A DNA stretch of 64,000 nt from Fimbriimonadaceae bacterium (GTDB lineage: Bacteria; Armatimonadota; Fimbriimonadia; Fimbriimonadales; Fimbriimonadaceae): NCBI GenBank assembly GCA_019454125.1, contig CP075365.1, positions 800,218-864,217 on the forward strand. Reading direction: 5' to 3'. Each line of letters starts with the position of its first letter. Positions within the stretch are counted from its first letter, which is position 1. This document shows positions 1-64,000 of this stretch, one piece after another. A program made the translations under genes and the position numbers. The notes beneath the pieces are model-generated. The model was not told where the DNA came from and did not search any database. It was given only the letters and a program-made list of their open reading frames with translations.

Positions 1-327
1 CGAGTGTTCCGCGACTTTTGGAACCAGGCGGACGAGAGGCTGCGTGAGGCGGTCGTCGACCACGAACTTTGCCACTTCGAACTAACGGTCGATGACGAAG
101 GTGAGGAAAGGTACTGGATCAAGCCTCACGACGTCGAGGAGTTTGCGGCTGTGCTGGGTCGCCACGGCGACTATCGCGGAGAAGCGTCGCTGCTCATGTC
201 GTATGTCTCGTCCTACGAGAGGCGAACCGGCCAGACCAAGATCGATATCGAAGAGCAGGCCGTCGCGCCCGGGCAACTGCCCCCCCCCGAATACTTCAGG
301 CCCATGGGTGGTGGGGTGCACCGATGA
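1..327 (+). CDS. Phage zincin-type metallopeptidase, C-terminal part
   Basis: The reading frame is open from the first base, so the true start lies upstream of the window; the first in-window start codon is GTG at 4. Counting from there, residues 20-24 read HELCH, a zinc-binding HExxH motif, followed by an acidic patch and an aromatic-rich tail. This layout fits the family of putative phage metallopeptidases found beside replication or lysis genes in many temperate phages. The family's substrate is not known. The protein is cut at its N terminus by the window edge, and its motif sits too close to the visible start for the visible part to be complete. Family assignment is by motif and size only. 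Confidence 0.65.
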   Translation, partial: RVFRDFWNQADERLREAVVDHELCHFELTVDDEGEERYWIKPHDVEEFAAVLGRHGDYRGEASLLMSYVSSYERRTGQTKIDIEEQAVAPGQLPPPEYFRPMGGGVHR

Positions 328-439
328 GACCTTGTACCCAGCTTTTGGAGCTTTCCACAGCTTTTGTCAGCTTCATAAGGTTCGAAGGTGTAGAAAACTC
401 TTGGGCGCCGTCCAACGGCGTCCGAGTAGAACGGCAGAG

Positions 440-508
440 CGCCCCCGGGGAGACTCGAACTCCCAGTCCCCTGGCTTCGAATCCCGGGCCCGATCCATCG
501 GCGGGGGC
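440..508 (-). pseudogene. Degenerate tRNA-Arg(UCG)-like gene
   Basis: Read on the minus strand, a 7-bp acceptor helix (GCCCCCG with CGGGGGC) closes a 69-nt stretch. It holds a perfect T arm (GGGAG-TTCGAGT-CTCCC), a D-loop-like ATGGATCGGGC and a loop ATTCGAA that would present anticodon TCG. The anticodon stem has mismatches, the 5' side of the D stem is about five bases short, and no CCA follows the discriminator G. It therefore looks like a decayed phage or host tRNA-Arg rather than a working gene. Confidence 0.4.
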
Positions 509-641
509 GTTCTGCCTGACAAACCTTGAAGGGCTGGGGCGAGCATCGAACCAGGGTTGTGGCGCGTCTGCTCACGTGAGCCCCGCTCCACCGACGACCC
601 GTCTAAAGTCGGTGCCTACCGTCGCCCTACGACGGTTTTTC

Positions 642-674
642 GAGCCCCACGCGTTTCGCCTCGCGTCGGGGCTC
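642..674 (+). terminator. Hairpin, possible rightward terminator
   Basis: GAGCCCC-ACGCG pairs with CGCGT-(C)-GGGGCTC, one bulged C, and is followed by TTTG. The stem is strong but the T run is short, so termination is uncertain. Confidence 0.4.
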
Positions 675-744
675 TTTGCTACCGGACGGGTCCGAAGGCT
701 GTATGGTCGCAAGTGTTTTAGCACTCGCGCATTGAGATTGCCAA

Positions 745-774
745 CCGTTTTCCACAAGCTGTTGTGGAAAACGG
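745..774. repeat. 13-bp perfect inverted repeat with DnaA-box-like arms
   Basis: The arms CCGTTTTCCACAA and TTGTGGAAAACGG flank a 4-base loop GCTG. Each arm contains TTTTCCACA, a variant DnaA box known from cyanobacteria, in opposite orientation. It could be an initiator site, an operator, or a hairpin terminator. It ends 16 bp before the first gene of the replication block. Confidence 0.5.
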
Positions 775-790
775 CGGGTCAGGGGGCTAA

Positions 791-931
791 ATGTCGTTAG
801 CCACGCCGGCCGAGTACTTTCCGGCCATCGCCGCCGTCGCCCTTCTCCTAGTCTTCTGGGGTGTAGACCGGCTCTCACACTACCGCCCGTCGCCGAGGGA
901 AGAGGCCGAGCACCGGTCGAAGGAACGATGA
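791..931 (+). CDS. Small single-span membrane protein
   Basis: A 46-residue protein starting at ATG after a G-rich stretch (AGGGGGCTAA). Residues about 10-25 form one hydrophobic segment (PAIAAVALLLVFWGV), followed by a charged, Arg/Glu-rich cytoplasmic-type tail. It opens a run of genes that overlap by a few bases up to 3837, which suggests one transcription unit with translational coupling. No family recognised. Small membrane proteins at the head of phage early operons are often host-modulating, but nothing in the sequence shows this. Confidence 0.55.
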   Translation: MSLATPAEYFPAIAAVALLLVFWGVDRLSHYRPSPREEAEHRSKER

Positions 932-999
932 AGAGCCTGATTCAAGCCGCCATGCCTCCGCGAGTCGTCCCAGCCACAGGCAGGGGGGCCGCGCTTTGA
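928..999 (+). CDS. Very small ORF coupled to neighbours
   Basis: A 23-codon frame whose ATG overlaps the stop of the preceding gene (ATGA) and whose TGA overlaps the TTG of the next. The peptide is short and unremarkable. Its main support is the double overlap, which could serve to couple translation along the operon. Confidence 0.3.
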   Translation: MKSLIQAAMPPRVVPATGRGAAL

Positions 1000-1190
1000 C
1001 CAATGCCGAGAGGGTCCTCGTGTCCGTTCACGCCGGAAAGACCCTTTTCGACGCGATCCTTGCCTTGCCCCCCGACTCCAGGGAGCCCGTGAAGAGGGAG
1101 CTAGCCCGCCGCAGGCTGGCAGTGGGCTACAGGCTGACCAGGCTCGGCAAGGAAGAGGCCGGTCGACTGGCAGGAGCCCGTGACCGATGA
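996..1190 (+). CDS. Small hypothetical phage protein
   Basis: 64 residues, starting at TTG within the stop of the previous ORF (TTGA overlap). The sequence is helical and basic in its second half, with no recognisable family. It lies in the early operon before the helicase and nuclease genes, so a DNA-related role is possible but not shown. Confidence 0.5.
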   Translation: MTNAERVLVSVHAGKTLFDAILALPPDSREPVKRELARRRLAVGYRLTRLGKEEAGRLAGARDR

Positions 1191-1558
1191 TGCGCCTCGT
1201 CAGAGACATGCCGACTAGGGGGCAGAAGAGCCTTCCACCGGCAGTCCGCTATACAAAGAAGCTTGGCCTGGTGTTCAACACTGCTGCCTTGCGGCTCCTC
1301 GGGTCTACGCCGGGCCAGGGCGTGGCCGTCACGGTCTATGCCGACCCGGAGACGCGCCAGATAGGTTTGCTCGCGGGGAAGGAAGGGCAGAGCGTGGTCA
1401 GCAAGAACGGGATGTCAAAAGGGATCACGCGGCTGGCTCTGGCGCTTTGCCCTGAGTTGCCGGATAAAACGCTCATCACGGTGTCGGTCGACTGCCCGGC
1501 GACCGAGGACGGTCGGAAGCTTACGTGCGTGTTGAACCTGCCGCGGAGGAAGCAGTGA
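1187..1558 (+). CDS. Hypothetical protein of the replication block
   Basis: 123 residues; ATG overlaps the preceding stop (ATGA). Residues about 25-70 read like a small beta-domain protein (VFNTAALRLLG, PGQ, VYADPETRQIGLL). This recalls AbrB-like or phage single-strand-binding-associated small proteins with the pattern GDxVxVxYDxExxxIG. That resemblance is weak. It sits directly before a small membrane protein and the phage helicase, in an overlapping operon. Confidence 0.55.
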   Translation: MMRLVRDMPTRGQKSLPPAVRYTKKLGLVFNTAALRLLGSTPGQGVAVTVYADPETRQIGLLAGKEGQSVVSKNGMSKGITRLALALCPELPDKTLITVSVDCPATEDGRKLTCVLNLPRRKQ

Positions 1559-1749
1559 ACCAGTGCGCTTTCTATGTACTCGGGTATGTCGCCGTAGCGT
1601 TCAACCTCTTCGCCTGGGTCTGCACCGTCCTCGGTGTGCTCGAAGCGGATTGTCCGCTGGATACCCCCTCAAGGGTCGTCTTCCCGATTTTCGTGACGTG
1701 CTCGCTAGTTTGGGCCGTGATGGTCGTCGCGGCGGTGCGCTTTGACTGA
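1555..1749 (+). CDS. Small two-span membrane protein
   Basis: I take GTG at 1555 as start: it overlaps the preceding TGA (GTGA) and has GCGGAGG 5-11 bases upstream. The 64-residue product has two hydrophobic segments, about residues 7-30 and 45-61, joined by a short polar loop. No family recognised. It overlaps the helicase start by eight bases. An upstream in-frame GTG at 1525 would give 74 residues but lacks a ribosome-binding site. Confidence 0.5.
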   Translation: MNQCAFYVLGYVAVAFNLFAWVCTVLGVLEADCPLDTPSRVVFPIFVTCSLVWAVMVVAAVRFD

Positions 1750-3463
1750 CCTCTTTGCGCCCGTAGGGGAGCGGCAGGCGGTCACCCTCCGCCCTTACCA
1801 GGACGCGACGGTAGAGGCGGTGGAACGCTTTCGTGACGGTGGTGGACAAAGGGCTTTGGCAGTCCTTGCGACCGGGTTGGGCAAGACGACGGTCTTTTCG
1901 GAGCTCGCCCGCAGGGAAGAGGGCCTGGGCGGCAAGACGCTCGTGCTGGCCCACCGCGAGGAACTGATCGGCCAGGCGGTCGAGCGCCTTCGGAGCCAGG
2001 CCGGGCTCGACGCCTGGGCGGACATCGGCTCGGACCACGCTCCCCGTGGCGCGAGCACGGTGGTGGCGAGCGTCGCCGGGGTCGGCCGCAAGGGCTCGGC
2101 AAGGCTTGACTGGTTCCGGCCGACGAAGGTCGTCGTGGACGAGGCGCACCACGCCGCGGCCGACACATACATGCACGCGCTGCGGAGGTTCGGTTGCTTC
2201 GAGGACGGTGGCGCGTTCCTGCTCGGCGTGACGGCGACCCCGCACCGGATGGACAACCGGCCCCTCCATGGCACCGAGTCGGCGATCTTTGAAGAGGTCG
2301 TGGCCAGCTACGACATCGTCTGGGCGGTCAAAGAGGGCTGGCTCTGTGACGTGAAGGCTTTCAGGGTCGCCGCCGGATACTCGCTCGACGGTGTCAAAAA
2401 GACGGGCGGCGACTTTAACGTCCGCCAACTCGCTGAGCTAGTCGACACAGACGGGGAAAACCTTGAGGCGTTCAAGCACTGGCGAGAGCTTGCGAGCGAT
2501 AGGCGCACTATCGTTTTCTGCACGACGGTCGACCACGCCAGGCGCATGGCGAACGTCTTCCAGGCGTACGACGTCCGCGCGGAGTTTGTGCACGGTGGCA
2601 TGGCGAAAGAGGAACGCTCCGCGGTCATGGCCCGCTTTAAGTCTGGCAAGACTCAGGTCCTTACCAACTGCGAGGTCGCGACCGAGGGGTTCGACTGCCC
2701 GGAAATCGGTTGCGTCCTCTTGTTACGCCCGACAATGAGCTGGGCCCTCTTCGTGCAGATGGTCGGGCGTGGGCTCCGCACTGCACAAGGCAAGTCGGAC
2801 TGCATCGTCATCGACGTCCTCGGCACGAGCGACGGCAAGAGCCTCGCGAGCGTGCCCGACGTGTTCGGGATCCCGAAAGGCTACTCGGGAGAAGGCGAGT
2901 CGATGAAGCAGACCGTCATGGCGCTCGACGGCCTGCCAGACTTTGTGAAGGCTCGCCTTGCCCTGCGTAAGTTTGACCTGAACAGCCTGCCGGGGATCGT
3001 CCAGAAGATCGATATCCTCAGCGAGCTCAGGCCGCCCGAAGAGGTGACCCGCAACTCGCGGCTCGCTTGGATGCCGGTTGGCGACGGTCGGTTCGTCCTG
3101 TCAGCGGGAGCGTCGCGCGACGGCAAGGAGACGAAGCGGCAGGCCTCGCTGGCGTCTGACACCCTCGGTCGGTGGATGGTGGCCGTCTCGAGCGCCGAGC
3201 GACCGGTAAAGACCGTGCACGTCGGTGACGACGAGGCCTCGGCATTCAGGGCTGCCGACCGGATCGTTGAGGAGACCTGGCCCGGTGTCGGCGCGCTGGT
3301 CCGTCATGACGCGGCGTGGCGCTCGCGGACGACTAAGAGCGAGAAGCAGCTCTACTGGCTCCGCAAGTTCGGCCTTGCCGAGGAGGAGATCTCTGCGATG
3401 ACTGCCGGCGAGGTGAACGCTTTCCTCGAGCGGAAGTTCTCTGACCGCAGGAGGGCTTCATGA
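1742..3463 (+). CDS. Superfamily II DNA helicase (DEAH family)
   Basis: 573 residues, TTG start overlapping the preceding gene. Visible helicase motifs in order: Walker A ATGLGKTT (43-50), DEAH (133-136) in VVVDEAHH, TATP (164-167), motif IV region IVFCTTVDHARR (about 257-268), and motif VI QMVGRGLR (339-346). The layout matches type III restriction/XPB-like SF2 helicases used by many phages for replication or recombination. A C-terminal tail of about 200 residues follows the helicase core and ends in a basic helical segment. It overlaps the VRR-NUC gene by 4 bp, suggesting that helicase and nuclease act together on phage DNA. Confidence 0.9.
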   Translation: MTDLFAPVGERQAVTLRPYQDATVEAVERFRDGGGQRALAVLATGLGKTTVFSELARREEGLGGKTLVLAHREELIGQAVERLRSQAGLDAWADIGSDHAPRGASTVVASVAGVGRKGSARLDWFRPTKVVVDEAHHAAADTYMHALRRFGCFEDGGAFLLGVTATPHRMDNRPLHGTESAIFEEVVASYDIVWAVKEGWLCDVKAFRVAAGYSLDGVKKTGGDFNVRQLAELVDTDGENLEAFKHWRELASDRRTIVFCTTVDHARRMANVFQAYDVRAEFVHGGMAKEERSAVMARFKSGKTQVLTNCEVATEGFDCPEIGCVLLLRPTMSWALFVQMVGRGLRTAQGKSDCIVIDVLGTSDGKSLASVPDVFGIPKGYSGEGESMKQTVMALDGLPDFVKARLALRKFDLNSLPGIVQKIDILSELRPPEEVTRNSRLAWMPVGDGRFVLSAGASRDGKETKRQASLASDTLGRWMVAVSSAERPVKTVHVGDDEASAFRAADRIVEETWPGVGALVRHDAAWRSRTTKSEKQLYWLRKFGLAEEEISAMTAGEVNAFLERKFSDRRRAS

Positions 3464-3837
3464 AAAAGCCCGTCCCAAGAGAGCGGCAAGTCCAGGAATC
3501 GATCGTCGAGGCTCTGCAGCTAGCCGGGTTCGACGTTAAGCACACGTCGGCATGGAGGCAGAAAGGCGCCAGCGGAGTCTCCAAGGGAATCCCCGACCTC
3601 CTCGTCTGGCACCCGCGCTGCGAGATGATGTGTTTCGGGATCGAGGTCAAGCGTCCTGGCGGGTGCCTCTCTCCTGAGCAGCGCGAAGCTGTGGAGAAGG
3701 GGCGCTACCGAGTTGCGACGGGGCCTGTAGAGGCCCTTGAGGCCGCCCTCGCCTTCTCATCAAAGACGCGGCTTCGAGAAGCGGAGTCAAAGTGCCGCAA
3801 GCTCATCACGGCATTACGGGGAGGGACGGATGGCTGA
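3460..3837 (+). CDS. VRR-NUC domain nuclease
   Basis: 125 residues, ATG overlapping the helicase stop (ATGA). The PD-(D/E)XK core is clear: GIPDLL (Asp46) followed by IEVKRPGG with Glu62 and Lys64 as the ExK pair, then a Q-rich helix (LSPEQREAVE). Phage VRR-NUC proteins are small stand-alone nucleases, usually next to a helicase, that cut branched or flap DNA during replication and recombination. All expected active-site residues are present, so it should be active. Confidence 0.88.
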   Translation: MKKPVPRERQVQESIVEALQLAGFDVKHTSAWRQKGASGVSKGIPDLLVWHPRCEMMCFGIEVKRPGGCLSPEQREAVEKGRYRVATGPVEALEAALAFSSKTRLREAESKCRKLITALRGGTDG

Positions 3838-3845
3838 AGTAACAT

Positions 3846-4082
3846 TTGGCGGTGCCGAACGACAATCCGGGCCAATACGCACCCTCGGCTTCGCTGATGG
3901 AGGAAGCATCTTCCTGGAAGGAAGACGAAGTGATCACTGTCACACTCTCTCCAACCGCTGCCAGGTTGATTCTGGGAATGATCGAGGACAGCGACGAGAA
4001 CCTGTTCGACTCGACCGAGGCCCGCGCGGTCCGCTGGATGTTCCAGCAGATCGTCGAGGACTATCCCGCTCCACCAGCGTAG
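3846..4082 (+). CDS. Small hypothetical protein, start uncertain
   Basis: The real-looking part is the last 50 residues, an amphipathic helical protein (TVTLSPTAARLILGMI and onwards) rich in Glu and Asp. Three starts are possible: TTG 3846, ATG 3897, and GTG at about 3931, which has AGGAAGAC upstream and gives the tightest small protein. A different frame starting at ATG 3830 looks like a shadow because its product is Arg-rich. No family recognised. Confidence 0.45.
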   Translation: MAVPNDNPGQYAPSASLMEEASSWKEDEVITVTLSPTAARLILGMIEDSDENLFDSTEARAVRWMFQQIVEDYPAPPA

Positions 4083-4097
4083 GCGAGGAGGTGCCGC

Positions 4098-5092
<995 letters not shown>

Positions 5093-5096
<4 letters not shown>

Positions 5097-5443
5097 TCAC
5101 GGCCAAGGACGTGCTGGAGCAGCTCACTCGCCTCAGGTTGGCCGGATTGTCCGACTACGGACGTTGGCCCAAAGAGCCCCGAGAGCTGGCCGCGATGGCG
5201 AGCGTCTACGCCGAGGCCCTTGCCGACCTCGGGGTAGAGGACCAGTCGCACCTCGTCGCAGCGGTCCGCAAGCTCTGCGCGACCGGAGGCGACTTTCCGT
5301 CCGCGGCCGAACTGGGCCGGGCTTGCCTTCGTGCAGAGGAGGATTCTACGGTGCTCGTTTGGCGCGAGGTCGAACCCGGCACGCTCGCATTCAAGCGGGT
5401 TGCCAAGGATGGGGCGGTAGCTTTGCCGGCGGTGGTCGCGTGA
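5093..5443 (+). CDS. Possible replicative helicase loader / G39P-like protein
   Basis: 116 residues; GTG overlaps the organiser stop (GTGA). The first 80 residues are helical with the pattern Y-x-W-x4-E-x-A-x3-Y-x-L ... GGDFPSAAELGRAC. This recalls small phage proteins of the G39P type and other helicase-loading partners, in which a short helical bundle ends in a FPP/S-x-AEL turn. The context, directly after the organiser, supports this. Sequence similarity alone is too weak for a firm name. Confidence 0.45.
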
Positions 5444-5754
5444 GCGCGCTGAAGACTTGTCCTGACGGGACCGCGCAACTCCAAGCCGATCCCGGGCTAA
5501 AGGTTCCGCCTGATGTTTGGGTGGTCATGACCGACGGCACGCGCCATGCGTTCACCGGCCAGGTCGAACCCCGTCGCCTTGGGCTGGCCGTGTTCACGAC
5601 CGAAGAGGCAGGAGGGCTCTACTGTCGAATTGCCGGGTTCGACGGCTTTCGCCCGGTCGTCGTCACTTCGAGCGAAGCGATCGCGTTGGCGAAGGCCAAG
5701 GGCGTTTTGGACGTGGCGACCTGTGACCGTTATCCGGAGGTCTGGTGGTGGTGA
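5440..5754 (+). CDS. Hypothetical protein of the early operon
   Basis: I place the start at GTG 5440, overlapping the previous stop (GTGA), giving 104 residues. The sequence alternates short beta-strands (VWVVMTDGTRHAF, RRLGLAVFTTEEAG, FRPVVVTSSEAIALAKAKG) and has no recognisable motif. Its 3' end overlaps the start of the sigma-like gene, so the two are probably co-translated. Confidence 0.5.
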   Translation: MSALKTCPDGTAQLQADPGLKVPPDVWVVMTDGTRHAFTGQVEPRRLGLAVFTTEEAGGLYCRIAGFDGFRPVVVTSSEAIALAKAKGVLDVATCDRYPEVWWW

Positions 5755-6533
5755 ACGGGTTTTCCGAAGAGCGCCTGAAGGCGTTGGCAGAGGCCGCCCA
5801 GCTTGGCGACCGTAACGCGGAGGCGGCTTTCGTCCAAGCGTTTTGGGACGTGTGCCTGCACGAGGCGCGCGACTTCCGTATCCCGGGCGTGGACCTTGAG
5901 GACGCCCATGCGATCGCGCTCCACGCCTGTGTCCTCGCCGCTCGCACCTACACCCCGGGAAGGGGCTCAAAAGTGGAGTCGTACACCAAGATTTTGGTGA
6001 GGCGAGCTTTTTGTGACGAGGCCAGGCGCCAAGCGACTGTTTCGCGCTCAGCCTCGCGCGACGCCCTGTCCCTTGACCGGGACGACGGCGACGGGCCGCT
6101 TGGCGACCGGGTCGGCTGTAACGACCCCGGGATCGCCCGTTTGCCGTCCGCTTCGCACTGGTCTGCCACGGCCGGCGCCCAGTCCGACCGCTTGCGCAGG
6201 CTCGTGGCCCAAGGCGACGCGTCGACGGTCGAGCAGGTGCTCGGCTGGTGGCTCGTCAAAGAGATCCGCGCGGGACGAGCGCGGAGCAAAGACTTCGCCG
6301 CCTTCGTCCGTTGGTCCTCGGCGAGACAGGCCTCCCTTTTCGACCCGGGAGAGGTCGGCTTGCCAGAGTGGCAAGACAGCCTTGTGGCTGGGTTCCTTGC
6401 CTGGACTGACTCACTGGCTGAAGCGTTCGCAAGCGGCGAGCGGCCGCGGTCGGTAACCGCCGGGGTGCCAAAGCCCGTGCTTGTGGCCGTAAAGACGCTA
6501 CTGGCCGAGCGCCTTTTAGACCAGCCCGCGTAA
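5745..6533 (+). CDS. Sigma-70 region 2-like protein, candidate late-gene regulator
   Basis: 262 residues; GTG at 5745 or 5748 after GGAGG at 5736-5740. Residues about 25-95 read like sigma-70 region 2: DLEDAHAIALHACVLAARTY followed by TPGRG-K-E-SY and VRRAFCDEARR. This parallels the sigma pattern DLxQ..L.A..RFDPxRG..F.TYA...IR.A. The C-terminal 150 residues do not show an obvious region 4 helix-turn-helix, which a typical sigma factor would have. It is the last gene before the lysis and head genes, many of which carry a conserved CGTANT(T/G)GG element just before their start codons. I infer a regulator that directs RNA polymerase to that element. Other readings are an anti-sigma target or a transcription-unrelated helical protein. 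Confidence 0.5.
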   Translation: MVVNGFSEERLKALAEAAQLGDRNAEAAFVQAFWDVCLHEARDFRIPGVDLEDAHAIALHACVLAARTYTPGRGSKVESYTKILVRRAFCDEARRQATVSRSASRDALSLDRDDGDGPLGDRVGCNDPGIARLPSASHWSATAGAQSDRLRRLVAQGDASTVEQVLGWWLVKEIRAGRARSKDFAAFVRWSSARQASLFDPGEVGLPEWQDSLVAGFLAWTDSLAEAFASGERPRSVTAGVPKPVLVAVKTLLAERLLDQPA

Positions 6534-6537
6534 TTGG
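6529..6537 (+). promoter_or_regulatory. CGTANTKGG element, copy 1
   Basis: CGTAATTGG overlapping the stop of the sigma-like gene; 7 bp separate TAATTG from the endolysin ATG at 6544. First copy in the phage. Confidence 0.6.
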
Positions 6538-6543
6538 GCGGGC

Positions 6544-7110
6544 ATGGCCGATATGGCGTCACTGGTGCCAGCACCAAATCGGAAATGGATCAACTCGGGC
6601 CTGTCGCCCTGCAAACCGTCCACTTTGCGCGAGTTGCTGGGTAATCCGCGAAACGGTTATTCCCAAGAGTGCAGAGAACCGACAAATCCGCGAATCGCCA
6701 ATCGGATTGTGACTGCGACCTTGATAGAGTCGTCCGAGCGTGCCAAGTTCAGAGGGTTGCGAGTCCGTGGCCTTGACGTCGCGGTTGAATCGCTACGGGG
6801 TGTCTTCGCGATGATCCGCGAGAACGAAAGGGACGCATTCGAGCAAATCCAGACGGCGGGGATGCTTTGTTGCCGCTACGTGCGGGGATCTAGCCGGGCG
6901 CTTTCTAACCATTCATGGGGGACTGCGATCGACCTGACCTTCAATGGTGCGGACGTTGACAGGATGGGTGACGAGCGTTGCCAGGTGGGCCTACTGATGG
7001 TCTACAAATACTTCCATGCGGCGGGCTGGTACTGGGGGAGAGGGTTTAGCCGTGAAGATTCCATGCATTTCGAGCTTGCCGACGAGACTGTCCGGAGGCT
7101 TCTTGCGTGA
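6544..7110 (+). CDS. M15-family peptidoglycan peptidase (endolysin)
   Basis: 188 residues. The zinc site of M15/VanY-like D,D- or L,D-peptidases is complete: His123 and Asp130 in SNHSWGTAID and His175 in DSMHFEL. Phage M15 enzymes cleave peptide cross-bridges in peptidoglycan at lysis. There is no signal peptide, so a holin is needed for release, consistent with the two small membrane proteins that follow. The start is ATG 6544, 7 bp after a CGTANTKGG element and without a Shine-Dalgarno sequence. Confidence 0.88.
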   Translation: MADMASLVPAPNRKWINSGLSPCKPSTLRELLGNPRNGYSQECREPTNPRIANRIVTATLIESSERAKFRGLRVRGLDVAVESLRGVFAMIRENERDAFEQIQTAGMLCCRYVRGSSRALSNHSWGTAIDLTFNGADVDRMGDERCQVGLLMVYKYFHAAGWYWGRGFSREDSMHFELADETVRRLLA

Positions 7111-7394
7111 GCGAGTCCACCGAGGCCCAACTGGCTGAACGGCTCGAGCGTATCGAGAAGTGGAGCCGGTTCGCCGCGTGGCTGGTCGGCGGGCTGGTCG
7201 TCCTGACGGCCTCAGCCGTCTCTTTCGCGCTAGGGTTAAGGTACGACGTCGACCAGCTCAAGGCCGAGAAGCTCGAGGTCCGGACAAAAATCGACTCGCT
7301 CGTCGGCAAGCTCGAAAGCCTGAGCACCGACGTCACCGACACCCGTGCCGACGTGAGGTGGATCAGGGAGTCGCTCACGAGTCGGAAGCCGTAA
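7107..7394 (+). CDS. Membrane-anchored coiled-coil protein, inner-membrane spanin-like
   Basis: 95 residues, GTG start overlapping the endolysin stop. One membrane span at about residues 22-44 (FAAWLVGGLVVLTASAVSFAL) is followed by a heptad-rich segment of about 45 residues (DVDQLKAEKLEVRTKIDSLVGKL). A single N-terminal span plus a periplasmic coiled coil is the form of i-spanins in diderm hosts, and the position in the lysis cassette fits. Small phage membrane proteins of unrelated function look similar, so the role is an inference. Confidence 0.5.
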   Translation: MSESTEAQLAERLERIEKWSRFAAWLVGGLVVLTASAVSFALGLRYDVDQLKAEKLEVRTKIDSLVGKLESLSTDVTDTRADVRWIRESLTSRKP

Positions 7395-7398
7395 TTGG
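7390..7398 (+). promoter_or_regulatory. CGTANTKGG element, copy 2
   Basis: CGTAATTGG; 6 bp separate TAATTG from ATG 7404. Confidence 0.6.
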
Positions 7399-7403
7399 GC
7401 GGC

Positions 7404-7667
7404 ATGCTCAGGCACTACCGACTTCCGGTGGCCCTCGTCAAACAACTGGTGGCGGCACTGCTGGCCGTGGTCGCGGTCTTCATCGTCTCGATCGTCAAAG
7501 ACCCGAAGCTCGCCGAGGCCCTCGTGTCCCTGGCTGGAGTCCTGCTCCCAATCCTTGCCTTCGTCACGTTCGGGGTCGACGCGGCCGGCCTCGCCATTCA
7601 GAACGCCCAAGGGCTGAACGATGAGGACACTTTCGTAAAGCACACAGACATCGCGAAGGGCCGCTAA
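7404..7667 (+). CDS. Candidate holin
   Basis: The start is set at ATG 7404, 6 bp after a CGTANTKGG element, rather than at the upstream in-frame TTG inside the element. The 87-residue product has two hydrophobic segments, about residues 10-30 and 41-60, with a short connecting loop and a charged C-terminal tail. This is the form of class II holins or phage anti-holins. It lies between the spanin-like gene and a lipoprotein, downstream of the endolysin. Confidence 0.55.
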   Translation: MLRHYRLPVALVKQLVAALLAVVAVFIVSIVKDPKLAEALVSLAGVLLPILAFVTFGVDAAGLAIQNAQGLNDEDTFVKHTDIAKGR

Positions 7668-7699
7668 GCGGAGCGAGCCTCGAAAAGCCGAGCAACGCC

Positions 7700-7708
7700 C
7701 GTAATTGG
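7700..7708 (+). promoter_or_regulatory. CGTANTKGG element, copy 3
   Basis: CGTAATTGG; 7 bp separate TAATTG from ATG 7715. Confidence 0.6.
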
Positions 7709-7714
7709 CCCCCG

Positions 7715-8074
7715 ATGCGAAAGCTCTTGACCCTGTCCATGTTCATCGCCGCCATTGCGCTCGCTGTGCCCGGGTGCGACGCCCAGTCGGTCCAGCCGGT
7801 GGTCGACGTCTCGTACACGGCGAGCGGGAGGACGTACGTCTCGACCGCCGTCGGCTTTGGCGAGCGACCAATCGGTAAGTCGATCGCTTGGGACTACGGC
7901 CTGGTGGCGGCCTTCGACACCGAGACCCGCAAACCGGCCACCGGGCTCGGGGTGTGGGCTGTGTGGCGCGACCCCCGATCGCCCCTGACCGCACGAGTCG
8001 GCGTCTATGGCCTTGCCCAAGCGGGCCGTCCGACCGACGTTAGCGTCGGGTTTTCGGTCGGGGCCCGGATCTAA
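7715..8074 (+). CDS. Exported protein or lipoprotein of the lysis cassette
   Basis: 119 residues with a clear signal sequence: MRKLL, a hydrophobic core LSMFIAAIALA, then VPGC as a possible lipobox (Cys21). The mature part alternates short beta-strands and glycine turns (GVWAVW, ARVGVYGLAQ, VSVGFSVGARI), like a small barrel or outer-membrane-associated domain. If lipidated it could be an outer-membrane partner to the spanin-like protein. A superinfection-exclusion lipoprotein is an equal alternative. No family recognised. Confidence 0.55.
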   Translation: MRKLLTLSMFIAAIALAVPGCDAQSVQPVVDVSYTASGRTYVSTAVGFGERPIGKSIAWDYGLVAAFDTETRKPATGLGVWAVWRDPRSPLTARVGVYGLAQAGRPTDVSVGFSVGARI

Positions 8075-8082
8075 GCCCGGAG

Positions 8083-8880
8083 ATGCGCCGGCCGCTTGCG
8101 ACGGCCTCCTGTCGGAAGTGCAGGTCGCAGCGCGTCAAGGTCGTCGGCAAGCCGCCGGCGGCCTGCTTTGTCGAATGCGCGGCTTGCGGGGAACGCTACC
8201 AGGTGTGCGGGGCCGAGCGGAAAGACGGAAGGCGGTGCCTATCGATCCAGTGTTTCCCGAACGGTCGTTGCCGGATGCACAAGGGAAAGGCCGCGGCTGG
8301 CGCGGCGCACCCCAACTTCAAGCATGGCAGGCGGTCGAAGTTCATGCCGGCCCCTTTGGCCGAGATCGTCGAGGAGGCTCTTGCCGACGACACCCTGCTC
8401 GGTTTAGAGGAGGACGTCGCGCTCATCGACGGCCTCATCAGCCAAGAGTTGCAGGCGCTGGCTGCGGAGACCCCCGCCGAGATGTGGGCCAAAGCGATCC
8501 TCGTGTTCCGGGCGCTAGCGCCAGACAGCGAGACCAAGGAGACTGTGAAGGTGGACAAGGGGCGGCTTACGGCACTGGGGGAAATGCTCTCGAACGGTTT
8601 TGGAGAGCGTTCGCGTCGGGCGGAGCTTGTGGCCTTGGCCGAGTCGCGCGCAAAGATCGCGGCAGCGGAGCACAGGCGCCGCCAGTTCCTTGCCGCCCAC
8701 GTCGACGCTGCCACCCTCAGGGTGTTCCTGGCCCAGCTTCAGGCGGACATCATGGAGGTGGTGCGAGATCCTGAGCAGCGGCGCGAGATCGGTCGGCGGA
8801 TTGCTGCGAGACTCGGCGCTGTCCCTGGCGGAGACGCTCATGGGCGACAGATCGATCGAGGCCCAGGGCTGCCTGGCTGA
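8083..8880 (+). CDS. Terminase small subunit-like protein with zinc-binding N terminus
   Basis: 265 residues. The first 40 residues have paired cysteines (CRKC near 10-13 and CAAC near 33-36), like a zinc ribbon. Next comes the CGAERKDGRRC ... PNGRCRMHKGKAA ... HPNFKHGRRS segment, typical of many phage small terminases. The rest is helical. It overlaps the large terminase gene by 41 bp, the usual order. Small terminases recognise the packaging site and hand DNA to the motor. There is no CGTANTKGG element here; the gap to the preceding gene is 8 bp. Confidence 0.75.
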   Translation: MRRPLATASCRKCRSQRVKVVGKPPAACFVECAACGERYQVCGAERKDGRRCLSIQCFPNGRCRMHKGKAAAGAAHPNFKHGRRSKFMPAPLAEIVEEALADDTLLGLEEDVALIDGLISQELQALAAETPAEMWAKAILVFRALAPDSETKETVKVDKGRLTALGEMLSNGFGERSRRAELVALAESRAKIAAAEHRRRQFLAAHVDAATLRVFLAQLQADIMEVVRDPEQRREIGRRIAARLGAVPGGDAHGRQIDRGPGLPG

Positions 8881-10246
8881 ACCTGGCGAGAGCTTCTTCG
8901 ACTACTGCAAGCGCTCGCGCCCCCACTTCTTGTGGCACCGGCCTGCTTTAATGATGATCAGGGCCTTGCAGGCCGTGGCCGACGGCGAGACCAAGAACCT
9001 GATCATCAACGTGCCGCCTCGGGTCGGAAAGACCGAGATCGTTAGCAGGCTCTTCCCGGCCTACTTCCTTAGCCGCTATCCCGCCCTTGACGTCGGCATT
9101 GCAAGCTACGGCGCCGAGCTTGCACACGACATCAGCAAAGAGGCGAGGGACCTCTACCTCGATGGCGGAGGCACGGTCGACCCGAGCATGCGCTCGAAGC
9201 GCCGGTGGATGACGCTCGGCGGAGGTTCCTGCTGGGCGGCCGGTGCCGGCGGCGCCATACGCGGGCGCGGGTACCACGTCGGGATCTGCGACGATCCCCA
9301 CAAAGATTGGGAAGAGGTCGCGTCCGATGCGAAACGGAGCAAGGTCGAGCGTTGGTGGCCCAACACGTGGGAGAACCGGCGGCAGCTTTACACAGCGTTC
9401 AAGCCAGCCCAGGTGGTGGTCATGCAGAGGTTGGCGGTCAACGATCTGACTGGCTTCCTGATGGCGAAGCCCGACGCGGCAAAGTGGACCGTCTTGGCCC
9501 TTGACGTCGTGCGAGCTTCGGAACCCTTCCCGGTTCCGGAAGGCGTGCGAGTCGTCACTGACGATCGGAGGCCGGGCGAGGTGATCGACCCGCGCCTCTT
9601 CAGCGAGGAGCGCATCAAGGAACTCATGCTCGACGAGGACGACTGGCTCGCACAGTTCCAGCAGCGGCCGCGTCCGGCAGGCGGAGCCGTATTCCGTGAG
9701 GAGTGGTTCTTCAAGCGGTGTTCGATCAACCTTGTCCCCCCGATGCTCCGCCGGGTCATGGGCGTAGACCTCGCTCTCACCGAGAACACGCAGAGCGACT
9801 ACACGTGCGGGATCCCGATCGGGTTCGGCGCGGACGGACTTTACTACCTCTTCCCGCCGTTTTGGGAGCGGCTAGAGGCTCCGGACACCGAGGACGGGAT
9901 CGCCCGGCACGCGCGCAAGACGCGGTGTTCGGTCATTGCGGTCGAAGCCGTGGCCTACCAGCTCTCTTTCGTGCAGAGGATGCGGCGCCGGCCTGACCTC
10001 ATGGGTGTGTCCATCGTTCCCGTCCAGGCCGACAGGGACAAGCTCGCGAGGGCCAAGGGTTGGTCGCCGATGGCCGCGGCCGGGCGGTTTGTGATCGTCG
10101 AGGACGGCTCAGACTGGTCGGCACGGGCGATCAGGCAGTTGGTCGACTTCCCGAGGGGCAAAAAAGACTTGGTCGACTCTATCGGCATCGGGCTCTCCGG
10201 TCTTGCCTCGCTGGCCAGTGGTGACGAGGGCGCGGTGTTCGGATAA
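8840..10246 (+). CDS. terL: Terminase large subunit
   Basis: I choose ATG 8840 (468 residues), because the frame upstream of it overlaps the small subunit and looks like shadow sequence. The N-terminal ATPase has Walker A NVPPRVGKTE (57-66) and a following hydrophobic strand ending in DD as the likely Walker B. The C-terminal half opens with MGVDLAL, the first acidic strand of the RNase H-like nuclease. This is the DNA packaging motor that cuts concatemers and pumps DNA through the portal, which is encoded next. Confidence 0.92.
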   Translation: MGDRSIEAQGCLAEPGESFFDYCKRSRPHFLWHRPALMMIRALQAVADGETKNLIINVPPRVGKTEIVSRLFPAYFLSRYPALDVGIASYGAELAHDISKEARDLYLDGGGTVDPSMRSKRRWMTLGGGSCWAAGAGGAIRGRGYHVGICDDPHKDWEEVASDAKRSKVERWWPNTWENRRQLYTAFKPAQVVVMQRLAVNDLTGFLMAKPDAAKWTVLALDVVRASEPFPVPEGVRVVTDDRRPGEVIDPRLFSEERIKELMLDEDDWLAQFQQRPRPAGGAVFREEWFFKRCSINLVPPMLRRVMGVDLALTENTQSDYTCGIPIGFGADGLYYLFPPFWERLEAPDTEDGIARHARKTRCSVIAVEAVAYQLSFVQRMRRRPDLMGVSIVPVQADRDKLARAKGWSPMAAAGRFVIVEDGSDWSARAIRQLVDFPRGKKDLVDSIGIGLSGLASLASGDEGAVFG

Positions 10247-10268
10247 AAGAAAGGGGATACGGACAGTC

Positions 10269-10277
10269 CGTAGTTGG
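10269..10277 (+). promoter_or_regulatory. CGTANTKGG element, copy 4
   Basis: CGTAGTTGG; 6 bp separate TAGTTG from ATG 10283 of the portal gene. Confidence 0.6.
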
Positions 10278-10282
10278 CGCCG

Positions 10283-11719
10283 ATGCCGCCCACGCCTGAC
10301 CAGCTGGCCGATGAATTTGTGACCGGGGGCTCGCCAGACTTTGTGATGGCGGCCTATGCAGCCGTTCGAGCGGTCTCGCCCCGTTACATCGACGACGTGA
10401 CGACGGGGCAGTTACCGAGCGACGTTTACGAGCGGATGCTGCGGGAGACGTCTGTGGCCAGCGCGTACGACACCTACAAGCTCGCCACGCTCAGCGGAGG
10501 GTACCGGGTCGCCCCGGCGGTGGCTATGCCCCCGGCAGCGCGGAGGGCCGATCGCCCTGAAGAGGTGGCTGCAGCAGACCGGGCGGAGGAACTCGCACAA
10601 TTCGTGCGCCGGTCGGTCGAGGCGTCTATCCCGACGTTCCGAGAATCGCTCAAAGCGCTTCTCGACGGTGCGGCTTTTGGCAGCAAGGTGCTCGAGGTCG
10701 TCCTGAAGCCTGGCGAGGGCGAGGACGCCGGCCGATGGGTGCTCGACGGTTTGCGGCCGAAATCGGCTGGCCGGCTCGCTTACGTGCTCGACGACAAAGA
10801 CCGGTTGCTCGGCGTGTTGCCGGTGAACACCGGAACGTCAGCGACGATCGGAATGACATTTGCGAGCGAGGCGGAGGTCACGGAAATGCTGCCGCCCGAG
10901 AAGTTCGTCATCTATTCGCGCGACCCGCGGGACGGCGACCCGCGAGGACGGTCGGTGCTTCGCCCGGCCTACACGCCGTGGTTCATGCTCACGCAGGTCG
11001 TGCCGGAGTTCTTCAAATATCTCGGGAAGTTCAGCAGTCCACAGGTGATCGGGAAGTGCAGCCCGAACGAAAACGGCGAGGTCCCTCAGTACGACGCTGA
11101 CGGGACGCCGATGACCGACTCCTCGGGAGCCCCTAAAATGACCTCGGCCCAGCGACGTCTGCTGGGCCAGCTGCTCGGCTGGAAGAACGCGTGGGCCCTT
11201 GCCGTGCCGGCCGGCACCGAGGTCGAAATGCTCGAAGCCAAGAGCAACGGCGAGGCCTTTCGTCATGCCCTCGATTATTTCAAGCGCGAGATCCACGAGG
11301 CGATCCTGGGAACGGCACAGGCCACAACCGAAGCGAAGCACGAGAGTCGCTCCAGCAAGGACATCGGCCAAGACATCTTGGGGCTGCGCGTCTCAGACCA
11401 GCGACAAGCGATCGAAGAGGTCGTCGGCGGGTTCTTCCGCTTGCTGGTCGAGTTGAATTTCGGGCCTGACGACGCAAAGCTCGCGCCATACCTTAGCCTC
11501 GGCTCTGTCGAGCAGCAGGACAAGTGGAAGGGGCTACAGGCTGTGGCGGACGCGTACGCGAAGGGGTACGTGCACGATTCCCAACTCCCAGAGCTTGACG
11601 CGGAGCTCGGCCTCCCCGAGCGCGACATGGAAGCTATCGCCGCGGATAAGGCCGAGCGCGCGTTACGAGAGCAGGCACAGGCTGAGGAGGCCAGGCGGCT
11701 ATTCACGCCTGCGGGATGA
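10283..11719 (+). CDS. Portal protein, DUF935 (Mu gp29-like) family
   Basis: 478 residues from ATG 10283; an upstream in-frame TTG lies inside the CGTANTKGG element and is not used here. Features of DUF935 portals are visible: an N-terminal segment about oligomer placement (DVYERMLRETSVASAYDTYKLA), a mid-region DGAAFGSKVLEVV, the stretch FFKYLGKFSSPQVIGK, and a C-terminal helical tail rich in Glu and Ala. The portal sits at one capsid vertex and is the channel for DNA. The order terS, terL, portal, MuF head protein is conserved in Mu-like head modules. Confidence 0.85.
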   Translation: MPPTPDQLADEFVTGGSPDFVMAAYAAVRAVSPRYIDDVTTGQLPSDVYERMLRETSVASAYDTYKLATLSGGYRVAPAVAMPPAARRADRPEEVAAADRAEELAQFVRRSVEASIPTFRESLKALLDGAAFGSKVLEVVLKPGEGEDAGRWVLDGLRPKSAGRLAYVLDDKDRLLGVLPVNTGTSATIGMTFASEAEVTEMLPPEKFVIYSRDPRDGDPRGRSVLRPAYTPWFMLTQVVPEFFKYLGKFSSPQVIGKCSPNENGEVPQYDADGTPMTDSSGAPKMTSAQRRLLGQLLGWKNAWALAVPAGTEVEMLEAKSNGEAFRHALDYFKREIHEAILGTAQATTEAKHESRSSKDIGQDILGLRVSDQRQAIEEVVGGFFRLLVELNFGPDDAKLAPYLSLGSVEQQDKWKGLQAVADAYAKGYVHDSQLPELDAELGLPERDMEAIAADKAERALREQAQAEEARRLFTPAG

Positions 11720-11944
11720 ATAGCGTCTCAAACGTTTGAAACATTCCTCCTTTGGGAGCCGTTGCGGGCCCCGATAATAGAGACGTAGAAAGCTGTCGCG
11801 ATAGAGCACTAGTAGTAGGACTACGACCCAAATCTCTGTTGTCACACTAAGCTTTTACCATGGGTCCTTACATCGCAGAAAACTTCTGCGGCTAGAGATT
11901 TTATTTAATAGGCCGTCCTAGAAATTCGCTGGTTCGGCCTGCGG
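11720..11944. other. AT-richer non-coding spacer between portal and MuF genes
   Basis: About 225 bp, clearly lower in GC than its surroundings. It holds a perfect 12-bp palindrome TCAAACGTTTGA at 11728-11739, a GATAAT hexamer at 11773-11778 that could be a -10 box, an 11-codon ORF at 11860-11895, and a 7-bp hairpin CGCAGAA-AAC-TTCTGCG at 11874-11890 followed by a T-rich stretch, possibly a terminator. It looks like a small regulatory insertion in an otherwise tightly packed head module. Confidence 0.5.
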
Positions 11945-11953
11945 CGTAGTGGG
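11945..11953 (+). promoter_or_regulatory. CGTANTKGG element, copy 5
   Basis: CGTAGTGGG; 7 bp separate TAGTGG from the GTG start at 11960. Confidence 0.55.
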
Positions 11954-11959
11954 TCGTCC

Positions 11960-13009
11960 GTGGCCTGGCCTAAAGTGCTGTTCGGCGTCCCCAAGCGAGA
12001 CCCGGGGGCGAGCGACGTCTATGCCGTCGCGGCCAGGCACCGTCAGCGCTTGCTCGAGGGCGAGGCAAAGGCGGTGCGCGAAATCCAGCGCGCCTACCGG
12101 ATCGCCGAACGCGGGATGCGCCGGCGGCTCGCAGAAGTCCAGGCACAGGTCGAGCGGGCTACGGCAAACGGCGAATTGGTCAGTCGTGCCTGGCTCGAGC
12201 GACAGGAGCGCTGGGCAGCGTTGCTGGCCGCGGTAAACCGTGAGTCGGCCCGTTTTGCCGGAAAGGCGCTGGGCACGGCGACACGGCGCCAGCGCGAGTC
12301 GGCGCTGGCCGGGCGGGCCGACTCCGAGGAGCTCGTCCGGGCAACTTCGGTGCGTTCGTCGTTCCGCTCGTTGCCCAAAGCCGCGTTTGAGGACCTGGTC
12401 GGCAGCTTTAGCGACGGATCCCCGCTGACGGGCCTGTTCGAAGACGTGGCCAGTGGGGCCGCAAAGGTCGCGCAGGAGGTTTGGTTCGACGGGCTCGCCG
12501 CCGGCGAGAACCCGCGCAAGATCGGCAGGCGCCTCAATGAACGGCTGGGCCAGGCGCTGCAAGGCCGTGGCGTATTGATCGCCCGGACCGAGTCGATCCG
12601 GGTCTACACAACCGCGCAGCAGCGGAACTACTCCGCCAACAAGGACGTTGTCGAAGCCTCGATCATCGTTTCCGCGTTGGACGCCCGCACCTGCCCGATG
12701 TGCGTGGCTCAGCACGGGCAGGTGCTCCAGCACGGCGAGTCGTTCCACCGGCACCCGGGGTGCAGGTGCACGCTCCGTCCGAAGGTCAAGTATTTCGAGA
12801 CGAAGGTCGAGACCGGGGAAGAGTGGCTCCGCAGGCAGCCCGCCGATGTGGCCCGGGAAAAGCTAGGCAAAGCCAGGTACGAGTTGTGGAGGGACGGCCG
12901 GATCGGCCTTTCCGACATCTACGTCGAGACCATGCACCCAAAGTGGGGGCCGGGTCTGCGCATGCGGCCGATCGACAGCGTGCTTGATCGCGCGGGTAAA
13001 CCCGGCTGA
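11960..13009 (+). CDS. MuF-type head morphogenesis protein
   Basis: 349 residues, GTG start 7 bp after a CGTANTKGG element. After a basic helical N-terminal region, the MuF core is seen at about residues 205-275: a helix with RTES, then LDARTCPMC, and a HPGCRC ending. That is the Cys/His set typical of the phage Mu gpF minor head protein domain. MuF proteins associate with the portal and are packaged in the head; in many phages they carry a C-terminal enzymatic domain. Here the protein stops after RAGKPG and a zincin-type domain follows in an overlapping frame. Confidence 0.85.
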   Translation: MAWPKVLFGVPKRDPGASDVYAVAARHRQRLLEGEAKAVREIQRAYRIAERGMRRRLAEVQAQVERATANGELVSRAWLERQERWAALLAAVNRESARFAGKALGTATRRQRESALAGRADSEELVRATSVRSSFRSLPKAAFEDLVGSFSDGSPLTGLFEDVASGAAKVAQEVWFDGLAAGENPRKIGRRLNERLGQALQGRGVLIARTESIRVYTTAQQRNYSANKDVVEASIIVSALDARTCPMCVAQHGQVLQHGESFHRHPGCRCTLRPKVKYFETKVETGEEWLRRQPADVAREKLGKARYELWRDGRIGLSDIYVETMHPKWGPGLRMRPIDSVLDRAGKPG

Positions 13010-13467
13010 ACCCGCTTGCCTCTAACCGAAGGTTCACGCTCATACACGAGTACGGCCATTACCTTGACGAGGGCATCGCCTCGCAGACCGACCGCGGGAG
13101 CGTCACTTCCCGTGCCTTAGAGGGCGATGGGCCGGCCCAAAGGTTTTTCGAGGCGGCCCTGGACTCCGACGAGATGTCCATTTGCGCCTACATCGCCCAA
13201 ACGGGCCGACTGCCAATCCCAGGGGAGCCAGAGGCTGACGAAAACGCGGTCGAGTGGGCCAGGTACCTCCTTCTCCCCCAAGAAATGTGGGCTAGGGCTT
13301 ACGCGCAGTACATTGCCGCTAAGTCGCGCGACAAGGCAGCGATGGAGGGCGTCCGAACCTCTTTGGAGGGGCATCCCCTCCAGGCGCTGGCACAATGGAG
13401 CGACTTTGACCGTATTGGAGAGGCGGTCGAGGAGGTTTTAGAGTCATGGAAGTTCCGAAAAAAGTGA
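13006..13467 (+). CDS. HEYGH metallopeptidase-like protein with CTG start
   Basis: The frame is open between a TAA at 12997 and 13467 but has no ATG, GTG or TTG until 13174. A CTG at 13006 overlaps the MuF stop (CTGA), mimicking the ATGA/GTGA couplings used elsewhere in this phage. From that CTG the product has 153 residues with HEYGH at 14-18, a zinc HExxH site. Starting at 13174 would lose the motif. Similar zincin-type domains occur fused to the C terminus of MuF proteins, so this could be translated by restart at CTG or by frameshift from the MuF gene. The C-terminal half is helical and acidic. Confidence 0.6.
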   Translation: MNPLASNRRFTLIHEYGHYLDEGIASQTDRGSVTSRALEGDGPAQRFFEAALDSDEMSICAYIAQTGRLPIPGEPEADENAVEWARYLLLPQEMWARAYAQYIAAKSRDKAAMEGVRTSLEGHPLQALAQWSDFDRIGEAVEEVLESWKFRKK

Positions 13468-13613
13468 AGCGGCGCATGAAGGGGTTAAATCCCCAAGACT
13501 TCGTGGCACCTAAGTTCAAGCCTGACCTGCTCGTCTCCGGCCCGGACGGCCCAAAGCCGTTGAAAGTAGACCCGCTGGCGTTCATCGAGAAGGTCAAGAA
13601 GCCCAAGGGTTAG
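13446..13613 (+). CDS. Small basic protein
   Basis: 55 residues from ATG 13446, overlapping the previous gene by 22 bp. It is rich in Lys and Pro (MEVPKKVKRRMKGL at the start, FIEKVKKPKG at the end). No family recognised. Position between the MuF-associated peptidase and the protease-scaffold gene suggests a head-related role. Confidence 0.5.
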   Translation: MEVPKKVKRRMKGLNPQDFVAPKFKPDLLVSGPDGPKPLKVDPLAFIEKVKKPKG

Positions 13614-13614
13614 G

Positions 13615-13623
13615 CGTAGTTGG
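13615..13623 (+). promoter_or_regulatory. CGTANTKGG element, copy 6
   Basis: CGTAGTTGG; 8 bp separate TAGTTG from ATG 13631. Confidence 0.6.
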
Positions 13624-13630
13624 GCCGGCG

Positions 13631-14857
13631 ATGGCCCAAAAACTGAGCCTTGACGACGTGCGGCAGCTGGTGCGGGCCGCTATCCTCTCGACACTTCCGC
13701 CGGACACGCCGGCCTACGTCTACGACCTCTACGACGACGCGGCGGTTTACGGCATCGACCAGCCGAACGGCACCGTGCGGCACTATCGCGTGCCTTACGA
13801 GATCGATGACGACGGGAAGGTGACCCTTGGCCAGTCGGAAGAGGTGCGGCAGGTGCGGACTTGGGAGACGATCAAGTACACCAAGTTTACGGCCGGGCAC
13901 ATCGAGGAGCTGGCGGACGGCTCGATCGAGGTCACCGCGAAGTTGTTCACGATCGGTGACTATCCGGACAAAGGGTTTGGCATCAACGAGGCCGAGGCCG
14001 ACGAGGCCGTCACAGAGATTGACGCGCTCCCGGCGCCGGTGATCGTCGAGCACATGCGCAGCGTCTTTACCCATGCCGACCCGTTCAACGTCGGCAAGCT
14101 TGCCAAGGTTTGGCGTGAAGGACTCGACCTGTTCGGCAAGATTCGGTTCAGCGGCTGGGTCAAGGACGCGCTTAAAGGGCAGGCGCCCAAGCTCTCGCTA
14201 GGTTGGAGCCAGCATCCCAAGCGCATCGTCGAGGTCTCGCTGGTCCTCGATCCCAGGGTCGAGGACGCGGGCCTGCTCGCCGCCTTCTCCTCAAAGCCGG
14301 CACGTATTGGGGGCGCGATGAAGAACTTCTGGGCGGGCCTGAAAGGGCTCCTAAACCAGACGCCGGACGAAGAGCTGGCGCAGTTCGGCGCAGCCGCGCC
14401 GGGCTCGCCCGCCCATTCGAGCGGCGTCTCCGCCGAACAGGTCGGCGAGATCGTCACTCAAAAACTGGCGGAGTTCAAGGCCAGTCTTGGCGCTGCCGCG
14501 CCCCAGGCTGCCACAGACGGGCAGCTCGACGCGGCGGTGGCCACTTTCACCGCCGAGATCAAGGCAGGGGGCCGCGTCCCGCCCGCCGCGGTCGAGGCCT
14601 TTTCTGCGCAGTACCGCCAGGCGCTGCTCGACGATAACGGCGGCACCGTGGTCTTTTCTGCCGGGCGACCCGCGGAGGGCCTGCGGGCGGCTGCCCTTCG
14701 CCAGACCATCGCCGGCCTGCCTAAGGTCGGCTGGACCGAGGAGTTGGTGAACGGCAAGCTGGTCGTCATGGGTGCCGAGACAAAGCTTGACGAAGACGGC
14801 GTCCTGCCGGTCTCGGTGAGCGCCGAAAAGGTCTTTGGCAAGGGAGGCAAGGCGTAA
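13631..14857 (+). CDS. Prohead protease fused to scaffold
   Basis: 408 residues. The first about 225 residues look like a phage head-maturation protease region (VYDLYDDAAVYG, then ITV-type strands, SVFTHADPFNVGKLAKVW, APKLSLGWS and EVSLVLDPRVEDAG). The last about 180 are helical, Ala/Gln/Glu-rich and scaffold-like. The position directly before decoration and capsid genes fits. Catalytic residues cannot be assigned with confidence. A CGTATTGGG element at 14303 precedes an internal in-frame ATG at 14318 that separates the two halves, so the gene probably makes both a protease-scaffold and a free scaffold. Confidence 0.65.
   Translation: MAQKLSLDDVRQLVRAAILSTLPPDTPAYVYDLYDDAAVYGIDQPNGTVRHYRVPYEIDDDGKVTLGQSEEVRQVRTWETIKYTKFTAGHIEELADGSIEVTAKLFTIGDYPDKGFGINEAEADEAVTEIDALPAPVIVEHMRSVFTHADPFNVGKLAKVWREGLDLFGKIRFSGWVKDALKGQAPKLSLGWSQHPKRIVEVSLVLDPRVEDAGLLAAFSSKPARIGGAMKNFWAGLKGLLNQTPDEELAQFGAAAPGSPAHSSGVSAEQVGEIVTQKLAEFKASLGAAAPQAATDGQLDAAVATFTAEIKAGGRVPPAAVEAFSAQYRQALLDDNGGTVVFSAGRPAEGLRAAALRQTIAGLPKVGWTEELVNGKLVVMGAETKLDEDGVLPVSVSAEKVFGKGGKA
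14303..14311 (+). promoter_or_regulatory. CGTANTKGG element, internal copy before nested scaffold start
   Basis: CGTATTGGG inside the protease-scaffold gene; 7 bp separate TATTGG from an in-frame ATG at 14318, the same geometry as the intergenic copies. Confidence 0.6.
14318..14857 (+). CDS. Nested scaffold protein (internal start)
   Basis: 179 residues in frame with the protease gene, starting at its Met230 (MKNFWAGLKGLLNQTPDEEL). The segment is mostly helical with Ala, Gln and Glu, as expected of a capsid scaffold. Lambda makes Nu3 in the same way from inside gene C. The support here is the conserved element exactly 7 bp before the internal ATG and the domain boundary at that point. Expression is inferred. 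Confidence 0.5.
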   Translation: MKNFWAGLKGLLNQTPDEELAQFGAAAPGSPAHSSGVSAEQVGEIVTQKLAEFKASLGAAAPQAATDGQLDAAVATFTAEIKAGGRVPPAAVEAFSAQYRQALLDDNGGTVVFSAGRPAEGLRAAALRQTIAGLPKVGWTEELVNGKLVVMGAETKLDEDGVLPVSVSAEKVFGKGGKA

Positions 14858-15627
14858 TGCCAGGTTTCGGCCCTACGGACATCGGAAAGACCGGTCGCGG
14901 CCTGACCTGCATCGCCGACCCGAGCACCGGCCGGCGGAAGGTCGGGGGCTTGACGATCGACTGGAGCACTGTCCCCACGATCGGCATCAATGAAGTGCAG
15001 ACTGTGACTGTCACCGGCTCACCGACCGGCGGCACGTTCCAGTTGGGTTTCGGCGGCCAGACCACGTCTAACCTGAACCACAACGCTGACGCGGCGACGA
15101 TCGAGGCGGCGCTCGAGGCGCTCAGCACGATCGGCAACGGTAACGCCAGGGTCTCTGGCACCGGGCCGTTCACGGTCGAGTTCGTCGAGGGCCTCCGCAA
15201 CAGCGACGTGGCGTTGATGACCCTCGCCGCGAACAACCTGACGGGCGGTTCCACGCCGAGCGTCACGATCGTCGAGACGACGAAGGGCCGCGCGGAAGCG
15301 GATTTGACCCTGACGGACGGCACGGTGGTCAAAGCCGGCGACAAGTTCCTCGAGTACGGCACGGTCTTGGTGGAGATCACGGCCAGCGGGAAGTACGGCC
15401 CCTACGACGCTAACGCGAGCGACGGGCGGCAGACGGTGGCCAGCAAGCGTGGCAAAGTGTGGATCAAGGGCCAGACGCTCGTAAAGAGCGAGCTCGGTAG
15501 CGACCACACCGGAGACGTCTACGACGAGGGCATCTTCTTCAAGGCGCGGGTCAAGGTCGGTGGCACGGGGCAGCCCACGGAGGCCAACCTCCTCTCCGCC
15601 CTGCCGGGAGTGACCTGGACCTCGTAA
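14857..15627 (+). CDS. Head decoration protein with inserted repeat domain
   Basis: 256 residues; ATG overlaps the scaffold stop by one base, with GGAGG about 11 bases upstream. The C-terminal half (LTDGTVVKAGDKF, GKYGPYDANASDG, VYDEGIFFKARV) resembles lambda gpD-type decoration proteins. Inserted after residue about 45 is a domain of about 95 residues beginning VQTVTVTGSPTGGTF and ending SVTIVETTKG. The same domain occurs in the tail gene at 20747. Decoration proteins bind the expanded capsid and stabilise it; the extra domain would project from the surface. Confidence 0.65.
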   Translation: MPGFGPTDIGKTGRGLTCIADPSTGRRKVGGLTIDWSTVPTIGINEVQTVTVTGSPTGGTFQLGFGGQTTSNLNHNADAATIEAALEALSTIGNGNARVSGTGPFTVEFVEGLRNSDVALMTLAANNLTGGSTPSVTIVETTKGRAEADLTLTDGTVVKAGDKFLEYGTVLVEITASGKYGPYDANASDGRQTVASKRGKVWIKGQTLVKSELGSDHTGDVYDEGIFFKARVKVGGTGQPTEANLLSALPGVTWTS

Positions 15628-15643
15628 GAGGGGAGCTAAGACA

Positions 15644-16762
15644 ATGGCATACACCCTCTCCGAGCTCCTGTCGGTAAACCGGATCAGCCGGATCATCGAC
15701 GACGTCTACGACCGGCGCGGCGCCCAGCTGCCCGCCGCGGCCCAACGCGTCCTGAACGTCGACGCAGACGAGGACGAGATCACGGCCAAGGTCACCGGCC
15801 TGATCGTCGCGGCCGACATCATCGCCGACGACGGGAAGGCACGCGTCCGAGGGACCGAGCCTCTCCGCCTTACCCAGACGAAGGTGCCGAACCTCAAGAT
15901 CGGCATGAACTTCAGCCAGGGCAAACTGAACCTGCTTAACCGTCTGCAAAGCCAGTCTTTGCCGGGCGACCTGCAGAGCTTCGACTCTTACATGATGCGC
16001 TCGCTACGGGCGATCTTGGACGGCGTCGAGGCCCGGCGCGCGGCGCTGGTCTGCGCGATGATGTCGGACGTCGGCACCTACAATGCCTTCGGGATCCAGT
16101 TCACTAACATGAGCTGGGGCATGCCGGCGAACTTGAAGACGACCCTCGCGGGCAACCGCCGCTGGATCGCGGGCAACGAGGCCACGGCGCTTCCAGTCAC
16201 GGACATCCGCGAGATGCGCGACACTGCCATCCAGCAGTACGGGATTCGGTACGACCGCGTGACCATGAGCGCCGCGAAGTTGCAGTTCATGGCCTCGACT
16301 ACGGAGTTCCGAAACCTCGCAGCGGTCGTGCGCCAGCTCGACCTGCCGGTCGGGTTCAACTTCAACACGCTTGAGCTGGGGCCGCTCCGCCAGGTGGTCG
16401 GCGCGGTGCTCGACATCGATATCGAGGTCGAGGACGCTGTCTACTTCGTCGAGAACGAGGACGGGACGCAGACATCGAGCCGCTACTTCAACGCGGCGGA
16501 CGTAATCCTGAGCGTGAAGGCGTTCGATGGGAACACGTCGGTCTGGGACTTCGCGAACGCGGTGGTGACCGAGTCGATCGTCGGGAACAAGGCCAACGTC
16601 GCACTGGTCGGCGGGGGGTTTGCCTCGCCAGTCCGGGGCCCGGTCGGCTACGGCACCGGCTCTCCCGACCTTAACCCGCCGAACATCACCCTTTGGGGTG
16701 TGCAGCGCGGCTTCCCGCGGAAGCACATGGAGACCGCGACCGCCCGCATCAGCACCGAATAA
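15644..16762 (+). CDS. Major capsid protein, gpE-like
   Basis: 372 residues; ATG 15644 is preceded by a good Shine-Dalgarno (GAGGGGAG), fitting the high expression a capsid needs, and no CGTANTKGG element. The sequence follows the major capsid protein E family: N-terminal helix, FSQGKLNLLNRL, ADVILS and a C-terminal extended strand with PVRGPVGYG. It forms the icosahedral shell. A strong terminator follows, so capsid transcripts end here. Confidence 0.8.
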   Translation: MAYTLSELLSVNRISRIIDDVYDRRGAQLPAAAQRVLNVDADEDEITAKVTGLIVAADIIADDGKARVRGTEPLRLTQTKVPNLKIGMNFSQGKLNLLNRLQSQSLPGDLQSFDSYMMRSLRAILDGVEARRAALVCAMMSDVGTYNAFGIQFTNMSWGMPANLKTTLAGNRRWIAGNEATALPVTDIREMRDTAIQQYGIRYDRVTMSAAKLQFMASTTEFRNLAAVVRQLDLPVGFNFNTLELGPLRQVVGAVLDIDIEVEDAVYFVENEDGTQTSSRYFNAADVILSVKAFDGNTSVWDFANAVVTESIVGNKANVALVGGGFASPVRGPVGYGTGSPDLNPPNITLWGVQRGFPRKHMETATARISTE

Positions 16763-16787
16763 AAACGCGGCTTACGCCGCTACTACA

Positions 16788-16807
16788 GGGCCGCCTTCGG
16801 GCGGCCC
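16788..16807 (+). terminator. Strong rho-independent-type terminator after the capsid gene
   Basis: GGGCCGCC-TTCG-GGCGGCCC, a perfect 8-bp GC stem with a UUCG tetraloop, followed by CTTCCTT. A CGTANTKGG element begins 8 bp later. Confidence 0.8.
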
Positions 16808-16814
16808 CTTCCTT

Positions 16815-16823
16815 CGTACTTGG
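16815..16823 (+). promoter_or_regulatory. CGTANTKGG element directly after the terminator
   Basis: CGTACTTGG; 7 bp separate TACTTG from the GTG start at 16830. Its place right behind a terminator is the best argument that the element promotes transcription. Confidence 0.65.
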
Positions 16824-16829
16824 CCGAGT

Positions 16830-17165
16830 GTGGAAAACACTGAAGACGGGTTTGCAGGGTTTGTCGCAGAGCTCGACCAGATCCTTTGTGGCCCTCCGGA
16901 CGACGCCGGCACCGTCCTTGAAGCGGCTAGGACGCTCGTCTACGGGGACAGGCAACGGGCTTATGGCAAAGCGCGCGAGAACCACGAGAGGATCGCGAAG
17001 GTCTGGGAGGCCGTGCTCGGCGTTCCGATCAGCGCAGAGCAGGTGGTCGCTTGTATGGCCGGGCTGAAGCTCGCCAGGATTGCGGGAAACCTGGACCACC
17101 GAGACTCTTGGGTCGACCTCGCCGGATATGCCGCAGTCTGGGACAAAATCAAGCGGGGGGAGTAA
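16830..17165 (+). CDS. DUF6378-family phage protein
   Basis: 111 residues, GTG start. The segment YGDRQRAYGKARENHERIA ... VWEAVLG ... KLARIAGNLDHRDSWVDLAGYAA is characteristic of DUF6378, small phage proteins of unknown function often near replication or accessory genes. It opens the accessory island between capsid and connector genes. Bases 16919-17030 are duplicated perfectly at 17616-17727. Confidence 0.75.
   Translation: MENTEDGFAGFVAELDQILCGPPDDAGTVLEAARTLVYGDRQRAYGKARENHERIAKVWEAVLGVPISAEQVVACMAGLKLARIAGNLDHRDSWVDLAGYAAVWDKIKRGE
16919..17030 (+). repeat. 112-bp perfect direct repeat, copy A
   Basis: Lies inside the DUF6378 gene and is identical to 17616-17727, 697 bp away. No mismatch was seen, so the duplication is recent. 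Confidence 0.95.
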
Positions 17166-17615
17166 GTGGCCGCCCCAAAGTACACCGACCACGAAGACGC
17201 GCTGATCATCGCGCACGCTGAGTCCTGCAAGTACGACGAGCGGAGGCAGGCGTGGTTGATGGCCCAGTTGCCGGGCAGGGCCTGGAACGGTGTCTTGAAG
17301 CGGGCAAAGCTCCTATCGCAGCATGTGCCCGGCCCACCCCCAGAGGCGCATGAGCCGACCCCGGCCCAAGTGGTGGCGAGGGCTGCGAACCCCTCGAGCG
17401 ATCCCGGCGAGCTGATCCGGCGGAACGTCGAGCTTGAGGCAGAAGTGGCGATGCTGCGCCAGCAACTGGCCTGGTCGCAAAGGGCCGCTCCCGAACAGCG
17501 CACCGGCGGTGTCCTGACCGTAAGGGCCAGCGACCACCACCACGCCGACCTCAAGCACCTAATTCGCAGCTGTGCCCAGGCCCATGCCAAGGTCAGGCCG
17601 CTCGTCAGCATGTAA
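17166..17615 (+). CDS. SANT/Myb-like DNA-binding protein with coiled coil
   Basis: 149 residues, GTG immediately after the previous TAA, with GGGGGGAG upstream. The first 45 residues (YTDHEDALIIAHA, then AWLMAQLPGRAWNGVLKRAKLL) follow the SANT/Myb-like or GcrA-like helix-turn-helix pattern of small phage regulators. Residues about 85-105 form a short coiled coil (ELIRRNVELEAEVAMLRQQL). It could regulate the island or bind host DNA. The sequence gives no target. Confidence 0.55.
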   Translation: MAAPKYTDHEDALIIAHAESCKYDERRQAWLMAQLPGRAWNGVLKRAKLLSQHVPGPPPEAHEPTPAQVVARAANPSSDPGELIRRNVELEAEVAMLRQQLAWSQRAAPEQRTGGVLTVRASDHHHADLKHLIRSCAQAHAKVRPLVSM

Positions 17616-17727
17616 TGAAGCGGCTAGGACGCTCGTCTACGGGGACAGGCAACGGGCTTATGGCAAAGCGCGCGAGAACCACGAGAGGATCGCGAAGGTC
17701 TGGGAGGCCGTGCTCGGCGTTCCGATC
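17616..17727 (+). repeat. 112-bp perfect direct repeat, copy B
   Basis: Identical to 16919-17030; begins one base before the end of the SANT-like gene plus a short junction, and breaks off at a point where the flanks differ completely. Confidence 0.95.
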
Positions 17728-17820
17728 GTGTGCCTGACAGAGTGGTCTTCGGTCATGCAGGAGCGGGGCGAGCTCGCGGCGGAATCGGAGTCTGGGGTCG
17801 TCATGGGCGGCCGCTGGTGA
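17616..17820 (+). pseudogene. DUF6378 gene fragment
   Basis: The duplicated 112 bp keeps the DUF6378 frame (residues from EAARTLVYG to VLGVPI) but has neither the original start nor the C-terminal half. After the repeat the frame continues for about 30 unrelated codons to a TGA at 17820. There is no suitable start codon in frame close by, so this is a fragment left by the duplication. Confidence 0.7.
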
Positions 17821-17829
17821 CGTAATGGG
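17821..17829 (+). promoter_or_regulatory. CGTANTKGG element, copy 8
   Basis: CGTAATGGG; 7 bp separate TAATGG from ATG 17836. Confidence 0.55.
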
Positions 17830-17835
17830 CCAGCG

Positions 17836-18219
17836 ATGCCACACGACAAGAACGGCAACCTTCTACAGGCCGGCGACCACGTTGTGCTCCACTGCACCGT
17901 GAAGAGCGTAAGCCCTGACGCAGACCCCCGTTTCTGCAACGCGACCCTTGAGACAGTCGAGCACATGAAGGGGAACGGCCCTGAGCGCGGAAAGACCACG
18001 CTTTCCTTGAGTGCCGACATGTGCGAGAAGGTGCCGGACGACGACCTTGCAGCGGAACTGCGACCCATGGAGCCGGCGGCGGTGATCGAGAGCCTGATGG
18101 GGCAACTCCGCCAAGGAGGCGAGCGTGGCCCTAATCGCGAGGCGTCGCTCGCCATCACGAAGCTCGAGGAGGCTCTCCTCTGGCTGAAGCGCGAAAAGGA
18201 GAAGGCTGACTGTGCCTAA
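17836..18219 (+). CDS. Small protein with Acb2/Tad1-like helical hairpin
   Basis: 127 residues. The N-terminal half looks like a small beta-barrel (KNGNLLQAGDHVVLHCTVKSV, then a Cys-Asn turn and LSLSADM). The C-terminal 45 residues (VIESLMGQL then NREASLAITKLEEALLWLKREK) match the helical-hairpin pattern shared by Acb2 and Tad1, phage proteins that sequester the cyclic nucleotide signals of CBASS and Thoeris defence. The same hairpin also occurs in phage proteins of unknown role. It has its own CGTANTKGG element within an accessory island, as expected for a separately acquired gene. Confidence 0.55.
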   Translation: MPHDKNGNLLQAGDHVVLHCTVKSVSPDADPRFCNATLETVEHMKGNGPERGKTTLSLSADMCEKVPDDDLAAELRPMEPAAVIESLMGQLRQGGERGPNREASLAITKLEEALLWLKREKEKADCA

Positions 18220-18856
18220 GGATCCGCAAGCGGTCGCGGCAATTGAGCGAGGCGATTCCGTCCGTCTCGACGATGGTCGGCTAGTCTTCACCGTCGCCGA
18301 ACTCCCTGACGTCGAAGGAGGCAAGCCCTTCACCCTTGGGGGCACCGAGAGCTTGGAACTCCTGGCCACAGAGTGCGGCTGGAAAGACGGTGCCGGCGTT
18401 AACCCGGCCCAGTTCATCGTAAATCGGATCGTCGACCTGAAAGCGGCGAACACGCGGCTGGAGGACTATTCGCGAGCCGTTGTAAGCGCGGTCGAAGGCG
18501 CTGCCAGAGACCTTGGCTGGGACGGTGTTACCGACGACACGGCCATTGACTGGCTGAAGGCCCAGATCCTTGAGCTTCGCGCCACAGTGGTCGAACTCAG
18601 TGTCCCGACCAGCGCGACTGGCGTAAACGATGCCTTTGCGCATGGGGCCGAGCGGGGTTGGAAGATTGAGCCGTCGGCTCGGGTCGTCGAAGGCTCCATC
18701 GAGGTTAAAGTCGGCGACGAATGGCTTCCGGCGGCGAAGGCGACGAAGCGCCAGCTGGAGGACGCTGCCGATACCCTCAATGTGAACCTGGATCCCTCGG
18801 CCCAGACCAAGGACCAGATGGTGAAGGCCTTGTCGGAGGCGCTCGGCCGAGGCTAA
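18212..18856 (+). CDS. Hypothetical protein with C-terminal HeH/LEM-like domain
   Basis: 214 residues, GTG start overlapping the previous gene by 8 bp, with AAGGAGAAGG upstream. The last about 35 residues (KRQLEDAADTLNVNLD then TKDQMVKALSEAL) follow the HeH/LEM-like pattern common at the ends of phage head proteins. The middle is helical and the N terminus has short strands. It is the last accessory gene before the head-tail connectors. Confidence 0.5.
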   Translation: MPKDPQAVAAIERGDSVRLDDGRLVFTVAELPDVEGGKPFTLGGTESLELLATECGWKDGAGVNPAQFIVNRIVDLKAANTRLEDYSRAVVSAVEGAARDLGWDGVTDDTAIDWLKAQILELRATVVELSVPTSATGVNDAFAHGAERGWKIEPSARVVEGSIEVKVGDEWLPAAKATKRQLEDAADTLNVNLDPSAQTKDQMVKALSEALGRG

Positions 18857-18859
18857 GAC

Positions 18860-19237
18860 ATGGCGTTCACGTACGACTCGGTGAACATCGGGGCGGAGGG
18901 GCGCGACTACGCCCGCTTTCTCTTGGGCGACGTCGACAGCACGACCCACCTCTTAGAGGACGAGGAGGTCGAAGCGCTCCTCGCGCTCCGCGGCTTCCGC
19001 GAGGGTGTCGCCCAGCTGGCCGAGTCGTGCGTGGCGCGTGTCTCCCAGCAGCCTGAACGGTTCGAAGACGAAGCTGGGATCCAGTCCGAATGGACCCAGC
19101 AACGCGTGCGCCACTGGACGGAGCTCGCTGCCAGGATGAGGGCGAACGTCACGAAGACGACTGCGACCTCGCTTGGGCCTGACGTTGTGTCCGGTGAGAT
19201 GGCCCCGACGGCAGGTCTGGACAGGCTGGGGATCTGA
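18860..19237 (+). CDS. Head-tail connector protein (gp6-like)
   Basis: 125 residues. Short helical protein with the pattern ARFLLGDVDS ... LEDEEVEALLALRG ... CVARVSQQPERF, typical of the first head-tail connector that docks under the portal. The following three genes are the usual connector, tail terminator and gp10-like series. It starts 3 bp after the preceding stop and shares one base with the next gene. Confidence 0.65.
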   Translation: MAFTYDSVNIGAEGRDYARFLLGDVDSTTHLLEDEEVEALLALRGFREGVAQLAESCVARVSQQPERFEDEAGIQSEWTQQRVRHWTELAARMRANVTKTTATSLGPDVVSGEMAPTAGLDRLGI

Positions 19238-19611
19238 TGCACTCGCGGCTTACTGGCGGCATGCGCGCCCAAGCCGAGCGCATGCGGTCTGAGACGATGG
19301 CCGCCCTTTGCGACCTCCAGCGTGTCGCGAAAGTGGCCAGCGAGTTCGGCGAGACCGATTCGGTCACCGTCGTGGCCGCCAACGTCCGTACCCGCTGGCG
19401 GCCGCTGAGGGCGGACGAGGTGCCCGACGGAATGCGTACAGTGCACGAAAGGGCCTGGCGCGTGGCTGTCCCGAAAGAGCTCGCCGCGAAGGCCAACGAC
19501 CGCTTGCGGCGCCTTTCCGACTCGGCCCTGTTCAACGTGGTAGGCGTTGAGGAGGATCCGGTGGGCCAGGCTTCTGGCAAGTATTTGCTGGTGGTGGACA
19601 GCAAGGCGTGA
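19237..19611 (+). CDS. Head closure / head-tail joining protein
   Basis: 124 residues; its ATG shares one base with the preceding stop. The first 30 residues are helical and the rest beta-rich (DSVTVVAANVRTRWRPL, RAWRVAVPKEL, KYLLVVDS). This resembles short phage minor head-tail joining proteins (DUF6093-like). Function is inferred mainly from gene order between connector and tail terminator. Confidence 0.5.
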   Translation: MHSRLTGGMRAQAERMRSETMAALCDLQRVAKVASEFGETDSVTVVAANVRTRWRPLRADEVPDGMRTVHERAWRVAVPKELAAKANDRLRRLSDSALFNVVGVEEDPVGQASGKYLLVVDSKA

Positions 19612-20042
19612 GCGACCTCGCCCCAATCAAGAAGCACATCCCCGCGGTGCTGCGCGCAAGGCCTTTGCTCGCCGGGATCCGCGTTTCGCCTGGGCCGACC
19701 ACGCCGGATTTCGACAAAGGTATTGTCTATTGGCCGGTTGGCCAGCCGAGCGACGTCGCCGTCCACGGTGGCACTCGGCTCGAGATCGAGGTTGACTATG
19801 CCGTGGTCGCCGATCTGCCCGACTCTGAAACGTCGCTCGCTTTCACCTGGGCCCACGAGATTGACGACGCTCTTAATGCGTCCGGGGCGGACTATCCCGG
19901 CTTAGGCGCCGTCTACATGTGCGTCCGCAAGCGCACTTGGGACAGGTCTTACGTGGCTATGGACGGCACGAGGAGGATCGAGATCGGTGGGGTTTTCACT
20001 CTGCGGGCGCGGGGCATCGACTTCAACAACCCGCCGATCTAG
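19608..20042 (+). CDS. Tail terminator-like protein
   Basis: 144 residues, GTG start overlapping the previous stop (GTGA). The pattern of N-terminal helix, long beta-strand pair (TRLEIEVDYAVVADL), helix (SLAFTWAHEIDDAL), and C-terminal strands ending in FTLRARGIDF resembles phage tail terminator proteins, which cap the tail tube. Gene order supports this. Confidence 0.5.
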   Translation: MSDLAPIKKHIPAVLRARPLLAGIRVSPGPTTPDFDKGIVYWPVGQPSDVAVHGGTRLEIEVDYAVVADLPDSETSLAFTWAHEIDDALNASGADYPGLGAVYMCVRKRTWDRSYVAMDGTRRIEIGGVFTLRARGIDFNNPPI

Positions 20043-20260
20043 GCTTCAGTCGTCGGTCAGGCTCAGTTGCGCCGCTGACTTGCCCTTGACTCTGGCCGCT
20101 TTTCGGTGCGATTCGAGTCCCCAACGCGGAATCTCGGGCGCATGCCCAAGCACGCGGACAAAGAAGTGGTCGAGCGCGCTTGCGCGGCACACGGCAGCAG
20201 GCCGCCGGAAAAGCCGTGACCGTCCTAGCGGGTTCGAACCCCGCCCTCCCCGGCGTTTGC
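20043..20260. other. Non-coding spacer with T-arm-like sequence
   Basis: About 220 bp. It holds a canonical T-arm-like hairpin (GCGGG-TTCGAAC-CCCGC, near 20229-20245), a second degenerate T-loop sequence GATTCGAGTCC near 20110, and a 25-codon ORF at 20142-20219. I could not fold a full tRNA; acceptor strands do not match. It may be tRNA-derived debris. Confidence 0.35.
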
Positions 20261-20269
20261 CGTACTTGG
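20261..20269 (+). promoter_or_regulatory. CGTANTKGG element, copy 9
   Basis: CGTACTTGG; 8 bp separate TACTTG from ATG 20277. Confidence 0.6.
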
Positions 20270-20276
20270 CACGTTA

Positions 20277-20747
20277 ATGGCAGAGGTGCGCCTGAGAATA
20301 GACCGGTTCGACCTCGCAAAAAGCGGTGTCCGCAAAGGCCTTGACGGAGCGGTGCGCGCCCTGGCGTCCGAGTGTCAGGCGCGGGCGATCGATAACATCG
20401 GCGCTTACCCAGAAGCCCGTCGGCCCATCGACACGGGCGCCATGCAGGCGAGCATTTACGTAGAGACGGCCGACAGCTCGGAGCGCCAGGAAGCGTTGGC
20501 CAGGGCCGCGGAGCAGTACGCCACGGCATCGCGCGCAGAGGCGCCTCCCGAGGGTGCCGCTTCGCCAAGGCCCGCCGACTTGGAGGCCAAAGTGGCGGTC
20601 GGTGTCGAGTACGGCGTCTACGTCGAGCAAGGCACCCCGAAAATGGCCGCGCGCCCGTTCCTTGAGCCTGCGCTGGCTTCCCTCGAGGCAGAGACCGAGC
20701 GTGTCGTCAAAGAAGCGGTCGCGGAGGCTCTCCGCGAGGTTCTCTGA
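20277..20747 (+). CDS. HK97 gp10-like tail completion protein
   Basis: 156 residues. Characteristic segments are PIDTGAMQASIYVETA and YGVYVEQGTPKMAARPFLEPAL near the C terminus, the hallmark of the HK97 gp10 family. These proteins act at the head-tail junction in siphoviruses. Its stop shares a base with the next gene's ATG. Confidence 0.85.
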   Translation: MAEVRLRIDRFDLAKSGVRKGLDGAVRALASECQARAIDNIGAYPEARRPIDTGAMQASIYVETADSSERQEALARAAEQYATASRAEAPPEGAASPRPADLEAKVAVGVEYGVYVEQGTPKMAARPFLEPALASLEAETERVVKEAVAEALREVL

Positions 20748-23029
20748 TGCCGCAGCGAGTGCTGGTCTTCCAGTCCGCCGTGGGAACCGGGTGGACGTCA
20801 CCCACGAACGCGCTAGCCGAAGACGGCTCAGCCGCTGTGTACCCGCCGGGGGGTGCGCAGAGCTGGCTCCGACTGACTGACGCGGCGTCTCGGGTGCTCC
20901 CAGAGGACGACGAGGTGCTCGGCGTTGAGGTCGTGGTCGTCGCGCTCGGCACGGGTGGCCCCGGTCGCACGGTCGTCTTAGGGAAAGGGCTGAAGGAGTA
21001 CGCCGCGGCGCTGGGCGACCTGGTCGACGACGCGCCGGAGACATACGACGGCGTCGCCGGCACTTACTACGGGTGGGCGACACAGTCGCTCTCGGAGTGG
21101 CGCGGAGTGACGGTCGTGCACGACCTTGGCTTGGCAACGGGCGTCGGGCGGATCGTCACGATCGGGACGAACTATGCCGGCTCCTCCCGCCGCGAGTGGC
21201 ACTATTCGGACGACGGGACAACGTGGACGCCGGTGTCATACGCCCCCGACACTCCTCCAGGTTATCTGCCGGGCGACCCTTGGACGTACGACCAAGAGTT
21301 GGCCGACTGCACGGTCGCCCGCTATTGGCGCTATTCGAGCCGCGACGAGCTGGACGAACCGCCTGCTTTCGGCGACTCCTCAGGGCCAAGGGTGAACGAG
21401 TTCCGCCTTTATGGTTGCGACGGCACGACTCTCCTCACCCCGGGATGGGACGGTGGGGCCGGGCAGCTCGAGCGGCTCGACGTTTCTCTCACCCTCGACG
21501 GTTCGACCCCTGTCGGAGAGACCAAGACGTTCACGGTCGGGCCGTCAGGGGGCACCTACACCCTCGGCGGCGTCCTCGACCTTTGGGGGCTGCCCCTTGA
21601 GCCTGACGACATCGCGCTCTCCACCTTCGGCGCCATGGTGCGCCGTGGCGGCCCCAGCGGCGAGGCACTGCACACCGAGCGGCGCGTCGACGTCGTCCGC
21701 GCAGTGGTGACGCACCAATCCGTAATGGGCTCGCTGGAAATGCCACGCGAGTACCCGTTACAGCGATGCGTCCTAGGAAAAGAGGTCACCCCTGGAACGC
21801 CCGTCTCCCCGACGATCCTCTTAAAGGCGGCACGGTTGACCATGCAGTCACAAGAGGCCAGTGAGGAAGTCCGGTTCCAAGGCGAGTTGATCCCCGGGAT
21901 GCAGGTGAACAACGGCGGGGACATGGCGACCGGCCAGGTCACGGGCAAGCCCACCTACGACGAGCTCGGTCTCCTGCTACGGTCCCTGTTCGGCGACCCG
22001 GTGACCACGACCGTCACCACCGGAGTTTACCGGCACGAGTTCAACTTCGACCCTCGTGGCCAATCCCCGTTCAGGACCTACACGAATGAGTGGGGCGACA
22101 AGACGAACGCCGAGCGTTACGCCTATGTCCTTTTGACCGCCCTCGGGATGTCCGTCAAGCGCAACGAGTCGCCGTCGATCGACGGCCAAGCGATCGGTCG
22201 CAGGATGGTGCTCACAACGCTCACGCCGGGATCGAACGCGGTACAGACCGTCACCGTCACCGGCTCACCGACGGGGGGCAACTTCAAGTTGCGGTTCAAG
22301 GGTGCGACGACGGCGAACATCGCCTACAACGCGAACGCGGCGGCCTATCAGGCGGCCCTGGAGGCGCTCAGCACCATCGGTTCGGGCAACGTCACGGTCA
22401 CTGGCTCTGGGCCGTTCACCGTGACGTTCGGGGCGGCCTTGGCAGGCGAGGCCCAGCCTGCACTCGAGCTAGCGGCGAACAACCTGACAGGCGGTTCGTC
22501 GCCGGACGTCACGATTGCGATCACAACGTTGGGCGGTTATACGGAGTTCGCATGTGTGCCGATTGAGCCGGGCCAGGCCAACGTCTACTTCGCGACGTCG
22601 CTCGCGGGACTGGCGGCCGGAAAACTGGCGGCCTGCTTCAGCTCGGAGTGGTCTTGTAGCGGCAAGCACGCGCCGGTCTTCGTCCTCGACGACACTCTCG
22701 ATTCCTTCGCCCACGCGACCGAGGACGACGTCACCCTCAGGGGAGCGGTGCTCATCGAGGCTAACAGCGTCGCCACGACCATGGTGAACGCGAAGCGCGA
22801 CAACACCCTTAACTACCTGCGGCTGCTGTACACGTCAAAGGTCAACATCCCCGGCACGTCGACCAAGTTCAGCCTCGACGTCACCTTGGCCGGTCAGGTC
22901 AACGAACTAGGAGCGATCGAAAACGACCAACAGATCGTCGCCCGTCGGTTTGGGTTCTCCAACCGGTTTGACCCGGCCTGGGGCAAGAGCTGCCAGTTTG
23001 TGCTCGTTAACGGGGTGGCGAGCTACTAA
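20747..23029 (+). CDS. Tail protein: discoidin-like N-terminal half fused to tail tube-like C-terminal half
   Basis: 760 residues, unusually long for this position. Residues about 115-225 resemble an F5/8 type C (discoidin) fold: ETYDGVAGTYYGWATQ, REWHYSDDGTTWTPV, ARYWRYSS, then an ELRLYG-like end. From about residue 330 (MPREYPLQRCVLGKEVTPGTPV) the sequence looks like a phage major tail tube protein, with an inserted domain (VQTVTVTGSPTGGNF to VTIAITTLGG) shared with the decoration protein at 14857. A CGTAATGGG element at 21721 and an in-frame ATG at 21740 lie at the junction, so the tube half may also be made alone. Confidence 0.6.
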   Translation: MPQRVLVFQSAVGTGWTSPTNALAEDGSAAVYPPGGAQSWLRLTDAASRVLPEDDEVLGVEVVVVALGTGGPGRTVVLGKGLKEYAAALGDLVDDAPETYDGVAGTYYGWATQSLSEWRGVTVVHDLGLATGVGRIVTIGTNYAGSSRREWHYSDDGTTWTPVSYAPDTPPGYLPGDPWTYDQELADCTVARYWRYSSRDELDEPPAFGDSSGPRVNEFRLYGCDGTTLLTPGWDGGAGQLERLDVSLTLDGSTPVGETKTFTVGPSGGTYTLGGVLDLWGLPLEPDDIALSTFGAMVRRGGPSGEALHTERRVDVVRAVVTHQSVMGSLEMPREYPLQRCVLGKEVTPGTPVSPTILLKAARLTMQSQEASEEVRFQGELIPGMQVNNGGDMATGQVTGKPTYDELGLLLRSLFGDPVTTTVTTGVYRHEFNFDPRGQSPFRTYTNEWGDKTNAERYAYVLLTALGMSVKRNESPSIDGQAIGRRMVLTTLTPGSNAVQTVTVTGSPTGGNFKLRFKGATTANIAYNANAAAYQAALEALSTIGSGNVTVTGSGPFTVTFGAALAGEAQPALELAANNLTGGSSPDVTIAITTLGGYTEFACVPIEPGQANVYFATSLAGLAAGKLAACFSSEWSCSGKHAPVFVLDDTLDSFAHATEDDVTLRGAVLIEANSVATTMVNAKRDNTLNYLRLLYTSKVNIPGTSTKFSLDVTLAGQVNELGAIENDQQIVARRFGFSNRFDPAWGKSCQFVLVNGVASY
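21721..21729 (+). promoter_or_regulatory. CGTANTKGG element inside the tail fusion gene
   Basis: CGTAATGGG at the junction of discoidin-like and tube-like halves. The next in-frame ATG (21740) is 11 bp after TAATGG, longer than at other sites; an in-frame CTG (21734) lies at 5 bp. Confidence 0.4.
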
Positions 23030-23430
23030 TGGCCGTCCGCATCGGCAAGCGGGCGAAGAGGGCGCTCGTCGAGGTCGACGAGCTTCTTTCGGAAAGGCAA
23101 TCGGTCGTGGTCCAGGTCGAGGAAGGCCGCTCGTTCGAGGCGTCTTACTCGTTGCCGAGCTTGACCGTCGAAGCGATGCTCCGCATGGAGCGCGTGCTGA
23201 AAGAGTTCGACGACGGCGAGCTTGGCGAGGGCCGCACGGTCTACGACCAAGTGGACGACGTGGTCGGCGTGCTGCTATCGATCGGGATCGAGTGGTCGCT
23301 CGCTCGGGGAGGAGAGCCGGTCCCGACCAACGATCCAGGCCTACGCTCGGTGCCGGTGCGGATCCTCAGGAGCACGTTCTTCGCCGTGCTGGGTGCGGCA
23401 AGCCCAAACCCATCGACGTCCGCGAGCTGA
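23029..23430 (+). CDS. Tail assembly chaperone, short form
   Basis: 133 residues, ATG sharing a base with the preceding stop. Acidic, helical protein (LTVEAMLRMERVLKEFDDGE) of the size of lambda gpG-type chaperones and placed directly before the tape measure, as usual. The frame ends at 23430 but a slippery CCCAAAC at 23403-23409 allows a longer product. Confidence 0.7.
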   Translation: MAVRIGKRAKRALVEVDELLSERQSVVVQVEEGRSFEASYSLPSLTVEAMLRMERVLKEFDDGELGEGRTVYDQVDDVVGVLLSIGIEWSLARGGEPVPTNDPGLRSVPVRILRSTFFAVLGAASPNPSTSAS

Positions 23431-23627
23431 GGCTTTGGGGCTCGACGGACGGAGAATTGGGCGAGCTGCCTTGGTGGGCCGAGGTCGTCCTTGTCGCCAA
23501 GTACCTCCACGCCATGCCCGCCGACGTCTTGTCCATGCGGGCAGACCACTATCAATGGGTGTTGGCAGTGGTGAACGCGGAGCAGCACTCCCAGGCGGAG
23601 AGGGCCAGGCAAGCAGGAGGCCGGTAG
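23029..23627 (+). CDS. Tail assembly chaperone, long form by -1 frameshift
   Basis: At 23403-23409 the sequence C CCA AAC fits the X XXY YYZ rule in the zero frame. A -1 slip continues in an open frame (PIDVRELRLWG, then LPWWAEVVLVAKYLH) to a TAG at 23625-23627, giving a fused protein of about 199 residues. The extension has no good start codon of its own and has protein-like composition. This is the G/GT arrangement of siphophage tails, in which the long form recruits tube subunits to the tape measure. Confidence 0.75.
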
Positions 23628-23648
23628 TGACTGTAGCGCAGGCCGGGA

Positions 23649-23657
23649 CGTATTTGG
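23649..23657 (+). promoter_or_regulatory. CGTANTKGG element, copy before tape measure
   Basis: CGTATTTGG; 7 bp separate TATTTG from ATG 23664. Confidence 0.6.
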
Positions 23658-23663
23658 CGTCCG

Positions 23664-26264
23664 ATGCAGGGCCGGGTCGCTGAGCTTGAGGTCGTCCTAC
23701 GGGCGGCTCTAGATTCGTTCGACCGCGACATTGACGCGGCCAAGAAAAAGGCGGTCGAAGGCGGCGGGGCCGTCGCCAAGAAGTTCAGCGACGAGTTTGT
23801 CAAAGGCATGAAAGCGGCGGGGACGGCCGTCTCGGTCGCGATCGGCGCGCCTTTGGCCGCGGCGGCGGTCAAGGCGGTGAACGCTGCCCGTGACCTCGGG
23901 GAGGCGCAGAACGCGACTAACGAGACGTTTAAGCGGGCGGCCGGCGTGGTGCAGGAGTTCGCCGAGACATCGGCCAGCGCCTATGGTGTCTCTAAACGGG
24001 CTGCGAACGAGTACGCGGCGTCCCTTGGCGCGATCTACAAGGCGAGCGGCTTGACGGAGAAGGCTTCGGCCGACCTTTCGGTAACGACGGTCAAGCTCGC
24101 GGCCGACCTGGCATCGTTCAAGAACCTTTCCGTCGAGGACGCCCTCAATAAGATCCGGTCGGGCCTCGTCGGCGAGATCGAGCCACTGCGCTCGGTCGGG
24201 GTGCTGCTCAGCGATCAAACGTTGCAGCGTCGCGCCCTCACCGAGGGCATCACCGAGCAGTTCAGCAAGCTCGATGAGGGGACCAAGGTCCAGCTTCGGT
24301 TCAAAGAGATCCTCGAGCAGACCAAGGACGCGCAGGGCGACTACGCGCGGACGTCGGGCGACCTGGCCAACCAACAGCGCACTTTAGCGGCCGAGACCGA
24401 GGACGTCGCTGCCGCCCTAGGCGAGACCTTGCTCCCGGTGGCGAAGGACTTTGTCAGTGTGGTGCGCCAGGCCGTCGGCTGGCTGAAGGGCCTCGATAGT
24501 GAGCAACGGCAATGGATCGTCCGGGCCGGGGCTGTGGCCATCGCGCTCGGCCCTTTGATGGTCGCGGTCGGGAACCTCGCGGCCGCATGGAACGCGGTCG
24601 CCGCAGCGGCGGCACGGGCCCAGGCGGCGCAGGCAAGTGCGGCCGCCGCAGGCGGCGCGGGCGCGTCCGGGGGAGCCCTCGGCGGGTTGCTTGGCCGTGC
24701 CGTGCCGTTTATCGGCGGGATGATGCTCGGCAACATGGCGGCCGACGCGCTCGCGAACTTTGCTGACCCGGACCCACAGGCGACGTCCGACCGCGACCTC
24801 AAGAAGCTCATCGCGCAGTACCAGGCGAGCGGCCGCTGGGGCGAGCTCGACGCGCGCATGAAGTCCGTGTTGTCGCCTGCGCGCTACCGGCAGTTCCTAG
24901 AGTTCTCCCGCCTTGGGCCACAGGCGCCCCCCCGGGCGTCCCAGGGTTCGGGCGGCGGCGGCGCGTCCCAGGGTTCGGGCGGCGGCGGCGCGTCCCAGGG
25001 TTCGGGCGCCGGCGGGCTGTCCGGCAAGGTCGGTGGCGGCGGCGCGTCCCGGGGTTCGGGCGGCTTTGCGCCCCTAGACCCCTTTGCGGTCGACGAGACC
25101 TTGTCGGGCCGGATCGAGGCAGACCGGTCGGCCTGGGAAGACCAGTTCTCCCGTGTCGTGCGGCTTGCGGTCGACAAGGCGCTCCTCACAGCCGAGACCG
25201 AGGTGCAGCGGGTCAAAGTGCTGCAGTCGTTCCGCGAGGGCGCGCCGGGTTACGAGCAAGCGCTGAACGCGTCTCTAGGCAAGACCCCCGCACAGCTTTC
25301 GGGGATGGCAGACCGTACCGAGCTCTGGCTTGCGGGGCAACGCGACCGCGCCAGATCGGCCGACGAGCAGGCGCGCGCGGACGAGCAAGACCGCGAGGCG
25401 ATGGTCAAGCGCGTGATGCAGGACATGATGTCGCAGATCGGCCAGGGCGACGCCGACCGCGACCTAGAGGCTAGGGGCAAGCTCGCCGCCGGCTCTTCGG
25501 CGGCAAGGAAGGCCAACGACCGGTTTCGTGCCTGGCTCTCCGACGCGATGGCAGCTGGCGAGCGCTATGGCGCTGCCATGGCCGAGATCCAGCGCCGCAC
25601 GGCCATGGCCGGCGACGAGGCTTCGCGCACCCGGCAGCGCACGCTCGAGCTGGCGGACTCGTTCGGGGTCGGCACTACGAGCGCCGAGCGGATCGCGAAC
25701 GGCATGGAGAAGGCAGAGCGGGTCATGGCGGAGACGCTTAAGGTGGAGAAGGTCGAGCGGTTCCGCGTCGAGCTGGAGAGGATGGCGGCGACGGTCGAAG
25801 ACCGGTTCATGGGCATGTTCGACGACTTGCTGAGGAACGGGTTCAACGGTTTCTTCTCGAACGTCCTGAACGGTTTCAGGCAACTCTTGGCCGACATGGC
25901 CCGTGAATGGATCGTGAGCCAAGTGAGGTCTGCCGTCGGCGGACTGATCGGCCGTGTGATCGGCGGTGCCTTCGGCGGCGGCGGTGGCGGCAAGTCGGGG
26001 GTTTCGGTAGGCGACCTGTGGAGCGGCGGCGACGGGTTCGCCCGCGCCCAGCGCGTTCTCCGGCCCGGAGGGTCTGCCTTGGGCGGGCAGGAGTCAGCGA
26101 TGGCGGGCGGCGCATCGGTCACGAGCTCGACGAGCTACGGCGGCGAGGTGAACGTGGCTGTGCACGTATCGACGCCGGACGCCCAGTCGTTCCTTCGTTC
26201 GCAAGGGCAGATCGCTGAGGCAATGGGCCGGGCCACGATGCGCGCGATGCGTCGCAACGGTTGA
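23664..26264 (+). CDS. Tape measure protein
   Basis: 866 residues, the longest phage gene here, following the chaperones. The N-terminal half is helical and includes a conserved tape-measure segment (SAYGVSKRAANEYAASLGAIYKASG); a hydrophobic stretch follows at about 290-365. A Gly/Ser/Ala linker at about 425-465 is built of near-perfect DNA repeats (units of GCGTCCCAGGGTTCGGGCGG). The C terminus has a second Gly-rich segment and helices. It sets tail length; a rough 1.5 Angstrom per residue would imply a tail near 130 nm. Confidence 0.88.
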   Translation: MQGRVAELEVVLRAALDSFDRDIDAAKKKAVEGGGAVAKKFSDEFVKGMKAAGTAVSVAIGAPLAAAAVKAVNAARDLGEAQNATNETFKRAAGVVQEFAETSASAYGVSKRAANEYAASLGAIYKASGLTEKASADLSVTTVKLAADLASFKNLSVEDALNKIRSGLVGEIEPLRSVGVLLSDQTLQRRALTEGITEQFSKLDEGTKVQLRFKEILEQTKDAQGDYARTSGDLANQQRTLAAETEDVAAALGETLLPVAKDFVSVVRQAVGWLKGLDSEQRQWIVRAGAVAIALGPLMVAVGNLAAAWNAVAAAAARAQAAQASAAAAGGAGASGGALGGLLGRAVPFIGGMMLGNMAADALANFADPDPQATSDRDLKKLIAQYQASGRWGELDARMKSVLSPARYRQFLEFSRLGPQAPPRASQGSGGGGASQGSGGGGASQGSGAGGLSGKVGGGGASRGSGGFAPLDPFAVDETLSGRIEADRSAWEDQFSRVVRLAVDKALLTAETEVQRVKVLQSFREGAPGYEQALNASLGKTPAQLSGMADRTELWLAGQRDRARSADEQARADEQDREAMVKRVMQDMMSQIGQGDADRDLEARGKLAAGSSAARKANDRFRAWLSDAMAAGERYGAAMAEIQRRTAMAGDEASRTRQRTLELADSFGVGTTSAERIANGMEKAERVMAETLKVEKVERFRVELERMAATVEDRFMGMFDDLLRNGFNGFFSNVLNGFRQLLADMAREWIVSQVRSAVGGLIGRVIGGAFGGGGGGKSGVSVGDLWSGGDGFARAQRVLRPGGSALGGQESAMAGGASVTSSTSYGGEVNVAVHVSTPDAQSFLRSQGQIAEAMGRATMRAMRRNG
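24936..25060 (+). repeat. Tandem repeats in the tape measure linker
   Basis: Three adjacent copies of GCGTCCCAGGGTTCGGGCG plus two diverged ones encode ASQGSG-type units. Expansion or contraction would alter linker length in frame. Confidence 0.8.
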
Positions 26265-26272
26265 AGGCGGCC

Positions 26273-26281
26273 CGTACTGGG
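26273..26281 (+). promoter_or_regulatory. CGTANTKGG element before DUF2460 gene
   Basis: CGTACTGGG; 7 bp separate TACTGG from ATG 26288. Confidence 0.55.
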
Positions 26282-26287
26282 CAGCTG

Positions 26288-26923
26288 ATGGCCTTCCACG
26301 ACGTGCGGTTCCCGACCGACGTATCCCGCGGCATGAGGGGAGGGCCTCGGTTCCTCACCACCGTGGTCGGCTCGTCGGCCGGGTTCGAACAACGGATCGG
26401 TAACTGGTCCGAGGCCCGCAGGAGCTACACCTGTGACCTTGCGAGCTGGGACAGCGACCGGTTGGCCGCCATCATCGCCTTCTTTAACGCGCGGATGGGC
26501 CGCCTGCACAGTTTCAGGTTCAAAGATTGGAGCGACTTTTACGTCGGGACCAGGGCCGCGCCCGGTGTCTACACGTCACCGGTCACGATCGCTACCGGAG
26601 ACGGGGACGAGACTGAGTTCCAGCTCGCCAAGCTTTATCCCAGCGGCCCGTCGACCGTCGTGCGCAAGGTCACGCGGCCGGTCTCGGGCACTGTAAGGAT
26701 CTACCTCAATGGGATCCTTAAGGCGGCTGGCACGGACTATTCCGTCGATTACTCGACCGGGTTGGTCACGTTCGTCGCGGCGCCCGGGAACGGTGTCGCA
26801 ATCGGCTGGACCGGCGAGTTCGACGTGCCTGCCAGGTTCGACACCGACTCTCTCGAGTTTGAGAACCGCGCTGTCTTCTCAGGTTCTTGGCAAGGAATAG
26901 CGATCGTCGAAGTCCGCGAGTGA
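26288..26923 (+). CDS. Distal tail protein, DUF2460 (GTA gp12-like)
   Basis: 211 residues from ATG 26288; an in-frame TTG at 26261 lies upstream of the element and is not used. The signature of DUF2460 is clear at the N terminus: FHDVRFPTDVSRGMRGGPRF, then FEQRIGNWSEARRSY. Later comes a repeat-like strand region ending in DSLEFENRAVFSG. This family forms the distal tail ring in alphaproteobacterial gene transfer agents and related siphophages. Confidence 0.88.
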   Translation: MAFHDVRFPTDVSRGMRGGPRFLTTVVGSSAGFEQRIGNWSEARRSYTCDLASWDSDRLAAIIAFFNARMGRLHSFRFKDWSDFYVGTRAAPGVYTSPVTIATGDGDETEFQLAKLYPSGPSTVVRKVTRPVSGTVRIYLNGILKAAGTDYSVDYSTGLVTFVAAPGNGVAIGWTGEFDVPARFDTDSLEFENRAVFSGSWQGIAIVEVRE

Positions 26924-26932
26924 CGTAAATGG
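26924..26932 (+). promoter_or_regulatory. CGTANTKGG-like element (one mismatch)
   Basis: CGTAAATGG; 7 bp separate TAAATG from the GTG at 26939. One deviation from the consensus (A for T at position 6). Confidence 0.45.
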
Positions 26933-26938
26933 CAGGCC

Positions 26939-27175
26939 GTGGAACTACTCGCTGCGTTGAACGCCGACGTGCGTCTCAAAAACCCGATCCGTATGGGCTG
27001 CTGGCACCCGGACGCGAAGAACACGATGGTGACGATCGATGGTGTAGAGCGAAAGGACGTGGTCTTCGCCGACGTCGAAGCCGGCCAGGCGCTCGTGGCA
27101 GAACCTGCCGCCCATGGCAGGCGCGTCGCCTACAGGCTCGTCTCGGGGCTGGTCGCCCTGAAGAGATGCGGCTGA
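26939..27175 (+). CDS. Small hypothetical tail-region protein
   Basis: 78 residues from GTG 26939. Beta-rich (RMGCWHPDAKNTMVTIDGVERKD), with no known motif. It lies between the DUF2460 and SGNH genes and overlaps the next small gene by one base (TGATG). Confidence 0.5.
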   Translation: MELLAALNADVRLKNPIRMGCWHPDAKNTMVTIDGVERKDVVFADVEAGQALVAEPAAHGRRVAYRLVSGLVALKRCG

Positions 27176-27402
27176 TGGACGCGCCCCGTCAGGTCGTCCT
27201 CAAAGTCGTATCGGACGAACTTGGTTACAAAGTCCTTAACGCCATGGGCGAGACTGTCGTGCGCCACAACATGCTCCCCGACGCGATCGGCCTGGCCGTG
27301 CGGCACGTGGACGATTGGCTCGGGCATGGAGACGAGATCGTCATCGACGTTTCCCAGGTCGGTAAAAACCACGGGCCGAAATCAGGGATTGGAAACCTGT
27401 AA
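27175..27402 (+). CDS. Small hypothetical protein
   Basis: 75 residues from ATG 27175, coupled to the previous stop; an alternative ATG at 27166 would add three residues. Sequence starts with a strand pair (RQVVLKVVSDELGYKVLNA) and ends basic. No family recognised. Confidence 0.5.
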   Translation: MDAPRQVVLKVVSDELGYKVLNAMGETVVRHNMLPDAIGLAVRHVDDWLGHGDEIVIDVSQVGKNHGPKSGIGNL

Positions 27403-27442
27403 TGCGCCAAATCATTATAGTTACATGCTATTAGGGGCATTA

Positions 27443-28063
27443 ATGGTCATGCCGGTAGGTGATTCGCTCACCGCCGGCGCGGGGTCGCCCTGTGGTTACA
27501 GGCAGGCCTTAAAGACCTCTTTACCGTTCGCTGTGGACTTTGTCGGGCCGTCGGTCGAAAACTCGTCCGGAATGGACGACCCCGAGCACGCGGGCTTCGG
27601 TGGATGGAGGATCCTCGACCTGGTGTATGGGCGGGACGGCCAAGACGGGGTGGTCGCATGGCTCGACCGCTACCGGCCCGACGCGGTGCTGCTGATGGTC
27701 GGGACGAACGACTACTGGTCGCCTTTGCCCGAAATGGAGTCTCGGTACCGGCTGCTCTTGGACGCCGTCACTAACGGTCGCCGGGTTACGGTGTTCCTTG
27801 GGTCCGTTACCCGGTCGAACTACGGCCAGGCGCGGAACGATTGGGCAGGTGCGGTCGACCGCACGCTTCGGGCGCTATCGCGCGACTACGCGGCCTTCGG
27901 CAACGACGTGAGGTACGTCGACATGTACACCGCGATCGACGAGAACACGGACTTAGCCGACCTCGTGCACCCAAACCGTCGTGGATACGACAAGATCGCG
28001 GCTCGGTGGAAGGCTGCCTTGACAAAGCCCAGGTGGGCGGCCAACCTCGTATCGATCGATTGA
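27443..28063 (+). CDS. SGNH/GDSL-family hydrolase, tail-associated
   Basis: 206 residues from ATG 27443. The GDSL-type blocks are present in order: GDSLTAG (block I, Ser8), GGWRI (Gly block), VGTND (Asn block), and DLVHPNRRGYDKIA with the Asp-x-x-His pair. Such enzymes deacetylate or de-esterify sugars. In a phage tail module the likely target is an O-acetyl group of surface polysaccharide. The start region is AT-rich, with TATTAG 8 bp before the ATG, a weak relative of the CGTANTKGG element. Confidence 0.85.
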   Translation: MVMPVGDSLTAGAGSPCGYRQALKTSLPFAVDFVGPSVENSSGMDDPEHAGFGGWRILDLVYGRDGQDGVVAWLDRYRPDAVLLMVGTNDYWSPLPEMESRYRLLLDAVTNGRRVTVFLGSVTRSNYGQARNDWAGAVDRTLRALSRDYAAFGNDVRYVDMYTAIDENTDLADLVHPNRRGYDKIAARWKAALTKPRWAANLVSID

Positions 28064-28074
28064 GGCCCAGACGG

Positions 28075-28083
28075 CGTAGTTGG
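28075..28083 (+). promoter_or_regulatory. CGTANTKGG element before DUF2163 gene
   Basis: CGTAGTTGG; 6 bp separate TAGTTG from ATG 28089. Confidence 0.6.
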
Positions 28084-28088
28084 CCGGG

Positions 28089-28973
28089 ATGCCGAGAACC
28101 GTCCCAGCGGGCCTGCTGGCCGCCATCGAGTCCGAGTCGTTCGAGCCCGCCGTCCTCGTCCTTGTTACCCGCAAAGACGGGACGAAGCTTGGCTTCACGA
28201 GCGCGGACGAGCCGGTCACGTTCGGCGGGGACGTCTACGAGCCGACCGACGGGCTGCGCCATACCGAGATCCAAAGCAGGTCGGGCAACGGCGTCGATAA
28301 CCTGGACATCCTAGGATCGCTCAGCTCGGCAAGGATATCAGGGGCCGACCTAGTCGCCGGCGCCTACGACGGGGCCAGGATCGCGGTCCGCGTCATCGAC
28401 CGTAGGGACGTCGCGGCAGGCGCCGCGCTTCTCCATGTCGGTTTTATTGGTGAGGTCACGAGCAAGAACGGTGAGTTCCGGGCCGAAGTGAGGTCTCTGA
28501 GCCACCTGCTCAAACAGAACGTCGGCGACGTCACCAGTAAGGCTTGTCGGGTGAGGCGGCTCGGCGACGCACAGTGCAAGGTCAACCTCTCTGGCAACAC
28601 GGTCGGCGGGGTGCCGATCTGCGCGACGAAGACGCTTTCTGGCGGGTCCGGCGTCTCCCTGACTTTCGGTTCGGACAGCGCCCCGACCGGTCACTACTCG
28701 AACGGCATCGTCAAGTTTACAAGCGGCCCAAACAGCGGCATCGAGCGCGAGGTCAAGACGCACGCGCTCAGTTCAGGCAACGCGGTTATCGAGTTGCGCA
28801 CCCCGTTCCCGTTCGCCGTGACCGCTGGCGAGACCGCGTTGCTGGAAGCTGGGTGCGACCGGCTTGTCGCCACGTGTCGCAGTAAGTTCGCCAACGCCAA
28901 CAACTTCCATGGCGAGCCCGACCTGCCGGGCAACGACAAGGTGCTGAAGAGGGGGCGGCCGCCCCGGTCATGA
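28089..28973 (+). CDS. Tail hub protein, DUF2163 (GTA gp13-like)
   Basis: 294 residues from ATG 28089. The N-terminal part (LVTRKDGTKLGFTSADEPV, YEPTDGL) and the C-terminal Cys motif (GCDRLVATCRSKFANANNFHGEP) are typical of the DUF2163/phage_BR0599 pair seen in gene transfer agent gp13. In that family the Cys residues bind an iron-sulphur cluster in the baseplate hub. It overlaps the NlpC gene by 4 bp (ATGA). Confidence 0.85.
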   Translation: MPRTVPAGLLAAIESESFEPAVLVLVTRKDGTKLGFTSADEPVTFGGDVYEPTDGLRHTEIQSRSGNGVDNLDILGSLSSARISGADLVAGAYDGARIAVRVIDRRDVAAGAALLHVGFIGEVTSKNGEFRAEVRSLSHLLKQNVGDVTSKACRVRRLGDAQCKVNLSGNTVGGVPICATKTLSGGSGVSLTFGSDSAPTGHYSNGIVKFTSGPNSGIEREVKTHALSSGNAVIELRTPFPFAVTAGETALLEAGCDRLVATCRSKFANANNFHGEPDLPGNDKVLKRGRPPRS

Positions 28974-29434
28974 CGGAGCTAAACGACGGCGGGGGCTATC
29001 TCTGGCTGCGCAGGCGTATCGTCCGCGAGGCTCGGTCGTGGATCGGTACGCCTTGGCACCACTGCGGGCGTGTGAAGGGCGTCGGCGTGGATTGCGCCGG
29101 CTTAGTGCTCGCGTCTTGGCAAGCTGCGCGTCTGACCGTCACCGACCCGGGCCGCTACTCGATGTGCGACGAGACAGAGCTCTTCATGAATGTCGCTCTT
29201 GGCTGCGCCCGCGCGGTCGAAGAGCCAAGGCCCGGAGACGTGCTGCTGTTTACGCGCAGGTCTCCTAGCTCGCCGATGTACCACCACCTGGGAGTCTGGA
29301 CGGGGGACGGCTCGTTCGTGCACGCTTGGTCTACCCCGTCGGTCAACGCGGTCGTGGAGACGCCGCTCGACGATTTCTGGGCCGGCTGTGTCGAGTCCGT
29401 CTGGCGCCATAACGAGCTGAGGGAGGCCGCCTAG
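28970..29434 (+). CDS. NlpC/P60-family peptidase (GTA gp14-like)
   Basis: 154 residues; ATG overlaps the previous stop. Catalytic Cys in DCAGLVLAS and His in FVHAW, as expected for NlpC/P60 cysteine peptidases that cut peptidoglycan stem peptides. In the tail tip it helps the phage pass the cell wall at infection. The stop TAG is followed at once by the GTG of the tip protein gene. Confidence 0.88.
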   Translation: MTELNDGGGYLWLRRRIVREARSWIGTPWHHCGRVKGVGVDCAGLVLASWQAARLTVTDPGRYSMCDETELFMNVALGCARAVEEPRPGDVLLFTRRSPSSPMYHHLGVWTGDGSFVHAWSTPSVNAVVETPLDDFWAGCVESVWRHNELREAA

Positions 29435-31810
29435 GTGGCGACCCTTGTGCTCGGCGGCGTCGGCGCCCTGGTCGGTTCAGCCTTTGGCGGGCCGGCCGGC
29501 GCGCGGTGGGGATGGGCGATCGGGACGACGATCGGCAGCTGGCTCGATGCCCCGGACGCACCGGACTCCGAGTACGGCAAGCTCAGCGACCTGCGCTATT
29601 CCGGCTCTCAGTACGGCGTGGGCTACCCGGTCGTGTGGGGCCGTGGCCGCGTGGGCGGGCAGGTCGTCTGGGTGAAAGAGGTGGACGGGAACCACCTAGT
29701 CGAGCACAAGCGCTCGCAGGGCGGCGGCGGAGGAGGCTCTGGAGGGGGCGGCGGATCGGTGACGACTTACTGGTACTCCGCGACATTTGCGGTGGCGGTC
29801 TGCACCGGCACGTTGCACATGCCGAACGGCGACCTTGTCCACCTCGCGCCCGAGCTCAAGCGCGTCTGGGCGGACGACGTGCTTGTTTACGATTCGGCTG
29901 CGCCCAGCAATATCGTGACCCCTGTTTGGCACGACGGCAGTGAAAGCCAGGCCCCAGACTCGACGATCGTCTCGGCCATGGGGCTCGGCAGCTCTGCCAC
30001 GCCGGCGTTCAGGGGCACGGCCTACATGGTGCTGACCGACATGAGCCTTGAAGAGTTTGGGAACCGGATCCCCAACTTTTCGGTCGAGGTCGAGACTGCC
30101 GCCGTCGACTACGGCAAGGTCTTCAGCGACTTGGCACGGATGGTCGGGATACTGCCGAGCGAGCTCGACGTCACTGCAGCGACCTCTGAGGTCAAGGGCG
30201 TCGTGAAGCAGGGGCGGGCGGCGCCACAAGACCTTGCCACGTCGCTTCTCACCGCCGGCGCGCTTGAGGCGGTCGAAGTCGACGGTGTCATTCGCCTGGT
30301 GCCGCTAGGGGGCTCGCCGGTGTTGACGGTATCGAGCGACCATGTCGGCGCTTCCCTCGAAGGATCCTCCATAGAGGCTGTCGAACGCCGGCGGGCAATG
30401 GAGACCGAGCTTCCTGGGCGGATCGACGTTCGCTACTTCGACGTCGATTCCGACGCACAGCAAAACGTGCAGACAGAGGTCCGCCAGACCGCTGACGTTG
30501 CGAACAGCCGGACGATCGATTTGCCGATGGCCATGACCGGCGACGAGGCTCGGGCGATCGCGGCCCGCGAGCTAGACCGGCTGTGGACCGAAACTGAGTC
30601 GCTGACCCTGCACCTGCTTCCTCGCTACTTGCCGCTGGCCCCAGCGGACGTGGTGCTCGTCCCGACGGACACTGGCGCCGTGAGGACAAGGGTGACGACC
30701 GGGCGGCTCATGCCTTTTGGGCCGATCGTGCTCGAGCTCGTACCTGACGGAGCCAGTGTCACGGTACAGGACCCGCCCGGGGCCGGTGGGGGTGGCGGTG
30801 GGGCCGTGTACGAAGTAGTGCCGACGACGTTCGTCGTTTGGTCCGGCAGAGAGCTCCTCGACGGCCACCAATACTCGCCGGGGTTCTACGTCGCGGCGAC
30901 CGGCGAGGCAGGCTGGTCTGGCTGCAGCGTATGGTACTCGCTCGACGGGGGCACGACGTACACGCAGGGGCCGACGATCACCGGCCGGAGCGCTTTCGGT
31001 GTGACGGAGACTGCCCTTTCGGACTCCGGAGCGGTCGCGGGCGAGTTCGACCTGGTCAACGATGTTGAAGTCGATTTGACGACGTCCAAGGGCTCGCTCG
31101 CGTCGGTCTCGCAAGCCCAGGTGGACGCTGGGGAGAACATAGCCGTCATCGGCGACGAGATCGTCGGCGTCGCGACCGCGGGCCTTGACGCCAGCTACGA
31201 GTACACCTTGAGCGACCTCAAGCGCGGTCTGAGGGGCACACCTATGGCCGGCCATTCGATCGGCGAGCTTTTCGTGGCCGCGACGACCGACCTAGGCCGC
31301 GTACAAGTCGGCGAAGATTATGTCGGCGAGACGGTTTATGTCAAATGCCTGAGCGCTTACCAGACCCTTGCCGACGTCACGGCCAAGCCGGTGGTGATCG
31401 CCCCCAGGACCCCGTCCACCGGCGAGGCGCTGGCGGCCGCCGCCGTTTGGCCGACGTTCCTCGCGGCGCTGGTCTCGCTCGCGTCGGGATCGAGCGCGGT
31501 CGGATCGTGGACGCCGATCGATCTAAGCAGTGACGTCCCTGACGGGGCGCGCTTTGCGATACTCCAGGTCACGCTGGTGCTCGCAGGGTCTCACCCACCG
31601 TCAGGGGCCAAGATCGAATTGCGTGCGTCGTCCGGCGCCGTAGAGCACACGGCGCTTATGGTCTGGGCCGGCGACACCGATGACACCGGAAGCACTGTCC
31701 AGGCCCTGGCGGCGCTTGACCCCGCTCGGTCGCTCGAATACCGGGTCACCGGCGATTACATCGACGACTGGTCCATATCGCTCCTTGGCTACTATGCCGG
31801 GCTCCCGTAG
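29435..31810 (+). CDS. Tail tip / host specificity protein (GTA gp15-like)
   Basis: 791 residues, GTG start directly after the NlpC stop. It opens with a glycine-rich membrane-like helix (GGVGALVGSAFGGPAGARWGWAIG) and YPVVWGRGRVGGQVVW, typical of the J-like/gp15 N terminus. A GGGGSGGGG linker lies at about residues 96-107. The long central part has beta domains and the C terminus probably holds receptor-binding domains. With the preceding genes it forms the RcGTA-like distal tail set. Confidence 0.82.
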   Translation: MATLVLGGVGALVGSAFGGPAGARWGWAIGTTIGSWLDAPDAPDSEYGKLSDLRYSGSQYGVGYPVVWGRGRVGGQVVWVKEVDGNHLVEHKRSQGGGGGGSGGGGGSVTTYWYSATFAVAVCTGTLHMPNGDLVHLAPELKRVWADDVLVYDSAAPSNIVTPVWHDGSESQAPDSTIVSAMGLGSSATPAFRGTAYMVLTDMSLEEFGNRIPNFSVEVETAAVDYGKVFSDLARMVGILPSELDVTAATSEVKGVVKQGRAAPQDLATSLLTAGALEAVEVDGVIRLVPLGGSPVLTVSSDHVGASLEGSSIEAVERRRAMETELPGRIDVRYFDVDSDAQQNVQTEVRQTADVANSRTIDLPMAMTGDEARAIAARELDRLWTETESLTLHLLPRYLPLAPADVVLVPTDTGAVRTRVTTGRLMPFGPIVLELVPDGASVTVQDPPGAGGGGGGAVYEVVPTTFVVWSGRELLDGHQYSPGFYVAATGEAGWSGCSVWYSLDGGTTYTQGPTITGRSAFGVTETALSDSGAVAGEFDLVNDVEVDLTTSKGSLASVSQAQVDAGENIAVIGDEIVGVATAGLDASYEYTLSDLKRGLRGTPMAGHSIGELFVAATTDLGRVQVGEDYVGETVYVKCLSAYQTLADVTAKPVVIAPRTPSTGEALAAAAVWPTFLAALVSLASGSSAVGSWTPIDLSSDVPDGARFAILQVTLVLAGSHPPSGAKIELRASSGAVEHTALMVWAGDTDDTGSTVQALAALDPARSLEYRVTGDYIDDWSISLLGYYAGLP

Positions 31811-31814
31811 TTGG
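31806..31814 (+). promoter_or_regulatory. CGTANTKGG element before fibre-region gene 1
   Basis: CGTAGTTGG overlapping the tip protein stop; 6 bp separate TAGTTG from ATG 31820. Confidence 0.6.
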
Positions 31815-31819
31815 GCCGC

Positions 31820-32899
31820 ATGCCATCCATCTCAAAGGGGCCCTGCGCGCTCCTGGCGGCGCTTGTTTCCTGCCATGCCGCGGCAGACACGCGGGTAATC
31901 GACACGCGAGTGTTCCAGTTCCTCACTCCGAGTGAGACGACGCGCGTCTTGAACGCGATGGTCGCGGAGGCCATCGACGGCCCGCACCGCACCGGCCGCG
32001 AGGCCCACATCGTCTTTACGGGCGGGGCTGTCGTGGAGACCGACGGACCGCTCGTCTTCCGCCCGGACCGGGCCCGCCGTCCGCCGTGCGCTGTGCTGGT
32101 GGTCGAAGGACAGCTCACCGTCAAACCTTCGCCTACCGGCGATTGGTCGGGCGGCGTCGTCCTGTTCGACGGGGTGCGCCCTTCAATGGCCGGGTTCACC
32201 CTCTCAGTCCGTGACTACAACTCGTTGACCAGGCCCCTCTTCGCGGTGAAGTTCTCGGCGAGCCAAGTGTTCTCAGCTGGGGGGAACACGTGGGGCAACG
32301 CCCCGCTCATTGAGACCGAAGGGTCTTTCCGCGAGGCCGCGGTCGTGCTTGCCGACGCTGAATGCGTCAATTTTCGCGGAGGAGTCTTGACCAACAACCT
32401 GGGCCCTGCGCTCGTCGTCAAGCGCATTTCCACCCAGACGCGGGTGAAGTTTGACGGCGTCTTCTTCGATTCCCGCTGTGCCCCGAACGTTTGGCTTGGC
32501 GGCGGGGTGGAGGACACCGTGTTCGAGGACTGCAACTTCACAGTGTGCCGCACACCCGTCATGCAGATCGGTGAGCCTAGCGGCGACGCGCGGAACGTCA
32601 GCGTCCTGCGCGGCCGGGTCGAGCGGTACGACGAGAGCGGGAAGCCGTTAGACTCGCTCGACACCGACCTCGTCGAAGTCGCCCACTATGTGCACGGGCT
32701 GACCTTGGACGCGATCGACGTGCCGAACAGGTTTAGGGCCGCGGTACGCGTGCTCAAGGCGGCGAAGTACGAGGACTGGACGATCCGCCCGGCAAGCCGG
32801 GGCCACAAGTTGCCGGTGAGCTGCCCTTCGGGGACAGCGTTCCCTCGCGGGTCGTTCGGCTCGCTGTCCCCGGTAGAGGGCACGATCGTCCCCGGATAG
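31820..32899 (+). CDS. Beta-helix-like protein with lipoprotein-type signal
   Basis: 359 residues from ATG 31820. The N terminus (MPSISKGPCALLAALVSC) resembles a signal peptide with a lipobox LVSC, unusual for a virion protein. The rest is repetitive short beta-strands with Asn/Gly turns (AVVLADAECVNFRGGVL, VWLGGGVEDTVFEDCNF), like a right-handed beta-helix of a tail spike. Either it is a spike whose hydrophobic start is not a signal, or the lysogen exports it to its surface. Not identifiable further. Confidence 0.5.
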   Translation: MPSISKGPCALLAALVSCHAAADTRVIDTRVFQFLTPSETTRVLNAMVAEAIDGPHRTGREAHIVFTGGAVVETDGPLVFRPDRARRPPCAVLVVEGQLTVKPSPTGDWSGGVVLFDGVRPSMAGFTLSVRDYNSLTRPLFAVKFSASQVFSAGGNTWGNAPLIETEGSFREAAVVLADAECVNFRGGVLTNNLGPALVVKRISTQTRVKFDGVFFDSRCAPNVWLGGGVEDTVFEDCNFTVCRTPVMQIGEPSGDARNVSVLRGRVERYDESGKPLDSLDTDLVEVAHYVHGLTLDAIDVPNRFRAAVRVLKAAKYEDWTIRPASRGHKLPVSCPSGTAFPRGSFGSLSPVEGTIVPG

Positions 32900-32908
32900 T
32901 GCGAGTCC

Positions 32909-32917
32909 CGTAATTGG
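32909..32917 (+). promoter_or_regulatory. CGTANTKGG element before fibre-region gene 2
   Basis: CGTAATTGG; 7 bp separate TAATTG from ATG 32924. Confidence 0.6.
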
Positions 32918-32923
32918 GCGGCA

Positions 32924-34432
32924 ATGCCGATTAACCTCGACCCTCTCGACGGGTGGTTCCCGTTTGGCGTCCGTTCAAACCACTACGACGCGGTGACGAC
33001 GGGTATGACCGGGGGCACCACCTTCCACCACCATGCCGTCGATTGGCTGCCTAACTACCTGCCTGAACCGATCGAGGAGATCGTGCTGGTCTATGGGAAC
33101 TACACGAAGGACGGCACGACCAACAGTGAGGTGGCGACTGCGAACGCGGTTCGGGTCAAGGCCGCCCTCCAAACGATGGTGCCAGGGAACGTCGACGACT
33201 TCAATGACGCGATCGTCAAGTGCGCCTTCGACGGCGACTTCGACGGCGCGAGGATCGCAGCCGGCGCGATCCGTTGCACCGACCCGGTTCCGTTTTTCGT
33301 GGCGCCCGGCGAGCGCTTCCGAGAGCGAGTGTCGATCACGCCGGACACGGGGGGCAGCGCACGGCCGAACGGCGGATCGGTGCACGGGGGGACGGCCGAA
33401 GGCGGCCGAGGTTATGGCGACGGGTACGTCGACGCTGACCGCGCGTACTCGGGCGACCCATGGGACTTCCGCCGCGACCGCAACATCGCTTACAACGCGA
33501 TCGCGTGCCTGGTCCGCACCCCGAGCCGTAAACGCTATCCAACGGTCATGGGCTACACCGACTCGATCGGCCGCGGCGCCGGAGACGCTGGTTGGGGAAG
33601 GTCTACCGGCGGTTACGTGCGGCGCGCTTGCATCGGTCGGTACGGGGCGCTGGTCCACGGCTACGGGGCGGAGAAGCTCTCGACCATCCTCTCCAGGCCG
33701 AACCGTGGGGTGCGAGACCAGATGGCGCGGTTCTGCACCCATGTGCTCTGCCACAACTGGAGGAACGACCTAGCGTCGTTGTCGGCGACCCAGATCATCG
33801 ACAACATCGTGGCTTTCTGCGCCCCTCACGTCGCGGCCGGCCGAAACGTGATCCTGGGCCTGGCGTTACCCGGCACAACTTCGAGCGACGGCTGGGTGAC
33901 CGTCGCGAACCAGAGCTACACGACCGCTGACGAGACAAAGCGCCAGGCAGTGAACAACGCTGGGCGAGAGGGGTCTATCTCAAAGGCGGTCATGGCACGT
34001 GCCAGGCTACTCAACCCTGCCGGATCGCTTGGGCGGATATTTGTCTGGGATCCTTGCGAGGCGGTCGAGGTCAACAAGCAGGGCGTCCTTGCCTTGAACG
34101 GCGGCTACTGGAAGCCAGCGGTCGCATCGATCGTTTTGACTGGCACGGCCGGAGCGGGGACAACGACCACTGCGCTGACGTTGCCGGCAGGCACCTATGC
34201 CACCGACCAGTTCCGCGGAATGGTCGTCGTTAAGGGCGCCGAGTCGAGGACCGTTTGGTACAGCGACTCGACAAAGTGCTACTTCGCGGACGGGTTTACG
34301 TCGCTGGCCCAGGGGGACACGTTCTCGGTCAGGAGCGATGTGCAGACACAGGACGGTGTCCACCCGGCTTCTCCGGGGCACGATGCTGTCGGTACCCATT
34401 TCCAAAGCTTTCTGTCCTCCGTCATGACGTGA
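32924..34432 (+). CDS. Tail fibre-like protein with SGNH hydrolase fold
   Basis: 502 residues. SGNH-type blocks are seen in the middle and end: GYTDSIGRGAG (nucleophile block, with Tyr-Thr before Asp-Ser) and DGVHPASPGHDAVG (Asp-x-x-His). An N-terminal part of about 200 residues is beta-rich and includes a Gly-rich loop. A Thr/Ala-rich strand segment (VLTGTAGAGTTTTALTLPAG) lies between the blocks. This is the last phage gene before the att site and the second putative carbohydrate esterase of the tail. Confidence 0.6.
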   Translation: MPINLDPLDGWFPFGVRSNHYDAVTTGMTGGTTFHHHAVDWLPNYLPEPIEEIVLVYGNYTKDGTTNSEVATANAVRVKAALQTMVPGNVDDFNDAIVKCAFDGDFDGARIAAGAIRCTDPVPFFVAPGERFRERVSITPDTGGSARPNGGSVHGGTAEGGRGYGDGYVDADRAYSGDPWDFRRDRNIAYNAIACLVRTPSRKRYPTVMGYTDSIGRGAGDAGWGRSTGGYVRRACIGRYGALVHGYGAEKLSTILSRPNRGVRDQMARFCTHVLCHNWRNDLASLSATQIIDNIVAFCAPHVAAGRNVILGLALPGTTSSDGWVTVANQSYTTADETKRQAVNNAGREGSISKAVMARARLLNPAGSLGRIFVWDPCEAVEVNKQGVLALNGGYWKPAVASIVLTGTAGAGTTTTALTLPAGTYATDQFRGMVVVKGAESRTVWYSDSTKCYFADGFTSLAQGDTFSVRSDVQTQDGVHPASPGHDAVGTHFQSFLSSVMT

Positions 34433-34507
34433 TCGTGATGAAAAGTGGCTGGGAGAAATGGTCAACATGTGAGCGCGGGGTGGCTGACAGGAGCCGTGTG
34501 GCAATGC

Positions 34508-34572
34508 TGTCACCCCTAGAGCCGCGTCTACTAGTTTGCCGAACCAGGCGACTTCGCACAGGTGTCACCCCT
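34508..34572 (+). repeat. TGTCACCCCT direct repeats beside the att site
   Basis: TGTCACCCCT occurs at 34508-34517 and again at 34563-34572, just left of the tmRNA/tRNA-like end. Short direct repeats flanking an att core are typical of integrase arm sites, but no integrase is in the window to compare. Confidence 0.4.
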
Positions 34573-34586
34573 TGTAACCTGATTCG

Positions 34587-34614
34587 TGGGGTTCAATTCC
34601 CCGCGCCTCCACCA
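34587..34614 (+). other. 3' end of a tmRNA or tRNA gene, probable attachment site (right prophage boundary)
   Basis: TGGGG-TTCAATT-CCCCG forms a T arm and is followed by CGCCTCC, A and CCA, the expected acceptor 3' strand, discriminator and CCA. No matching 5' half (GGGGGCG or GGAGGCG) is found in the preceding 350 bp, so only the 3' end is here. The acceptor strand CGCCTCCACCA is common in ssrA. Phage genes stop on its left and chromosomal ftsY begins 25 bp to the right. The intact gene would be at the left prophage end, outside the window. Confidence 0.65.
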
Positions 34615-34639
34615 GGTTTTGGTGAAGCGCCGCCCTGCG

Positions 34640-35512
34640 CTAGCTGAAGAGGGACGCGGCGAACTTGGCGGCGTCGAAATCCTGCAGGTCTTCGGGCTTT
34701 TCGCCCAAACCGACCAGCTTCACGGGGATGTGGAAGCGGTCCCAGATGCCGATCAAGGCCCCACCCCTTGCGGTGCCGTCCAGCTTCGTCAAGACGAGGC
34801 CGGTGACCCCGGCCACCTGGGTGAACTCTTCCGCCTGGCGGATCGCGTTTTGCCCCGTGTTCGCGTCGAGCACAAGCAGCACCTCGTCCGGCGGTCGGCC
34901 GTGCGCCTTCTCCGCCACCTTTGCCACTTTCTGCAGCTCCTGCATCAGGTTGCCTTTTGTGTGCTGGCGGCCGGCTGTGTCGGCCAAGACGTAGTCGGCC
35001 CCGCGCGCCTTGGCCGCGTTGATGGCGTCGAAGAGGACGCTGGCGGGGTCGGACCCGGGCTGCGCACCGACAAAGTCCGCGCCAGACCGCTCCGCCCACA
35101 TCTCGAGCTGCTCGATGGCGGCCGCCCGGAAGGTGTCGCCTGCGGCCAGAACGACCTTGCGTCCCTCACGGACGAAGCGCGTCGCGAGCTTACCGATGGT
35201 CGTCGTCTTGCCGACCCCGTTGACCCCGACGAAGAGATAAACCGTTGGGTTAGCGATGTGCCGGAAGAGGGCACTCTCCACCTTTTGGTGGAACCGCTCG
35301 CGGATCGCTTCCTCAAGGCGTTGCTTGATCCCCTCTGGGGTCGTGACCCGCTCCTTGCGGACGGCTTCGCGCAGCTCCTGAAGGATTGCCCCCGCAGTCT
35401 CGACGTTGGTGTCCGCCTGCAGCAGGGCCTCCTCAAGCTCCTCGTAGAGTTCCTCGTCGATCACGCCCCGCCCCAAGGCGCGATCGACCCTTTCCATCAG
35501 CCGCTTGAACAC
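34640..35512 (-). CDS. ftsY: Signal recognition particle receptor FtsY
   Basis: 290 residues, GTG start. SRP-type GTPase with a short N domain (VIDEELYEELEEALLQADTNV) and the G domain: GVNGVGKT (96-103), DTFRAAAIEQLE, DTAGR, and TKLDGTARGG near the end. It receives ribosome-SRP complexes at the membrane and delivers nascent membrane proteins to the translocon. The acidic A domain found in longer FtsY proteins is absent. TAACCT lies exactly 6 bp before the GTG, suggesting a leaderless mRNA. Confidence 0.95.
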   Translation of the reverse strand: MFKRLMERVDRALGRGVIDEELYEELEEALLQADTNVETAGAILQELREAVRKERVTTPEGIKQRLEEAIRERFHQKVESALFRHIANPTVYLFVGVNGVGKTTTIGKLATRFVREGRKVVLAAGDTFRAAAIEQLEMWAERSGADFVGAQPGSDPASVLFDAINAAKARGADYVLADTAGRQHTKGNLMQELQKVAKVAEKAHGRPPDEVLLVLDANTGQNAIRQAEEFTQVAGVTGLVLTKLDGTARGGALIGIWDRFHIPVKLVGLGEKPEDLQDFDAAKFAASLFS

Positions 35513-35518
35513 CGGCCT

Positions 35519-35524
35519 AGGTTA
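35519..35524 (-). promoter_or_regulatory. -10 element of ftsY, leaderless spacing
   Basis: TAACCT on the minus strand, followed by six bases and the GTG start codon of ftsY. Confidence 0.5.
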
Positions 35525-35594
35525 CGCCAAGCGCCGACGCCGTCCTTCGCTTAGGCCCCGCAACCTCTTGCCCCCGCGAACCGTTTAGGACTTA

Positions 35595-37286
35595 ATGCTT
35601 GTTCGTCCGTGGCCCTTCTTCGTCGCCGCCACCTTGATGCCCGTGTTCAGTCTGGGCCAGGTGCCTACAGATTTGGAAGCTCAGATCGACAAGATCGCCG
35701 TGGATTGGAACCGCAAAAGCGGCCCCGGGGGCGTGATCGCCGTCGCGCGCGATGGCAAGATGATCTTCTCGAAAAGCTATGGCCTCGCAGACCTTGACCA
35801 TTCGGTTAAAAACACCCCTGACACGGTCATGGATGTCGGCAGCGTCAGCAAGCAGTTCACCGCCATGGCGATCCTCTTGCTGGAAGAGGATGGAAAGCTG
35901 AAAACGAGCGACGAGATCACGAAGTACGTCCCCGAGGTGCCGACCTTCGGAAGGAAGATCACGCTCGACAACCTCTTGCACATGAACAGCGGTCTCCGCG
36001 ACTACTTGAACGTCTGGTTGATCGGCGGTTACGACTTTATCGAGAAGCGGACTTTCGATGATATGCTGCGGACGCTCTCGCGCCAGCAAGGGTTGAACGC
36101 AGACCCTGGCGAAGAGTTCAACTACTGCAACTCCGGTTACGCGCTCATGGCGGTAATCATCGAGCGCGTTTCCGGTAAACCCATCCACACGTTTTGCAAG
36201 GAAAGGATCTTCGAACCGCTTGGTATGAAGAACACGTACTTCGCCTCGGAAGGCGATCTGGTGCAAAAAGATAGGGCGGTCAGCTACGTCATCGGCGCCG
36301 ACGGAAAATGGCGCATGCTCTGGTCCCGACTCGGCACGACCGGTGATGGAGGGCTGCATACGACGGTAGCAGACCTGTTGCTATGGCACGAGAACTTTTA
36401 CGACAACAAGTTGGGGCAGGGCAAGCCCGATCTGATCACTAAGGCTCTATCGCTTACGAAGCTGAATAATGGTCAAGAAAGCCCTTATGCTTACGGCTAC
36501 TTTCTTGATGAGATCGGCGGGAACAAGCGCGTGCAGCACGGGGGAAACTGGCTCGGTTACAATGCGGCGACGGCCCGCTTCCCAGACCACCATCTTTCCA
36601 TCTTTGCCCTAGGCAACGCGGGCGACAACAAAGCGCAGTCGATCGCCGACGAGATCGCCCGCTTTGTGCTTCAAGTGCCTAAGGGCGAGACTCTGAAAGA
36701 GATTGAAGTTCCCGCCGCCGACCTTGAAAAGTATGTGGGGACTTACCGGGTGGGTTCAGGGATAGTGTTGGACGTCACTTTGGAAGGCGGCCGACTTATG
36801 GTGCAGGCGACCGGGCAAGCCAAGTTCCCAGTGTTTCCGATGTCTGCCACGCGCTTCTTCTGGAAGGTAGTGAAGGCTGAAATCGAGTTCAAAGCGGACG
36901 GGAGTTCGGCGACCCTCTTCCAGAACGGCCAAGAAATCGTCTTCAACCGAAGCCAACCCTTTACCCCTTCGCCCGAATTGGTGAAGGATCTTCCGGGTAC
37001 TTACGAAAGCGTCGAAGCGGAAACTTCGCTGACAATCTATAAGGTTGACGGCATGCTTTATGCGGTAAGCGAACGGGATTCGGAAGCCGTTCCCGTCACA
37101 CTTTCCTCGAGTGACCGCGCGACGATCCAGGGCTTAGGAGCCGACTTGATGAAAGACGCGACCGGTAAAGTGCGTGGCTTCTTACTTGACTTTGGCCGGG
37201 CAAAGGGCATTCGGTTCGTCAAGGCCAAGAGCTCGGTGGTTCCTGAGCCGCCTGAGGACAAAGCTAAGGCTGCGGAAGGGAAGTGA
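35595..37286 (+). CDS. Serine hydrolase, beta-lactamase class C-like
   Basis: 563 residues with a signal peptide (MLVRPWPFFVAATLMPVFSLG). Class C-type active-site motifs: SVSK (Ser83, Lys86), YCN (Tyr177 to Asn179) and HGG near residue 315. The catalytic domain ends at about residue 380; the last 180 residues are a beta-rich accessory domain, as in esterase or D-aminopeptidase relatives of penicillin-binding proteins. Exported; substrate unknown, and antibiotic hydrolysis cannot be claimed. Its 3' end overlaps the convergent neighbour by 23 bp. Confidence 0.85.
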   Translation: MLVRPWPFFVAATLMPVFSLGQVPTDLEAQIDKIAVDWNRKSGPGGVIAVARDGKMIFSKSYGLADLDHSVKNTPDTVMDVGSVSKQFTAMAILLLEEDGKLKTSDEITKYVPEVPTFGRKITLDNLLHMNSGLRDYLNVWLIGGYDFIEKRTFDDMLRTLSRQQGLNADPGEEFNYCNSGYALMAVIIERVSGKPIHTFCKERIFEPLGMKNTYFASEGDLVQKDRAVSYVIGADGKWRMLWSRLGTTGDGGLHTTVADLLLWHENFYDNKLGQGKPDLITKALSLTKLNNGQESPYAYGYFLDEIGGNKRVQHGGNWLGYNAATARFPDHHLSIFALGNAGDNKAQSIADEIARFVLQVPKGETLKEIEVPAADLEKYVGTYRVGSGIVLDVTLEGGRLMVQATGQAKFPVFPMSATRFFWKVVKAEIEFKADGSSATLFQNGQEIVFNRSQPFTPSPELVKDLPGTYESVEAETSLTIYKVDGMLYAVSERDSEAVPVTLSSSDRATIQGLGADLMKDATGKVRGFLLDFGRAKGIRFVKAKSSVVPEPPEDKAKAAEGK

Positions 37287-38037
37287 CGACCAGGTTCTTC
37301 GGGCCATAAATCCGAAGCCGACCAGCGTCGGAACCTTTATCAAGATCAAGGATCGGAAAACCGTCGTCTTCTTGGATAAGGACACGACCGTTCTTCCCAG
37401 TACTGTCCGTGGTTAAGACCGCGCCAAGGTTGCCGTTGTTGGTGTGGGCGGCGAACCGGGGAAGGCCGCGGTCGTCAACGCCCATCGTGGCAAGGCTCCT
37501 ACGCTTTTTTGTGACGCTGAAGCCGGGATTGTTGCCAGATTTCATAAGGAGCGCCACGTCGCTTGAGTTACGAACCTCTATACTACCGCCGTCTCCTTCG
37601 GCCCTCAAAAGTGCGACCGGGGAGCCGTTACTTAGGATGCTAAAACCTGCGCTTTCATTAAGGATTGCAAAGGTGGTGCCTGTGCGGCCTTTGGCTTCGA
37701 CAGTTTCTGCGCTTAAGGCGCGGAAAGCCGCGCGTGCCGCTTGAAAGTTCGTGGCTTCCAGGGCTTCGCACCGGGCGCGGCCCGCCTCGATCTGAGTGGC
37801 TCCGACGTAGCTCGACTGGGTGCGGTTTGCGGTCAAGCTGTCCGTGGTGGTGGACGTCGCACGAAGGGTGCCGACGGTTATGGTGTCCGCGTAAATGTTA
37901 CGCGGATAAGTTTGGCTTTGCTGTTGCGAAAAGCCCGTCGTGAAAAGGGCGACCAGCACGAGAGCCATGACGGCAGCGGCAATCTGGTAGAGCCTTGTTG
38001 TGCGCTCGAGGCGAGCGATCCGGTCTTCAAGTGACAT
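37264..38037 (-). CDS. Membrane-anchored envelope protein
   Basis: 257 residues. A short coiled N terminus (MSLEDRIARLERTTRL) is followed by a membrane span (AAAVMALVLVALFTTGF). The long exterior part has helical and beta repeats (TITVGTLRATSTTTDSLTA, GTTFAILNESAGFSILSNGSPVALLRAEG), recalling phage-tail-like collagen or pyocin knob surface proteins. No family recognised. Start at 38037 is preceded by TACTTT and TAGGA at short distance, consistent with a very short leader. Confidence 0.6.
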   Translation of the reverse strand: MSLEDRIARLERTTRLYQIAAAVMALVLVALFTTGFSQQQSQTYPRNIYADTITVGTLRATSTTTDSLTANRTQSSYVGATQIEAGRARCEALEATNFQAARAAFRALSAETVEAKGRTGTTFAILNESAGFSILSNGSPVALLRAEGDGGSIEVRNSSDVALLMKSGNNPGFSVTKKRRSLATMGVDDRGLPRFAAHTNNGNLGAVLTTDSTGKNGRVLIQEDDGFPILDLDKGSDAGRLRIYGPKNLVVTSLPQP

Positions 38038-38086
38038 TCCTAAAAGTAGACGGCGGATCGACCGGTTGATTTCTCACCCGGGCCGC

Positions 38087-39883
38087 TTATTCTGCGACTT
38101 TGAGGACGCTGAGGAAGGCTTCTTGAGGCACTTCGATGCTGCCAATGTTCTTCATACGCTTCTTTCCTTCCTTTTGCTTCTCGAGTAGTTTGCGCTTCCG
38201 AGTGACGTCGCCGCCGTAGCACTTTGCAATAACGTTCTTTCGAAACGGTTTGATGACGTCCGCAGCAATAACCCGCGCTCCGATGGCCGCCTGAATCTTG
38301 ACTTCATATTGCTGACGGGGAACGACCTTGCGCAATTGTTCGACAATCGCGCGGCCGCGTGGATACGAAAACTGCTTGTTCACGATGAACGACAAAGCGT
38401 CAACTGCGTCGCCATTAAGCAGGATATCGACCTTGACGAGCTCGCTCTGTTGATAATCAGCAAGTTCGTAGTCAAATGAGGCATAGCCTTTTGTCATCGA
38501 CTTGAGCTTATCGAAGAAGTCGAGGAGGATTTCGGCTAGCGGTAACGTGTAATAGAGCATGGCCCTATTGGGAGAAGGCCATTCCGTGCGCTTATAGGTT
38601 CCCCTGCGTTCTTGGCAAAGCGTCATTACGGTTCCGACATAGTCATTGGGAACCATAATGGTCGCATCGACCGTCGGTTCTTCGATGAATGCGATGTGGT
38701 TCGGATCGGGCATCTCGCTAGGGTTGCTCACGTGGTCGACTACACCAGAAGAACGGTGGACAAGATAGTCCACGCTGGGCGCGGTAAGAATGAGGTCTAA
38801 GCCGAATTCGCGCTCTAATCGCTCACGCGCGATCTCCATATGGAGCAGCCCCAAGAAGCCGCACCTAAACCCGAATCCGAGAGCCGCAGAAGTTTCTGGT
38901 CCGAACGTTAGTGAAGCGTCGTTAAGTTGGAGTTTTTCGATGGCCTCTCGAAGATCGTTGTACTGGTCGGCATCCGTAGGATAGAGGCCGCAGAAGACCA
39001 TAGGTTTCGCCTTTCGATAACCCGGAAGGGGCTCGGTCGCCGCGTTTTCAGCCAGAGTGACGGTGTCGCCGACAGAGGCGTCCCCAATCGTCTTGATGGC
39101 GCCAGTGATAAATCCAACTTCACCGGTTTCCAGTGCCGTGCCACGCTCCAACTTCGGGCGGAACACGCCGACTTCGTCCACATCAAAAGACTTGCCGGTG
39201 GACATCATTTTGATTCGGTCGCCCGGTTTGACACAACCGTCCTTAACGCGGACATAGGCGACGGCACCTTGGTACGTGTCAAAGTGGGAATCGAAGATCA
39301 AGGCCCGGAGCGAGGCGTCCGCGTTTCCGTTCGGTGGCGGGATCCTTTCGACGACTGCCTCTAGGATCTCTTCAATGCCAAAACCTGTCTTGGCAGAGCA
39401 GGGGATCGCATCTGTCGCATCGAGGGCGAGGGCATTCTCGATCTCTTCCCGAGCCATGATGGGGTCCGCGTGGGGAAGATCCATCTTGTTGATCAGGGGG
39501 ATGATCTCAAGGTTTTGGTTCATCGCCATGGAGGCGTTCGCAATAGTTTGTGCTTCGACACCCTGGGTGGCGTCCACCACCAAGAGAGCTCCTTCACACG
39601 CATAGAGTGCGCGCGAGACCTCGTAAGTGAAGTCGACGTGGCCAGGGGTATCGATTAGATTGAACTGATATTCTTCGCCGTTCTTTGCGGTATAAGCAAG
39701 GCGAACAGCGGTCATCTTAATGGTAATACCGCGTTCGCGCTCGAGATCCATGGTATCGAGCATCTGCTCCTGTGCATTGCCGCGCACGTGCCCGCAACGC
39801 TCCAGGATTCGATCGGCCAAAGTCGATTTGCCATGGTCGATGTGCGCGATGATGCAGAAGTTGCGGATATGCGACTGATCCAT
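38087..39883 (-). CDS. lepA: Elongation factor 4 (LepA)
   Basis: 598 residues, the usual length. Translational GTPase with G1 AHIDHGKST (13-21), [15 protein letters not shown], and NKMDLP; C-terminal LepA-specific domain with [16 protein letters not shown]. It back-translocates or remodels stalled ribosomes. It lies in reverse orientation between the envelope protein and a PEP-CTERM gene, from which it is separated by a terminator hairpin. Confidence 0.97.
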
Positions 39884-39961
39884 GGTTCGGCGGCTAGCTG
39901 AGTTTACCGTTCCGGTTCGGGAGGGGCCGCGCCGATCCCGGCTCAGCCAGAAAAGAAGATG

Positions 39962-39992
39962 GCCCCGGCAGACACTAAGGGTCTGCCGGGGC
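39962..39992 (-). terminator. Terminator after the PEP-CTERM gene
   Basis: On the minus strand GCCCCGGCAGAC pairs perfectly with GTCTGCCGGGGC around a 7-base loop and is followed by CATCTTCTTTT, a U-rich tract. Confidence 0.75.
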
Positions 39993-40024
39993 GGTACCCG
40001 CCCTTTTTGACGAAGGGCGCGGGC

Positions 40025-40618
40025 TTACGCCTTTCGGCGGCGGGCGACGAGCGCGGCGATGCCAGCGCCGAGGGCCACCATGGTGGCGGGCTCAGGAGTC
40101 GCGGAAGACGTGAACGAGGCGGTGTAGCTCTCGATCGCGCCGTTCTGGATCGCGTTGGCAAGGCTGAAGGAGAAGGTCTCTTGGGAAAGGCCAGTCGGGA
40201 CGCGCGGGCCGCTGAACTGAACGTTATCGGCCGTGATCTTAGAAGCGCCGACGCCGAGGGCTCGGACGAAAGTGCCGCTGTCGAAGGTGATCGTGAAGAT
40301 CGGGCTGTTCGGGTCGGCATCGTAGAACTTGATATTGCCGGGCCCCATCCGATAGATACCGGGGATGACGAAGGTCAAGGCGACTTCGCTAAAGGTAAAG
40401 GTGGCGTTCTCAGTCTGGCCGCCGCCGGTGAAGCCGGGGGTAATCAACGTGAGGCCGGGCTTGTCCCAGCCGCCGCTCAGAGTCTCCTTCGCGAGGTCGA
40501 AGGCGAAAAGCGGCTCTGCGCTGGTCGTAGACGGGTCAGCGAAAGTGGCCATCGTGAACTGGGCGCTCGAAATCGCGGCGCCTGCAATCACGGCAATAAG
40601 GGCAGAACAACGAAGCAT
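40025..40618 (-). CDS. PEP-CTERM sorted exported protein
   Basis: I choose ATG 40618 (197 residues), which has GAGGAG just upstream; earlier in-frame ATGs exist at 40639 and 40657. A signal peptide (MLRCSALIAVIAGAAISSAQ) opens the protein. The C terminus carries the PEP-CTERM signal: TPEPATM, a hydrophobic helix VALGAGIAALVA, then RRRKA. Proteins with this tail are cut and anchored by an exosortase and often relate to extracellular polysaccharide. The middle is beta-rich. An exosortase gene is not in this window. Confidence 0.85.
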   Translation of the reverse strand: MLRCSALIAVIAGAAISSAQFTMATFADPSTTSAEPLFAFDLAKETLSGGWDKPGLTLITPGFTGGGQTENATFTFSEVALTFVIPGIYRMGPGNIKFYDADPNSPIFTITFDSGTFVRALGVGASKITADNVQFSGPRVPTGLSQETFSFSLANAIQNGAIESYTASFTSSATPEPATMVALGAGIAALVARRRKA

Positions 40619-40770
40619 CTTCTCCTCTCGAACCTTCATGACGCCACGTTGCGCCACTTTTGAGAGGGTACCAGACCTTTTTAAGGCCGTGATGCCAATC
40701 CGAGGCTATTGGGACCACGTGCGACAAATCTGGTCTTTGCACGTGGTCGGTTAAAACGACTGGCTTTTCG

Positions 40771-41943
40771 CTAGGCTATTTCCACCGTTTCTCGAATCTT
40801 CACGTTGAAGTCGCGCCGGAGGAACTCGTGCATGAACGCCTGGCCGGTCATCGCCTTTTCGTAGCGCACGGCGCCTTTGGCAACACCCCCTTGGACGACC
40901 TCTTGGGCGATGATGGCCATCGAGAAGCCCGTGAGCCGTTCCATCGATGTGAACCCGGTGGTCTCGCACTGGCGGTCGAAGATGTCGATCTGGACCGTCG
41001 TCGGCTTGCCGCCGCGGGTGCCCCAGCCGATACCGCGCACGGCGCAGAGGTCTTTGTCCTCGAACTTGGCCAACTCGGGGCCGAAGACCGCGTTGAAGAC
41101 GTCCTTCGGGACGATCTTTGTGCCTTTTACGTCCACCTGGCCCTCGTTCCAGAAGCCGAAGTCTTTGAAGAGCCGCATCAGCTGGGCGTGGCCGGGATGG
41201 CGGATGGTCTTGTACTCGTAGTTCCGAACCTGGCCATGGAGCGTATAGGGCGCGGTGCTCGTTCCGCCGCTGGTGACGAACGCCTCCATCTCGCCGAGCT
41301 GGTCGATGTACAGGTCTTCGACTTCAGAAAGCGTGTCGATCTTGATGATCTCGTTTTCGCGAAGGGCGACGGCCTGGTAGTCGTACTCCGTCACCAAGCC
41401 TTCGACATTGAACGTGAGCTTGTAGTTGAAGGGCGGCTTCGGGTTCTGGGGGAGGACGCCGCAGTAGAGCTTGACCGTGTCGCACTCGTCGAGCGACTCG
41501 ACGATGTAGAAGCCGATGTTGTTGACGAGGCCAGGGGCGAGGCCCGCGTCGGGGACCAGCGTGACGCCGGCTTCGACGGCCCGGTCGTTCAGGTCCAGCG
41601 TCTTCATGGTGACGTCCGTGTTGCCGCCCAGGTCGACCATGTCGGTCATCGTTTCGATCGCGACTTCCGCCACGAGCGGGTGCATCCAGTACGGTAGGCA
41701 GCTCAGGACGATATCGGTCCTGTCCAGGAAGTCGGATAGGTTGGCGCGATCCATCGCGTCCACTGTGACGGCCTCGCACACAAGGTCGCCCACGAGCCCG
41801 TTCACCCGGTCGGCGCAAGCCTTGGCCTGGGCAGGGTCGACGTCACCGACGAAGATGCGGGCCGGGGCCGCGAACTTGGCCAGGTCGTAGGCGGCCGCCG
41901 TGCCTTGCATCCCGGAACCGAGGATCGCGAAAGAGTTCTGCAT
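40771..41943 (-). CDS. Saccharopine dehydrogenase-like oxidoreductase
   Basis: 390 residues. N-terminal Rossmann fold with AILGSGMQGTAAAYDLAKF; then LSCLPYWMHPLVAEVAIE, VDLGGNT and DAGLAPGLVNNIG, all typical of the saccharopine dehydrogenase / carboxynorspermidine dehydrogenase family. Members act in lysine or polyamine metabolism using NAD(P). Upstream, TATATT is followed by a GGCCCC...GGGGCC hairpin before the ATG, so the leader may be structured. No neighbouring pathway gene fixes the substrate. Confidence 0.8.
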   Translation of the reverse strand: MQNSFAILGSGMQGTAAAYDLAKFAAPARIFVGDVDPAQAKACADRVNGLVGDLVCEAVTVDAMDRANLSDFLDRTDIVLSCLPYWMHPLVAEVAIETMTDMVDLGGNTDVTMKTLDLNDRAVEAGVTLVPDAGLAPGLVNNIGFYIVESLDECDTVKLYCGVLPQNPKPPFNYKLTFNVEGLVTEYDYQAVALRENEIIKIDTLSEVEDLYIDQLGEMEAFVTSGGTSTAPYTLHGQVRNYEYKTIRHPGHAQLMRLFKDFGFWNEGQVDVKGTKIVPKDVFNAVFGPELAKFEDKDLCAVRGIGWGTRGGKPTTVQIDIFDRQCETTGFTSMERLTGFSMAIIAQEVVQGGVAKGAVRYEKAMTGQAFMHEFLRRDFNVKIRETVEIA

Positions 41944-42043
41944 AAGGAGGGCCCCTCCCCGGGGGCCAAATTCAATATACCGACCGGAAGCGCCGCTTGG
42001 CCGGGCCGAACGGCGGGGTCAGGGCTGAGTGGGGCTTTTGAGC

Positions 42044-42991
42044 CTAAGCGAGACGGACCTTCGCGTGGTCGAAGAGGCCTTCGATCTGGGAACGCCTCCC
42101 GATTTCGGTGCCGTCGGTGAGAGCGGTGGCGGCCCCGGCGGCCGAGCCGAGGCGGAGGCAGTCCGCGGGTGAAAGGCCCCGCGAAAGCCCGACCAGGAAC
42201 CCGGCCACCAGCGAGTCGCCGCTTCCGATCGTGCTGTTCGATTCGACCTCTATCGGTTCGGCGACATAGAGCCGGTCTTGGCACGCCATCACGGCGCCCT
42301 GTGCGCCGAGCGAAACGATGACGGTGGGCGAATGGGAGCCGGCTTCATGGAGCCGGTCGGTAAGCGCGTCGGCGGCTTCGAGCGCCTGCTTCACCGTGCG
42401 CACGGGCGAGCCCAAAAGCCGCGCGGCCTCGTCGCCGTTCGGCTTGATCAGGTCTGGGCCCGCGTCCAGGCCCTGCTCCATCACGTCCCCGTCGGCATCG
42501 AGCGCCCACTTGACGCCCGCGTTTTTGGCCATTTCGCCGAGCAGGCGGAGAGAGTTGGGTTCGAGCCCCTGAGGGTTGGAGCCCCCGGTGCACACCCATG
42601 CGGCACGGCCCAGGTGCTGGGCGACGCGGCCCAAGAGGTTCTCCCAGTCCAGGCCCGTGATTACCGGGCCGAGCGCGCTGAAGACGGTGGGGGGCTTCCC
42701 GGAGCCGTCCTCCACAAGCACGTTCGTGCGGGTGGGCGTCGCGACCTCCACGAAGTCGTGCCGCACCCCCTGCCGGTCGAGCACGGTGCGGACGAACATG
42801 CCCGACTGCCCGCCAAGAAAGCCGGTGGCGACGGTTTCGGCGCCAAGCTCGGCCGCTACCCGGGAAAGGTTCACGCCCTTTCCGCCCGCGTCCGTCTCGA
42901 CCCGGGTGACGCGATTGCGGTCGTGCGGGTGCAGGCCCTCGACGAAGAGCGTCTCGTCCACCGCCGGGTTCAAGGTGACCGTCAAGATCAT
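42044..42991 (-). CDS. PfkB-family sugar-phosphate kinase (1-phosphofructokinase type)
   Basis: 315 residues. PfkB signature 1 at GGKGVNLSRVAAELG and signature 2 at STIGSGDSLVAGFL with the catalytic Asp. LNPAVDETLF at the N terminus is typical of the FruK/LacC/PfkB group that phosphorylates fructose 1-phosphate, tagatose 6-phosphate or fructose 6-phosphate. It overlaps pfkA by 4 bp (ATGA), so the two kinases are made together. Which sugar it uses cannot be read from the sequence. Confidence 0.87.
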   Translation of the reverse strand: MILTVTLNPAVDETLFVEGLHPHDRNRVTRVETDAGGKGVNLSRVAAELGAETVATGFLGGQSGMFVRTVLDRQGVRHDFVEVATPTRTNVLVEDGSGKPPTVFSALGPVITGLDWENLLGRVAQHLGRAAWVCTGGSNPQGLEPNSLRLLGEMAKNAGVKWALDADGDVMEQGLDAGPDLIKPNGDEAARLLGSPVRTVKQALEAADALTDRLHEAGSHSPTVIVSLGAQGAVMACQDRLYVAEPIEVESNSTIGSGDSLVAGFLVGLSRGLSPADCLRLGSAAGAATALTDGTEIGRRSQIEGLFDHAKVRLA

Positions 42992-43950
42992 TGCGCCATC
43001 ACGTCCACGAGCAAGAGCTTATCGGGGTCGACAGTGCGCTCGGTGCTGAGGACGTAGCTCAGCGGGTGGCTCACCAGCTTGTTGCCGTCCACACCCACCA
43101 TCTCCCCTGCGAACCCGCTGAGCAAGCGGTTCGCGGCCAGGGCCCCCAGCCGCAAGGCGAGGACGCGGTCGAACGCGGTCGGGCTCCCGCCCCGCTGCAT
43201 ATGGCCGAGGACGAGGTAGCGGACTTCGAACCCGGTGTTGGCGCTGATGAAGTCTTTGACGTCGCTGGCCCGGGCGGCCCCTTCCGCGACGATGATGATC
43301 GAGCTGCGCTTGCCGCGCTCGTGCATCTTGCGGAGGTTGTCGCAGATTTCCAGCAGGGAATAGGGCACCTCGGGGATGAGGACCGCTTCGGCTCCGCTCG
43401 AGAGGGCGACTTCCAGCGCGATGAAGCCGTTGGCCCGTCCCATCACCTCGATGATGAAGACGCGCTCGTGGGAGTAGGCCGTGTCGCGGACTTTGTCGAT
43501 CGCTTCGAGCGCCGTGTTCACGGCCGTGTCGAAACCGATCGAATAGTCGGTGCCGCTGATGTCGTTGTCAATGCTGCCGGGGATGCCCATGATGGGAAAG
43601 TCGAACTCTTCCCAAAGGGTCCGGGCGCCGGTGAGGGAACCGTCGCCACCGACCACGACAAGGCCTTCCACCTCCTGCTGGCGTAGGACGGCCATCGCTT
43701 CCTGGCGGCCTTCGCGCTCACGGAACCGGGCGGAGCGGGCCGTGCGCAGGATCGTGCCGCCCTCGTCGATGATGCCTCCCACGTCTTTGGAGGCCATGTC
43801 CCAGCACTCTCCTTCGATGACGCCTTGCCATCCGTGCAGGAAGCCGGTGACGGCAATGCCGCGGCCCAGGGCGGCCCGCGTCACCGCGCGGACCGCCGCG
43901 TTCATGCCCGGGGAATCCCCCCCGCTCGTTAGGAGCCCGATCCGTCGCAT
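42988..43950 (-). CDS. pfkA: 6-phosphofructokinase
   Basis: 320 residues from ATG 43950; a longer frame upstream has no conserved content. PfkA motifs: LLTSGGDSPGMNAAVR (nucleotide site), GGDGSLTGA, GIPGSIDNDISGTD (Ser where most have Thr in the TIDND motif), and IEVMGRANGFIALEVAL. Glycolytic enzyme converting fructose 6-phosphate to the 1,6-bisphosphate. GGDGS rather than GGEDT suggests ATP as donor rather than pyrophosphate. Transcribed with the PfkB-type kinase. Confidence 0.92.
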   Translation of the reverse strand: MRRIGLLTSGGDSPGMNAAVRAVTRAALGRGIAVTGFLHGWQGVIEGECWDMASKDVGGIIDEGGTILRTARSARFREREGRQEAMAVLRQQEVEGLVVVGGDGSLTGARTLWEEFDFPIMGIPGSIDNDISGTDYSIGFDTAVNTALEAIDKVRDTAYSHERVFIIEVMGRANGFIALEVALSSGAEAVLIPEVPYSLLEICDNLRKMHERGKRSSIIIVAEGAARASDVKDFISANTGFEVRYLVLGHMQRGGSPTAFDRVLALRLGALAANRLLSGFAGEMVGVDGNKLVSHPLSYVLSTERTVDPDKLLLVDVMAQ

Positions 43951-44052
43951 TGCGCCACCGATAAATGACGGCGGGGCCCTCGCAGGCCCCGTTGCTCGCA
44001 ATACGACTTTACCAGGGGTGCCTGGCTCGCCGCCAGGCGAAGCCTGGTGGTT

Positions 44053-44385
44053 TTAGTGGACGGTGACGCCGGAGGCGTAGGCGGCGCTGCGGGCAACCCA
44101 CGCGCAAAATGACTCGTAGTTATCGAGCACGGAGGAAGGCATGCGCACGTACTCGCGCATGGGCTCCGCGTCGGGATTGGCCCGGAGCGGTTCCGCTCCG
44201 TCGATGGTCATCGCTTCCTTGAAGTCGTCCGGGGACAGTTTCAATCCGATTTCGGCGTCCACCAGGTAAGCGAACATCTTCTCGCCTGAATAGATCGCCA
44301 TCCCATCGAACATGCGGCGGGCTCGAACGTCCAAACCCTCCGCGGCTTTCATCATCTGTTCATAGCGCAGTGGCCGGTACACCAT
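44053..44385 (-). CDS. TfoX N-terminal domain-like protein
   Basis: 110 residues. Pattern ARRMFDGMAIYSGEKMFAYLVDAEIGLKLSPDD matches the TfoX N-terminal domain (YjhX/COG3070 type). In gammaproteobacteria TfoX controls competence, but the stand-alone domain occurs widely with unknown function. Alone, between kinase and membrane protein genes; no role can be given. Confidence 0.8.
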   Translation of the reverse strand: MVYRPLRYEQMMKAAEGLDVRARRMFDGMAIYSGEKMFAYLVDAEIGLKLSPDDFKEAMTIDGAEPLRANPDAEPMREYVRMPSSVLDNYESFCAWVARSAAYASGVTVH

Positions 44386-44530
44386 GTCTTCGGGGACTCC
44401 CTGCGCGCCTCACCGCCCCCCACATTCGGGCGGCTCACCTAGGGTCGTGCGCGCTGGCTCAGGATACCCGGAAACGGCACCAAAGTCTCGATTGGCGGGA
44501 AACGGGTAGCCTTCCTATGGGCCTATCCCG

Positions 44531-45157
44531 TCAATTCTTCTTGGGCCCCTTCGCATTAGGTTCGGGGACGGTACCCAGCCAGGCCGCGAGCTTGCGCCGC
44601 ACCGACCCTGACTCGACAAGGTTTCCGATAAGCGTCGCTTTTTCGCGAGGCTCGACGAGCAGGCGGACGGGCTTGCCGGCCGAGACCCCTTCGACCGAGA
44701 CCCAACGCCCAAGGCCGACCCATGTGTGCGGGTTGGGCCGGAAGCGCACGGCCTTCACCTCGCTCCGCCAAAGCTCTAAGTGCCGCTCAGCCCCATAGAA
44801 CTCGAGCCGGTCCGCATGGAGGAGTAAAAAACCCACGTCCTCGTGCGGGTCGAGCATGCCCCGGTAACCCGGTCTTGCGAACCCCACGAAGTGCCGTTCG
44901 ACCTTTTCGAAGGGCCGCTCGCGCTGGAGCCGCCGCGCCACTTCCTCTTTTAGGCCGGCGCTCGCCAGCGGGCTTAGGAAATTTGTCGCGAGCCACGTCG
45001 CCACGGGAAACCCGGCGAGCCAGGCGAGAGCCCAAGTGCCCCCGCGCGCGAACTCCAGCACGCCGACGACGAGAAAGGGAAGCCCCACCAACAGCGGCAG
45101 CACGTTGCCAAGGATCTGGCGGCCGACGGTCCATAACGGCTTCTCCTTCGCGCGCAT
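44531..45157 (-). CDS. Membrane protein of unknown function
   Basis: 208 residues from ATG 45157. Two hydrophobic segments at about residues 14-35 and 42-60 (GNVLPLLVGLPFLVVGVLEF, ALAWLAGFPVATWLATNF), followed by a cytoplasmic domain of about 140 residues resembling a PH-like fold (DVGFLLLHADRLEFYGAERHLELW, VRFRPNPHTWVGLGRWVSVEG). Its start codon is 14 bp from the divergent AddB-like gene. No family assigned. Confidence 0.6.
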   Translation of the reverse strand: MRAKEKPLWTVGRQILGNVLPLLVGLPFLVVGVLEFARGGTWALAWLAGFPVATWLATNFLSPLASAGLKEEVARRLQRERPFEKVERHFVGFARPGYRGMLDPHEDVGFLLLHADRLEFYGAERHLELWRSEVKAVRFRPNPHTWVGLGRWVSVEGVSAGKPVRLLVEPREKATLIGNLVESGSVRRKLAAWLGTVPEPNAKGPKKN

Positions 45158-45159
45158 AG

Positions 45160-45165
45160 TAAGAT
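45160..45165 (+). promoter_or_regulatory. -10 element in a 14-bp divergent gap, leaderless spacing
   Basis: TAAGAT exactly 6 bp before ATG 45172. The same 14 bp (45158-45171) must also hold the promoter end of the minus-strand gene at 45157, which reads TTGAAT at the equivalent position. Confidence 0.55.
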
Positions 45166-45171
45166 TCAACT

Positions 45172-48039
45172 ATGGCAGACAAGCGTCTCCGAGTTGTCGG
45201 GGTTCCGCCCGGTGGCGCCGGTCTCCGGGCGACCCTTCCGAAGCTTGTCCGCCCCGGCACGGTCGTCACTGCGTTGGAAGACGGCCTTTTGCGGCCTGCG
45301 AGGGCTTGCCTCGGCGAAATTGATGACGTCGACTTCGTTCCGATGGGCGACCTCGTCGGTCGCGTCCTCACCATATGCGGCAGCACCCTCAAGCGGATGC
45401 CGACCCGGGGGCAGACCCTCGCCATGGTTTCCCTTGCCGCCGAATCGCTGGAGGACTCCTCGCCCTTCAGCGCCTGCGCCAAGTTCCGCGGCACGCTCCG
45501 CCTCGTCGAGGAGCGCTTGGGCGAGCTCCGCGACCGCGGTCTGGAGGCGGAGGAACTGCGGACGATCGCGGAGCGTGCGCCCCAGTACCTCGCGGAGAAG
45601 CTCGACGACCTGGCGGCGATCGCGGAGCTCGTCCGCGACACCATGGACGCCTCCAACCGTGAGTTCGCCTCAGACCGGGCCGCTCGGTGCCGGGGGCTCA
45701 AGATGGGCGAGTGCACCGTGTTCTCGCGACTGGTCGTCCTCGCGGGCAACGAGGAGCGCCCCGTCTACGAGGACTGGATGCGCTGGTGCGCGGACGAAGG
45801 AATCCACGTGGACGTGCTGGTCGAACATGTGAGCGGCAGGCCCGACCTCTTCAAGTATGGGCGACGCCTCGCTGAGCGTCTCGCGCCGCCGCTCGTGCCG
45901 ATGGTGCCGAGCGACCCGTGGTACGCGGCGCTTTACACCGATAAAGTCGCCACGAACGCGCCGAAGGTGGAGGTCATGACCTCCGGCGACCCGCTCTCCG
46001 AGTGTGAGTGGGCGGTGCGGACCGCTTTGCGCGCGATCGAAGAGGGCACGCCGATCGAGTCCATCGCCTTTCATGCCCGTGACCTGGAATCCTACGGGCC
46101 CTTGCTGGCTTTGGCGGCGGGTCGGCACGGGCTTCGGCTCTCGCTCTCGCGGGCGGTGGCGCTGATGGGTAGCGGCTTCGCCCGGTTGATCGCCGGGCTT
46201 CTCTCGGCCCTGGCGACCAACGACCCCAGGACGGTCGGCCGGCTGGGGCGGTTCGGCTATCTGGATCTCACCCGCGACGAGAGGCGCAGGTTGACGGACG
46301 CGTGCGCCAATGCCGTCCGTGAGGCGGTCCGCCCTTGGGACAGCCTGAGCGAATGGGCGGATGAGGCGGGGGAGCGGTTCGCTTGGCTTCGCGCGACGCT
46401 GGCCTGGAGGCAAGAGGCGCAGGGGGATGCCCGGCTTTCTGTCTGGCTCGACCGCTTGCGGGACTTGGTGGGATCGACCTCGATCGCGGAGGCGGTCTGT
46501 CGCGAGGACGCCCCGGACGACCGCGACATACGGGCCCAGACCTTGCTCCAGCGCGCGATCGCGGACTACGCCTATGGCTACGACCAGGCGGGCCTGCCAG
46601 AACTGAACCTGGCGAGGTTTTGCAGGCTCGCCAACGACCTGTGGCAGGACGAGACCATCCACTTGCCGGCAGTCCCGGGAGGGGTCACGGTGGTCTCGGA
46701 CGCGGCGCGGCTGCCCGCGGCGGACCTGGTCGTCGCGCTCGGCCTGCTCGAAGGCACGATGCCTCGAAGGCGCAGCGAGGACACCGTGCTGGACGATGCC
46801 GACCGCGAAGAAATCGCCAGGCTGAGCGGGATCGCGTTGCCGAGCTCGATTGAGACGAGCGAGAACGAGCGGGACGAGTTCGTGCGGCTCTGCGCGGCCG
46901 CGGGCCAGCGGCTGGTCTTGAGCTACCCGCTCGCCCAGGAGGAGCGCGAGTCCATCCCCGCCTTCGCGATCAAGGAGGTCGAACGGGCGGCGGGCGGCGC
47001 GGACTATAGCAACCATCCGCTCACCGAGTGGGCCCCGGCCATGGTCGAGTCCCGGTCCGAAGCGGACCACCGCTTGCGCGCCGCGCTCGAAATGCCCGCC
47101 GATAAGGTAGAGCCCCCGAAGCTGGAGGATGCCGACGCCCTGAAGCACGTCCGCCCCAACCTCGCCGCCGGCATCACGCCGGAGGAGATCGGGCTCGTTC
47201 TCACGTGCCCCTTCCATGCCGCATGGCGGCACCGGCTCGAGGTCTTTGAGCCGACCCCCCGCCGAGGGCTTTCCCTCCTTCGGCACCTGCCGCGCAAGGC
47301 GAAGCTGGCGACCGCGCCCGACGCAGAGTCTGCGATCTCGGCCCTCGAGGCTGAGGCTGACGAGCTCTTCGACCGGCTTTGGCCGCACCTGGAGCCCTGG
47401 GAGTTGGCCGTCCTGCGCTCGGGTTCGGAAAGGCTGATCCAGGACTGGGTCGCGAGGGAGTTCAGGGCAAGGACGATTTGGCCGCGGGTGCCGGGGAGCG
47501 TGAAAGCGGACGTGGCGATCGAAAATGAAGAGCGTCTGAGGACGACGTTCAAGTCCGCAACGATGAGCGTCACCTTCAAGGCGGACGTCACGTTCCTCGC
47601 CGAGGTGAAAGGCGGTCTCGTGCTCGGTTTCGTCGAGCCAGGCAACCCGGACCTCGACGAGAAGGGGAGCACTCGCGACCTCGCCACCTACGGCGTCTAT
47701 TTCTTGTTGCTGCCCGGCATCGACTGGTGCGGGCTAGAGATCGATTCGATGAGCGGCCAGCGCAAGCTCTGGACCTCGGGCGAATCGGCCCAGACTTTGG
47801 TCGGCGACATTGCAAAGGGCTTGGCCCGCGCCCCCGCAAAGACGGACCACGAAGACGACTTCCTGAAGGCGGCGAAGGACTACATGAAAAACGGGCTCAA
47901 GTTGCTCCGGCACACGGTGGCGGAGCCACGGCCCGGCGATCATTGCAAGGCTTGCCCCTACGGAGAAATCTGTCGGTTCTCCAGGGAGTTCAGCGAGGAA
48001 CCCTTCGGGGACCAGCCCGGGGAGGAAGGGAGCGATTAA
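45172..48039 (+). CDS. AddB-like DNA repair protein, nuclease motif apparently degenerate
   Basis: 955 residues. The N-terminal 600 residues are a degenerate helicase-like region (AddB/AdnB type). Near residue 679 LTCPFHAAW gives the first iron-sulphur Cys, and HCKACPYGEIC gives Cys925, Cys928 and Cys934, so the four-Cys cluster of AddB-type nucleases is complete. Between them, where DxK is expected (VDYKTG in relatives), the sequence reads LVLGFVEPGN without the Asp-x-Lys pair; the Q-x3-Y helix is also altered (RDLATYG). I infer a structural subunit with little or no nuclease activity. It is followed by its helicase partner in a 5-bp overlap. Confidence 0.7.
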   Translation: MADKRLRVVGVPPGGAGLRATLPKLVRPGTVVTALEDGLLRPARACLGEIDDVDFVPMGDLVGRVLTICGSTLKRMPTRGQTLAMVSLAAESLEDSSPFSACAKFRGTLRLVEERLGELRDRGLEAEELRTIAERAPQYLAEKLDDLAAIAELVRDTMDASNREFASDRAARCRGLKMGECTVFSRLVVLAGNEERPVYEDWMRWCADEGIHVDVLVEHVSGRPDLFKYGRRLAERLAPPLVPMVPSDPWYAALYTDKVATNAPKVEVMTSGDPLSECEWAVRTALRAIEEGTPIESIAFHARDLESYGPLLALAAGRHGLRLSLSRAVALMGSGFARLIAGLLSALATNDPRTVGRLGRFGYLDLTRDERRRLTDACANAVREAVRPWDSLSEWADEAGERFAWLRATLAWRQEAQGDARLSVWLDRLRDLVGSTSIAEAVCREDAPDDRDIRAQTLLQRAIADYAYGYDQAGLPELNLARFCRLANDLWQDETIHLPAVPGGVTVVSDAARLPAADLVVALGLLEGTMPRRRSEDTVLDDADREEIARLSGIALPSSIETSENERDEFVRLCAAAGQRLVLSYPLAQEERESIPAFAIKEVERAAGGADYSNHPLTEWAPAMVESRSEADHRLRAALEMPADKVEPPKLEDADALKHVRPNLAAGITPEEIGLVLTCPFHAAWRHRLEVFEPTPRRGLSLLRHLPRKAKLATAPDAESAISALEAEADELFDRLWPHLEPWELAVLRSGSERLIQDWVAREFRARTIWPRVPGSVKADVAIENEERLRTTFKSATMSVTFKADVTFLAEVKGGLVLGFVEPGNPDLDEKGSTRDLATYGVYFLLLPGIDWCGLEIDSMSGQRKLWTSGESAQTLVGDIAKGLARAPAKTDHEDDFLKAAKDYMKNGLKLLRHTVAEPRPGDHCKACPYGEICRFSREFSEEPFGDQPGEEGSD

Positions 48040-50332
48040 ACCGCTCGAGTTCAACGAACAGCAGATGGGGGTGATCCTTGCGGAGACCCCTCAGTTCTCG
48101 GTCCGCGCCGCGGCGGGCTCGGGAAAGACCAGTGTCTTGGTGGAGCGCTACTTCCACCACATCGAGACCGACGGGCTCTCGCCCGACCAAATCCTGGCCG
48201 TGACCTTCACGAGGCGCGCGGCGGCGATGATGAAGGAGAGGATCGTCGATCGGTTGCGGTCCGCAGGAAAAATCCGGGAAGCGGAGCTTGCCGAGACCGG
48301 GCCGATCTACACGATCCACAGCTTCTGCGAGCGTCTGTTGCGCGAGAACGCGCTGATGGCGGGGATCGACGCGGGGTTCGTCATCGCGGACGATGGCCTG
48401 GGCAAGACGATGGTCGATCGCGCGGTCCGAAGGGCGCTCGCGACCGCACCTTCCGAGGGCCCGGAGGCAGCCAGCCTGCTGGTCGCACGTTCCAACACGG
48501 TCGAGGGCACCAGCGACGTTTCGCTCCGCAACGTGATCGAAAAGACGATGGATCAACTCCGCTCGGGGGGTAGGAGCCGTGCAGAACTTGGCGAGATCTA
48601 CCGCTCCGTTGAGACGCTGAAGGTGTTTTGGCGCGACATCTGTCTGGAAGAGCTGCCCCTGGACGTGCGGCAAATCATCTACTCCGAGCCCAGCTATTGG
48701 CCGGAGGGTGCGGTCCAACTGGTTCGCAGCAGTGGTTACAAGCCCCCACTTTGGCTACGGACCCAGAGGGGCCAGACCGAGGATGAGGAAGCGAGCGCGA
48801 CGGTCGGACTGATGCGGTTTGTCTTAGCCGCTTGGGCGCACTTGGACGAGCAGATGACCGCGGAGCAAACGTTCGACTTCACCCGGCTCGAGGCGGAGGC
48901 GGTCAGTCTGATCGAGCGCTCGGATTCGGTGCGCGAAAAGCTTGCCCGGCAATACCGGGCCGCGCTCATCGACGAGGCACAGGACGTAAACCCGGTGCAG
49001 TACCGGCTACTGGACTCTGTGGCAACGGGTCGTTCCATGATGGTCGGGGACCCCCAGCAATCGATCTACCGATTCCGCTTTGCGGACCCCGAGCTGTTTG
49101 TCCGGCGGGCGACGGAACTGCCGTGCCATGACCTGGACCAGAACTACCGTTCAAGGCCCGGCATCCTCCGCTTCGTGGACCTCCTCTTTGGCCGGGAATG
49201 GGGCGAGGACTACCGGCCGATGGCGCCAGCTACGCCCGCGACGGTGGAAGACCCCTTTGCACACGGAACGTTCGAGGGTGTGGAAGTCTGGCCCGCGGAG
49301 AACGGGAAGGACTCGCTGGGCATGGTCGCTCGGATGGTGGACGACCTTGTCGAAGAGAACGGGGGCGAGAAAGGGATCGCCGTGCTTTGCCTCACCAACC
49401 GCTACCTGAGCAACCTCGCGGACATGCTCGTCCGGCGCAAGATCGCGTGCCGCAAGGTCGGGGGCAGCGACAAGTTCTTCGCCAAAATGGAGATCCGCGA
49501 CCTAGCGAACGCGCTCGACGCCCTCAGCGACCCAACGCGGGACTTTGCCCTGCTGGCCCTCCTGCACAGTCCATTTGTCGGCATCAGCTACGACGCTTTG
49601 GTCTTGCTGGCGGAGCGGAGGGAAGTCTTCGAGGCACTCGAAGACTTCAAGCCGAAGCGCGCGGACGACGCCGCCAAGCTCGACGCTTTTCGCCGCTGGT
49701 TCTTGCCGCTCTCCGCGCGTGCCGCGCTGGTGCCGGCCTGGGAGCTCTTGGGGCCGATGCTCGACCAGACGCCGTACCTGGAAGTGGTTTCGCGGCCGCC
49801 CCGAGGGATGCAGACCTTGGCAAACGTGCGGAAACTGCTTTCCATGGCCGCGGCCGACACCGAGGCAGGCGCGCACGAATTTGCCGAGCGCATCCGTCAG
49901 GTGCAGCGATTGGGCCACCACGAAGGGAACGCGCCCGCGATCGACGTCGAGGCCCCCGCAGTGGTGCTGACGACGGTCCACAGGGCGAAAGGGCTGGAGT
50001 GGCCGATCGTGGTCGTCGCGGACACGTTCGCCCCGTTCCGTCCCCGCCCGAACCGCAGCTTGGTCGTCTGCAACGGGCAACTGGGGGCGGTGGCCACCCG
50101 GTTCCGGACCGAAACCCCGGCCTATTCGTGCCTCTTGCACCGGGCGGTGATCGAGGAAGTGGCCGAAACGAGGCGCAAGATGTACGTTGCCATGACTCGG
50201 GCGAAGGAGAGGCTTTGCTGCCTTATTGCGAACGAAGGCGGTGACGAGACGCCCGCCGCGTTGATCGCTTCAGCCGCGGGGTTCCCCCGTCGGGTACTTC
50301 CCGGCATCCACGTCCGCCGCGAAGGCGACTAG
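48035..50332 (+). CDS. UvrD/AddA-like helicase lacking a nuclease domain
   Basis: No ATG, GTG or TTG precedes 48065, but ATT at 48035 overlaps the AddB-like stop, has GGAGGAAGGGAG just upstream, and gives the expected N terminus IKPLEFNEQQ. From there the protein has 765 residues. SF1A motifs: AAAGSGKT (25-32), FTRRAA, IDEAQDVN, GDPQQSIYRFR, YRSRPGILRFVD, TVHRAKGLEW and YVAMTRAKERL. AddA proteins are normally about 1,200 residues with a C-terminal nuclease; this one stops after the helicase. With the AddB-like subunit it should unwind DNA ends for recombination. Confidence 0.82.
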   Translation: MKPLEFNEQQMGVILAETPQFSVRAAAGSGKTSVLVERYFHHIETDGLSPDQILAVTFTRRAAAMMKERIVDRLRSAGKIREAELAETGPIYTIHSFCERLLRENALMAGIDAGFVIADDGLGKTMVDRAVRRALATAPSEGPEAASLLVARSNTVEGTSDVSLRNVIEKTMDQLRSGGRSRAELGEIYRSVETLKVFWRDICLEELPLDVRQIIYSEPSYWPEGAVQLVRSSGYKPPLWLRTQRGQTEDEEASATVGLMRFVLAAWAHLDEQMTAEQTFDFTRLEAEAVSLIERSDSVREKLARQYRAALIDEAQDVNPVQYRLLDSVATGRSMMVGDPQQSIYRFRFADPELFVRRATELPCHDLDQNYRSRPGILRFVDLLFGREWGEDYRPMAPATPATVEDPFAHGTFEGVEVWPAENGKDSLGMVARMVDDLVEENGGEKGIAVLCLTNRYLSNLADMLVRRKIACRKVGGSDKFFAKMEIRDLANALDALSDPTRDFALLALLHSPFVGISYDALVLLAERREVFEALEDFKPKRADDAAKLDAFRRWFLPLSARAALVPAWELLGPMLDQTPYLEVVSRPPRGMQTLANVRKLLSMAAADTEAGAHEFAERIRQVQRLGHHEGNAPAIDVEAPAVVLTTVHRAKGLEWPIVVVADTFAPFRPRPNRSLVVCNGQLGAVATRFRTETPAYSCLLHRAVIEEVAETRRKMYVAMTRAKERLCCLIANEGGDETPAALIASAAGFPRRVLPGIHVRREGD

Positions 50333-50335
50333 GTG

Positions 50336-50341
50336 TAGACT
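50336..50341 (+). promoter_or_regulatory. -10 element, leaderless spacing
   Basis: TAGACT exactly 6 bp before the GTG start at 50348; the intergenic gap is only 15 bp. Confidence 0.5.
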
Positions 50342-50347
50342 TTTCGC

Positions 50348-51205
50348 GTGGCGTTCCGTCTTGCCCTCTGCCAGTTCAGCCCGCAAAAGGCGCGGCTCGA
50401 TGAGAACATCGCTCGGATAGGCGAGGTGGCGCGCCAAGCCTTGAAGGAAGGGGCCGACGTCGTCGCCTTCCCGGAGAGCGCGGCCACCGGCTATATCTTA
50501 GAAGGGGGAGCTTCCGACGTCGCCATCTCCGCGGACGAGCTTCTGAGGCGGGTTTCGGCGGAGATCGGGGTGCCGAGCCGCCAAGTCGACCTTTTGGTGG
50601 GCTTCTATGAGGCGGCGGCGGGCCAACCCTATAACTCGGCCGCATACCTCACGGTCGGCCCCGCCGGCGACCTAGTGGTTCACGTCCACCGCAAAGTGTT
50701 CCTCCCCACCTATCGGTTGTTCGACGAGGAGCGGTTCCATCAACCGGGTGGTGGGTTTCATGCGTTCGACACACGGTTTGGCCGGTTCGGCGCGATGATC
50801 TGCGAGGACTGTTGGCACTCGCTCTCGGGAACGCTGCTCGCCCTAGACGGTGCCCAGGTGGTCCTTGTGCCTTCCGCGTCGCCGGTCCGCGATATGGCAG
50901 AGGAGACCCCCGGCAACGTCCTGCGCTATGAACGGATGCTCCGCGGGCTCAGCGAGGAGCACGGCGTGTTCTCGGCCGCGATCCTTTTGACAGGCTTCGA
51001 AGGCGGGAAGGGCTTCAGCGGCGGGTCGTTCGCGTTCGACCCCTTCGGCAGCCGCATGGTCAGCGCTGCGGTCGGGGAAGAGGCGCTCGTGGTCTGCGAG
51101 ATCGACCTTGACGTCGTGACCTTGGCCCGGCAACGGACGCCGTTGCTGGACGATCTGCGACAAAGGTGGGACGGCTTGGTCAGCCGTCCCACGAAGTCTG
51201 ATTAG
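50348..51205 (+). CDS. Carbon-nitrogen hydrolase (nitrilase superfamily amidase)
   Basis: 285 residues, GTG start. The Glu-Lys-Cys triad is present: Glu43 in FPESAATGY, Lys116 in HRKVFLP, Cys152 in MICEDCWHS. The overall form resembles omega-amidase, N-carbamoyl amidase or glutamine-hydrolysing NAD synthetase domains. The substrate cannot be told. Its stop codon shares four bases with the stop of convergent rplA (TTAG). Confidence 0.85.
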   Translation: MAFRLALCQFSPQKARLDENIARIGEVARQALKEGADVVAFPESAATGYILEGGASDVAISADELLRRVSAEIGVPSRQVDLLVGFYEAAAGQPYNSAAYLTVGPAGDLVVHVHRKVFLPTYRLFDEERFHQPGGGFHAFDTRFGRFGAMICEDCWHSLSGTLLALDGAQVVLVPSASPVRDMAEETPGNVLRYERMLRGLSEEHGVFSAAILLTGFEGGKGFSGGSFAFDPFGSRMVSAAVGEEALVVCEIDLDVVTLARQRTPLLDDLRQRWDGLVSRPTKSD

Positions 51206-51927
51206 TGGCCGCTGAACTTGGTCGCCACGGTCGGGTCGAGCGAGACGCCCGGCCCCATGGTCGAAGAGATCGTCACAGAAAGGAGGTAGCGCCCCTTCGC
51301 CGAAGCCGGCTTAGCCCGGATGATGGCGTCGAGGGCGGCCGTAAAGTTCTCCTTCAGCTGGTCCTCGGTGAAGTTCACCTTGCCGATCGGGACATGGATG
51401 ACGCCCGCTTTATCAACGCGGTATTCGACGCGGGTCGCGCCCTTGATCTCCTTGACTGCGGTGGCGATGGAATCGGTGACAGTCCCGTTCTTCTTGTTCG
51501 GAGTCCGGGTGCCAAGGAAGCGGCCGATCTTACCGATTTGTGGGGCCATATCGTTCGTGGCCAGCATCACGTCAAAGTCCTTCCAACCGCCTTGGATCTG
51601 CTTGATGAGGTCTTCGTCGCCGATAACGTCGGCGCCGGCGGCCTCTGCCTCTTTAGCCAAGTCGCCTTTGGCGAGCACCGCGACCTTTTTGGTCTTACCG
51701 GTGCCGTGCGGAAGGTTGGTGGTGCCGCGGACGTTCTGGTCGCCTTTTCGCGGGTCGACGCCCATGCGGACGCTGACGTCGACTCCCTCGACGAACTTGG
51801 CGCTTGCAGACTGCTTGACAAGTGCGAACGCTTCGTTTATGTCGTAAAACTTGTCAGCGTCGATCTTTTCCGCCACGGCAAGATAGCGGGCCGAGTGCTT
51901 GGACTTACTCTTAATGTTCTTGCGCAT
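51202..51927 (-). CDS. rplA: Ribosomal protein L1
   Basis: 241 residues. Typical L1: [15 protein letters not shown] at the start, [29 protein letters not shown], and the C-terminal [14 protein letters not shown]1 forms the ribosomal stalk base that helps release deacylated tRNA and represses its own mRNA. Usually rplK precedes it; here the next gene upstream is divergent (YbjQ family), so the common rplKA operon is broken. Confidence 0.97.
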
Positions 51928-52001
51928 TTAGGTTTCCCTTGTGGTCAAGCGGCCGCGCGTCGGCCTCCCACATGAATCGGCTAGGATACCCGGTCCGGTG
52001 C

Positions 52002-52007
52002 TATAGT
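52002..52007 (+). promoter_or_regulatory. -10 element, leaderless spacing
   Basis: TATAGT exactly 6 bp before the GTG start at 52014. Confidence 0.6.
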
Positions 52008-52013
52008 CCGGGC

Positions 52014-52376
52014 GTGTCTTCACCGGGAATCTTTAGCCAGCCTGAGATCCATGCCTGGGTGACCACCGCCAACGAGTTCCAGGATCATCGGGTCAAGAAG
52101 TACTTGGGGGTCGTGCGGGGGATCACCGTTCGCAGCCGCAGCGTCGTGGGCAACCTGGGTGCCGCCTTGCAGACCCTGGTCGGCGGCAACATCACGATCT
52201 ATACCCAGCTCTGCGAGCATGCCCGGCAGGAAGCCTACGACATCATGGTCCGGCATGCAGCAGAGGTCGGCGCTAACGCCATTATCGCGATGCGGTACGA
52301 CGCGAACGAGATCGGACAGGGCGTCACCGAGGTCCTTTGCTACGGGACCGCGGTGATTATCGAGCCCCGGCACTGA
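52014..52376 (+). CDS. YbjQ/DUF74-family protein
   Basis: 120 residues from GTG 52014, chosen because TATAGT lies 6 bp upstream and the conserved part begins soon after. Segments [66 protein letters not shown] match the YbjQ pentameric fold. Function is unknown; heavy-metal binding is only a suggestion for the family. Confidence 0.85.
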
Positions 52377-52432
52377 AGATTTACCTAAATCACCCCACAA
52401 TTCTAAGGGCCCGGGACGCGGGTCGTAGGGTT

Positions 52433-53509
52433 ATGAAGCGGGCTCTTATCACGGGGATCACCGGCCAAGACGGCAGTTATCTGGCCGAGCTGTTGCTTTC
52501 TAAGGGCTATGAAGTCCACGGGATCAAGCGGCGTTCGTCACAGTTTAACACGCAAAGGGTAGACCACCTCTATCGGCTATCTCAGACCGAGGGTGTGCCG
52601 TTCCGGCTCCACTACGGCGATGTGACCGACGCGACCTCCATCATTCGGGTCCTGCAAGAGTGCCGGCCCGACGAAGTCTATAACCTCGCCGCCCAATCCC
52701 ACGTCAAAGTCAGCTTCGAATGCCCGGAGTACACGGCTCAGTGCGACGCAATCGGAGCTTTGCGGATCCTGGAGGCGATCCGGGTTTTGGGTATGGATCG
52801 TGACGTCAAGTTTTACCAGGCCAGCACAAGCGAGATGTTCGGAAAGGTCTGTGAAACGCCGCAAAGAGAGACCACGCCTTTCTATCCTCGCTCTCCTTAC
52901 GGTGCCGCGAAGGTTTATGCCCACTGGACGACGATCAATTATCGCGAGGCTTATGGTTTCTTCGCGTGTAACGGCATCTTGTTCAACCACGAGTCTCCGC
53001 GTCGCGGCGAGACCTTCGTGACCAGGAAGATTACGCGCGCGGCGGCACGGATCAAATACGGTTTGGACGAGCGCTTGTTCCTGGGGAACTTGGACGCGAA
53101 GCGCGACTGGGGCCACGCCCGCGACTACGTCGACGGCATGTGGCGCATGCTGCAGCAGGACGAGCCGGACGACTATGTGCTTGCGACGGGCCAAACCCGG
53201 ACCGTCCGCGAGTTCGTTTCGATCGCCTTCGCAACCGCCGACCTTCCGCTCGTCTGGGAGGGGTCGGGCCTTCACGAGAGCGGCATCGAGCCGAAATCCG
53301 GCAAGAAGGTCGTGCGGATCGACCCCAAACTCTACCGACCGACGGAAGTCGACCTGTTGATGGGCGACGCCCGCAAGGCGCGCGAAGTTCTGGGATGGGC
53401 CCCTACGACACCCTTTAACCGAATGGTTGAAGAAATGGTCGAGGCGGACTTGGAAGGGGCCGCCGCCGAAGTCGCCGTGGAAAGCCGCAGACCGCGGATT
53501 TCGGCTTAA
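52433..53509 (+). CDS. gmd: GDP-mannose 4,6-dehydratase
   Basis: 358 residues from ATG 52433. Short-chain dehydrogenase fold with [15 protein letters not shown] (NAD(P)-binding) and [12 protein letters not shown] (Tyr-x3-Lys catalytic pair), plus [17 protein letters not shown]-like and [16 protein letters not shown], all characteristic. It makes GDP-4-keto-6-deoxymannose, the substrate of the enzyme encoded next. The pair supplies GDP-L-fucose for surface glycans. Confidence 0.96.
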
Positions 53510-53514
53510 CGTGG

Positions 53515-53520
53515 GATAAT
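53515..53520 (+). promoter_or_regulatory. -10 element, leaderless spacing
   Basis: GATAAT exactly 6 bp before the GTG start at 53527, in the 17-bp gap after gmd. Confidence 0.55.
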
Positions 53521-53526
53521 GGCGCG

Positions 53527-54486
53527 GTGGCTTTGACCCGCTCCACAAAGATCTTCCTCGCGGGCCACCGTGGCTTGGTCGGCTCGGCTATCCATCGGCG
53601 CCTCCTCGCCGCGGGCTTTGAGAACGTCCTGACGCAGGCCCGGCAAGAACTGGACCTTACCGACCAGGCCAAGACGCTCGACTTTCTCAAAGGCGAACGG
53701 CCGGAATGGGTGGTCTGTGCGGCGGCGCTGGTCGGCGGCATCCAGGCAAACCGCTCGCGTCCGGCGGACTTTATCGGCATAAACCTTGCCATCCAGCAAA
53801 GCGTGATCTGGGGCAGCCACCTTGCCGATATTCCGAACTTGATGTTCTTAGGCTCCAGCTGCATCTATCCCAAGATCACACCGCAACCCATCCGAGAGGA
53901 AGCGCTCATGACCGGGCCGCTAGAGCCCACGAACGCGCCCTACGCGGTCGCAAAGATCGCCGCTTTAACAATGTGCCAAGCACTCCAGGAACAGTACGGT
54001 CGAAACTACTTTACGGTCATGCCCCCTAACGTTTATGGAATGGGCGACAATTTTGACCCCATGAACGCTCACGTGATGGGAGCCTTGATCCGCAGGTTCC
54101 ATGAGAACCTCCCGGACAAGCCGGTCACGTGCTGGGGCACAGGTTCTCCGAAGCGGGAGTTCCTCTTATCGGACGACTTGGCCGAAGCTTGCGTGTTCCT
54201 TATGCAAACGGATAAGAAGGTTCCCCCCTATATCAATGTCGGCACCGGAAAATCCATAAGTATTAAAGATCTTGCCTTCGCGATCCAAGGCGTCACCGGC
54301 CACTCCGGCGCCATTCAGTGGGACACGAGCATGCCTGACGGGTTTCCGGAAAAAACGATGGACGTCTCGAAGATCGAGGCGCTTGGCTGGCGTCACAAGA
54401 CCGATGTCCGCGAGGGCGTCAAGATCGCGTACCAAAGCTTCTTGGAGGCTTTCGCGGGCTCCCCTTTGAGCCGCGACGAAAGCTGA
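53527..54486 (+). CDS. fcl: GDP-L-fucose synthase
   Basis: 319 residues, GTG start. Motifs GHRGLVGSAIHRRL, FLGSSCIYPK (catalytic Cys), and YAVAKIAALTMC (Tyr-x3-Lys) identify the epimerase-reductase. It converts the gmd product to GDP-L-fucose with NADPH. Its own -10-like element implies it can also be transcribed apart from gmd. Confidence 0.95.
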   Translation: MALTRSTKIFLAGHRGLVGSAIHRRLLAAGFENVLTQARQELDLTDQAKTLDFLKGERPEWVVCAAALVGGIQANRSRPADFIGINLAIQQSVIWGSHLADIPNLMFLGSSCIYPKITPQPIREEALMTGPLEPTNAPYAVAKIAALTMCQALQEQYGRNYFTVMPPNVYGMGDNFDPMNAHVMGALIRRFHENLPDKPVTCWGTGSPKREFLLSDDLAEACVFLMQTDKKVPPYINVGTGKSISIKDLAFAIQGVTGHSGAIQWDTSMPDGFPEKTMDVSKIEALGWRHKTDVREGVKIAYQSFLEAFAGSPLSRDES

Positions 54487-54488
54487 CT

Positions 54489-54716
54489 TTACTGAAAGTC
54501 GTCGGCGGTGATGGCGCGAGCCGCGAGATACGACTGTCCGCGTGAATCGACCCCCGGGCCCTGGTCGCCGGACGTCACCATGTAGGCTTCGTCGGCCGTT
54601 GGGGCGTTAGTTTGGGCGTGGACGACGCTTCCATTGGAAAGCGCCGTCGATTGACAACCTCCTGCAATCAATAGGCCAAAGGCCAAAAGGGCGATGCTCA
54701 CGAGTTGCGATCGCAT
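54489..54716 (-). CDS. Small lipoprotein
   Basis: 75 residues from ATG 54716. Signal peptide with lipobox: MRSQLVSIALLAFGLLIAGGC (the last Cys is the lipidation site), then a polar tail rich in Ser, Thr and Asp. No domain. Convergent with fcl; a 6-bp hairpin (GACTTT-ACTG-AAAGTC) lies over the two stops. Confidence 0.65.
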   Translation of the reverse strand: MRSQLVSIALLAFGLLIAGGCQSTALSNGSVVHAQTNAPTADEAYMVTSGDQGPGVDSRGQSYLAARAITADDFQ

Positions 54717-54896
54717 GCCCAAGAGTATGCCCGGCAAATGCGAGATTTTCGGGTTTGCCGGGCCGAGAGTGGGTTTTATGTTGAAAAAGTGCCTAGCAGG
54801 CCGCCCTTTACCCGGCCTAAAGTCACAGAGATGTCGGAAAGGTATGTGGTCATCTATAAGCGATAAGACGATGTCATAGACGGATTACATCGAAAT

Positions 54897-57023
54897 TTAC
54901 TTAACGCGAACCTCTATTGAGCCGTTCCAATCGTCAGATGGCGGATCTTTAGAAAACCTGTGCGCTCGGGCTCGCAAGATCTTTGCGGGCCCATCATCGG
55001 GCCGCAGCCGCAGGACGGAGTCGAAGGCTTCGACAGACTCCGCAAAGTGTCGTATGCGGTAAAGCCGCATCGCATCATTGTGGCGGCTCGCAAGGGCGAT
55101 CGTCTCTGGAGCACAGGAGGATGCCAGGGCCAACAACTCGTAGACCGGCACGGCCTGCTCCCTCCCAGCCACCGAGACGAGGTCGACCAGCCGGGTGACG
55201 ATCCGTTCGCCCGCCTCCTCCCGCGCCGCTTCGTTGATCAAGACCTCCGTCTCGTAATACTTGTTAAGCCCTTGGAGCCGGCTCGCCAAGTTCACCGAGT
55301 CTCCGATGACCGTGTAGTTCATCCGCCGCCGGCTCCCGACATTGCCCACCACGACGTCGCCGGTGGCGATCCCGAAGGAGGCCCGCAACCGGGGGATCCC
55401 TTGCTCTCGCCATTCGGAGTGCAGCTGCGAGATCGTGGCCCGGCTCTGGAGGGCGGCCCGACAAGCGAGATAGGCGTGGTCAGTCGCCGCCTTCGGCGCC
55501 CCCCAAAAGGCCATGACGTCATCGCCGTTGAACTTATCGACCGTTCCGCCAAGGCGCAGGACTTCGCCGCTGAGTACGTCCAGGTACTCGGCCAGCACCT
55601 CGACCAGCGCTTCCGGTTCCATCCGCTCGCTTAGGGCGGTGAACCCAATAATGTCGGCGAAGTACACCGTGAGGTGCCGCCGCTCGCCTCCGAGTTTGGC
55701 CTCCTGACCGCTTTCCACGAGCCAGCGCGCATAGTCGGTCGGGACGAGCTTTTCAAAGGAGCGGAGGCCGGTCTTCATCTGCTCCATGCCCTCCGCGAGC
55801 CAATCAATCTCCTTGATGCGGGACGTCGGAAGCGGTCGCGGTTCGAGGTCGAAGGAGCGGATCCGCGCGGTCTCTGCGGAGAGTTCTTGCAGGGGGAGCG
55901 AAACGCTTCGCGCAAGCAAGAGACTGAAGACCACGGCGACGACCACCCCACCCATGGCAAGCACGGCAAGGGCCCACCCGGTCTGCCAAACGCCGCTCAT
56001 GAAGTCCCGGTCGCGGACGGCGACGCAGGTGATCAGGCGCGGACGCCCTCCTCCTGTGACGGGGAGGAGCCCCGCGATGTAGGGTTCGCCGCTCGCCCGG
56101 AGGACGATGCGCTGGACCTCGTCCGCGCGGGTGGCCCACCCGTTTTCCCCGATCCGTGCGAGGGTCGCGCTGGCGACCGGGTCGGTGAATTCGGAGGGCT
56201 TGGCAAGTCGCTGGGAGCCACCTTCGGTCACGAGAAGCCGGTTCAAATCCGGATGGGCGACGACACGCGGTTCTCGACCGGGGACGGCTTCCACCAGGAA
56301 GGCCAGCCCCGTCTCACCAACCTGGATCGTCTGCAGGAACCGGCTGAGCTCGGTGATCGTGAAATCGACCGTGACGACACCGGCGAAGGCGTTGTCCGCG
56401 TCGTAGACCGGCGTGACGCAGGTGAGCCCGGGGGTCTTGACGTCGGCCAAATCGTTGCGAAGGTGAACGCCGTACCAGGACTGCTCTCCCCGGTCGCGGG
56501 CCAGCTGGTACCAGGGCTCGCCGCGCACGTCGAGAGCCTCTCGGAGACGACCGGACGTCTGGCGCAGCTCGCGCCCGAACATCGAATACTCTTCCGTGCG
56601 GTAGCGGCCGCCCGCTGTCCGCCGGACGACCTCGACGACGAGGGCACCGTTGGCCCGCTGAACGACCTGCACACGGTCGCCCGTGCTCTCGAGCGTGAAC
56701 TGGACCGCGCCGAACTCGGGCTGCGCCTGCATCAGGTCGAGCATCCGCCGCGCCAGAGAGTCGAAGTTGCCCGCGCTCGGCCGGCGCTGGGTGGCTGATT
56801 CCACCACCAAGCCCCGGATCAGCCGCCCCTGCGATTCGGCAAGGCCAAGCAGGCCGGTGACACGCTGGTCGACCAAAACGGCCGTCTGGCGTACGATCCG
56901 GCCTGAAAGGTCGTCGACGGTCACGCGAGCGCGCCAGAAAGCGACCGAGCCCAAGACTAGGAGCGTTCCGACGAGCAACAGCGTGGTCCGCAATGTTAGC
57001 GTCGCCCGGAGGGAAAGCCGCAT
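54897..57023 (-). CDS. Membrane class III adenylate/guanylate cyclase with sensor domain
   Basis: 708 residues from ATG 57023, preceded by AAAGGA and, further up, a perfect TATAAT. Order of parts: N-terminal span (LTLRTTLLLVGTLLVLGSVAF), a large extracellular Cache-like sensor region, a second span (WALAVLAMGGVVVAVVFSLLLA), a HAMP-like linker, then the cyclase domain. The domain shows FADIIGFTALSE and DKFNGDDVMAFWG (metal Asp residues), and VGNVGS...YTVIGDSVNLASRL. Lys in DKFNGD and Asp in VIGD favour ATP as substrate, hence cAMP. The C-terminal tail (AMRLYRIRHFAESVEAFDSVL) is TPR-like. Confidence 0.88.
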   Translation of the reverse strand: MRLSLRATLTLRTTLLLVGTLLVLGSVAFWRARVTVDDLSGRIVRQTAVLVDQRVTGLLGLAESQGRLIRGLVVESATQRRPSAGNFDSLARRMLDLMQAQPEFGAVQFTLESTGDRVQVVQRANGALVVEVVRRTAGGRYRTEEYSMFGRELRQTSGRLREALDVRGEPWYQLARDRGEQSWYGVHLRNDLADVKTPGLTCVTPVYDADNAFAGVVTVDFTITELSRFLQTIQVGETGLAFLVEAVPGREPRVVAHPDLNRLLVTEGGSQRLAKPSEFTDPVASATLARIGENGWATRADEVQRIVLRASGEPYIAGLLPVTGGGRPRLITCVAVRDRDFMSGVWQTGWALAVLAMGGVVVAVVFSLLLARSVSLPLQELSAETARIRSFDLEPRPLPTSRIKEIDWLAEGMEQMKTGLRSFEKLVPTDYARWLVESGQEAKLGGERRHLTVYFADIIGFTALSERMEPEALVEVLAEYLDVLSGEVLRLGGTVDKFNGDDVMAFWGAPKAATDHAYLACRAALQSRATISQLHSEWREQGIPRLRASFGIATGDVVVGNVGSRRRMNYTVIGDSVNLASRLQGLNKYYETEVLINEAAREEAGERIVTRLVDLVSVAGREQAVPVYELLALASSCAPETIALASRHNDAMRLYRIRHFAESVEAFDSVLRLRPDDGPAKILRARAHRFSKDPPSDDWNGSIEVRVK

Positions 57024-57096
57024 TCCTTTGCTGCCCAACCTATTATAAGCGACTTGGGAGCGTCGTTACGATCCAGCGCTTCTGCCAGCTTGGGTT

Positions 57097-57158
57097 GGGT
57101 CTCGGGCCCCCTCACCCCTCCGGGGGAGAGGGGGTTGGGGGTGAGGGGGCTGAGACCC
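57097..57158. repeat. Long inverted repeat in non-coding DNA
   Basis: GGGTCTC-x3-CCCCCTCACCCC on the left pairs with GGGGTGAGGGGG-CT-GAGACCC on the right, with an 18-base centre that itself is G-rich. It looks like a dispersed palindromic element of a REP or miniature-transposon kind. No other copy was seen in the window. The rest of 57024-57328 shows no gene. Confidence 0.65.
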
Positions 57159-57328
57159 TGGTCCATTGCGAACTTGCGTGCAGCGGGAGTCAAGGGCGTG
57201 ACCGTAAATGGTTCTGGTGTCTGATCCTGCGAACACCATCAAGAGTGCCACTCAGTGAAATCTCTTCGCCACGCTCTGAACGACCTGGAGCGGATGCAGT
57301 CCCGCATGACTTGGCTGAATGCAGCACT

Positions 57329-57793
57329 TTAGTGTTTGAGGAGCAGCCATAACGCCAGAAAGACCAGGATTACCGAAACGACTTGGAGAAAGAGCCTTTC
57401 TGGGATCCGCCTGAGAACCGCCGTTCCCAAGAAAGTGCCCACCAGGACTCCACCAGACATCACGGCGATCTGCGGCCAAACAGAGGCCAATTCCCGCCAC
57501 TGGTTGGCAAGATAGATGGGCATTCGCGCTCCATCCACGATGAGTCCTATCGCGGTCGCGGTCGCCACGAACGCATCGCGGGATACGCCAAGTCCAGTCA
57601 TTGCTCCCGTTCGCAAGCCACCCTGGTTGCCGACCAAACCACCGAGGAACCCTGATACAGCCCCCGCACCCCAAGCCCAGGCGCCGGTGAACTTTAGCCG
57701 CTTGGTCCAGCCAAAAATGCCTCCCACACCCACGAACAGCAAGAGCGCTGCGACGACTGTGCCGGCTGGCGGTCGAGACTTCCGAGTGGGCAA
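57329..57793 (-). pseudogene. Truncated TauE/SafE-family permease
   Basis: 154 residues with four hydrophobic segments. GFLGGLVGNQGGLRTGAM is the repeat motif of the second half of sulphite exporter TauE/SafE proteins, which are normally about 250 residues with two such halves. The first half is missing and the sequence upstream belongs to another decayed gene, so this is most likely an inactive remnant. Confidence 0.65.
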
Positions 57794-57812
57794 GAGCTAG
57801 CCATCGCTGACA

Positions 57813-58136
57813 TTGGCGGCTTACCAGCAGATAGACGATCTGAACGGGTTCGGCGGCAGCGTCACTTGGTCGCACTTGGGCAAAGGCGTGACCGAGTTTG
57901 ACCAGTGGGCAGTGGGAATGTACTGGTCGCGCACTTTGAGCCCGAGCTCGGGAGCCTATGCCGAGGTCTACCACGTCATGCCCACCACTCAGGGAGGACC
58001 GCGCGCAGCCTTCGCGGATGTGGGTGTGTCGTACCTCGTCAATCCCGCCACAGCGGTCGACATTCGCATTGGCAGCGGGTCTCAATCAGTCTCGGGATGG
58101 CTGGTTCGTCGGCTTTGGCATCGGATATCGATTCTA
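57813..58136 (+). pseudogene. Remnant of an outer-membrane transporter-like protein, frameshifted
   Basis: The frame (VTWSHLGKGVTEFDQWAVGMYW, then SPSSGAYAEVYHVMP) reads like the C-terminal strands of a phenol-degradation MetA-type outer-membrane protein. Near 58083 the frame shifts: a +1 reading of the following bases gives NQSRDGWFVGFGIGYRF and a stop, the expected barrel C terminus. The N-terminal part is also absent. It is therefore a pseudogene lying head-to-head with the TauE remnant. Confidence 0.65.
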
Positions 58137-58213
58137 GTTCTTGACCAATTCTTGAGGTTTCGTCACGGCCTCTTGATGCGCCATTGATCTTTCTTTCTTC
58201 CACCATTTAACAC

Positions 58214-58306
58214 ATGGACCTTGCGGCTCTAGGAATCATTCTCGGTCTCGCTCTCGGCACGTTCGGCTTGATACGCATGTGCGAGAAGCTGGAGGCGGTG
58301 GAATGA
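58214..58306 (+). CDS. Small membrane ORF at the head of the kdp operon
   Basis: 30 residues (MDLAALGIILGLALGTFGL, then IRMCEKLEAVE), one hydrophobic span with a charged tail. Its stop overlaps the kdpF start (ATGA). Such tiny ORFs before kdpF occur in some operons; function unknown. Confidence 0.45.
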   Translation: MDLAALGIILGLALGTFGLIRMCEKLEAVE

Positions 58307-58392
58307 CCTTGCTCTACTGGATCGGCGGCGTCATCGCGCTGATGCTCCTGGTCTATCTGGGAACCGCGCTGCTTCGCCCGGAGAAGTTCTGA
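58303..58392 (+). CDS. kdpF: KdpF, small subunit of the K+-transporting ATPase
   Basis: 29 residues with one membrane span (VIALMLLVYLGTALL) and the family's closing LLRPEKF. It stabilises the KdpFABC complex. Two bases separate it from kdpA. Confidence 0.8.
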   Translation: MTLLYWIGGVIALMLLVYLGTALLRPEKF

Positions 58393-58393
58393 T

Positions 58394-60136
58394 ATGGTAA
58401 CCCGCGATTGGATTCAGATCGGCCTCTATCTCCTCGTCCTGTTGCTTTGCGTGAAGCCACTGGGGATCTACATGGCCAAGGTGCTTGAAGGGCAGCGGAC
58501 GTTTCTAGCCCCTGCATTCGGATGGCTGGAGAAGCTCGCGTACAAGGTAGGAGGGGTCGACCCCGAAGAGGAGATGACCTGGAAGCGGTACGCCGTCAAC
58601 GCCATAGCATTCAGCGTTGTTGGATTTCTGGCCGTCTTTTTCCTCCAGCGATTTCAAGCATCGCTCCCCTTTAATCCCGCCGGAATGGGACCTGTCTCCG
58701 CCGATTCGAGCCTCAATACCGCATCGAGCTTCGCCACCAATACGAACTGGCAAGGTTACGGCGGAGAGTCGACGATGAGCTACCTCACCCAAATGCTCGG
58801 GCTGACCGTGCAGAACTTCGTGAGTGCGGCGGCGGGCATCGCGGTTCTTGCTGCTCTGATCAGGGGGCTAAGAGCTCGTGAAGCAACGAGCATCGGAAAT
58901 TTCTGGGCCGACCTCACACGCTCAACGGTTTACATCCTTATCCCGCTCTCGATCGTCTTCAGCCTCGTACTCGTCAGCCAGGGCGTCGTCCAGACCTTCA
59001 ACAATTACGAGAAGGCGACACTGGTCCAAGCCACGAAGGACGCGGGTGGCAACCAGCTCATCGAGCAGACCATCGCTCTCGGGCCCGCCGCATCCCAGAT
59101 CGCCATCAAACAGCTCGGCACCAACGGTGGAGGGTTTTTTAATGTCAACTCGGCCCACCCGCTGGAGAATCCGACGCCGGTCAGCAATTTCTTCGAGTGC
59201 CTCGCAATCCTTCTGATTCCTGCTGCACTTTGCTACACATTTGGCGTCATGGTCGGACAGCGGCGTCAGGGTTGGGCGGTGCTTGCGGCGATGACCGTGC
59301 TCTTTCTAGCTTTCCTCATCCCAACCGTGGTCCAGGAGCAGCACGGCAACCCCGCCTTTGCCTCAATGGGACTCCAACAGACCGCCAACTGGGAAGGCAA
59401 GGAAGCGCGCCATGGCATCGGCAATTCGGCGCTCTGGGCGACCGCCACAACCGCAGCCAGCAACGGCTCGGTGAACTCGATGCACGACTCCTACACGCCT
59501 CTCGGTGGACTTTTCCCCATGGTGCTCATGCAGCTCGGCGAAGTGGTTTTCGGCGGAGTCGGCTCGGGGCTCTACGGAATGCTGGTGTTTGCCATAGTCG
59601 CGGTGTTCCTTGCGGGGCTGATGGTTGGGCGCACACCCGAATATCTCGGCAAGAAGATCGAGGCCCACGAAATGAAGATGGCCTCGTTGGTGATCCTCAT
59701 TCCTTGCGTAGTCGTGTTGCTCTGTACGGCGGTTTCGCTAGTCTGGCCATCGGTGGATGCTGGGGTTTCTCAGGGTGCGAAGGGCATGGCTAACCCCGGC
59801 GCACACGGCTTTTCCGAACTCCTTTACGCCTATTCAAGCATGGGCAATAACAACGGCTCGGCCTTCGCGGGCTTCGGCGCAAACGTGCCGTTCCACAACT
59901 TCCTGGGAGCGGCGGCAATGTGGGTTTCCCGGTTTTGGCTGATGGTTCCAGTGCTGGCGATCGCGGGCTCACTGGCGCGAAAGCGGATCGTTCCGGCGGG
60001 ACCGGGCACGCTGCCGACCCACACGCCACTCTTTGTTGTTCTGCTCTGCTCGGTCGTGATCGTCGTCGGCGCGCTGACCTTCATCCCCGCGCTCGGGCTC
60101 GGCCCCATCGTCGAGCATCTTCAAATTGCCAAATAA
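58394..60136 (+). CDS. kdpA: KdpA, potassium-binding subunit
   Basis: 580 residues, multi-span membrane protein. Selectivity-filter-like segments such as [20 protein letters not shown] and [11 protein letters not shown] are typical; the start is [18 protein letters not shown]. KdpA forms the K+ channel-like path of the high-affinity uptake ATPase. The operon order kdpF-A-B-C is standard and induced by K+ limitation through KdpDE. Confidence 0.96.
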
Positions 60137-60140
60137 GACC

Positions 60141-62230
<2,090 letters not shown>

Positions 62231-62234
<4 letters not shown>

Positions 62235-62803
62235 AATCCTTCCTTCACTCTCTTCGAATGCTGCTCTTCTTCACTGTCTTGTGCGGTGTGGCTTATCCGC
62301 TGATCATCACGGGTGTTGCCCAACTCACCTTTCCGAAGCAAGCCAACGGCAGCTTGATCGTTGAAAATGGCAAGGTGCGCGGATCTTCTTTGATCGGCCA
62401 GGCCTTCGACGCCCAAAAATATTTCTGGGGCCGCCCGTCCGCAACGTCACCGGCTTACAACGCCTCAGCTTCTTCAGGCTCGAACTTTGGTCCAACGAGC
62501 CCAGCGCTCAAAGAGGCGATCGCATCGCGCATCAAGGCGCTTCGCAACGCCGATCCCAGCAATGACAAGCCCATTCCCACCGACCTGGTAACGACTTCGG
62601 GAAGTGGGCTCGACCCTCACGTCTCCCCAGCCGCCGCCGAATTCCAGGTGCCTCGCGTCGCCCGCGCAAGGGGCCTCGCGGAGGATCGCGTACGACAGCT
62701 TGTCCAGAATCACACACAAGGACCACGACTGGGGGTCCTTGGCGAACCGGTGGTCAACGTGCTCGAACTGAACCTCGCCCTGGACCGGGAGGCCGCTCGT
62801 TGA
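62231..62803 (+). CDS. kdpC: KdpC subunit
   Basis: 190 residues: one N-terminal span ([21 protein letters not shown]), then a periplasmic domain with [22 protein letters not shown] and [22 protein letters not shown], the family's signature. It assists KdpFAB. Its stop overlaps a TTG that starts an extra small ORF. Confidence 0.95.
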
Positions 62804-63222
62804 AGCCCGATGATCGGCTCCTCCGAGTCCCCGTCGTCGCCCTCGGCTTCCGACCGGGGCTGGAAATGGTCGAGACGTTTCAGACCGCCCTTGCCCTCGA
62901 CCCCAAGGCCAAGTGTTGGGCCATCGTCTCGAACGGGGATGCGCAAGTCGTTCGCGATGCCTGGCAGGCAGACCCAGACTCCACTCTTGTCATCATCCGC
63001 GCGGAAAGGGACGCTGCGCTCGGGGTCGCCTGCGAGCTTTTGGAAACGCTGGCCCCCGGTCCGGCCGCGCTCCTCCTGGCCAACCTCCCGGCGCACCGCT
63101 CCCTTCTTCCCTCTAGGAAGTACGCGCCCGAGTCGATCCGCCGTCTCGAAGAGTCGCACCCCGACCTTCAGGTACACCTGCATTGCGCCGAATGGCTGAG
63201 AAGGCCCCCGCGCGTCCGATGA
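62800..63222 (+). CDS. Unknown ORF between kdpC and kdpD
   Basis: 140 residues, TTG start overlapping the kdpC stop (TTGA). Alternating strands and helices ([37 protein letters not shown]) suggest a small globular protein; no family recognised. Gap to kdpD is 7 bp. Most kdp operons have nothing here, so this could be a lineage-specific regulator or a piece of a decayed sensor. Confidence 0.5.
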
Positions 63223-63229
63223 GGTGATT

Positions 63230-64000
63230 GTGTCCCAGCATGAGCGACCCGACCCAGAAGCCCTCCTGAAGCAGCTTCAGGTCGAGCGGGCCGAAGCGGG
63301 CGGAAAGGGGCGTCTCAAGGTCTACCTCGGCATGGCGGCGGGGGTCGGCAAGACGTATTCCATGCTCGCCGACGCCCAGGCGCTCAAGGCGCGTGGCGTT
63401 GACGTGGTGGTCGGCTACTTGGAGCCCCATGGCAGAAGGGAAACTGAAGACCTCGCCGAGGGGCTGGAGCGCCTCCCCTTGAGAGAGATTCCCCACAGTG
63501 GCGTCGTGCTGACCGAGTTCGACACCGATGCCGCCCTCCAACGCAAGCCCGAGTTGCTTCTGCTCGATGAGTTAGCCCACACCAACGCCCCTGGCTCGCG
63601 CCACGCCAAGCGCTGGCAGGACGCGGAGGAGTTGCTCCGCGCCGGAATCGACGTTTACGCGACCGTGAACGTGCAGCACCTGGAGAGCCTGAACGACGTT
63701 GTCGCCCAGATCACGGGCATTCGCGTCGCGGAGACCCTCCCCGACTCGATCATCGCCGATGCCGCCGAGGTCGAGTTGGTCGACCTCCCGCCTGAGGAAC
63801 TGATCCAGCGTATCCGCGAGGGCAAGGTCTATATCCCCGAGAAGATTGAACAAGCGCTCGGGGGGTTCTTCAAGAAGAAACACTTGACGGCTCTACGCGA
63901 GCTCGCCTTGCGCAAGACGGCCGAGAGTGTGGATCGCCAGGTGCAGGTGTTCCGCGAGATCGAGGGGGCCCGGGAGCCCTGGCATACGACCGAGCGCATT
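63230..64000 (+). CDS. kdpD: KdpD sensor kinase, N-terminal part
   Basis: The gene runs off the right edge: 257 codons are visible from GTG 63230. The N-terminal KdpD domain is clear: GRLKVYLGMAAGVGKTYSML (Walker A), VVVGYLEPHGR, DELAHTNAPGSRHAKRWQD and NVQHLESLND. KdpD senses K+/ATP status and phosphorylates KdpE to induce kdpFABC. No membrane or kinase part is in view. Confidence 0.95.
   Translation, partial: MSQHERPDPEALLKQLQVERAEAGGKGRLKVYLGMAAGVGKTYSMLADAQALKARGVDVVVGYLEPHGRRETEDLAEGLERLPLREIPHSGVVLTEFDTDAALQRKPELLLLDELAHTNAPGSRHAKRWQDAEELLRAGIDVYATVNVQHLESLNDVVAQITGIRVAETLPDSIIADAAEVELVDLPPEELIQRIREGKVYIPEKIEQALGGFFKKKHLTALRELALRKTAESVDRQVQVFREIEGAREPWHTTERI

Follow-up and report, generated by a model that had tools for sequence, protein, structure and literature searches.

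The window, by which is meant the whole stretch of 64,000 nucleotides analysed here, contains a prophage which occupies 800–864 kb of a 2.65-Mb Fimbriimonadaceae (Armatimonadota) genome (Table 1). Its head module runs in the order terminase, Mu-type portal, MuF-like gene, 408-aa open reading frame (ORF), lambda D-like decoration gene and gpE-like capsid gene. The protein encoded by the 408-aa ORF gives no match to Pfam, PHROG or NCBIfam, and its protease label derives from gene order together with the homologue L012 (prophage G055), which matches PHROG head maturation protease 976/328. The ORF has an N-terminal protease domain and a C-terminal scaffold-like part and lies between the portal/MuF and capsid genes, in keeping with the nested layout of lambda C/Nu3, to which the original prediction had compared it. 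The start of the decoration gene overlaps the stop codon of the scaffold (TAATG), with GGAGG upstream of the decoration gene. Separately, a repeat-like domain (VQTVTVTGSPTGG...; phmmer E=1e-33) is common to the decoration and tail-tube proteins, and some 36 residues, AARTLVYGDRQRAYGKARENHERIAKVWEAVLGVPI, are encoded in both 16830–17165 and 17572–17820, about 700 bases apart, as a local duplication.

Table 1. Features of the prophage in the window, with the homologous junctions of related phages
Feature	Position	Strand	Remarks
Phage sigma-70-family factor	5745..6533	+	Region 2 clear; Shine-Dalgarno-led start, likely GTG 5745-5751
First element copy	6529..6537	+	Overlaps stop codon of the sigma gene; following start ATG 6544
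Element before portal gene	10269..10277	+	ATG 10283
Mu-type portal gene	starts 10283	+	ATG; element 10269..10277 upstream
Element before MuF-like gene	11945..11953	+	GTG 11960
MuF-like gene	starts 11960	+	GTG; element 11945..11953 upstream
Element before protease start	13615..13623	+	CGTAGTTGG; ATG 13631
Protease/scaffold ORF, 408 aa	13631..14857	+	Homologues L003-L006
Internal element	14303..14311	+	CGTATTGGG; ATG 14318
Predicted nested scaffold gene, 179 aa	14318..14857	+	ATG is Met230 of the long ORF
Lambda D-like decoration protein	14857..15627	+	Pfam HDPD, E=7e-8
Major capsid protein, gpE-like	15644..16762	+	Pfam Phage_cap_E, E=5e-7; PHROG 29
Hairpin, terminator-like	16788..16807	+	GGGCCGCC-ttcg-GGCGGCCC + CTTCCTT; after capsid gene; fold z = -4.1
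Element after capsid-gene hairpin	16815..16823	+	Gene start GTG 16830
Second internal element	21721..21729	+	Inside 760-aa tail ORF 20747-23029
Nested tail-tube-like gene, 429 aa	21740..23029	+	Own element at 21721; ATG 21740
Last element copy	32909..32917	+	ATG 32924
Remaining element copies (start positions)	7390, 7700, 17821, 20261, 23649, 26273, 28075, 31806	+	
Junction in L011 (G008)			CGTAGTGGG-n6-ATG
Junction in L012 (G055) and L085			CGTAAGGGGGGCGTG-ATG
Junction in L013 (G006)			CGTACTAAATCGGCTGAC-ATG
Junction in G102			CGTAAAGGGCCATTG-ATG

Within the 408-aa ORF, the 9-mer CGTATTGGG, which in its exact form occurs once in the window, is separated by six bases from an ATG that is in frame as codon 230. 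A conserved domain running across this junction, which the original prediction had named as contrary to it, is not seen: in most matching genomes the homology block ends at about residue 215–222 and the conserved protease domain at about 217–222, before the junction. A predicted model of the ORF places a linker at 206–228 and a helix from 229, at low confidence (mean pLDDT 53.5), which was too weak for a fold search, so that the model served for domain limits only. Diverged relatives retain the junction methionine, with an amphipathic helix after it. No Shine-Dalgarno sequence (at least 5 nt of TAAGGAGGTGA, 3–13 nt before the ATG) is found at the window junction. The bases directly 5′ of the ATG, GGGGGCGCG, could form a weak ribosome site via G-U pairing, and the copy in G055, TAAGGGGGG, has an even greater potential of this kind; both count against a promoter at this position.

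The internal 9-mer belongs to a class, CGTANTKGG, of which the window holds 16 copies, all on the + strand and none on the − strand, the expectation being 1.6 for both strands together; no shuffled sequence reached 16. In 15 of the 16 copies the start codon of an open frame follows 14–16 nt after the C of the element, while the copy at 21721 has its in-frame ATG at 19 nt. The internal copy thus has the geometry of the intergenic ones, as had been claimed for it. The genes marked in this way are the late structural genes. Across the whole 2.65-Mb genome, CGTANTTGG-N(2-8)-ATG has 11 forward matches, ten of which lie in this phage, and four reverse matches, as against 1+1 for a reversed-pattern control. 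Moreover, CGTA lies at −13 to −17 in 11/29 phage ORFs vs 20/324 host ORFs; control positions in the host give 12–13/324, such that CGTA is at most slightly raised before host genes, and a host-wide signal was rejected.

Related phages were obtained through whole-genome searches and alignment queries; single-sequence searches of viral contigs, genome contigs and phage records returned no relative. The nearest named relative of the window phage (G008) lies in an isolate of the same family, Fimbriimonadaceae ACE_ARM1 (CP075364.1), and G055 corresponds to JAIXUN010000002.1. Eleven phages were compared at the junction, namely the element-bearing window phage, G008, G055, G006 and G102, together with G020, G010, G113, G112, G110 and G115. 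Chromosomal Mu-like capsid relatives, which make up the bulk of the 69 matching genomes, were excluded from this comparison because, in the 20 inspected, the matching gene adjoins a gpT-like capsid gene and does not belong to the phage. These chromosomal genes form an observation in their own right. At 6348–8696 of L010, from a genome of 2.21 Mb, a host-chromosomal protease-domain gene has as its neighbour a capsid gene of the Mu gpT type (PF10124, E=3e-58), and the gene list of L010 shows no portal and no terminase; L014, L015 and L058–L074 are further loci with this pair. It occurs mostly as one copy per genome across most of the order, adjoins dxr and an M50 protease gene in two genomes, and looks like a domesticated capsid operon.

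One of the checks set beforehand by the original prediction was whether relatives keep the internal motif, and the outcome is positive. An element precedes the homologous internal methionine in the G008, G055, G006 and G102 prophages and in the viral contig L085, at protein identities of 46% (G008), 35% (G055) and 29% (G006). With the protein held fixed and phage codon usage applied, CGTA at the junction has probabilities of 0.13, 0.035, 0.13 and 0.12 across four phages, which multiply to ~7e-5, while just 0.5–1.4% of internal in-frame ATGs in the five element-bearing sequences have CGTA at 14–18 nt. As judged from these sequences, then, the internal copy is conserved beyond the demand of the encoded residues. 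Two features of this conservation count against a promoter: the wording of the element varies among phages (CGTANTKGG, CGTAGNKGG, CGTANNKGG, CGTACTT, CGTAAnCGGC), and the G055 pattern is degenerate, with seven minus-strand matches.

The element is absent at the homologous methionine of the other six phages, five of which instead have AAGGAG, AGGAG or GGAGG 5–9 nt before it. Among the element-bearing phages a Shine-Dalgarno sequence of at least 5 nt occurs in one of five (TAAGG, within the G055 element), giving 1/5 vs 5/6 (p=0.08). In other words, in 10 of the 11 phages the internal methionine is preceded by an initiation signal of one kind or the other. The exception, G010, has neither element nor Shine-Dalgarno sequence, which counts against the promoter reading set out below. 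Together with the conserved junction and the early end of the protease domain, the Shine-Dalgarno sequences in these relatives support the claim that a scaffold gene is nested within the protease gene.

All five element-bearing prophages encode a sigma-70-family protein. CGTA is present at the junction in 5/5 sigma-encoding phages vs 0/6 others (Fisher p=0.002); a sigma homologue was not found in the stretches of the other six that were examined, some of which are short, so that its absence there is not proof. Assignment to the sigma family draws on several lines. The Pfam Sigma70_r2 match of the window protein (E=3e-4) and the region 2 matches of three homologues (E=2e-4 to 2e-3) fall below the curated cut-off; the phage proteins also match the NCBIfam SigI, FliA and ECF sigma models, and the homologue L081 passes the cut-off of TIGR02937 (sigma70-ECF), being the only one among the phage sigmas to align through to the end of region 4 of that model; no domain is assigned to the C-terminal half of the window protein. 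A profile built from four phage sequences picks up host sigma factors in all 113 of 113 genomes. A search of viral contigs with the sigma alignment gave no match. For a low-confidence structural model (mean pLDDT 54), the Foldseek matches listed were nearly all sigma factors, with a TMt of ~0.8 over region 2 but E > 0.01.

Four prophages, those of the window, G008, G055 and G006, have a layout that can be resolved. In each of them the copies of the element begin at the stop codon of the sigma gene, which the first copy overlaps or abuts, and the stretch upstream of the gene is free of them. On contig 14 of G102 (L125, L126, L131), the sigma, portal-like and long tail-like genes lie on one strand with CGTAAnCGGC elements, the run of which begins at the end of the sigma gene. 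The protease, decoration and capsid-like genes of G102 are on the strand opposite to sigma, which counts against a promoter and could reflect either inversion of the head module or a misassembly.

Further signs come from the sequences around the element. In each of four phages compared, a strong hairpin (z −4.0 to −5.6) lies directly 5′ of the post-capsid element, the hairpins of the three relatives being unrelated in sequence to that of the window; such a hairpin directly before the element points to a promoter. The window hairpin is clearly found by folding, and was not listed by a consensus terminator scan (its tail, CTTCCTT, has few T). A consensus scan likewise found no ordinary sigma-70 promoter, and alignment of 15 window elements reveals no conserved −35 block within 45 nt upstream. 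This counts against a promoter, as the −10 region would have to suffice for recognition unless an unseen helper takes part. In published sigma-I promoters the −10 box is CGAA or CGTA (PMC6056542), the latter being the core of the element. Sigma-I and ECF promoters require a −35 box in addition.

The second internal element marks another nested gene. The 760-aa tail ORF is an in-frame fusion, the C-terminal 429 aa of which are tail-tube-like; in G020 and G010 the tail tube has a gene to itself. Neither this second nested arrangement nor the phage sigma gene, which supplies the likely mechanism, figured in the original prediction. Upstream of the nested tail-tube start an element is found in each of four phages; its distance is 16–19 nt in two of them, while the other two have it 50 nt and 91 nt away, the 91-nt case being a degenerate pattern and suggestive only. 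The two phages with the distant elements have a Shine-Dalgarno-like sequence at the tail-tube ATG. An element far from the ATG suits a role in transcription better than one in translation.

The reading which best accommodates these observations, and to which we give a probability of roughly 0.8, is that a −10-only promoter for the phage sigma lies inside the protease gene and gives a near-leaderless scaffold-decoration-capsid mRNA. The 408-aa ORF would be the head-maturation protease, with the scaffold encoded in frame in its 3′ part from its own start, and CGTATTGGG would be one copy of a phage-specific promoter with a −10-type box, a CGTA core and no recognisable −35. This promoter would be read by the host RNA polymerase carrying the phage sigma, which is encoded just upstream of the late genes. 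Transcription would begin at, or within a few bases of, ATG 14318, and the mRNA would probably end at the hairpin after the capsid gene; such an internal promoter would let scaffold and capsid be produced in excess of the protease. The sequences show directly that the element exists, where it stands, that it is conserved and that it occurs together with a sigma gene, and from these we infer sigma binding, initiation at the element and translation of a leaderless mRNA. The proposal of the original prediction, that a transcription start replaces the internal ribosome-binding site, is supported to this extent by the distribution of the element (5/5 vs 0/6) and by the hairpins in 4/4 phages, the transcript itself being a putative one.

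The main rival is that the element acts on RNA, as a signal for translation initiation or control within a polycistronic mRNA that replaces the Shine-Dalgarno sequence, in the manner of the Start-Associated Sequences (SAS) of mycobacteriophages. The element does occupy the position of a ribosome site (−15 to −7), elements and Shine-Dalgarno sequences substitute for one another, and SAS repeats, for which a translational role has been proposed, have the same placement and one-way orientation (PMC3203893). Against this, the element has no match to the normal host anti-Shine-Dalgarno sequence ACCTCCTT, it is strictly linked to the sigma gene and has no copies upstream of that gene, hairpins lie immediately upstream of it, and two copies are 50–91 nt from a nested tail start. 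We consider such an RNA signal unlikely, albeit the most credible of the alternatives.

The same one-way orientation and the many intergenic copies recall the ‘stoperators’ of cluster A phages, as mentioned in PMC3203893, whereby the copies would be asymmetric repressor or silencer sites over the late genes with no role in initiation. Silencers would not be expected to keep a fixed spacing of 14–16 nt to start codons, to go together with a sigma gene or to give way to Shine-Dalgarno sequences in relatives, which makes this very improbable. The SAS and stoperator readings were both considered and ranked below the promoter. There is equally little to recommend a coding accident, in which the protein needs Arg-x-Gly-Gly and the methionine, as a linker or cleavage site, and 14318 does not serve as the start of a separate scaffold. 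Several homologues do have Arg with a Gly close by, and a protease-release site might lie at the junction; the choice of the CGT codon, the Shine-Dalgarno sequences before the homologous methionine in five relatives, and the frequency of in-frame embedded scaffolds in phages (PMC2628397, PMC4378225) all speak against it.

Taken more widely, the promoter reading would have this phage family run its late genes by its own sigma factor on −10-only promoters that abut start codons. The dosage of scaffold to protease would be set in the herpesvirus way, from a promoter within the protease gene; the ribosome-binding site of relatives would have given way, at the very same codon, to a promoter, and the tail tube would be marked likewise. 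This broader picture seems to us probable, if less assured than the reading of the single locus. The natural swap, in which the same in-frame methionine is preceded in some phages by a ribosome-binding site and in others by a promoter-like element for the phage sigma, offers a testable case of transcriptional control of scaffold dosage replacing translational control. A further prediction is that this little-studied phylum has a phage sigma regulon whose late mRNAs are leaderless, and in which the element alone can locate nested genes, as for the tail tube here.

Several known systems resemble parts of this arrangement. The late promoters of T4, read by the phage-encoded sigma gp55, consist of a −10 box only and stand in many copies before late genes; the T4 late system uses a sliding-clamp co-activator, and its −10 sequence differs from the element of the window. 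The SAS of cluster K mycobacteriophages are likewise short, asymmetric, phage-specific repeats placed a few bases before many starts in one orientation, but have the sequence GGGATAGGAGCCC with an AGGAG core and precede non-structural genes (PMC3203893), whereas the window element contains no AGGAG or Shine-Dalgarno sequence, marks late structural genes and is accompanied by a sigma gene.

With regard to the nested gene itself, many phages embed the scaffold in frame (PMC2628397). Lambda C/Nu3 and Mu I/Z, as well as the Mu-like PaMx73 and KS10, similarly have it in frame within the 3′ portion of the protease gene, beside decoration and capsid genes. The internal scaffold start of PaMx73 and KS10 carries a Shine-Dalgarno sequence (PMC4378225, PMC2628397), while that of the window phage has no strong one and a phage-specific promoter-like element in its place. 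In a literature search of partial coverage, no phage turned up in which a promoter drives a nested scaffold. In HSV-1 UL26/UL26.5 and HCMV UL80/UL80.5, according to PMC4498786 (citing Liu and Roizman 1991) and PMC9732275, the scaffold comes from its own transcript which starts inside the protease gene; the likeness, one of layout, is that the scaffold is in frame and has its 3′ end in common with the protease gene. The herpesviruses use the polymerase and promoters of a eukaryotic host, whereas in the prophage it would be a phage sigma on bacterial RNA polymerase that recognises the promoter. The arrangement is a possible bacterial parallel to UL26/UL26.5. Nested scaffolds are thus known from lambda and Mu, and an internal promoter of their own from the herpesviruses; the version driven by a phage sigma looks to be new.
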